Of a stretch of DNA of 35,335 nt, positions 1-35,335 are shown in pieces. Origin of the DNA: Armatimonadota bacterium (GTDB taxonomy: Bacteria; Vulcanimicrobiota; JACPDT01); the NCBI GenBank assembly GCA_016183865.1, contig JACPDT010000095.1:1-35335 (forward strand). Direction: 5' to 3'. The first letter of the stretch is position 1, and every line of letters begins with the position of its first letter. Position numbers and translations under genes: made by a program. The notes under the pieces were generated by a model, which was not told the DNA's origin, did not search any database, and saw only the letters and a list, made by a program, of their open reading frames with translations.

Positions 1-345
1 GCCCCTGCCCGAACGCCGATACGATCTCGGAAACGATGGCCTGTGTGCGGCTCTGGTCGTTGGCGATGTGTCGGAACACGTCTTGGATGCCGGTTTCGGT
101 CGGCAATTCAATGCGTGCCGTATGGAGTTGCGGTGTCACGGTGAGGTCATGTGGTGCGTTGGCGGGTTTGGCCGCCGTCTGCCTGATCGGCCCGCATTGC
201 ATGAAGATGATTGGGTGAAGGCCATCGCGACGGATCGGCGTGGCGGTCAGGCCAAGCACGAATCTTGCCCTGACCCGCTTGAGGATCGCGTCAAACGAAC
301 TTGCGCCCACGTGGTGGCATTCATCCACGATGATCAGATCGGTTT
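1..345 (-). pseudogene. Fragment of superfamily II DEAH-type helicase, open at the window edge and truncated at about nt 338-345
   Basis: Reverse-complement translation gives VIIDETDLIIVDECHHVGASSFDAILKRVRARFVLGLTATPIRRDGLHPIIFMQCGPIRQTAAKPANAPHDLTVTPQLHTARIELPTETGIQDVFRHIANDQSRTQAIVSEIVSAFGQG, with Walker B/DECHH (motif II) and LTATP (motif III-like). It is open to the window start. Confidence 0.75.
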
Positions 346-1783
346 CGTCAATAATGACCGCCCCGATGCAGACGATGTGGTCAGGCAAATACCCATCAAG
401 TACTACCTGGAGAAGAAGCTTCGTCTTTCCTTTGCCCTCAATTTGTCCAGACAGTACCTGGGCCTGTCTTCCGATCAGGTATTCTTCTCGAAAGAAGATG
501 GCTGTATTTACCTGGGCGCCATTCGGCTTCCAGTACACCCTGATACCGGTTTGCTGGTAATCAATTATGCCCGCAAGAAAATGGGCCTTGGGGATCTCGC
601 TTTTCAAAGGGACAGTTTTCTGAGCTTCCTGGATTCCGGTATCCCGGAGAAGGATCTCATCGCTTATTGCAGAGAGGCTTACGCGGGTCGTATTATACTG
701 GTTGGGCACTCGGTCACGGAGCGGGATTTGGCCGATAATGTCGTGACACCTTTCGGTTTGATGTCCGGTGTTGAGGCGCACGCCCACGCAATAACTACAA
801 TGCTTTCAAAGGCGCCGGTTCATCAACTGCCGGGTGCCGACACCGCTCTGCTTCTGGGTATGGGCTGCCTGCTCGGGTTCATTCTCTCCCGCCTTTCCCC
901 GTGGCCCGGCATCGGCATTGCCTGCGTGCTGGAGTTGGCGATCTTTTTCACATATCGCGAACTTTACTACAGGGGCTACCACCTTTCCGCCTTCCAAACC
1001 ATGCTGGGCATCGCCTGGAACCTTGTAATCCTGATTTTTTACTTCCACCATGTGAGCGAGAAGAGGCACAAGCGAATTGACAACGTATTTGGACATTTTA
1101 TGTCCGACAAGGTCAAAGACAAAATCATGCTGGATTTTGACGAGCAAGTAACAGCCGGAAGCCTTGGGGAGACTCGTTTCGTAACTGTCATTGAAACGGA
1201 CATTCGAGGATTCACCAGCATGTCCGAAAAGTTGACCTCCGAAGAGGTCGTACAGAGATTGAATATCTATTTCGAGAAAATGATTCCCATTCTTTTCAAG
1301 TATGAGGGTACTTATGACAAGTTCGTGGGAGACGCACTGCTGGCGTATTTTGGAGCGCCCATACCTGATCCGGAGCACGCAAAACATGCGGTCCTCTGCT
1401 CACTGGAAATGCAGGAAGCCGTGGAGGACCTTCGCAGACAGGGGGTTCTCGATATTCACATTGGAATCGGGGTAAATACAGGTGATGTCACCGTGGGAAG
1501 CATCGGCGCCAAGGCCGCGCGAGTAGTGCAGTACACCATTATCGGAGACACGGTAAATCTGGCGGCCCGCTTGTGCTCCGTCGCAGAGCGGGGCGAGGTA
1601 ATCATAAGCAGCTACACCTATGATCTTTGCAAAGATTCCATAGGAGTGGAGCCCAGAGAGCCGGTCAAGGTGAAAGGGAAAACAGATCCGATCCAAATTT
1701 TTCTCGCTCTCTCGCCTGAAGCTGCGAAAGATGGGAATAATGTTCCAAAGGGAGGAGTTTTGTCGGGAATTACGAAACAATAA
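338..1783 (+). CDS. CHASE2-domain class III adenylate/guanylate cyclase, N-terminally truncated (homology starts near IGFVNNDRPDADDVVRQIPI)
   Basis: Residual CHASE2 sequence, three TM stretches, then the cyclase domain ETDIRGFTSMSEKL...YDKFVGDALLAYFGAP...VQYTIIGDTVNLAARL. The first part of the ORF (68-337) is antisense to the helicase fragment and is probably not native cyclase sequence. Confidence 0.85.
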   Translation: MGFVNNDRPDADDVVRQIPIKYYLEKKLRLSFALNLSRQYLGLSSDQVFFSKEDGCIYLGAIRLPVHPDTGLLVINYARKKMGLGDLAFQRDSFLSFLDSGIPEKDLIAYCREAYAGRIILVGHSVTERDLADNVVTPFGLMSGVEAHAHAITTMLSKAPVHQLPGADTALLLGMGCLLGFILSRLSPWPGIGIACVLELAIFFTYRELYYRGYHLSAFQTMLGIAWNLVILIFYFHHVSEKRHKRIDNVFGHFMSDKVKDKIMLDFDEQVTAGSLGETRFVTVIETDIRGFTSMSEKLTSEEVVQRLNIYFEKMIPILFKYEGTYDKFVGDALLAYFGAPIPDPEHAKHAVLCSLEMQEAVEDLRRQGVLDIHIGIGVNTGDVTVGSIGAKAARVVQYTIIGDTVNLAARLCSVAERGEVIISSYTYDLCKDSIGVEPREPVKVKGKTDPIQIFLALSPEAAKDGNNVPKGGVLSGITKQ

Positions 1784-1804
1784 GAAACTTATCAGAAGGA
1801 AGGA

Positions 1805-2689
1805 GTGGAAAAATTGAGAAACTGGACATTTTTGACGATTATGGTTGCCTTTGTATTTTTTGCGATTGGCGCTCCACTTGCTGTTTTTGCCGCAGGTGAG
1901 AAGATCGTTTCCAGGGTCGCGGGCACGCTGGAGGATCAAAGAGGCGGCAAAGGGGCCTGGGAAAGGATCATCGTTTCCAGAGAGCTTTCCAATGGCGATG
2001 TAGCGAGAACTCAAGCCAAGTCGGAGGGAAAGATCCTCTTGGAGGAAGACAAGGACATTAGGATTTACGAGAAGACCACGGTAGAGATGTCCAAATTGGA
2101 CTACCTTGAGAAAACTAAGACAACCATCCTGAAGCAAGTTGCGGGAAGGATGAAAGTCAGGGTTCTTGGGAAAAAGGTGGGGGTTGAGGAGCGGATCAAT
2201 GTAATGACTCCCTCCGCCACCATGGCCGCCCGAGGCACCTTCTTTCAGAGCACAGTCTTTGATGATGGCTCCACATTGCTGGATGTCTATGACCATTCCG
2301 TTCTCTTTGAGGCAGGGGGAAAGAAGCTCCTCGTGGGTGCAGGAAATTCCGCTTATGTGCTGCCCGGACAGCCTCCGGCATTCATCAGCCCTTACCAGAG
2401 CATAGTTGTGGATTCGCAGGGCGTGGGGCACATGAGACAGGATTCCGCTCAACCTGCACCAGGCGTGAGGTCCTCCGCATTGGTGAATCCCTACCAGTAC
2501 GGTACGCTCCAATACGGCGCCGTATCAAACGGATACACCCCTGCTCAGGCAGGGTTCTCCACCTGGGGCAGCTCTGGAGTCTTCCCCGAGTCCTTTCAGG
2601 GCAAATATCCCGATGGCCAGCCGATCAGCGGCAGCGGTTCCCAGTCATCACCGAGCAGCCTGGACAGCCAGGGAGCACAGGTTAAATAG
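1805..2689 (+). CDS. Exported FecR-domain protein
   Basis: GTG start after AGAAGGAAGG; hydrophobic signal segment; FecR-like core (VMTPSATMAARGTFFQSTVFDDGSTLLDVYDHSVLFEAGGKKLLVGAGNSAYV); low-complexity Ser/Gln/Pro tail. Confidence 0.75.
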   Translation: MEKLRNWTFLTIMVAFVFFAIGAPLAVFAAGEKIVSRVAGTLEDQRGGKGAWERIIVSRELSNGDVARTQAKSEGKILLEEDKDIRIYEKTTVEMSKLDYLEKTKTTILKQVAGRMKVRVLGKKVGVEERINVMTPSATMAARGTFFQSTVFDDGSTLLDVYDHSVLFEAGGKKLLVGAGNSAYVLPGQPPAFISPYQSIVVDSQGVGHMRQDSAQPAPGVRSSALVNPYQYGTLQYGAVSNGYTPAQAGFSTWGSSGVFPESFQGKYPDGQPISGSGSQSSPSSLDSQGAQVK

Positions 2690-2743
2690 GGAGCATTATC
2701 CGGCAGGGGCGCTGGAAGACTTTCACAGACGATTCAGATTGAG

Positions 2744-2779
2744 AGGGGCTGACTTTCCTTCGGGACGTCAGCCCCTTTT
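2744..2779 (+). terminator. Rho-independent terminator downstream of the FecR gene
   Basis: Perfect 10-bp stem AGGGGCTGAC ... GTCAGCCCCT, followed by TTT. Confidence 0.8.
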
Positions 2780-3010
2780 CTTGCCACCTGCTCTCAAGCT
2801 CGCCGCGGTACGGAAAGACTCCATCGGGAGACTCCTCCGGCAGCCGCCTCAACCTGCCCCGGGTCCAGTACCCCGTGAAGCCCCCGAACTTCTCTAAGCC
2901 CCCTGCGTGGGAGTCGAGCGAGTGCCGCCGGACCTGTTCTTAAACCCCCTGAAAAAGGCGGTGAAAAGAGCGAGTGGTAAAAAACAAGCAAGTGAGGGAT
3001 CGGAACAGGA

Positions 3011-3044
3011 AGAGGGCTGCCCTCGGCGGGCAAGCCCTCTTTTG
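3011..3044. terminator. Hairpin terminator, possibly bidirectional, after the SLH porin
   Basis: AGAGGGCTGCCC tcggc GGGCAAGCCCTCT TTTGG, located about 40 nt past the porin stop in the convergent interval. Confidence 0.6.
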
Positions 3045-3082
3045 GATTTTGTCCGAAGTCCGGACTGAGTCTGAGTCAGATT

Positions 3083-5182
3083 CTAGTAATTCACTTTGAG
3101 CCTTACCAGGGCCTGGGTTGCTGTGGAATCACCGTATAGGAATGTTCCCACAGGTGATGTGTCGTCCTTGGTCGTGAATGTCCGGTATTGCACGGCCACT
3201 CCTGCAGCAGGAGTGATCGCATAGGACACACCCACATTGATTACACCCTGCTGGAGGCTCAGGTTCGGGACGCCTCCTGCAGTTCCTCTGAAGCCCACAG
3301 AATGATATCCTCCTTCAAGATTGATCTTGTCGGTGGTGGGATAGTTGAGTTGGAGGCCCCAGATGTCCGATGTAGCTGCATAGTTGTCGTTACCGGCGAT
3401 GGCCGCGTCCTCACCTCTGTCAAGTCGCCAGGAATTGTACGTCAAGTCGCCTCTAAGCCTCGAAGGCGTAAATGTGTAGTAAACCGATGCGCCGATGTTT
3501 GTCATCTGGCCTCTGTTCGTAACGCCGTTGGCTGCGCCCGCGCCCAGCCCGTTTGTGAACACGGTTTCCACGTACACAGGGTTAGCCGTTGTGTTCAGGA
3601 GACCCGAGGCGGTCTTTTGTTGGAGAGAAGCCGCGTAAATGTTGAACCCGCCCCAGTTGAAAGGATGGGCGTAATCCAGGCGCCACCCTTCCCGGTTGTG
3701 AGGATAGGTGACCGTGTCGTGGAGCCAATAGAAGTTGGGCAAATTGTTCCAGATCGCCCAGTTTCTTGTGATGGCAAGTCCCGGAAAGCCCAGAATAAAT
3801 GGGTCATAAGTCGGCTCAACGGAGAGGTATTCCACCCCGACATTCCCTTTCCACAAATCAGAGGTGAATCGGCCGCGCAGGAGAGTTCCTGTCTTGGCGC
3901 CGATTGTTGCCTGCACCCGGGTTAGATCAGGGTCATAGGTGGATGATCCCAGCTCCACCTTGAGACTCCTTGCCGGTGTAAAATCATATTGCACTTTCAC
4001 ACCCATGAGCTTTTGGTCCTGGATGCCTGGATTTCCCGCTGCAAGCGCCCCCGCGATAGGGGCCAGGCTGCCCCACGGGTTCATGGCAGGGCCGAGGACA
4101 AAGCTTCCAGGCACTCCCTCGTTGAATGCGCGATGGAAGCCAAGGTTGAGCTTCCATTGCCCCCAGTCCGATGTAACCGTTCCTCCCCACATGAGTGTGC
4201 CTCCAGGGTACTGACTGGCAACACGGGAAGCGAAGAGCTCGTAATTGATGTAATTGGCGTGCTTGTAGTTCAGAGGACCGGATATGACTCCCCCGTACCA
4301 GGGCAGATAGTTGGGTCCATAGAAGGTGGGGTTCGGCTCGCCCTTAAGCATAAACGGCTCGGCGCGGTTCAAGTTGTAGCTTCCCAGGGCCAGTTGGGTC
4401 TCGGATCTCATCTCCTGAAGCCAGATCCGGTCCAGAGTCGCGTTGAAGCCGCCTCCGGGGAACCCCTGCCACCAGTTGCTGAGAGTCGGAGGGGTCGAGC
4501 CCCAGTATGATCCGGCGCCCCCTGCCTGCCGGTCTCCCACCAGGTTGTATGCCCTGAAAAGAGCTTCACCCTGATAGGTGTCGGACAGTCGGGCATTGAC
4601 GGCCAGATCCCCTGCCGTTGACAGGAAGGTGTTTCCCAGTTGCTGCCCCCCCCCTGTATTGAAAGAAAGGGGACGACCTGTCGTGAAATCATAGGCTGAG
4701 ACAACCCCCAGTGGATAACGATTTCCAGGGGTCACCCCCATGGTTCCGCCCACGGTCTCAAAGCTCCCGCGAATTCTTACCCTCTCCAGTTCCGTGACCC
4801 GGCTCTCCAGAGCGTTCAATTTGTCCTCTACAGCGCCTACACGAACTCCAAGGGCATCGAGCTCGTTTCTGAACTCATTGACCAGCCTGCGGAGCGCTTC
4901 CAGATCCGCCTTTGTGGCGTATTTGGAAAGATCCGGTTGTGGGATCTTCTCGATTTTGGCTACAACTCGCGCCACGGCCATAGCCAGCTCATACCGTGTT
5001 GCCGCCCGCTCGCCCTTAAACGACGAATCCGGATATCCCTCCATGAGCCCTTTCTCAGCCAGGGTCTTGACTGCATCGAGGGCCCAGTGGGATGCCGGCA
5101 GATCGCCGAAGGGAGCAGCGAGCACAGATGCCGAACCCAGAAGCAGGATTGCGGCAAGTGTGATGAAAGCGACGTTTTTCAT
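3083..5182 (-). CDS. S-layer homology (SLH) domain outer-membrane porin-like protein
   Basis: Signal peptide MKNVAFITLAAILLLGSASVLAA; SLH motif FGDLPASHWALDAVKTLAEKGLMEGYPDSSFKGERAATRYELAMAVARV; coiled coil; long aromatic-rich beta-barrel-like C-terminus ending in an aromatic (KVNY). Confidence 0.85.
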   Translation of the reverse strand: MKNVAFITLAAILLLGSASVLAAPFGDLPASHWALDAVKTLAEKGLMEGYPDSSFKGERAATRYELAMAVARVVAKIEKIPQPDLSKYATKADLEALRRLVNEFRNELDALGVRVGAVEDKLNALESRVTELERVRIRGSFETVGGTMGVTPGNRYPLGVVSAYDFTTGRPLSFNTGGGQQLGNTFLSTAGDLAVNARLSDTYQGEALFRAYNLVGDRQAGGAGSYWGSTPPTLSNWWQGFPGGGFNATLDRIWLQEMRSETQLALGSYNLNRAEPFMLKGEPNPTFYGPNYLPWYGGVISGPLNYKHANYINYELFASRVASQYPGGTLMWGGTVTSDWGQWKLNLGFHRAFNEGVPGSFVLGPAMNPWGSLAPIAGALAAGNPGIQDQKLMGVKVQYDFTPARSLKVELGSSTYDPDLTRVQATIGAKTGTLLRGRFTSDLWKGNVGVEYLSVEPTYDPFILGFPGLAITRNWAIWNNLPNFYWLHDTVTYPHNREGWRLDYAHPFNWGGFNIYAASLQQKTASGLLNTTANPVYVETVFTNGLGAGAANGVTNRGQMTNIGASVYYTFTPSRLRGDLTYNSWRLDRGEDAAIAGNDNYAATSDIWGLQLNYPTTDKINLEGGYHSVGFRGTAGGVPNLSLQQGVINVGVSYAITPAAGVAVQYRTFTTKDDTSPVGTFLYGDSTATQALVRLKVNY

Positions 5183-5341
5183 TTTACTTCACTTCCTTTC
5201 GTTGTTGGTGCTTCTCAACTGCAATTTTCTAATATTGGACCTCTTTGGTACGAATTCCTCCTTAACGACCACTTGGAGGGTGGGATGCTTGCAAACGTCG
5301 AATTCGAAACGGGAATTCGTGTTACAGAAGGGAGTGTGAAC

Positions 5342-6517
5342 ATGTCCCAGGTACCGGAAAACGCAGCCTTTTTCGCCTTCGAGACACGGGCGATTCACGT
5401 CGGACAGGATCCCGATCCCGCCACAGGGGCGATCATCGTGCCCATCTACCAGACCTCCACATATGTTCAGGAAGAGCTGGGAAAGCACAAGGGATACGAA
5501 TATTCCCGAACCGGAAACCCCACGCGAACCGCCCTGGAGATCTGCCTTGCTTCCCTGGAGGAAGGGAAATACGGTCTGGCCTTTTCATCAGGCATGGCCG
5601 CCGTCTTCACTTGCATGAATCTTTTGCAGGCAGGAGATCACGTCATTTGCGGAGACGATGTGTACGGCGGAACCTATCGTCTTTTTGAGAAGGTCATGAA
5701 GAAATACGGACTTTCCTTCGATTTTGTGGACACCTCGGACCCGTTCCTGATACAACCTCTAATACGCAAGAATACCAGAATGATCTGGCTTGAAAGTCCT
5801 ACGAATCCCCTTCTCAAACTTGTGGACATTCGGGCCGTTTGCTCCCTGGCCCGGGAAAAAGGCATCATTTCAGTTGTTGACAATACTTTCATGACCCCAT
5901 GTTTTCAGAAGCCCCTGTCTCTTGGGGCGGATATCGTGGTTCACAGCACCACGAAATACCTTGGCGGCCACAGCGATGTAGTGGGCGGGGCTGTCATCAC
6001 ATCCAATGACGGATACTATGAGACCATGAAATTCCATCAAAATGCTGTGGGGGCGGTTCCGGGTCCCATGGATTGCTGGCTGGTTCTTCGCGGTCTGAAG
6101 ACCCTGGCATGCCGCATGCGGGCCCACGAGGAAAACGGAAAAATAGTCGCAGACTATCTTGAATGCCATCCAGAGGTCAGTCGGGTCATCTACCCCGGAC
6201 TCGCATCCCACCCTGCTCATTCCCTTGCCAGGACACAAATGCAGGGCTTCGGCGGGATGGTGAGCTTCGTGCTCAAGGGTGGCTACGATTCGGCACGCTC
6301 CTTCCTGGGCGCTACAAAGCTCTTTTCCCTCGCCGAGAGCCTGGGTGGAGTGGAGTCGCTGATAGAGCATCCTGCTTCAATGACCCATGCCTCCATTCCC
6401 AGGGAGCTCAGGGAGCGGCTCGGCATCAGTGATGGCTTGATGCGTCTGTCCGTAGGCATCGAAAATAGCCTTGATCTCCAGTCTGATCTGGACGGGGCTT
6501 TCCTGAAAGTTAAATAA
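5342..6517 (+). CDS. metB: Cystathionine gamma-synthase/lyase family PLP enzyme
   Basis: AIHVGQDPDPATGAIIVPIYQTSTY, YEYSRTGNPTR, PLP-Lys motif STTKYLGGHSDVVGG. The ATG at 5342 is preceded by AGAAGGGAG; the ORF track start at 4937 is too far upstream. Confidence 0.88.
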   Translation: MSQVPENAAFFAFETRAIHVGQDPDPATGAIIVPIYQTSTYVQEELGKHKGYEYSRTGNPTRTALEICLASLEEGKYGLAFSSGMAAVFTCMNLLQAGDHVICGDDVYGGTYRLFEKVMKKYGLSFDFVDTSDPFLIQPLIRKNTRMIWLESPTNPLLKLVDIRAVCSLAREKGIISVVDNTFMTPCFQKPLSLGADIVVHSTTKYLGGHSDVVGGAVITSNDGYYETMKFHQNAVGAVPGPMDCWLVLRGLKTLACRMRAHEENGKIVADYLECHPEVSRVIYPGLASHPAHSLARTQMQGFGGMVSFVLKGGYDSARSFLGATKLFSLAESLGGVESLIEHPASMTHASIPRELRERLGISDGLMRLSVGIENSLDLQSDLDGAFLKVK

Positions 6518-6582
6518 TCGTTAAGGATTCAGGCCCTAAGTTTGCTTGAGTTCCTCCTTCACCCGTGTTACCATGGCATTGT

Positions 6583-6897
6583 ATGGGAACAGGGGATTTC
6601 TTTTTTCAAGGAGACGCACTGGACGATAGGGTCTCCGCAAAAGTGGATCAGGCACTTCTTAAGATGCTGGAATCTCACGAGGAGCGGACCCTGCCTGTCA
6701 TTGTGCAGACTGAAGACGGTCTGACGCCAAGGCATGAGACGGTGGTTCGTTCTCTTGGGGGAACAGTCAAGGATGATTTGTATATCATCAGTGCTTTCTC
6801 CGCAGACATGCCTGCCAGTGCAATCCCTCTGCTGGTCCTGTCCCCTGGAATAAAGAGAGTCTACTATGACGGTCAAGTTCAAGTCAAGATGATATAG
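6583..6897 (+). CDS. Stand-alone peptidase inhibitor I9/subtilisin propeptide-like protein
   Basis: KVDQALLKMLESHEERTLPVIVQTEDG...VRSLGGTVKDDLYIISAFSADMPASAIPLLVLSPGIKRVYYDGQVQ resembles the I9 propeptide fold pattern and lies directly upstream of a subtilase. The start codon is uncertain. Confidence 0.6.
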   Translation: MGTGDFFFQGDALDDRVSAKVDQALLKMLESHEERTLPVIVQTEDGLTPRHETVVRSLGGTVKDDLYIISAFSADMPASAIPLLVLSPGIKRVYYDGQVQVKMI

Positions 6898-6944
6898 GAG
6901 CAGGGGAAATCAGGGAACACTAAAATGACAGGGAGGCATTTTCA

Positions 6945-8396
6945 ATGATTGTGCCGGTAAACAGCCACACCAATATCGCAGGAAATCCATACACTATAGC
7001 CCAATCGCCTGATCGCAAGGGGGAGCGAGCATCTGTTCAAGAGGACAGTTTCCGTTTCTCCCCAACGGATTTGACGCCCGAGGGCAACCTGAAGCTCATT
7101 GTCCAGACTTCGGATCAGCAACTGTTGGCCAGGCTGATGCACGAATGCGTTGATTGCGGCAAAGTGACAGGTCTCCTTTCACTCATTTCAGGGTTCTCGG
7201 CGGAGATCTCTCCCGCAGCCTATCAGAACATCTTCAGCAAGGTATCGGACAGGGTCTCCGTCACACTGGACGGGGAGGTCCTGGTCCCTAAGCCCGAGGA
7301 GCTGGCCTCCAACAATGGGGAGAGTTCGCAGCCTGCGAAGCTGGATGTGGCCCTTCCGACACTGGGTGTTGACAAGCTGCACCAGAAAGGGATCAAGGGG
7401 AAGGGGATCACCTGGGCCGTGATTGACACGGGAATCAATGCCTCCCATCCCGATTTGGAAGGGCAGGTCATCGGCTGGAAGGATTTCATCGAGGCTACCG
7501 ATTCTCCTGTGGACCCTCAGGGACATGGCACCCATGTGGGCTCCACGATTGACGGCACCGGAAAGGCCTCTGACGGCAAGTTCGTCGGTGTCGCCCCTGA
7601 GGCGAAGCTGGTCGGCGTGCGTGTTCTGGATGCGGACGGATCAGGGAGTTTTTCCGATGTGATCAAGGGAATCCAGTGGGTGGTGGAACACAAGGACGAA
7701 TTTGGGATCCGCGGCTTCAACATGTCTCTCGGAGGGACCTCTTTTTCTTCCTACAAGAACGATCCTGTGGCTCAAGCCGTTGAGAAGGCTGTCGCAGCAG
7801 GGCTTGTGGCCGAGATCGCCGCAGGGAATTCGGGACCCTCCCAGGGAACCGTCTCGACCCCGGGCATCGCGCCCTCCGCCAAAACCATCGGCGCCCTGGA
7901 TGACAAGGGAACCGTGGACCGCAGCGATGACGGCGTTGCGCGCTTCTCGGGCACGGGCCCCACCAAAGTGGACAAATTGCAGAAACCCGATCTTCTGTTC
8001 CCCGGGGTAAAGATCACGGCAGCCCTTTCGCCGGGCTCGGCCCTTGACTCTCCCGACATTCCCCACGTTGGGGACAAGTACATTACCATTTCCGGAACCT
8101 CCATGGCAACTCCTTATGGCTCCGGTGTGAGCATCCTGATGCTTTCCGTGAATCCGGACCTGACTCCGCAGCAGGTCAAAGAAATCAAGACCCGGACTGC
8201 GGAAAAGCTCGCCGATGTGGATGTGACAAGGCAGGGCTTTGGTGTCGGAATGCCGGAAAAGGCAGTTGCGGAAGCAGAAGCCCTCCTGCCGCCCGCACCG
8301 CCGGCGCCTGAGCCTCCTGTAGAGCCGCAGCCCCCCCCGCCTCCACCTTCGCAAGGAGAACCGGGCGAGCCTCCTGAGTGGCTGGTGGCGGCCTGA
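6945..8396 (+). CDS. Subtilisin-family (S8) serine protease
   Basis: Catalytic motifs: Asp AVIDTGINASHPDL, His DPQGHGTHVGSTI, Asn AAGNSGPSQG, Ser ISGTSMATPYGSG. Internal I9-like N-terminal region; proline-rich C-terminal tail; no obvious signal peptide. Confidence 0.92.
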   Translation: MIVPVNSHTNIAGNPYTIAQSPDRKGERASVQEDSFRFSPTDLTPEGNLKLIVQTSDQQLLARLMHECVDCGKVTGLLSLISGFSAEISPAAYQNIFSKVSDRVSVTLDGEVLVPKPEELASNNGESSQPAKLDVALPTLGVDKLHQKGIKGKGITWAVIDTGINASHPDLEGQVIGWKDFIEATDSPVDPQGHGTHVGSTIDGTGKASDGKFVGVAPEAKLVGVRVLDADGSGSFSDVIKGIQWVVEHKDEFGIRGFNMSLGGTSFSSYKNDPVAQAVEKAVAAGLVAEIAAGNSGPSQGTVSTPGIAPSAKTIGALDDKGTVDRSDDGVARFSGTGPTKVDKLQKPDLLFPGVKITAALSPGSALDSPDIPHVGDKYITISGTSMATPYGSGVSILMLSVNPDLTPQQVKEIKTRTAEKLADVDVTRQGFGVGMPEKAVAEAEALLPPAPPAPEPPVEPQPPPPPPSQGEPGEPPEWLVAA

Positions 8397-8537
8397 AAAA
8401 AGATACCACAGAGGCACCGAGTCGCACAAGACTCATTGTCCTCAGACCCTGTAATCCTGGAACTCTCCGTATTCTCTATGGTGAATACTCCGTAATACCA
8501 AGAAGGTTCCCGAAGTCGGCCGGGGAATCTTCCTGTC

Positions 8538-9263
8538 ATGTGGCAGTGGCTGCGGACTTTGTTCTTTCCCGTGCGGTGCATTCGCTGCGGGCTGTATGAT
8601 TGCGGCGCGATCTGCAGAAATTGCCTGACTCAGCTTCCCAGATTTGTTCCTCCCCTGTGCTCCTCCTGCGGCACATCGAAGGAGTTTCACTATTCCGTCC
8701 ATTGCATCGCCGGCTCTCGCCAGTTGAACAGGGTGATCTGTGTGTCTCCTTATGCAGGAAATGTGCGAGCCGCGATTCAGAAATTGAAGTACCGGCGCCC
8801 CGGGAATCTGGGTGAAACACTCGGAGAGTTCATGGTCGAATATGCCCGGTCTCTCGGAGATGTGGAATTGCCTGATGTGGTAGTGCCGGTACCCTTGCAT
8901 CCACAGCGAGAGAGAAAACGCGGCTATAATCAGGCAGTCATCCTTGGGGCCGCCGTCGCTGCGGGACTGGGGGCACAGTTGGACACCAGTGCCTTGTCTC
9001 GGAAAAGGGACACCTTTCCTCAGTGGCGTCTTTCCCGCAGACAGAGAGGGGCCAATGTGAGGGGAGCTTTCGCGTGTGGTCCCTCATTTTCCGGCGCCCA
9101 CGTGCTTCTTGTGGATGACATTATTACGACATCGGCCACAGTAAATGAATGCGCCTCTGTTTTGAGGCGGGCAGGGGCAAAACGAGTAGATGCCTTTGCT
9201 CTGGCGAGGGATCTGGTCCTGGACAGCGAACACATTGATCGAAGGGAGCAGCGCCATGTCTAA
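8538..9263 (+). CDS. comF: ComF family phosphoribosyltransferase-like protein
   Basis: N-terminal Cys motifs (CIRCGLYDCGAICRNC, CSSCG); VVVPVPLHPQRERKRGYNQA; PRPP loop VLLVDDIITTSATVNE. Confidence 0.88.
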   Translation: MWQWLRTLFFPVRCIRCGLYDCGAICRNCLTQLPRFVPPLCSSCGTSKEFHYSVHCIAGSRQLNRVICVSPYAGNVRAAIQKLKYRRPGNLGETLGEFMVEYARSLGDVELPDVVVPVPLHPQRERKRGYNQAVILGAAVAAGLGAQLDTSALSRKRDTFPQWRLSRRQRGANVRGAFACGPSFSGAHVLLVDDIITTSATVNECASVLRRAGAKRVDAFALARDLVLDSEHIDRREQRHV

Positions 9264-9939
9264 GATTCTGCTTGTTGATGATGAGAAGCCTCTGGTGGAT
9301 TCTCTCTCCTATAACCTCACGAAAGAGGGCTACACCGTGTTAGTCGCTTATGACGGGACAACCGCAGTCACCAAGGCCGAACAGGAAAAGCCTGATTTGA
9401 TCGTTCTTGACCTCATGCTTCCCCAAATGAGCGGTTTGGATGTGTGCCGGGCGCTAAGGGAGAAGCACATCAGCACCCCTATCATCATGTTGACCGCAAA
9501 GGGAACGGAGGTGGATCGGGTCGTAGGGCTTGAAATCGGCGCTGATGACTATGTGACCAAACCGTTCAGCCTCAGAGAGCTGATTGCCAGAATCAAGGCG
9601 ATGCTCCGCAGGTTGTCTGCGTCGTCGAAACCCGCATCCGATCTCATGCAGATCGGCGATGTGGCATTCAATGTCCCGAAGCACGAGGCATCGCTCAAGG
9701 GCGCGGTCCTGGAGCTTTCTCCCAAGGAGCTCGAACTGCTGAAATTGCTCATGTCGAATGCGGGTAAGGTCCTGACACGGGATACACTGCTGGAAGCGGT
9801 CTGGGGCATTGATTTTTACGGTGATGCGAAGACTGTTGATGTGCACATCCGATGGCTGAGGGAGAAGATAGAGCCCGATCCCGGTCAGCCCTTTTATATC
9901 AAGACCGTTCGCGGTCTCGGATATCGCTTCGAGGGGTAG
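9256..9939 (+). CDS. OmpR/PhoB-family response regulator
   Basis: KILLVDDEKPLVDSL, LIVLDLMLPQMSG, ADDYVTKPFSLREL; winged-helix output ending TVDVHIRWLREKIEPDPGQPFYIKTVRGLGYRFEG. Overlaps the comF stop (ATGTCTAA). Confidence 0.93.
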   Translation: MSKILLVDDEKPLVDSLSYNLTKEGYTVLVAYDGTTAVTKAEQEKPDLIVLDLMLPQMSGLDVCRALREKHISTPIIMLTAKGTEVDRVVGLEIGADDYVTKPFSLRELIARIKAMLRRLSASSKPASDLMQIGDVAFNVPKHEASLKGAVLELSPKELELLKLLMSNAGKVLTRDTLLEAVWGIDFYGDAKTVDVHIRWLREKIEPDPGQPFYIKTVRGLGYRFEG

Positions 9940-9943
9940 GGGA

Positions 9944-11764
9944 ATGTTCCGCAGTATCCAGTGGAGACTGACCATCACCTTTATTATCCTTCTGGCTTGC
10001 TCCATGGCGGTCCTTGGGTTCTTTTTCCTCAACTCCCTGGAGCATTTTTACCAGCGGAACCTCGAGAAACGACTGGTCACAAACATTTCAGCCCTCGAGA
10101 CCCGTGTGATCGGGTATCTGGAGATGGGCAAGCCGCTGGATTCCGTCCAGGCCGTCAGCCAATGCATCGGTGAAGAGGTACGTGTGGGTGTGAGTGTTTT
10201 TGATGAGAAAGGCAAGCTTTTGGGAGATTCGGAAGGCACCCGGAACCCGTCGGAGTATATGAACTTGAAGGAAGTCCTGGAAGCCCTTCAAGGCAAGACA
10301 GGGAGGGTTGTCCGGACATCCCCCAGAACGGACACTCCTTTCTTCTATGTGGCTATGCCCGTCAAGCAGGACGGACGAATCAAAGGCGTGGTGAGGGTTG
10401 CCGCTCCCCTAACGGAAGTAAGAGGGTCTTTGCACCAGATGCGTGTGATGCTTCTGTGGGGGATCGCCCTGACCCTGATCCTGGCGCTTGCCGCTTGCAT
10501 GAAGATGGCTCAGGCAATTTCCAGTCCGATTCGGGAGCTCAGCCGCATGGCTCAGGGGATCGTACGAGGGGACTGGGGAGGGACCATTCCCTTTCGCAGC
10601 AATGATGAATTGGGGCAGTTGGTGCAATCCTTTGATGAAATGAGGGGAAAGCTTCGGGAAACAATCGGAGAGATACGGCAAGAGAAAAGCAAGATGGAGG
10701 CGATCATTTCACATCTGGCTGATGGCGTGATTCTGGTGGACGAAGGAGGCAAGATACTGCTGGTGAACAACGGATTTGCCGATATCCTGAACCTTGACCC
10801 CGATCTACTCGTGGGCAGGAGAAAAGAGGACCTGCCGGCCGACTCTCAGATCCGTCCCCTTGTGGAAGAGATGTGTCGTCAGCAAAGTTTCTCCAGCGAG
10901 CTGCAAATTTCCGATGAGACGGACGCTTCCGAGGTCAAGTACCTGCACGTGCACGGCATCGCCCTGAAGGGCGCTGATGGAGAGAAGGCGGGTGCAGTGG
11001 CCGTGTTGCACGATCTGACCAGGATTTATCAGTCGGAGCGCATGAGACAGGAGTTCGTTGCCAATGTATCCCATGAGCTGCGTACACCGGTGACGACGAT
11101 TCTTGTGATGGCCGAAAGCCTGCTGGGCGGCGCCCAGGAGGACCCCTCGGTGGCAGAGCAGTTCCTGAAAAACATCGCATCCGAATCGGAGCGTCTGGGG
11201 AAGCTTATTGTGGACTTGCTTGAGATTTCCCGTTTCGATTCCGGAGAAATTCGCCTCGAAAAAACTCCTTTCGTCATTGCCGACCTGATCCGACAGACTG
11301 TGCAGAAGCTTTCTCCCCAGGCCCATCAGAAAGGGGTCGCCGTTCAGACGGACCTTCTCCCGTCATCCATCTGGGTTTGCGCAGATGAAGAGCGAATGAA
11401 TCAGGTGCTCATAAATCTTCTGGACAATGCGATCAAATACACCCAGGGAGGAGGGAAAGTGTCCATCGCATGCTGGGAGCTGGGAGGGGTCGTGAAGATC
11501 CAGATTTCGGACACAGGCGTAGGAATCCCGCAGGATGACCTCCCCAGGATCTTTGAGCGTTTCTACAGGGTGGACAAGGCACGATCCAGGGCCCAGGGAG
11601 GCACCGGTCTGGGTCTTTCCATCGCAAAATACTTTGTGGAAGCCCACGGCGGGACCATAATCGTGGAAAGCAAAGAAGGCAAAGGAACCGCTTTTACCAT
11701 TGCACTGCCCCACGGAGAGTCCGTGGTCCCTTCCCCCACCTCATCTTGTATGATAAGGTCATAA
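9944..11764 (+). CDS. PhoR/WalK-like sensor histidine kinase (TM, HAMP, PAS, HisKA, HATPase)
   Basis: N-terminal TM; HAMP; H-box FVANVSHELRTPVTTI; N-box NQVLINLLDNAIKYT; G boxes DTGVGIPQDDLPRIFERFYRVDKARSRAQGGTGLGLSIAKYFVEAHGG. Confidence 0.93.
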   Translation: MFRSIQWRLTITFIILLACSMAVLGFFFLNSLEHFYQRNLEKRLVTNISALETRVIGYLEMGKPLDSVQAVSQCIGEEVRVGVSVFDEKGKLLGDSEGTRNPSEYMNLKEVLEALQGKTGRVVRTSPRTDTPFFYVAMPVKQDGRIKGVVRVAAPLTEVRGSLHQMRVMLLWGIALTLILALAACMKMAQAISSPIRELSRMAQGIVRGDWGGTIPFRSNDELGQLVQSFDEMRGKLRETIGEIRQEKSKMEAIISHLADGVILVDEGGKILLVNNGFADILNLDPDLLVGRRKEDLPADSQIRPLVEEMCRQQSFSSELQISDETDASEVKYLHVHGIALKGADGEKAGAVAVLHDLTRIYQSERMRQEFVANVSHELRTPVTTILVMAESLLGGAQEDPSVAEQFLKNIASESERLGKLIVDLLEISRFDSGEIRLEKTPFVIADLIRQTVQKLSPQAHQKGVAVQTDLLPSSIWVCADEERMNQVLINLLDNAIKYTQGGGKVSIACWELGGVVKIQISDTGVGIPQDDLPRIFERFYRVDKARSRAQGGTGLGLSIAKYFVEAHGGTIIVESKEGKGTAFTIALPHGESVVPSPTSSCMIRS

Positions 11765-11797
11765 GGAATCTCGTAATACCCGGGAGGAGGGGACTCC

Positions 11798-12118
11798 ATG
11801 TCGGAGAAAGATGTTGCCATGGACACGGACCAAAGGTTTTCACTTTCCCTGCCCTTATCTACCAAGTACCAGACCATTCGAACTTTTCGGGTGGATAAGA
11901 GGCTCCAGGAGGCAATCCACCTGTTTCAGAGCAAAGTATACAAAGGGTGCGGCAAGAGGCCCTCTCTCAGTCTTCAGGTTCGTCTGGGCCTTTCCATCCT
12001 GCACTCCCTTCCTATTGATTTTCAGGAGCTTTCCGAGATTCCTACGGAGAATCTGGAGTATTTTTTGAAAGATCGGGCTTTGACTCTCTTGAGGGAGATC
12101 AATGGGCAGGATTCTTAG
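11798..12118 (+). CDS. Small hypothetical protein, 106 aa
   Basis: ATG preceded by GGGAGGAGGGG; no family recognised. Confidence 0.5.
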   Translation: MSEKDVAMDTDQRFSLSLPLSTKYQTIRTFRVDKRLQEAIHLFQSKVYKGCGKRPSLSLQVRLGLSILHSLPIDFQELSEIPTENLEYFLKDRALTLLREINGQDS

Positions 12119-12309
12119 CTCAAATTTAACCGGAATTTAGAGAATCCTTAATCTTCGCTTTACCTGATTTTAATGAACATAGGTTATGATATTAGGGATC
12201 TAAGTAATACCAAAAAGTGTTACAGTTCAAGATGGAAAGAGGTGACAACCGGAGAATCCCCAGAGAAAGACGATTTAGTTGAATCCGCAAAACGAAAGGA
12301 GAGCGAATA

Positions 12310-13395
12310 GTGGGTAAGTCAATGAGAATCGCGACCATCTGCATCATACTGGCGTTGTTGTTTGCGGTGACAGGGACTCTGGTGCTTGCGGCCGACAAGT
12401 ACATGGAGGTCAGCAACACCATTGAGATCAAGGACATTCCGGCCAACACCACAAAGGTGGAGCTTTGGATGCCCTATCCCGACAGTGACGAATACCAGAG
12501 AGTGACCGATGTTTCCGTTGATGCCCCGTATCCGGTCAATATCACGCATGATTCGGATTATGGAAATCCCATGATCCATATGGCCATATTTAACCCTCAG
12601 GAGACGAAATTCAAGGTAAAAGTGAAGTTCAAAGTCCTCAGGCATGAGGTTGATCTGACCAAAGCGGATCCAGGCCAGGTCACCCCCTGGCCGGCGAATT
12701 ATAGGGAGTATTTCGCCACTTTTCTCCGCCCCAACAAGAACATCATTGTGGATGAGACGACTCTCAAGCTGGCGAAAGAGGTCGTAAAAGGGGAGACCAA
12801 CCCGTTTCTTCAGGCAAAAGCCATTGCCAAATATACCTTTGAGAAGATGAAATACGACTACACCCCCGACAAGAAGAACGCATCCAAGGAAGGGAGCACC
12901 AAACATGCGCTGACCGTCTGTGAAGGAGGCTGCAAGGACTTCCACGCTCTTTTTATCTCCCTCTGTCGTTCCCTCGGAATTCCCGCCAGGTACACCCTGG
13001 GGCACAATCTCAAGGATTCCGATGAAGGCAAGGACATGAAAAACGGCTATCACTGCTGGGCTGAAGCCTACATTCCCGGTATCGGCTGGTATCCCACAGA
13101 CCTGTCGGAAGCAAAGAAATGCGAGGATGCCTATAACAAGGATAACTCCAAGACCGATCAGTTGACGAAACGGGATAAGCTCATCTGGGGATGGTGGTAT
13201 CCGGATCGAGTAGGTTTGTTCCTCGGAAGAGACATTCTTTGCTGCCCGGCCCAAGTCTCGGAGCGGCCTGCCAGTCTTGATCCCGCTTATGTGGAAATAG
13301 ACGGGACGACCCACTACGAGATCACCCGCGTGATGTCCTTCAAGAAGCTTCCCACTCCCGCACCCGGTGTGGCTGAAAGCAATATGGGAAAATAA
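12310..13395 (+). CDS. Exported transglutaminase-like domain protein
   Basis: GTG start after AAAGGAG; signal segment MRIATICIILALLFAVTGTLVLAA; likely Cys-His-Asp triad in CEGGCKDFHALF, GYHCWAEAYI, GWYPTDLSEA. Confidence 0.82.
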   Translation: MGKSMRIATICIILALLFAVTGTLVLAADKYMEVSNTIEIKDIPANTTKVELWMPYPDSDEYQRVTDVSVDAPYPVNITHDSDYGNPMIHMAIFNPQETKFKVKVKFKVLRHEVDLTKADPGQVTPWPANYREYFATFLRPNKNIIVDETTLKLAKEVVKGETNPFLQAKAIAKYTFEKMKYDYTPDKKNASKEGSTKHALTVCEGGCKDFHALFISLCRSLGIPARYTLGHNLKDSDEGKDMKNGYHCWAEAYIPGIGWYPTDLSEAKKCEDAYNKDNSKTDQLTKRDKLIWGWWYPDRVGLFLGRDILCCPAQVSERPASLDPAYVEIDGTTHYEITRVMSFKKLPTPAPGVAESNMGK

Positions 13396-13423
13396 CGGCG
13401 CCAGGTCTCGCGCCCCGCATAAG

Positions 13424-13456
13424 GAAGACCCGGGGAACTCCCGGGTCTTCTCTATT
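13424..13456 (+). terminator. Rho-independent terminator after the transglutaminase-like gene
   Basis: GAAGACCCGG ggaactc CCGGGTCTTC, followed by TCTATTCTT. Confidence 0.75.
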
Positions 13457-13460
13457 CTTC

Positions 13461-13570
13461 TGCGCGTTGCAAATTGCAGTAATGTCAGCGCGGAGGGGTG
13501 ACGCCGGAGGCGGCGGCAGGACCCCGTAGCGCGTCATTCTGCAGCAAATTCGTGCAGTTTGCAACGCGCA
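13461..13570. repeat. 110-bp imperfect palindromic intergenic element
   Basis: Terminal arms TGCGCGTTGCAAATTGCA (13461-13478) and TGCAGTTTGCAACGCGCA (13553-13570) pair at 17 of 18 positions; inner segments also pair partially. Confidence 0.7.
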
Positions 13571-13614
13571 ACACTATAATCGGGGTGGCGCTTTGGTGCG
13601 TTCTTGATCTCCAG

Positions 13615-15180
13615 TTACATCTTGGAGACTCTCTGAAGCCTCAGCCGGCCCGCGGGATTCAAGCGCACTCCGAAGAGATCGGTTCGATGCGCAAGAAGAT
13701 CCATTCCATAGCTCAGGAAAGCGCAGGGGCGCTCCTTGTAAAGGAGATTCTGGGCCTCATAGTAAAGTCGCGAACGCTCGCGGAGATTCGCCGTTTCCCG
13801 CGCCTTCTGCAATACCCCGTCAACAGCGGGATTCGAAAAATAGAAGAGGTTCTGGGATGTCTTGATCTGACTGGAGTTGAAAAGAATGTACAGGAAATTA
13901 TCAGGGTCTCCATTGTCGCCGATCCACCCCAGGAGAAACAGGTCCCCTTTTCCTTCATTGACGGCCTTCAGGTAATCATTCCAGTTGTTCTCTATGATGC
14001 GCGTCCTGATGCCGACCTTTGACAGGTATCTGGAGATCTCCTCCGCCAGGCGCTTTCCTACGAGGTTATATGGGCGGGGATTGTCATAACACCAGATCTC
14101 CGTATGGAACCCATGGGGATATCCCGCCTTCTTGAGAAGCAATCTCGCCTTTTCAGGGGAATAGGTCACATAAGGAAGGTCTCCGTTATATCCGAAGAAT
14201 TTTGGAGGAAGGGGGCTGTTGGCAGGGAGGGCCCCTCCTCCATACAGACTCGCCACAAGGGCCTTGGAATCAATCGCACTGTGAACGGCGATGCGGACGT
14301 CCTTACGGTTGAAGGGCTTTCTGTTGCATCGGAAACCCAGGTAGTTCAGGCTCATACCGGGCTCGGCCACAAGGCGGATCTGTGGAGACTGCTTCAAGGG
14401 CTCTATCTCCTCCGGCGGTATGCCGTCTATCAGGTCGGCTTTCGCAGTCAGGAGATATCGAACACGGTCCTCCTTGGATGGGATCACTTTGAAGACGAGT
14501 CGCTTGATTTTCGGTTTCTCATCCCAGTACGAACCATTTCTCCTGAGCACAATTTCGTCGTTCTTCTTCCAGCTTTCAAGCACAAAAGGCCCTGTGCCCA
14601 CAGGGTGCTCGGAAAAACTCCTTCCGTATTTCTTGAGTCCCTCCGGACTTACGATGGGCGAGGAAGACGCCATGGCAAGGTTGAAAAGAAAGGGAGCATA
14701 AGGATATTTCAGCCTGAACAGGATCGTGTCATGATCGGGAGTTTCGATCTCAGATATCATCCCCAGCGCAAAATCGGCATAGGGGCTGCGCTGTTCCGGT
14801 GCAAGGGGGTGGCCTTTCTTGAGCTGGCGCTCGAAAGAGACCCTCACAGACTCCGAGTCAAAAGGAGTCCCATCGTGGAACAGCACCCCTTTCCTCAGAT
14901 GAAAAACCCAGGTCAGCCCGTTGTCCCTGGTTTCCCACGAAACGGCCAGGGCGGGCTCAACTTCTGTGGTTTCTTCCTTGTATCGGACCAGTCCCTCGAA
15001 GATCTGTTCCGAGACGCGGGTGGATTCCGTGTCATTGATCAGGGCGGGGTCGAGGTGGATTGAGTCGGCCGCACGACCGTAAATCAAGGTCTCTCTTGGC
15101 CCAACATCTCCAGGAGTACAGCCTGCAAAAAAGCTCAAAAGAAGAAACAGGAGGAAAAAACCGCGGACGCCCAATGTCAT
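13615..15180 (-). CDS. ABC transporter oligopeptide/nickel-type substrate-binding lipoprotein (SBP family 5)
   Basis: Start MTLGVRGFFLLFLLLSFFAGC (lipobox); LIYGRAADSIHLDPALINDTEST; VLFHDGTPFDSESVRVSFER; VGTGPFVLESWKKNDEIVLRRNGSYW. The ORF track extends it upstream to 15498 without support. Confidence 0.88.
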   Translation of the reverse strand: MTLGVRGFFLLFLLLSFFAGCTPGDVGPRETLIYGRAADSIHLDPALINDTESTRVSEQIFEGLVRYKEETTEVEPALAVSWETRDNGLTWVFHLRKGVLFHDGTPFDSESVRVSFERQLKKGHPLAPEQRSPYADFALGMISEIETPDHDTILFRLKYPYAPFLFNLAMASSSPIVSPEGLKKYGRSFSEHPVGTGPFVLESWKKNDEIVLRRNGSYWDEKPKIKRLVFKVIPSKEDRVRYLLTAKADLIDGIPPEEIEPLKQSPQIRLVAEPGMSLNYLGFRCNRKPFNRKDVRIAVHSAIDSKALVASLYGGGALPANSPLPPKFFGYNGDLPYVTYSPEKARLLLKKAGYPHGFHTEIWCYDNPRPYNLVGKRLAEEISRYLSKVGIRTRIIENNWNDYLKAVNEGKGDLFLLGWIGDNGDPDNFLYILFNSSQIKTSQNLFYFSNPAVDGVLQKARETANLRERSRLYYEAQNLLYKERPCAFLSYGMDLLAHRTDLFGVRLNPAGRLRLQRVSKM

Positions 15181-15399
15181 TAACCTTCCCGGTATTCGAC
15201 GGGCCTGCGCCACTCCTTCGGAGTGCCGCCTGCGGCAGCCCCAGGCCCTCGTGTTTAGTACTACAGCGCCGTTTTGCCGCGTTGAAAACTTGACACCAAT
15301 GGTCACTACCGCCAGTAGTTCCACGGACCTGCGGGAAATCCTTCCCCCTTTGCAGGAAATCGTCGGAGAGTTCCAGAAATGGGCCGTGCGAGGTGTGAA

Positions 15400-16792
15400 A
15401 TGATCATCACTCTGGCCACTTTCGAACATCTTCCCGTGAGGGTCGGGGGATTGGCCGAGGCTGTGACTTCCATAGCAGAGTCCCTGGCCGGTGATCACGA
15501 TGAGCAGTCCCTATTGCGATTTTCAGATTTTTTTTCGCGGCGAGTGGAGAGATATACACGTCTATGAAGCCAGGAGACCCTCGGGAGTAAGGCTTTTTCT
15601 CTTTTCCGGCGACTTCCTGGATGCCGAGACGGTGTATGGGCCCTGGGACCAGTTGTTCTCGAAGGTGTTCACTTACTCCCTGGCCGTGCCGCCGTTTTTC
15701 AATGCTCTTTTGGAGAAGGAGGGCAAGAAACCGGAGGTGTTCCATTGCAATGACTGGCATTCTGTTCTGTGTGGAAACCTTGTGAAACGATATTTTCGCA
15801 TTCCCGTTGTGTACACCATACACAGGATTTGCCGGCAGAAAATCGAGGTAGATGCACTGTCGAGGGAAGGTTTTTCCGACATTCTCGACAACAAGTATAT
15901 CAAGAACGATTTATTTGATTTGGAGCTTTTTGGAGCGGATTACTGCGATGCCCTGAATACCGTCAGCTTCTCGTACCTGAATGAAGAGTGGGATTCCTTT
16001 TTCGGAAACTTCGCAGGGAAGGTCACTCACATTTGGAACGGCATTGACGATTCGTTTTGGAATCCCGATTTTCTTGAAAACCCCGGGCTTCCACGGGAAG
16101 AAAGACGGAAGCGACTTCTTGCGCAAATCGGCATGGAAGACGGCTGGCTGAACTTCTACGTGGGGCGTTTGGATGCAGAGCAAAAAGGGGTTGACCATTT
16201 GCTGGAGGCTGTCGGACTCATTCTGGGCGGGTGTGAGGAAAACGCCGGCTGGAGCGGAGGGGACCTTCGTTTCGTAATTTTGGGCTCGGGCGACCCGAAA
16301 CTTGCGGAAAGGATAGCCGAGCTGGAACGGCAGTTTCCCTCCAATATCAAGGGAATCATCGGGTACGTGAAAAGGGAGGTTACACGGGAGTATTACGCGT
16401 CTGCCGATATATGCGTGATCCCGTCCAATTTTGAGCCTTTCGGTCTGGTCCAATTGGAAGCCATGTGTCTCGGGAGCATCCCTCTGGGAACGCGGGTGGG
16501 CGGCATAAAGGACACGGTGCTCGACTTGAGGGAATGGGGGCAGCAAGGGACCGGTTATCTCGTGCCTCCCAGGAATGGCCCTGCTCTTGCGGAAGGGATG
16601 GCGGATCTGGCGCGACTCCTGCGGAAAAACCCGGAGTTTGTGGACAAGATACGGAGAAACGGACGCCCCCATGTTATGACGAATTTCAGTTGGAAAAAAA
16701 CAGGGCAGCGCTATCTTGCCCTGTACCAGGACCGGGCCCCGATGAGGATTCCCTTCACAAGGCTCAGGGAACGCTCATCGGAGGGTCCTTGA
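15400..16792 (+). pseudogene. Glycogen/starch synthase-like glycosyltransferase (GT5), reading frame disrupted near 15485-15535
   Basis: N-terminus MIITLATFEHLPVRVGGLAEAVTSIAESLAGDHD is in the frame of ORF 15379-15567; the rest (EVFHCNDWHSVL, IWNGIDDSFWNP, YVGRLDAEQKGVDHLLEAV, VIPSNFEPFGLVQLEAMCLGSIPLGTRVGGIKDTV) is in the frame of ORF 15491-16792. Confidence 0.8.
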
Positions 16793-16803
16793 TATTGACG
16801 GAA

Positions 16804-17613
16804 ATGCAAAAAATCGGCTTTCCCGCTCAAAATGGAGAACTCAGCGCAGGGGACGGCGAGGCGCATCACCCCAGGACGCACGTTCACTGGTTTCCCCGAG
16901 GCGGCACTCTGTTTATTCTCCTTTCCTTTCTGATTGTGAGCGGTTCTGTCCTCGTGGGGGATCGCCTGGGGGGAAAGCTTCTCAACTCCAAGGGGCTCAA
17001 CAAAGAACCTGTCTTGATCGCTCATCGGGTGGTTTCATCGGGGGCGGAGAAGGATCAGCTTGCGGAGCAGGGAATCGAAGGAGCCGGTCCGGGTTCAGGG
17101 ACGACCTCTTCCAGCCTGCCTGAGGAAGAAATCCTCACCGTGCCGCCGATTGTAAAGGTGAAAACAGATCTGGACCCACTGCGATTTATCACCCACCCGC
17201 CAAAGGCGGATGAATCCAGAAAGGAGAGGAAGCAACGTGGTGAAACCTCCGCGACAAAGGAGGACGAGGAATCCGAGACAGGGAAGGCAGAGGCCGGCGA
17301 GGATGAAAGCGCAGGAAAAGACAGTGGCGCCAAAGATTCTTCTTCGAAGGAATCGGAAGCTCAAGGGGAGCGCGGCCGTGCCTATTTTCTTCAGCTCAGC
17401 CTTTTCATTGATCGCAAGAATGCCGATCAGTTCGCCCGCGAGATGGGCGCCAAGGGATACCCTGTCCAGGTTCAGAGAATCACAAAGGACGGCGGGCAGT
17501 ATTTCCGCGTGCAGATGGGCTATTACGGCACCAAGCAACAGGCTGAGGAAGCTGCTGTGGAGCTTCAGAGAAAGGGATACAATGTGTTTCTTCTTTCCGA
17601 CAAGAGTCATTAG
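16804..17613 (+). CDS. Single-pass membrane protein with C-terminal SPOR domain
   Basis: TM GGTLFILLSFLIVSGSVLVGDRLGG; charged low-complexity linker; SPOR-like RAYFLQLSLFIDRKNADQFAREMGAKGYPVQVQRITKDGGQYFRVQMGYYGTKQQAEEAAVELQRKGYNVFLL. Confidence 0.8.
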   Translation: MQKIGFPAQNGELSAGDGEAHHPRTHVHWFPRGGTLFILLSFLIVSGSVLVGDRLGGKLLNSKGLNKEPVLIAHRVVSSGAEKDQLAEQGIEGAGPGSGTTSSSLPEEEILTVPPIVKVKTDLDPLRFITHPPKADESRKERKQRGETSATKEDEESETGKAEAGEDESAGKDSGAKDSSSKESEAQGERGRAYFLQLSLFIDRKNADQFAREMGAKGYPVQVQRITKDGGQYFRVQMGYYGTKQQAEEAAVELQRKGYNVFLLSDKSH

Positions 17614-17700
17614 ATAGGCGAGTTACGCAGGAGAACACGAATGACACGAACGGAGTGATCTGAGGGGCCGGACATTCTTTGCAAGGCTGTCAGAGTAGCC

Positions 17701-18183
17701 TTGACCGAAACTCTGACTACGGGGAAGGAAAAGGTCGCCGACGGGAATGTTCCCGAACCCTTCAGTCGGAAGGCGGGCGTTTTTGTCTGCATCAAGAAGA
17801 ATGGACGGCTACGGGGATGCATGGGCACAATCTACCCCTTGACTTCAAATATTCTGGCTGAAGCCTATCGCAACGCCGTTTGCGCGGCCACCCGAGATCC
17901 CAGGTTCCCGCCCGTTACCTTGCGCGAACTTCCCGATTTGCACTTTACCGTGGATATTCTGACTGCCCCTGAGCCGATTTCAGACGAGTCCTTTCTGGAT
18001 CCGAAACGATATGGAGTGATCGTTCGTTCAGGGCACAGATCCGGTCTGCTTCTTCCCGACCTGGAAGGAGTGGATTCTCCGCGACAGCAGGTGATGATCT
18101 CTCTTCAAAAGGGCGGAATTCGTCCGGACGAACCTTACACCCTTCTGCGTTTTGAGGTTAGCCGGTATGAGGAGGAAATCTGA
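17701..18183 (+). CDS. AMMECR1 domain protein (may begin at 17641 but is interrupted by an in-frame TGA)
   Basis: GVFVCIKKNGRLRGCMGTIYPLTSNILAEAYRNAVCAATRDPRFPPVTLRELPDLHFTVDILTAPEPI; GYGVIV/SGLLLPDLEGVDS-type C-terminus. Confidence 0.82.
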   Translation: MTETLTTGKEKVADGNVPEPFSRKAGVFVCIKKNGRLRGCMGTIYPLTSNILAEAYRNAVCAATRDPRFPPVTLRELPDLHFTVDILTAPEPISDESFLDPKRYGVIVRSGHRSGLLLPDLEGVDSPRQQVMISLQKGGIRPDEPYTLLRFEVSRYEEEI

Positions 18184-18191
18184 CGAAGATC

Positions 18192-18809
18192 GTGCTGGCC
18201 TCCTCCTCTCCAAGGCGCAGGGAAATTCTGGAACATTTGAACTTGTCCTGCGAAATCCTGGTCGGGCCTGCAATTGAATTACCCGCGGAAGGAACAGCCC
18301 CTGAGCTGCTGGTTTGCCGGAATGCTTCGTCGAAGGTGGAAGGAGTATCTCCCGCTGTCTCCGCTCCCCACGTTCTGATTATCAGTGCCGATACTGTGGT
18401 TGTCCTGGATGGCCTTGTTATGGGCAAACCTGAGACTCCCTTTCAGGCGAGACAGATGCTGGAGAAGCTTTCGGGTCGAACCCATGAGGTCTTCACAGGG
18501 GTTTCAGTAAGATCAGGACCATCCGGTCCCCAGGAGACCGGATACGAAAGAACGGAAGTGACTTTTCGCGACCTCTCCAGCGAGGAGATCGCCGGCTATG
18601 TGGAGACCGGAGAGCCTCTTGACAAGGCGGGCGCGTACGGAATACAGGGTATAGGGGCATTCCTGGTCAGGAAAATCTCGGGCTGTTATTACAATGTGGT
18701 CGGACTTCCCGTAGTGAAGCTGGCCGAGCTTTGCGCTGCTCTGGGAGTAGATCTCTTTGCACTAGCCGCCCGGCAACGGAAACAGGGGCCATGCAGTTTT
18801 TCTTCTTAG
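18192..18809 (+). CDS. maf: Maf/YhdE-like nucleotide pyrophosphatase
   Basis: VLASSSPRRREIL; IISADTVVVLDGLVMGKPETPFQARQMLEKLSGRTHEVFTGV; DKAGAYGIQGIGAFLVRKISGCYYNVVGLPV. Confidence 0.9.
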   Translation: MLASSSPRRREILEHLNLSCEILVGPAIELPAEGTAPELLVCRNASSKVEGVSPAVSAPHVLIISADTVVVLDGLVMGKPETPFQARQMLEKLSGRTHEVFTGVSVRSGPSGPQETGYERTEVTFRDLSSEEIAGYVETGEPLDKAGAYGIQGIGAFLVRKISGCYYNVVGLPVVKLAELCAALGVDLFALAARQRKQGPCSFSS

Positions 18810-19840
18810 ATCAAGTTTTGAGCTATCTTTCAGGGAACATCGGAATTGACCTTGGCACGGCGAACACTCCTGTCTATGTCAAGGGCAAGGGCATGCAGTT
18901 GAATGAGCCTTCCTATGTGGCCATAGACAATGTCTCGGGCAAGGTTGTCGCCGTGGGCGCCCGGGCCAAGGAAATGCACGGCAGAGCGCCGGGCCATATT
19001 TCCGTCATCCGTCCCCTTAGGGACGGGGTTATCGCCAATTTTGAGATTGCCTACCAGATGCTGAAATACTTTCTGGGCAAAGTCTCAAGTCTCAAGAACT
19101 CTATTCCTCCCAGAGTCATTGTCGGTGTTCCTTCTGATGTGACGCCTGTGGAGAGGCGCGCCGTCAGCGAAGCTACGGTCTGTGCAGGGGCGCGCAAGGC
19201 CTATCTGGTTGAGCAGCCCTTGGCGGCTGCGATCGGCGCCGATCTGCCCGTTGTCGAGCCTGTGGGCAGCATGATTGTAGACATCGGGGCAGGAACCACC
19301 GAAATTGCGGTCATTGCTCTGGGGGGGATCGTCGTGTCCCATTCTCTCCGAGTTGCCGGGGATGAAATGGATGAGGCCATTGTCTACTATCTCCGGAAAA
19401 TGAGGAATCTCCTCGTAGGTGAGAGAACGGCGGAGAGAATCAAGATCGCAATAGCCGGCATTGATCCGGAGGCCAGGGTTCTGGAAATGCAGGTCAGGGG
19501 AAGGGACCTCCTGACTGGATTGCCCAGGAGCATTCTTACCAATACGGGCGAAATACGCGAATCACTTCTGGAGATCGCCCGTTCCATTGTGGATGGCGTC
19601 AAAATGACTTTGGAGGAGACTCCGCCGGAGCTTCTCTCCGACATCCTGGCTCGTGGAATCGTGCTCGCCGGGGGGGGCGGCCTATTGCGCGGCCTTCCGG
19701 AGGTCATTGGTCGCGCAACGGGTGTTCCCGTGAGACTCGCGCCGGACCCCCTTTTCGCCGTTCTTAACGGGGCAGGAAAGCTTCTGGACAGTCCCTCCCT
19801 CCTGCGGCAGACCGTCCTGCGTGAGAATCATAGATGGTAG
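18791..19840 (+). CDS. mreB: MreB-like bacterial actin
   Basis: IGIDLGTANTPVYVKGKGM, IRPLRDGVIANFEIA, VGVPSDVTPVERRAVSEA, MIVDIGAGTTEIAVIALGGIVVSHSLRVAGDEMDEAI, GIVLAGGGGLLRGLPEV. Overlaps the maf 3' end. Confidence 0.93.
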   Translation: MQFFFLDQVLSYLSGNIGIDLGTANTPVYVKGKGMQLNEPSYVAIDNVSGKVVAVGARAKEMHGRAPGHISVIRPLRDGVIANFEIAYQMLKYFLGKVSSLKNSIPPRVIVGVPSDVTPVERRAVSEATVCAGARKAYLVEQPLAAAIGADLPVVEPVGSMIVDIGAGTTEIAVIALGGIVVSHSLRVAGDEMDEAIVYYLRKMRNLLVGERTAERIKIAIAGIDPEARVLEMQVRGRDLLTGLPRSILTNTGEIRESLLEIARSIVDGVKMTLEETPPELLSDILARGIVLAGGGGLLRGLPEVIGRATGVPVRLAPDPLFAVLNGAGKLLDSPSLLRQTVLRENHRW

Positions 19841-20259
19841 GGCGCGTCCTGGGCCTGGATCTTGGGGAGCGCAGAGTCGGCCTGGCCTTGAGTGATCCCC
19901 TGGGGCGGATTGCGCAGGTTCTTCCCCCCCTCGCATTTCGCGATACGGTCCGGTTTCTATCAGAGATTCTCGATCTCATCGAAACGAACCGGGTTGAGAA
20001 GATCGTTGTGGGGTTGCCTCTCAACATGGACGGGACCTGTGGGCCCTCGGCCCAACGGGCTCTGGAGATGATCGAGAGAATCAGGGAAACGTGCAGATTG
20101 CCCGTAGAAACCGTGGATGAGCGGCTTTCCACAAAGGAGGCCGAGAAATTATTGATTTATGCAGATGTTTCCAGAAAAAAGCGGAAAAAAAGTTTGGACT
20201 CTCTTTCGGCTGTTTTGATATTGCAGCAATACCTCGATAAGCAGAATCGAGCGAAATGA
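19834..20259 (+). CDS. ruvX: YqgF/RuvX-family Holliday junction resolvase-like protein
   Basis: VLGLDLGERRVGLALSDPLGRIAQ; KIVVGLPLNMDGTCGPSAQRA; VETVDERLSTKEAEKLL. Confidence 0.88.
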   Translation: MVGRVLGLDLGERRVGLALSDPLGRIAQVLPPLAFRDTVRFLSEILDLIETNRVEKIVVGLPLNMDGTCGPSAQRALEMIERIRETCRLPVETVDERLSTKEAEKLLIYADVSRKKRKKSLDSLSAVLILQQYLDKQNRAK

Positions 20260-21290
20260 TGTGGAAATGGGTCAAGGGTGTGCTTGCTTTTCTTTTGGCT
20301 GCCGGCATCATAGCAGGGGCGGGCTTCTCGTATCTTTCAGGCGCGATCCATCGTCCACTGAACCCGCAGGGGGAACCGGTCGTTTTTGTCATCATGCCCG
20401 GCGCTCCTTCAGCTTCCATTGCCAGGGAGCTGGAGGAGCGGAGAATCATCAAGTCTGCCCTGTACTTTCGAATTGCCGCCCGGTTGGCTCGGGGAGAGAA
20501 CAGGATCAAGACAGGGGAGTACAGGATCGGCTCTCACATGAGTCCTGCCCAGATTCTCGACAAATTTATGAGGGGAGAAGTGGTCACACACCGCCTGACG
20601 ATTCCTGAGGGTTACAATAATCGGCAAATTGCGGAATTACTCGATCAAAGCGGAATCACTCCCAAGGACGAATTCTTGACGGCATTGGCCGGAAGGAGTT
20701 GTCTCCTGACCCCTGAGGGGACTGAAAGCCTTCCCGGTCTGGAAGGTTGCCTTTTCCCTGACACCTACTTCTTCCCCCTTGCCACCCCCGCCGAAAACGT
20801 TATTGGCACGCTCACGAATCGCTTCAGGGAGCTGCTTCTTTCCCTCCTTGCTCGAAAGCCCACAACGCCGCTTCGTCTCAGGGAGGCGATTATCCTGGCT
20901 TCCTTGATTGAAATGGAAGCCAGGGTACCGGAAGAGTACCCGATCATCTCTGCTGTCTATCATAATCGCCTGAGAATCGGAATGAGGCTGGAATGCGACG
21001 CTACCATTCAATTTCTTCTTTCGTCCCCGAAGGAGTTTCTTCTTTACAGTGACCTTTCGATCCCATCGCCCTACAATACTTACCTCCACGACGGATTGCC
21101 GCCGGGTCCCATTTGCAACCCCGGTTTGAGAAGTCTTGAGGCGGCTTTATTTCCTTCTAAAGTGGATTACCTGTACTATGTGGTGAAAGGGGATTCTGGT
21201 GCCCACATGTTCAGCCGAACCTATGAAGGGCATCTGCAGGCCGTGGAAAAATACCGAAAATGGCTGGAAATCAAGCCACAGGGACGCTGA
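20256..21290 (+). CDS. mltG: Endolytic transglycosylase MltG (YceG-like)
   Basis: N-terminal TM; FRIAARLARGENRIKTGEYRI; TIPEGYNNRQIAELL; ILASLIEMEARVPEEYPIISAVYHNRLRIGMRLECDATIQF; NTYLHDGLPPGPICNPG. Confidence 0.92.
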   Translation: MMWKWVKGVLAFLLAAGIIAGAGFSYLSGAIHRPLNPQGEPVVFVIMPGAPSASIARELEERRIIKSALYFRIAARLARGENRIKTGEYRIGSHMSPAQILDKFMRGEVVTHRLTIPEGYNNRQIAELLDQSGITPKDEFLTALAGRSCLLTPEGTESLPGLEGCLFPDTYFFPLATPAENVIGTLTNRFRELLLSLLARKPTTPLRLREAIILASLIEMEARVPEEYPIISAVYHNRLRIGMRLECDATIQFLLSSPKEFLLYSDLSIPSPYNTYLHDGLPPGPICNPGLRSLEAALFPSKVDYLYYVVKGDSGAHMFSRTYEGHLQAVEKYRKWLEIKPQGR

Positions 21291-21392
21291 AAATCAGGGG
21301 ACTCTTGACCGTGTGAAGGAATGGCGCCCTGTGGGGTCGTAATTCTTTGGAAACCTCTACCTGTGGCTGCGGAGGGAGGATTTATCGGGATT

Positions 21393-21938
21393 ATGAGAAG
21401 GCAGTTTCTCAGGAACCTCTGCCCCGACATGGTCAAGAAATCGGTTGTTGACGTCAATCTGGAGGAGCTTCGAGAGGCGGGCTATGATGCGATCATCTTC
21501 GATCTTGACAACACTCTGGTCGGATGGCGGGCAAAGACGGTTCCCCAGGATGTGACTCGATGGCTCGAGCGGGCGGGAGACCTTGGATTCAAGATGTGCA
21601 TCGTTTCCAACAGCCTGGTCCGCCGTGTGACGAAGTTCAGTGAGCTTCTGGGAATTCCGGCAATTCCCAAGGCGATAAAGCCGATGCAGAGGCCTTTTCT
21701 GAGGGCCCTTCACATCTTGAACGCTCATCCCCAAAAGGTAGTAGTCATCGGGGACCAGGTCTTTACGGATGTTCTCGGCGGAAACCGTTTGGGCAGTTTT
21801 ACCATACTGGTGCGCCCTGTTGACAAGCGTGAATTCTTTACCACGATTCTTTTTCGCACCGCTGAAAAACTTGTGCTTTTTCGTCTTCGCAAGAAGGGCA
21901 TGCTAAAGGACTTTTTTACAAAAAAAGAGAAGTGCTGA
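21393..21938 (+). CDS. YqeG-family HAD IIIA-type phosphatase
   Basis: DAIIFDLDNTLVGWRAKTVPQDVTRWL; IVSNSLVRRV; KPMQRPFLRALHILNAHPQKVVVIGDQVFTDVLGGNRLG. Confidence 0.85.
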   Translation: MRRQFLRNLCPDMVKKSVVDVNLEELREAGYDAIIFDLDNTLVGWRAKTVPQDVTRWLERAGDLGFKMCIVSNSLVRRVTKFSELLGIPAIPKAIKPMQRPFLRALHILNAHPQKVVVIGDQVFTDVLGGNRLGSFTILVRPVDKREFFTTILFRTAEKLVLFRLRKKGMLKDFFTKKEKC

Positions 21939-21969
21939 CCCTGGCCATCAAATATTGAGGTGAGTGTTT

Positions 21970-23655
21970 ATGACGATGAGGCCTTCGAGGAAGGAGCTTC
22001 CGGAGCTCCTTGTTGATGAGAAGCTCATTACCGAGAGGCAGTTGCAAATGGGGTTTCTCTCGGAAAAGGACATCACCGAGGTTATCGGAAAACAAATGGG
22101 CGTAAACTTTGTGGATCTGGATGAGACTGACCTTGACCCGGAGCTGGTTCGTTCCATCCCCGAGCATCTGGCGCAGAGATACAAAGTCATCCCTGTGGGG
22201 CAGCATGATAACAAGCTGACCCTTGCCATGGTGGACCCCCTGAATGTCGTAGCCATAGATGATATTCGATTGATTACAGGATTCGACATAGCGCCCGTCA
22301 TTTCAACGGAAGAAAGTATTGTCCGCACCTTGAACCGCCAGTTCGGAAGCACTGATCTGGTGGAAGTGCAGGAGCAGGTGAAGGATCTGTCCGCCGTGGA
22401 TAGTGCCGCGGACATGGACATTATAGAGGCGGAAGAGGAGCTCTCCCCGGACCGGCTCGAGGCGATGGTAAATGAGGCGCCCATTGTGAGGATTGTGAAC
22501 CTCATCATCCAGCAGGCCATCAATGACAAAGCCTCGGATATCCACGTGGAACCCGAGCCCAAGAACGTTAAGGTCCGGTACAGAATTGACGGCGTCCTTC
22601 ACGACGTAATGCAGCCCCCCAAGCACATTCAAGCACCCATGATCTCCAGAATCAAGATCATGGCGAACATGGATATCGCCGAACGGCGAGTTCCTCAGGA
22701 TGGAAAGATCCATCTCCGTCACGACAACAAGGAATATGACCTTCGTGTGAACAGCCTCCCCACCGTCAATGGTGAAAAGATCTGTATGCGTATCCTCGAC
22801 AAGAGCTCCGTCATGCTGGGGTTGAACAAGCTGGGCTTTTACCCGGAGATTCAAGGCCAGCTTGAAGATATTGTATCAAGGCCCTACGGGATGATCCTGG
22901 TAACAGGCCCTACGGGAAGCGGCAAGTCAACCACTCTCTATGCATGCCTTCATAAGCTCAATACGGGACTTACCAATATTTGCACCGTGGAAGATCCTGT
23001 GGAATACCAGATTCAGGGAATCAATCAGGTGATGGTGCATGAGAAGGCCGGGCTCCATTTCGCCACAGCTCTCCGCGCCTTCCTCAGGCAGGATCCTGAT
23101 GTCATCATGGTGGGTGAGGTTCGAGACGGCGAGACGGCCAGGATAGCCGTGGAATCCGCTCTGACGGGCCACCTGGTTCTCTCGACCCTGCATACCAATG
23201 ACGCCCCGTCGGCTATTACCCGTTTGATTGACATGGGGATCGAGCCCTTCCTGTGCTCTTCCGCCATTTGCGGGGTATTGGCGCAGCGGCTGGCCCGCGT
23301 CATCTGTCCGAACTGCAAGGAGCCTTATACTCCTCCCGCCGAGTCTGTGAAGCGATTGGGCCTGACAAGCCTCACCGAAGGAGAGATCGTGTTCTATCGC
23401 GGAACAGGGTGCGATCACTGCAAACAGACCGGATACAAGGGTAGAGTGGGTATCTATGAGTTGATGATGATGACCGACAAGGTCCGCTCGCTTACGCTTC
23501 AGAAAGCCTCATCAACCGAAATTCGATCTGCGGCCATAGGGGAGTCCATGAAAACACTCCAGGAAGATGGGCTGCGAAAAGTCCTCGATGGGGTCACCTC
23601 CATTGAGGAATGTCTCCGAGTAGTGTCTGTCGAGGGTGTAGAAGAGCCTAGTTAG
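21970..23655 (+). CDS. pilB: Type IV pilus assembly ATPase PilB (GspE family)
   Basis: N-terminal MshEN-like region; Walker A LVTGPTGSGKSTTLYACL; FLRQDPDVIMVGEVRDGETA; VLSTLHTNDAPSAITRLIDMG; zinc tetracysteine CPNC...CDHC. Confidence 0.94.
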   Translation: MTMRPSRKELPELLVDEKLITERQLQMGFLSEKDITEVIGKQMGVNFVDLDETDLDPELVRSIPEHLAQRYKVIPVGQHDNKLTLAMVDPLNVVAIDDIRLITGFDIAPVISTEESIVRTLNRQFGSTDLVEVQEQVKDLSAVDSAADMDIIEAEEELSPDRLEAMVNEAPIVRIVNLIIQQAINDKASDIHVEPEPKNVKVRYRIDGVLHDVMQPPKHIQAPMISRIKIMANMDIAERRVPQDGKIHLRHDNKEYDLRVNSLPTVNGEKICMRILDKSSVMLGLNKLGFYPEIQGQLEDIVSRPYGMILVTGPTGSGKSTTLYACLHKLNTGLTNICTVEDPVEYQIQGINQVMVHEKAGLHFATALRAFLRQDPDVIMVGEVRDGETARIAVESALTGHLVLSTLHTNDAPSAITRLIDMGIEPFLCSSAICGVLAQRLARVICPNCKEPYTPPAESVKRLGLTSLTEGEIVFYRGTGCDHCKQTGYKGRVGIYELMMMTDKVRSLTLQKASSTEIRSAAIGESMKTLQEDGLRKVLDGVTSIEECLRVVSVEGVEEPS

Positions 23656-23667
23656 GGGGATGTTCCA

Positions 23668-24759
23668 TTGCCGATGGCGGAAACGGCCAAATTCTCCATG
23701 GATGATTTGCTTAAGGCAACGATTGAACGGGGTGCATCCGACCTCCATATCACTGTGGGCCTCCCTCCCATGCTCAGAATCAATGGGAAAATTCAGCCCA
23801 CGGAGTTTCCTCGTCTGAGTCAGGATGACTCCAAAAGACTTATTTACAGTATACTCAACGACAAGCAAAAAGAGAAATTCGAGAAAACGTGGGAGCTGGA
23901 CTGCTCCCATGGCGTCCGCGGGTTCGGGCGTTTCAGAGTCAACGCATACAGGCAAAGGGGCGTCACCGGGGCCGCATTGCGGGCCATCCCGGGAAGCATC
24001 CCGAGCAGGGAGGAGTTGAATCTTCCCGGCATCCTCGATGATCTGGCAAGGAGGCCGCAGGGTTTGATTCTGGTGACCGGGGCGACGGGGGCAGGCAAGT
24101 CCACCACACTTGCCTGCATGCTGGATGCCGTCAACAACGACAAAGCCTGCCATCTCATGACAATCGAAGATCCCATTGAATATATTCATTACCACAAGAA
24201 GGCGATGGTGAACCAGCGTGAGTTGGGCCAGGATACCCAGTCCTGGGCGAATGCCTTGCGGGCGGTTCTTCGTGAAGACCCGGATGTCATCCTGGTCGGA
24301 GAGATGCGGGATCTGGAAACCATATCAGGCACATTGACCGCCGCCGAGACCGGTCACCTGGTCTTTTCCACTCTCCATACGGCCAATGCTCCACAAACTG
24401 TGGACCGCATCATTGACGTCTTCCCGCCTCATCAGCAGCAGCAGATTCGGGTTCAACTGGCTTCCGTCCTGGAAGGAGTGATTTCACAACAGCTTGTGCT
24501 GCGATCGGATGGTGTCGGCAGGCTCCCCGCCGTGGAGGTTCTCCAGGCGACTCCAGCCATCAGGAATCTGGTTCGGGAAGGGAAGACTCATCAGATTTAT
24601 ACAGCCATACAAACAGGCTCCAAGTACGGAATGCAGACCATGGATCAAGCCTTGTACGAGTTGATGAAACAGAATCAGATTACTTATGAGGAGGCCATGA
24701 ACCGCTCCATGCACCCCGATGATTTGAGACGTCTTGTCGAATCCGGCGAAAAGAGGTAG
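23668..24759 (+). CDS. pilT: Type IV pilus twitching motility ATPase PilT
   Basis: GASDLHITVGLPPMLRINGKI; LVTGATGAGKSTTLACMLDAVN; VLREDPDVILVGEMRDLETISGTLTAAETGHLVFSTLHTANAPQTVDRIIDVFPPHQQQQIRVQLASVLEGVISQQL. Confidence 0.95.
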   Translation: MPMAETAKFSMDDLLKATIERGASDLHITVGLPPMLRINGKIQPTEFPRLSQDDSKRLIYSILNDKQKEKFEKTWELDCSHGVRGFGRFRVNAYRQRGVTGAALRAIPGSIPSREELNLPGILDDLARRPQGLILVTGATGAGKSTTLACMLDAVNNDKACHLMTIEDPIEYIHYHKKAMVNQRELGQDTQSWANALRAVLREDPDVILVGEMRDLETISGTLTAAETGHLVFSTLHTANAPQTVDRIIDVFPPHQQQQIRVQLASVLEGVISQQLVLRSDGVGRLPAVEVLQATPAIRNLVREGKTHQIYTAIQTGSKYGMQTMDQALYELMKQNQITYEEAMNRSMHPDDLRRLVESGEKR

Positions 24760-24769
24760 GGAGACACGG

Positions 24770-25981
24770 ATGCCGACCTTCACTTACGAAGCGCTGGATG
24801 ACGAAGGAAAACTGGTCAAGGGGACTCTCCAGGGAATTGACCAGCGGGCAGTTATCAGTAAGCTGAAGGACAAGCGTTACACGATCACCAATATTCGGGA
24901 GAAACGGGAATTCCAGTTTCGTCCTCAGTTTCTCTCCCGGATCAGCCAGCAGTCGTTGACGATTTTTTCGAGACAGCTCGCAACCATGGTCCACGCCGGT
25001 CTGGCACTGACGCGCTGCATTGATGTGTGCATGAATCAGGGGGATGACCGGAAGCTCGCCGAGGTCCTCAGGCAGGTCAAAGAGGACATTTCCGGGGGCG
25101 TGTCCCTGTCAAACGCCCTGGCGAAGCATGGCAATGTTTTTTCTCCACTGTATGTGAGCCTGATCAAGGCAGGGGAGCTTTCCGGAGAAATGTCGGAGAT
25201 TCTCGAACGCCTGGCTACCTTCCTGGAAAAGGACTTTGCCCTGGCTCAGAAAGTGAAATCAGCCATGGCGTATCCGTTGGTAATTTTCGGAGTTTGCATT
25301 GTCCTGGTTTTCCTGCTCGTGACGTTCATCTTTCCGAATTTTGTGGCTCTCTTCGAGGGACTCAATGTCAAGCTGCCCTTGTCGACAAAGCTCTTGATTC
25401 TCATGACCAACACGGTGCGCAATCCGATTTACCTCATACCCGCTATTTCATTGATCGGCGTTCTGGGATTTCTGCTCGCGCAGTATGTCAAGACACCGGT
25501 GGGGAAGCGCCAGTTTCATGCTCTCTTGCTCAGAGTTCCCATCTTCGGCCCGATTTCAAAAAAGGTGGCAGTGGCGAGGTTTTGCCGCACTTTTGGGACC
25601 CTCTTTGCGAGCGGTGTTCCCATCATGCACGCCCTCGAGATCGTGGGGCAATCCTCGGGAAATGAAGTGATCAATGAGACATCTGAGCTTATGCGTTCCA
25701 GTCTGAGGGGCGGGTCGCATCTTTCCCAACCCATGCAGGAAAGTCGCGTTTTCCCTCCGCTGGTAGTCGGAATGGTGACGGTCGGCGAACAGACAGGCAA
25801 TCTTCATATCATGCTCCACAAGATTTCCGATTTCTACGAAACTGAAGTGGATTACGCTCTCTCGGGGTTGACATCCCTGATCGAACCGATTATGATAGCA
25901 GGAATGGGACTTATCGTGGCTTTTGTGGTTATTTCCGTCTTCATGCCTGTCTATCAGTTGTTGGGAACTTTTAGCGGATAG
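24770..25981 (+). CDS. pilC: Type IV pilus inner membrane platform protein PilC, copy 1
   Basis: MPTFTYEALDDEGKLVKGTL; paired T2SSF domains; FPPLVVGMVTVGEQTGNLHIMLHKISDFYETEVDYALSGLTSLIEPIMI. Confidence 0.93.
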   Translation: MPTFTYEALDDEGKLVKGTLQGIDQRAVISKLKDKRYTITNIREKREFQFRPQFLSRISQQSLTIFSRQLATMVHAGLALTRCIDVCMNQGDDRKLAEVLRQVKEDISGGVSLSNALAKHGNVFSPLYVSLIKAGELSGEMSEILERLATFLEKDFALAQKVKSAMAYPLVIFGVCIVLVFLLVTFIFPNFVALFEGLNVKLPLSTKLLILMTNTVRNPIYLIPAISLIGVLGFLLAQYVKTPVGKRQFHALLLRVPIFGPISKKVAVARFCRTFGTLFASGVPIMHALEIVGQSSGNEVINETSELMRSSLRGGSHLSQPMQESRVFPPLVVGMVTVGEQTGNLHIMLHKISDFYETEVDYALSGLTSLIEPIMIAGMGLIVAFVVISVFMPVYQLLGTFSG

Positions 25982-25993
25982 GGGGTGAGACAT

Positions 25994-26053
25994 ATGTGGT
26001 GGTGGCTACTCGTACTGGCTTTGATCATTGTGGGTAACACGGGAAAAATCTGA
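25994..26053 (+). CDS. Candidate 19-aa membrane microprotein MWWWLLVLALIIVGNTGKI
   Basis: ATG TGG TGG TGG CTA CTC GTA CTG GCT TTG ATC ATT GTG GGT AAC ACG GGA AAA ATC TGA, preceded by GGGGGTGAG at a usable RBS distance, in the gap between two pilC genes. Below the size cutoff of the ORF track. Confidence 0.45.
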   Translation: MWWWLLVLALIIVGNTGKI

Positions 26054-26069
26054 GGGAGGAGACCATTGG

Positions 26070-27296
26070 ATGCCTACCTATGTTTATGAGGCGCGAGACG
26101 CCGAAGGGAAATTGCTCAAGGGCACCATGCAGGCAGACAACCAGCGCATGGTGATCAATAAGCTTCGGGAGCAAAAATGCACCATTACCAACATAACTGA
26201 AAAAACGACGGGGGTCGCCCAAGCTGATCTCATGTCCTGGCTCCGTAAGTTGAAGCGAGTCAATGAGCAATCCCTCGTTGTCTTTTCCAGGCAATTTGCA
26301 ACCATGATCAATGCCGGTCTCGCCATGGTCCGCTGCCTGGACATCCTTGCCGAGCAGGCGGAAGACAAGAAGCTCCAGGAAGTTCTTATCAGCGTTCGCA
26401 GGGATGTGGAGGGCGGCTCTACGTTGTCGGCGGCTCTGGGGAAGTTCCCCGACATCTTCTCAACTCTCTATGTGAGCATGGTCAAGGCCGGCGAGATGGG
26501 AGGCGTTCTGGACGAGGTTCTGGACAGGCTTGCGGGTTTCATGGAAAAGGATTTCGGCCTCAAGAAGAAGGTGAAATCTGCGATGACCTATCCGGCGGTC
26601 ATCCTGTTCATGGCCCTGGGCATCGTCTTCTTCCTGGTTACATATATCCTTCCCACCTTTGTATCGCTCTTTGAAGGGATGCAACTGACGTTGCCCCTCC
26701 CCACCAAGATACTGATAACTTTTACAAAAGGCGCCAGAGACCTCAGAATCGTCGTCCCCGTTTTCATCGTTTTGGGGATCGGCGGATTCAGTCTCAGTCA
26801 GTACGTAAAGTCCCCTGTGGGGAAAAAGCAGTTTGACTTGTTGAAGCTCAGTGTCCCCGTTTTCGGCCTTTTGACGAAAAAAGTGGCTATATCCCGATTT
26901 TGTCGGACCCTCGGAACATTGCTCAGCTCCGGCGTCCCCATCATGCAGGCGCTGGAGATCGTAGGGAGGGCCTCGGGAAACGAAATCGTGGCCCTTACCG
27001 TCACCAAGATCAGGGACAGCATCCGTGAAGGTGAAAGCATCGCTGTCCCCATGGGAGAAAGTCGCTTGTTCCCGCCGATGGTGACCCAGATGGTGGGAGT
27101 GGGTGAGGAAACAGGAAATTTGGATGCCATGCTCGCGAAGATCTCCGATTTTTATGACACCGAAGTCGAGTACCTGCTGGCATCCCTGACGTCGCTGCTC
27201 GAGCCGATCATGATCGTAGCCATGGGTGGAATCGTCGGTTTCATCGTCATCGCGGTATTCCTCCCGCTCTATCAGCTCATCGGTCAACTGGGGTAG
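26070..27296 (+). CDS. pilC: Type IV pilus inner membrane platform protein PilC, copy 2 (tandem paralogue)
   Basis: MPTYVYEARDAEGKLLKGTM; same T2SSF architecture and C-terminus as copy 1; RBS GGGAGGAG. Confidence 0.93.
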   Translation: MPTYVYEARDAEGKLLKGTMQADNQRMVINKLREQKCTITNITEKTTGVAQADLMSWLRKLKRVNEQSLVVFSRQFATMINAGLAMVRCLDILAEQAEDKKLQEVLISVRRDVEGGSTLSAALGKFPDIFSTLYVSMVKAGEMGGVLDEVLDRLAGFMEKDFGLKKKVKSAMTYPAVILFMALGIVFFLVTYILPTFVSLFEGMQLTLPLPTKILITFTKGARDLRIVVPVFIVLGIGGFSLSQYVKSPVGKKQFDLLKLSVPVFGLLTKKVAISRFCRTLGTLLSSGVPIMQALEIVGRASGNEIVALTVTKIRDSIREGESIAVPMGESRLFPPMVTQMVGVGEETGNLDAMLAKISDFYDTEVEYLLASLTSLLEPIMIVAMGGIVGFIVIAVFLPLYQLIGQLG

Positions 27297-27333
27297 TCGC
27301 CTTGCCCGTTCCAGCGGGCAGAGGCAAGCATTC

Positions 27334-27403
27334 AGCAGTCAGCTTTCAGCGATCAGCCAGGCCTCCTGTGTGAGTCCGGGCCGAAAGCTGTAAGCTGACT
27401 GCT
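27334..27403. repeat. Inverted repeat of the CAGTCAGCTTTCAGC type
   Basis: AGCAGTCAGCTTTCAGC (27334-27350) pairs with GCTGTAAGCTGACTGCT (27387-27403) at 16 of 17 positions. Confidence 0.75.
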
Positions 27404-28192
27404 TTGGGGTTGATCGTTCTGATTCCAAAGAATTTCGAAGCACCATCCGATGCCGACGGCATCCGTGCCAAGTTTGAGGAGTTTTCCCACACGGGGCAGC
27501 CGGCCCTCCGGGAGGAGCTGATCTGTGTTCATCTCTCCCTGGTGGAATCCATTGTTCGCAGATATGCCGTGGACTCTCATCTGAGTGAGGATCTCGTGCA
27601 GGTCGGGTACATCGGCCTGATCAAGGCTGTGGACATGTTCGACCCCTCCAGGGGCGCAAAATTCACGACCTATGCAACTCACTGCATTCAAGGAGAGATA
27701 AGCCATTTCTTTCGGGACAAGAGCGGAGCAATCAGGAAACCGAGATGGCTTCAGAGGCTCTCTTCAGAGCTCAATCGGGCGGTGGAAGCACTGAGCCAGA
27801 GGCTCCTCCGACTGCCGACAGTTTCCGAAATCGCCGCATTTCTGAACATCACGGAAGATGGTGTGCTTGAAATCATGAAGGCAGGCACGGCTCTTTCCAC
27901 CGCTTCCCTTGACAGTACGGACGAAACGGGTGACTTGCGCCCCATCCAGGAGAAAATCAAGAGTCAGCGCTATCTCAGCTTTCAGTTGCCTGTAGAGGAC
28001 AAAGTTGCCCTTCACGCAGCCCTTGAAAGGCTGAGAGAATTGGAGCTTCGTGTCATAGAGCTTTTTTTCTTTTATGATCTTTCCCAGACCGAGATTTCAG
28101 AAAATACGGGAATTTCCAGAAAGAAAGTCTCCAGGTTGCTGGAGGGCGGTCTTTCCAAGCTCAAAGAGATTCTTACCAAAGAGCTTTGGTGA
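27404..28192 (+). CDS. RNA polymerase sigma factor, SigB/SigF/FliA-type (group 3)
   Basis: SEDLVQVGYIGLIKAVDMFDPSRGAKFTTYATHCIQGEISHFFRDKSGAIRKPRWLQ (region 2); region 4 LRELELRVIELFFFYDLSQTEISENTGISRKKVSRLLEGGLSKLKEIL. The TTG start is uncertain. Confidence 0.9.
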   Translation: MGLIVLIPKNFEAPSDADGIRAKFEEFSHTGQPALREELICVHLSLVESIVRRYAVDSHLSEDLVQVGYIGLIKAVDMFDPSRGAKFTTYATHCIQGEISHFFRDKSGAIRKPRWLQRLSSELNRAVEALSQRLLRLPTVSEIAAFLNITEDGVLEIMKAGTALSTASLDSTDETGDLRPIQEKIKSQRYLSFQLPVEDKVALHAALERLRELELRVIELFFFYDLSQTEISENTGISRKKVSRLLEGGLSKLKEILTKELW

Positions 28193-28193
28193 G

Positions 28194-28952
28194 TCATTTG
28201 GAAAAGAGCGAGCAACGGACGATGTGGAAGCGGTGGAGAAGATATCGCGTGAGCCACCAGAGCGTAGAAATGCCGTAAACAACGCTTGTGCGGAAGCCGA
28301 CCGAGGAAGCTTCCTTGAAGTAGCGCGATCGGGCGGGAACCTCCTTCACAGGGAGACCGAAGGCGACGGCTTGAAAGATCACCTGGCTGTCAAAGACAAA
28401 ATCATTGGAGTTCCTGAGGAACGGCACTGTTTCGAGGAATTTTCGACTATAGGCTCTGTATCCTGTGTGATACTCGGACAGGTGCAGGCCGAGGGTCACG
28501 TTTTCCACTCCGGAAAGAATCCGATTCGCGATTCGCTTGTATAGAGGCATCCCTCCTTCTTTGGCTGCGCCGGGGATGAGGAACCGTGAGCCCAGGGTCA
28601 GGTCGGCCTCGCCTTCCAGGACCGGCCGCACCAGCTCAGGGATCAATTGAGGATCGTATTGCCCGTCAGGATGCAACATGACCACCACATCCGCCAGGTC
28701 TCTCAGCGCCTCCATGTAGCACGTTTTCTGATTCCCACCGTAACCCACATTATGAGGATGCCGGATTGCCTTTATGGACAGCTCTCTTGCAAGGGCAAAG
28801 GTTTCATCAGGGCTCCCGTCATCCACGAGAATCACGGAGTGAACCAGCTCATTCGGGACAAGCAGATAGGTCTCCCGCAGGGTTTTGGCCGCCCGGTAGG
28901 CCGGCATCACCACGATGATTTTCTTGCCCGGTGCGGTCACTGCTTCCTCCAC
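28194..28952 (-). CDS. Family 2 glycosyltransferase (dolichyl-phosphate mannose synthase-like)
   Basis: KIIVVMPAYRAAKTLRETY; SVILVDDGSPDETFALA; HNVGYGGNQKTCYMEAL; VVMLHPDGQYDPQLIPELV. GTG start inferred at 28952, after GGGGG. Confidence 0.88.
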   Translation of the reverse strand: MEEAVTAPGKKIIVVMPAYRAAKTLRETYLLVPNELVHSVILVDDGSPDETFALARELSIKAIRHPHNVGYGGNQKTCYMEALRDLADVVVMLHPDGQYDPQLIPELVRPVLEGEADLTLGSRFLIPGAAKEGGMPLYKRIANRILSGVENVTLGLHLSEYHTGYRAYSRKFLETVPFLRNSNDFVFDSQVIFQAVAFGLPVKEVPARSRYFKEASSVGFRTSVVYGISTLWWLTRYLLHRFHIVRCSLFSK

Positions 28953-28968
28953 ATGATCCCCCCTCTTG

Positions 28969-31347
28969 TCACAGTTTTCGTATGATGAACAGAAGTCCTC
29001 CCAGATAGACCAGGGAAGCGATGCCCAGAACGGAGGAGAACCCCAGAAAAGATGCAAGGAAAACGGACAGCACAGACCCTGTCACACTCAGGCACGCATT
29101 GACGCCCCAAGCCCAGGGGATCAGGCGCTGATCCCCTGCCAGAACGGAGATCCCGAGGGGGAAGGGCATTCCCAGAAGGAACCCCAGGGGCGCGACGGCC
29201 AGAAAGGCAACCAGAGTCCTCGCAGGCCCTGTCCAGGAAAACAACGAGTCCTGAAGGCCGCCCGACAGGTATCCATGAAAGATGCACAAAAGGGCTATGA
29301 TGGGGAGGATCATTCGGAGGAAGCGGCCCGGTCTCTCTCCCGGCAGGGCGTTGGTGGCGAGACACCCCAATCCCGAAAAAAGGAGAAGGGAAAAGAGAAC
29401 GATCACGGTCGCGTAAAGAGGATGGCCCAGAAAGAGGATCCATTTCTCCAGGAGAGCCACCTCACAGAGCATGAAACCCGTTCCCAGGCATCCAAAATAG
29501 ACGAGCCCGGCTACTGTCACGGAATTCACGACCGGCTTCCCCCGGAGAAGGGTGAGGGGGAGAATCAGGAAAAGGCCGCAAAAGAGTCCGGAGAAGAGAC
29601 AAAGAACAAGAAAAATAGTGACAAAGGGCGGCGCACTTTCACCTTTCAATATCTGACCCAGGTAGTAAGAGAAGTTTTCCCAGCGGAAGGTCTTGTAAAA
29701 AAATGGGCGATCGTCCGTCGCAGAAGAGAGATCGAAAGGGGAAGCGCGGACAAGGGCAATCCTGGTATCTTTCTTTAGAGCACGAGCGTACAGGGAGTCC
29801 TCCTGCCCCGGCCGATAGAGCAGGCGGAACTGCTTCTCTGCGATTTTGTGGAGAAGAAGTCCGATCTCCTTTGGTGAGAAGGGTTTTTTTCTGAAAAGGA
29901 ATACGGAAAGCATTCCGCTTTGCGCCACCAGGCAGCAGGACCGGGTGTCGTCCATTCCCCGACCGGCCATCGCTTCGTTGAATGTGCCGCACAGTTTGAT
30001 TCCCTGAAAGCGGTTGTCTTTTTCCCAGCGGTTGATCGCCAGGATTCCGTTGTCGGAGAGATGATTCAGGTACTCCTCAAAGGCTTCCACCGTATAGAGA
30101 TAGTTTTCTGAGAGGGTATAGGCGCCGCCGGCGCCGGCGGTCCAACTGTCCACCAGAGGTATGTGCACAAGATCGAACCTCTCCCCTGAGCGGTTGAGGT
30201 AATGGCGGCCTTCTCCGCATATCGCCTCCACCCGAGGTTTCCGATAGAGATCCCCGGAAAAGTGGCGGAATCTTTCTTTGACCAGGTTCATGACGACCGG
30301 ATTCAACTCCACCGCCTTGACGGACCTGCTTCCGTTTCTCAATGCCGCCTGAACGTCCATGCCTCCCCCTGCGCCTATGACGATCGTTTTCGGCTCATGG
30401 AGCAGAGTGTACGGGAGACTTGCGGGCAAATAGTCCAGGAAATCCAGATTCGGGCCGGAGGGGGATTCCTCGACAATCGCCGTGAAAGCATCCCCATCCA
30501 GAGTAATCCCAATCTGGGGCGGAATCTTTCCGGAAAAGGTCGGGCTAAGCCCCCAGGACGTGGAAGGGAGTGGAGCGAAAACATCCACTCTGGCAAGGGA
30601 AGACCATAGGCTCAGCAAAATGTCCGCTCTGGGTGTCGCCTGATTCATATAGTAGTAAAGAGCTTTGGTGGAGGGAATTCGTATCTGTCGCTGTGCTTGT
30701 GAAGCGCCGTACGCCCCGCTCCAGCTCCCTACAAGGAGGCCGGCGCAGCCGATGCAGGCTTTCTTTATCAAGGAGGGGCCCGGGAAAGCGAGCGCAGCAA
30801 GGAGCCCCAATGCGCTGCTCGCGAGCAGCGTGCCTGCTGCACCGCAATAGGAGAGGGCCCATGGCGCCAGAATACAGCCCGCCGCCGTTCCCACCAGATC
30901 CCAGGAATACAGTTTGCTGAAGGAAAACTCCTGGCAGGAAAGGGCTGCCGACAATGTGACTCCTCCGAGAAAGAACGGCGCCAGAATGGATAGATAGAAC
31001 CATGCCGTGTGCAAAAAGTCGGTCATGCTTCTTAATGCGAACTGGTCTGCCGTGAAGGAGCAAATCTGTTGTGCGCAGAGGGGGATGGAAAGGGCGAATG
31101 CGCCGGCATACCATGAAAGATAGGCGCCCCTGTTCCAGGTCGGAAAGGCATACAGGAAAGCTCCTCCTGCACCCAGACCCAGCATGGCGATGCCCACACT
31201 CATAAAGGCGAAATGATACCAGAGAGAAATCGAAAAAATCCTGGTAAGGGCGATCTCAAGGGCGAGTATTCCGGATGCCACCAGAAACACTCCCACAAGG
31301 AGGCCGAAAGGCGCCCGATCGGAGCTGTTTTTTCCTGTACCGTCCAT
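28969..31347 (-). CDS. Polytopic membrane protein with central spermidine synthase-like (Rossmann methyltransferase-fold) domain
   Basis: N- and C-terminal multi-TM segments flank TIVIGAGGGMDVQAALRNGSRSVKAVELNPVVMNLV...EAICGEGRHYLNRSGERFDLVHIPLVDSW. Confidence 0.82.
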   Translation of the reverse strand: MDGTGKNSSDRAPFGLLVGVFLVASGILALEIALTRIFSISLWYHFAFMSVGIAMLGLGAGGAFLYAFPTWNRGAYLSWYAGAFALSIPLCAQQICSFTADQFALRSMTDFLHTAWFYLSILAPFFLGGVTLSAALSCQEFSFSKLYSWDLVGTAAGCILAPWALSYCGAAGTLLASSALGLLAALAFPGPSLIKKACIGCAGLLVGSWSGAYGASQAQRQIRIPSTKALYYYMNQATPRADILLSLWSSLARVDVFAPLPSTSWGLSPTFSGKIPPQIGITLDGDAFTAIVEESPSGPNLDFLDYLPASLPYTLLHEPKTIVIGAGGGMDVQAALRNGSRSVKAVELNPVVMNLVKERFRHFSGDLYRKPRVEAICGEGRHYLNRSGERFDLVHIPLVDSWTAGAGGAYTLSENYLYTVEAFEEYLNHLSDNGILAINRWEKDNRFQGIKLCGTFNEAMAGRGMDDTRSCCLVAQSGMLSVFLFRKKPFSPKEIGLLLHKIAEKQFRLLYRPGQEDSLYARALKKDTRIALVRASPFDLSSATDDRPFFYKTFRWENFSYYLGQILKGESAPPFVTIFLVLCLFSGLFCGLFLILPLTLLRGKPVVNSVTVAGLVYFGCLGTGFMLCEVALLEKWILFLGHPLYATVIVLFSLLLFSGLGCLATNALPGERPGRFLRMILPIIALLCIFHGYLSGGLQDSLFSWTGPARTLVAFLAVAPLGFLLGMPFPLGISVLAGDQRLIPWAWGVNACLSVTGSVLSVFLASFLGFSSVLGIASLVYLGGLLFIIRKL

Positions 31348-31429
31348 CCAATGCGGATCTTAGCCATCCTGCCTGAAAGTCCTGCAGAAGGAGTCCCCGC
31401 CATGTTGGCCAATAGTACTCACATAAGAG

Positions 31430-31795
31430 GTGAGCATCTTGCCGGACAAAGAACTTGACCCATCGAAACCGGATCGGAGAATACAGCCCAGAGTGAAAGC
31501 CGCGCCCAGGGTCAGATATCGCCTGGGGGGAACCGACACCTGGCAGGAGGCTGAGATTCGGGACTTGAGCGTGGAAGGAGTCCGCATGTGGGCGCCCACA
31601 GCCCTTCGCGACAACGTTCGGATCACCATCCAGATCGAGATGCTGCATATCGCCCCTCCTTTTGTTTTTTCCGGAACGGTTATCTGGGGAAAGGAGGAAG
31701 GGGGAGGGCGAACCTATGGGGTAAGATTCACCGAGCCTCCGCCCTTTGACCTGAATGTGCTGAAAAGCTATTTGGCGCCATACCTCACGAAATAG
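31430..31795 (+). CDS. PilZ domain protein (putative c-di-GMP receptor)
   Basis: RRIQPR (RxxxR-type) and DLSVEGVRMW (D/NxSxxG) motifs; GVRFTEPPPFDLNVLKSYL. Confidence 0.82.
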   Translation: MSILPDKELDPSKPDRRIQPRVKAAPRVRYRLGGTDTWQEAEIRDLSVEGVRMWAPTALRDNVRITIQIEMLHIAPPFVFSGTVIWGKEEGGGRTYGVRFTEPPPFDLNVLKSYLAPYLTK

Positions 31796-32553
31796 TGGAC
31801 AGGCTTTCTTCCATCTACGTAATTTCCGCATTTCTCCTGGGTGCCTTGCACGCACTGGAGCCAGGCCATGGCAAGACACTCGTTGCGGCTTATCTGGTGG
31901 GGAACCGCCGCAAGATCCTGGATGCGGTCCTTCTCGGAGTCGTGGTCACGTTCACGCACACATTCAGCATCATCTGTCTCGCTTTGGCGGCAAAGCTTCT
32001 TTCTTCCACCCTCAGCACTCAGACCCTGGTGAAAGGTCTTGAGATCGCTGCATCCCTTCTCATCATGGCGGTAGCCTGCTGGCTGTTCTTCAGGGGAGAG
32101 AACCATTCTCACAGCCACGGTCACTCTCACAATCATTGCGATCCCCACAACCATGAGCACCCTCACAACCACGATCATCCGGATCAGCAGAGCCTTTGCG
32201 CATCACCGGCCACTCAGGACCGCGAAAAGTCTGGTAAAGGGTTCCTCGAACTTCTGGCCCTGGGTATCTCAGGCGGAATGGTGCCATGTCCGGCCGCAAT
32301 GGCGGTGCTCCTGACCTCGGTGGCTGCGGGTCACATGACGGGCGGCCTTTTTTATGTTCTGGTCTTCAGCGCCGGGTTGGGATGTGTGCTGACCCTGATC
32401 GGAATCTTTTTCGTGAAACTGGCTCCCCTTGCGGAACGTTTCCTGGGGGCGGCCAATTTCGGCAGCCGCGTGGGACGGTTTACCCCGATTCTGATATTGC
32501 TGGTGGGGATTCTCACTTTGGGCAAGGCATTGTTTGGCGCCGGAGGACATTGA
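31795..32553 (+). CDS. NicO/RcnA-type nickel/cobalt transporter with His-rich loop
   Basis: LLGALHALEPGHGKTLVAAYLVGNRRKILDAVLLGVVVTFTHTFSI; loop HSHSHGHSHNHCDPHNHEHPHNHDHPD; GISGGMVPCPAAMAVLL. Confidence 0.9.
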   Translation: MDRLSSIYVISAFLLGALHALEPGHGKTLVAAYLVGNRRKILDAVLLGVVVTFTHTFSIICLALAAKLLSSTLSTQTLVKGLEIAASLLIMAVACWLFFRGENHSHSHGHSHNHCDPHNHEHPHNHDHPDQQSLCASPATQDREKSGKGFLELLALGISGGMVPCPAAMAVLLTSVAAGHMTGGLFYVLVFSAGLGCVLTLIGIFFVKLAPLAERFLGAANFGSRVGRFTPILILLVGILTLGKALFGAGGH

Positions 32554-32607
32554 CCCCAATTCACCACAGAGAGATCAGAGAACCTTGCGGCCTTGTTCCT
32601 TTGGGCG

Positions 32608-33789
32608 CTACAGTTGGAGGTCCACAATTTGTCCTTCCAGCACGAAAGGAAAGTTGCCGTCATTGATTGCCGCTGTTACCAGCTCTACGATGTATGGGTC
32701 GAACTGACTCCCTGCCCCGTTTTTCAACTCCTCGATCGCGTGCTCCACAGTCAACGCCGGTCTGTATGAACGATTTGAGGTCATCGCATCAAAGCAGTCC
32801 GCAACGGTTATGATTCTTGCTTCCCATGGTATATTCTCTCCCGCCAGGCTGTCGGGATAGCCGTTTCCATTGTACCACTCGTGATGGTGGAGCACCCCTG
32901 AAGTGATCGGCAATATTTGCTTCAACGGGGTGATGATCTGGGCGCTCCATACGGGATGCTTTTTCATGGTGTTGTATTCCTCGACAGTGAGGGCTCCGGG
33001 CTTGTTCAGGATCGCCTCGGAGACGCCGATCTTTCCCACATCATGCAGGAGGCCCGCCTCTTTTATCAAACGCGCTTTTGCCAGATCCACCTCCAACAGC
33101 CGGGCAATCTTGAAGGAGGAGGCCGCGACCCTGCCTGAATGGCCCGCCGTATACCTGTCCCGGGCATCAATGGCGGCAGCCAGGGAACGGATGGTGGCCA
33201 AAAGGAGCTCTTTGTTCTGATCCTGAAGAATCGCATTCTGTATGGCTACCGCTGCCTGACTGGCTATTGTGGCAAGCCATTCCTGGTCCTCTTTGCTGTA
33301 TCCCTGGGAATTCAGCCGCTCTCCCAGGCAAAGGAACCCGATGAGTCGCTCCTTTACCACAAGGGGAATCCAGATCTTCGAAGGGAACCCCTGAATCTTG
33401 TTCCTGTATTCGTGAAAAAAAGGCCTCCAGATCCCATCCACTTGCTCCGGGTGCAGGTTCCTGGGTTCTTTCACGATATCTCTTTCGAGGAAGACATTCA
33501 GGGAAAGAGTGAATGGGTCGGAGGAGGCGGGGGAAAACCCCTTGAAGCTCCGGAGATCGAGGGTCGAATCCTGAGTTTGAAGGAGAACCGCTCCTGACCT
33601 GGCGCCCATGAGTCCCATGCAGTTGTAAAGAGCGAGATTCAGGCGATTTTCCAGAGTCTGATCGGAGACCAATTCCTTGGCAACCTCAAAAGAAGTAGCC
33701 AACTGGAACGCCTTGCGCTCAAGCTCGGTTTGAGCCTTCTCCAGTTCCCCTATAAGGTTCTTGCTGAGCGAATCGTACTTGTCCCCCAC
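32608..33789 (-). CDS. GAF domain plus HD-GYP phosphodiesterase-like protein
   Basis: GAF region IWIPLVVKERLIGFLCLGE; HD-GYP core GHSGRVAASSFKIARLL...GLLHDVGKIGV...HHHEWYNGNGYPDSLAGENIP...RIITVADCFDAMTSNRSYR. Confidence 0.92.
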   Translation of the reverse strand: MGDKYDSLSKNLIGELEKAQTELERKAFQLATSFEVAKELVSDQTLENRLNLALYNCMGLMGARSGAVLLQTQDSTLDLRSFKGFSPASSDPFTLSLNVFLERDIVKEPRNLHPEQVDGIWRPFFHEYRNKIQGFPSKIWIPLVVKERLIGFLCLGERLNSQGYSKEDQEWLATIASQAAVAIQNAILQDQNKELLLATIRSLAAAIDARDRYTAGHSGRVAASSFKIARLLEVDLAKARLIKEAGLLHDVGKIGVSEAILNKPGALTVEEYNTMKKHPVWSAQIITPLKQILPITSGVLHHHEWYNGNGYPDSLAGENIPWEARIITVADCFDAMTSNRSYRPALTVEHAIEELKNGAGSQFDPYIVELVTAAINDGNFPFVLEGQIVDLQL

Positions 33790-33899
33790 GGCGGGCGCAC
33801 TACCTCCAACGCTGATACACCCTTTGGAATTCCAGAAGCATGTCCGGATTCCTCCAGTTTTTCCGTCATATCCGCATATTTGGGCCTCATTGATGTACT

Positions 33900-34943
33900 C
33901 TATGTCGGGCCGGTCACACGATGAAAAAAGATGTCCCGACTCACGGAGGGATCGAAGCAGGCTTCAAGATGAATCCTGGCGCCGCGGCTGACTGCCAGCG
34001 GCGGCATTGCCTGTATCACCTGGCCTGCCCAGGACTTGGGCTGCACAGGCGCAAAAGGAGAAGTGCTTATGGTTGTCAGCTCATCGAGCCTGGCTTTGAA
34101 AAACATCGCTGTTCCACTATGGGTACCTGATCTCCTGGCTTGAAGGACCAGTTCTTTCCTGAAAGGCGCCTCCCTGGGCAGGCGGAGGAGATCGAACATC
34201 CGGATACAAGCTTCATCAGTGAGAATTCGCTCACCTGATCTCAAAGGGGAAGTCGGCTCCATTCCCCCTACATTTCTGTGGAACTTTTCTTTCTCCAGCG
34301 ATTGAATCACGGATTCCCTGTAATGGTCGGCAATTGAAGAAAGATCCAGACCATACACCTCGCTGAAACGCTCCACCACAGCCGTGTGCTCTTCGGCGCG
34401 CAAGTAGCGCTCCTCAAGGAGATCGGATTCGATCCCCGCCACCCAAAGGGAGAAATGGCTTGGCATAGTCGTTCCACCGGGTTTCAGAAAACGGGATACG
34501 CCGTCACTGAGAGTTGGAATCAGCCTTTCCTCAAGCGGATTTATTCCGATAATTTCAGAATAAATCAGGTCCACTTTTTCTGGAAGCTCCGCATCTGTTG
34601 AGTTTCCAGGAATCAGGGTTATGACTTCTTGCAGCCCGTTGGCCTTTGTTATTTCACGGGCCACAGAAATAATGGCGCTCTCCTCTATGGCATACACGTG
34701 TTTTGCCCCTGCGATCGCGGCAAAACAGGCCAGAATACCTGTCCCACATCCGATTTCAAGAACGGTTTTTCCGCGCACGTTCCTGCTGATTGCCTCTCTG
34801 TATGCCGAGGTTCTGGTATAATCCCACAGCATGCGGACATGAGTCGCCACATCTCCGAACCATCGCGGCGCCAAAGTACGGTCCCTATGGTTCTCGGGTA
34901 TCAGGATGCCACAGCGAACCAGCTTTGATAAGGTTTCTTCCAT
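33900..34943 (-). CDS. Protein arginine N-methyltransferase (PRMT)-like SAM-dependent methyltransferase
   Basis: HVRMLWDYTRTSAYREAI; VLEIGCGTGILACFAAIAGAKHVYAIEES; KVDLIYSEIIGINPLEERLIPTL; FLKPGGTTMPSHFSLWVAGIES. These match the order of the YFxxY-region, motif I, double-E and post-II segments of class I PRMTs. Confidence 0.75.
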   Translation of the reverse strand: MEETLSKLVRCGILIPENHRDRTLAPRWFGDVATHVRMLWDYTRTSAYREAISRNVRGKTVLEIGCGTGILACFAAIAGAKHVYAIEESAIISVAREITKANGLQEVITLIPGNSTDAELPEKVDLIYSEIIGINPLEERLIPTLSDGVSRFLKPGGTTMPSHFSLWVAGIESDLLEERYLRAEEHTAVVERFSEVYGLDLSSIADHYRESVIQSLEKEKFHRNVGGMEPTSPLRSGERILTDEACIRMFDLLRLPREAPFRKELVLQARRSGTHSGTAMFFKARLDELTTISTSPFAPVQPKSWAGQVIQAMPPLAVSRGARIHLEACFDPSVSRDIFFHRVTGPT

Positions 34944-35200
34944 TTTCTGTCGGAGTACCTGGAAAGGTAACGCTCTATGGCCTTGCCCTGTTCCGTAAAA
35001 AGCTTGAACTGATCAAGAAGAGGTATGACATCCGCGCTCAATCTTATGCTGTTCCGGTTCATGGAAGCCTGTGCGAACAGTTGGCCTTCCTCGTTCCACT
35101 TCAGGGAGAGATCCCCGGTGAGCCTGAGCTTCGTCTTGCGATTCAGCAGATTCTTTGGTGAAACAATCGTTTTTCCCATCTTGTCCTGCGAGTTCTGCAA
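34901..35200 (-). CDS. Probable N-terminal portion of the PRMT-like protein (PqqD/RRE-like winged-helix pattern), separated by a 1-nt frame change
   Basis: ...SMNRNSIRLSADVIPLLDQFKLFTEQGKAIERYLSRYSDRK in one frame joins MEETLSKLVRCGILIPEN in the next at an AAAA run (34943-34946). Together they read as one helix-wing segment. Confidence 0.5.
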   Translation of the reverse strand: MQNSQDKMGKTIVSPKNLLNRKTKLRLTGDLSLKWNEEGQLFAQASMNRNSIRLSADVIPLLDQFKLFTEQGKAIERYLSRYSDRKWKKPYQSWFAVAS

Positions 35201-35335
35201 GAAATTGGGGGTTCCTCCCTTAGTCTAGTTGCCCCTGATAAAATCGCTTTCAGCGGAGGTCGCCCCTCTCTGATCGGAGATGAGATCTCCTCCTCGGCGG
35301 ATCTCCCCCTATTTTCGCTCAGGAGACCTTTGCGA

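Follow-up and report, generated by a model that had tools for sequence, protein, structure and literature searches.

Here, we describe a bacterial gene architecture in which an RRE (PqqD-like) domain is fused to a PRMT-fold methyltransferase, an architecture that is real and, to our knowledge, undescribed. In the window, by which we mean the whole stretch of 35,335 nucleotides that was analysed and which forms one entire contig of a MAG totalling 353 contigs, the locus is best read as one ancestral gene of this kind whose frame is offset within the RRE domain, and whose intact product would methylate arginine under the guidance of a bound peptide or small protein. To this reading as a whole we assign a probability of about one half. 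In eukaryotes the methylation of arginine in proteins is a core modification, and few established bacterial cases are known to us. With a peptide-recognition domain built into a PRMT-fold enzyme, bacteria would have a specific and testable route by which arginine in their peptides or proteins becomes methylated.

The gene and its single-frame homologues

The locus consists of the following features, all on the minus strand.

33900-34943, minus strand: ORF of 347 aa encoding a class I SAM-dependent methyltransferase of PRMT fold (from the ORF translation, Pfam and PDB phmmer; fold from the homologue L023)
34943-35179, minus strand: N-terminal portion of the RRE/PqqD-like domain, read in the upstream frame, MGKTIVSP...YSDRK (from homology to the N-termini of L021, L023 and L039 and to PqqD)
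34890-34943, minus strand: methyltransferase-frame end of the RRE-like domain, comprising its final helix and strand, MEETLSKLVRCGILIPEN (these align with alpha3 and the terminal strand in the single-frame homologues)
34943-34946, minus strand: AAAA run at which the two frames meet with a -1 offset
35184-35187, minus strand: AGGA, Shine-Dalgarno-like, ahead of ATG 35179 (direct reading)

The upstream ORF starts at TTG 35200 or ATG 35179, contains SMNRNSIRLS...YSDRK and reaches its stop at 34901. As assembled, the window gene encodes no intact fusion. An earlier note on this DNA had placed one set of motifs in each of the two ORFs, with a shift of frame by one nucleotide at the A4 run, and this holds on inspection: the offset is -1, and re-reading one A, or supplying one extra A, at the run results in YSDRK-MEETLSK. 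Ahead of the junction, codon preference points to the upstream frame; past it, the preference passes to the methyltransferase frame, weakly so over the first 48 codons.

An alignment-based scan of genome contigs yielded 80 loci, three of which carry the methyltransferase and the upstream domain in one open frame. These single-frame fusions belong to a Myxococcales MAG of the Myxococcota (L021), a Terriglobia MAG of the Acidobacteriota (L023, in which one match covers query residues 12-384) and a Verrucomicrobiia MAG of the Verrucomicrobiota (L039). The homologues had been proposed as the place to look for the two parts as unrelated separate genes; no relative of that kind was seen and the three fusions are the opposite of it, which bears out the proposal that a frameshift has split one gene. 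When the window protein alone served as query, no relative was returned from genome contigs and viral contigs. The search within the same phylum gave weak PRMT-fold matches only, none shown to be fused, and tblastn against phages and plasmids recognised no RRE-fused relative.

A tree built from 77 catalytic domains puts L021 and L023 closest to the window by path, though this placement lacks firm support. L039 branches elsewhere in this tree, so more than one origin of the fusion is possible. Other PRMT-fold relatives among the matches are fused to TPR repeats, stand alone adjoining redox genes or lie inside NRPS-like proteins. Immediately downstream of the fused gene in L039 lies an ORF of 217 aa (7223-7876) that appears 2-oxoglutarate-oxygenase-like by eye and has no Pfam match. 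In a same-phylum genome, L007 (23-2391) comprises a B12-binding radical SAM gene that overlaps a gene for a PRMT-fold methyltransferase in which both glutamates are kept.

The catalytic and N-terminal domains

The catalytic part is of PRMT type, with a similarity well above that of chance, in agreement with what had been claimed for it. Its closest match in a phmmer search of the PDB is PRMT6 (1e-33), Pfam PRMT_C (PF22528) scores 32.2 bits against a cut-off of 27, and a full-length model of L023 compared with the PDB by Foldseek matches PRMTs at about 1e-22. Three sequence elements can be located in the window.

34728-34763, minus strand: SAM-binding motif I, VLEIGCGTGILA
34527-34562, minus strand: PRMT double-E loop, YSEIIGINPLEE, with E130 and E139 of the ORF at a spacing of 9 as in PRMT6
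34020-34037, minus strand: position of the THW loop, reading KSWAGQ, in which Trp is retained and His is replaced by Ser

Motif I and both double-E glutamates are present in the window, L021, L023 and L039, and the retention of these residues makes arginine methylation by enzymes of the window type possible. The His of the THW motif, lacking in the window, is missing in several bacterial relatives too. Eukaryotic class I PRMTs (PRMT6, PRMT1 and CARM1), which are the best PDB matches by both sequence and fold, share with the window protein the Rossmann core, motif I, a double-E of equal spacing and PRMT_C, whereas the window protein departs from them in its low identity, in KSW for THW and in an RRE-like N-terminus that replaces the eukaryotic N-terminal modules.

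The N-terminal domain resembles RREs and not regulators, as judged from profile comparison and a predicted fold. A profile of the four N-termini (window, L021, L023 and L039) was compared by hhalign with 28 PqqD domains from the window genome and relatives, giving 78.7% and a score of 30.5 with the register kept over the entire domain. The maximum score in 100 column shuffles of this comparison was 14.6, and a MarR control profile reached 3.2% with a score of 16.6 against the same N-termini. PqqD was not recognised in the N-terminal part by Pfam and NCBIfam models, and PF05402 (PqqD) gave no match above its cut-off in the window, L021, L023 or L039.

AlphaFold2 was applied to full-length L023 with an alignment of 18 rows. 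In the resulting model (pLDDT 82; 87 for the N-terminal domain modelled alone) the N-terminus is predicted to have four short strands followed by three helices and one last strand (b-b-b-b-a-a-a-b). A Foldseek search of the PDB with this domain gave a list whose first 38 entries are, with few exceptions, RRE-bearing RiPP proteins; TigE and MccB come first, and ThcOx, TbiB1, PqqD, the PbtF RRE, TruD and heterocyclase structures are among them. The best E-value of 1.6e-3 is modest, in keeping with the small size of the domain, and the evidence lies in the consistency of the list. The fold evidence comes from L023, which is about 24% identical to the window protein in the compared part; the order of strands and helices is seen on the L023 model and is assigned to the window by alignment only. 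Both the profile comparison and the structure prediction run on this homologue, with matches dominated by RRE proteins, favour the PqqD/RRE-like domain that the earlier note had proposed.

Substrate, function and related enzymes

In the intact enzyme, the beta3/alpha3 cleft of the RRE-like domain would clasp part of a peptide or small protein, and an arginine of this bound substrate would be offered to the PRMT active site. There E130 and E139 would fix the guanidinium for methyl transfer from SAM. Set beside the observed architecture, the homologous fusions, the conserved motifs and the fold predicted on a homologue, leader-guided arginine methylation by an RRE-PRMT fusion is plausible, with peptide binding, the arginine target and a RiPP-type substrate all putative. 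Tentatively, and at clearly less than even odds, RRE-PRMT fusions could constitute a new class of peptide-guided arginine methyltransferases in at least four bacterial phyla, which would bring guanidino methylation into ribosomal-peptide tailoring, or into the tailoring of a single dedicated protein. On this view, the relatives of PRMT fold in lasso-peptide clusters would have been adapted to a different methylation chemistry.

A substrate was sought in the neighbourhoods. The surroundings of the window gene, with only 156 bases of contig ahead of ATG 35179, revealed no precursor peptide, and neither did those of L021, L023 or L039. A lasso-type leader was likewise absent near the fused loci, and the search for a short peptide common to them gave nothing convincing, the only results being weak, scattered matches and shadows of the gene on the antisense strand. 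The short precursor peptides that the earlier note had suggested looking for near homologues were not encountered at the fused loci. Downstream of the window gene, an ORF of 46 aa (33750-33890) was considered as a precursor peptide and rejected, the coding signal being in another frame.

The same architecture might also operate without RiPP biosynthesis. The RRE-like domain would then recruit one cellular protein, or another part of a complex, to a dedicated protein arginine methyltransferase, and the TPR domains of the Rhizobium and Erythrobacter relatives may act likewise. We consider this doubtful as it stands but a serious contender. It agrees with the failure to find a short peptide common to the fused loci and with neighbourhoods that are not RiPP-like, which comprise an RND pump, DUF1259, a papain-like protease and an ABC ATPase in L021 and, by eye, a glycosidase-like protein and an FG-GAP repeat protein in L023. 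The N-terminal module is moreover swapped among relatives, being TPR repeats in Rhizobium and others and RRE-like in the window gene, and the window genome has RRE-like domains on Memo and M50-peptidase proteins. On the other hand, in structure the domain matches RiPP leader-binding domains best, and some PRMT-fold relatives are located in lasso-type clusters.

That the catalytic part acts on a small molecule, free arginine, in the manner of SznE, with the N-terminal domain as a structural or regulatory winged helix, is unlikely. SznE methylates free arginine (PMC11705231). The double-E is common to the window protein and to bacterial enzymes of PRMT fold such as SznE/StzE and their relations, which frequently bear the annotation L11 methyltransferase; this likeness comes from general background and a review and not from direct comparison. 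Two PRMT-fold relatives (L010 and L016) adjoin genes for an iron-containing redox enzyme, a Rieske protein and an ATP-grasp protein, a context reminiscent of SznE/SznF logic. However, these two differ from the window in having no N-terminal RRE-like domain and a different gene context, they fall elsewhere in the tree, and such partner genes were not seen at the window's end or in L021, L023 and L039. The domain of the fused proteins is, in addition, like RREs rather than regulators.

The pairing of a PRMT fold with peptide recognition has a counterpart in four PRMT-fold relatives (L044, L068, L073 and L077) that lie within lasso-type clusters. These clusters contain an asparagine synthase (by Pfam in L044, L068 and L077, by similarity in L073) together with transglutaminase-like and kinase-like genes, and a discrete PqqD is present in L068, L073 and L077. 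Lasso-type leader motifs and precursor-like peptides occur in L044 and L068, the methyltransferases of which have a C-terminal PqqD-like domain (hhalign 71% and 91%, respectively).

L044, 785-2359: region of the PRMT-fold methyltransferase in a lasso-type cluster
L068, 3337-8604: region of the PRMT-fold methyltransferase in a lasso-type cluster

Like the window protein, these enzymes combine a PRMT fold with an RRE, but the RRE is at the opposite end or separate, and one or both double-E glutamates have been lost in all four. Because of this loss they support the pairing of the fold with peptide recognition and not arginine chemistry. They are possibly a new lasso-peptide tailoring methyltransferase; two reviews (PMC9266682, PMC13352647) yielded lasso-peptide methyltransferases of the carboxyl or aspartate type. 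Since the set divides enzymes that keep both catalytic glutamates from lasso-cluster relatives without them, the question of chemistry is directly testable.

RRE-fused RiPP enzymes such as MccB, TigE, LynD/TruD and fused lasso B proteins also carry an RRE-like domain on a modifying enzyme; the window differs from them in its PRMT-like catalytic domain and in that no adjacent precursor was found. RRE-Memo and RRE-JmjC fusions (PMC12710340) likewise have such a domain on an enzyme outside classical RiPP pathways, the catalytic domain in the window being instead a methyltransferase. In their main text, the RRE-Finder paper (PMC7470986) and its 2025 sequel (PMC12710340) present many RRE fusions, Memo and glycosyltransferases included, with no mention of PRMT fusions, and no RRE-PRMT fusion was found in a sample of the open-access literature.

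Other genes of the window genome bear domains of this family. An RRE-like domain is fused to a Memo-like protein on contig C324 (L020, 105-1364; Pfam Memo 3e-42), and on contig C210 an M50-type membrane peptidase carries a PqqD-like domain (L019, 1384-3171). Contigs C19 and C233 contain a PqqD-radical SAM-SPASM fusion and a discrete PqqD adjoining a radical SAM-SPASM gene (L017 and L018), and these are likely RiPP genes of this genome.

Origin of the frame offset

The offset in the window gene is most likely a one-base indel, arising from assembly or from mutation, and not a programmed event. Very little probability attaches to two separate overlapping genes, one for a small RRE-like protein and one for a methyltransferase with its start at ATG 34943. 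In the assembly both ORFs are open and this ATG is present, but the split lies inside the RRE fold, no Shine-Dalgarno sequence precedes ATG 34943, and in each of the three homologues that have both parts a single frame encodes them. Production of the fusion protein by programmed -1 frameshifting at A-AAA-TGG is the least credible explanation of all, for although a slip at AAA would yield exactly YSDRK-MEETL, an X-XXY-YYZ slippery heptamer is absent by reading, the RNA around the junction folds no better than shuffles (z 0.44) and the homologues encode the fusion without any shift.

Elsewhere in the window, positions 24734-25981 and 26028-27296 hold a tandem pair of PilC/GspF-like genes, identified by their resemblance to each other and to the PilC/GspF family.
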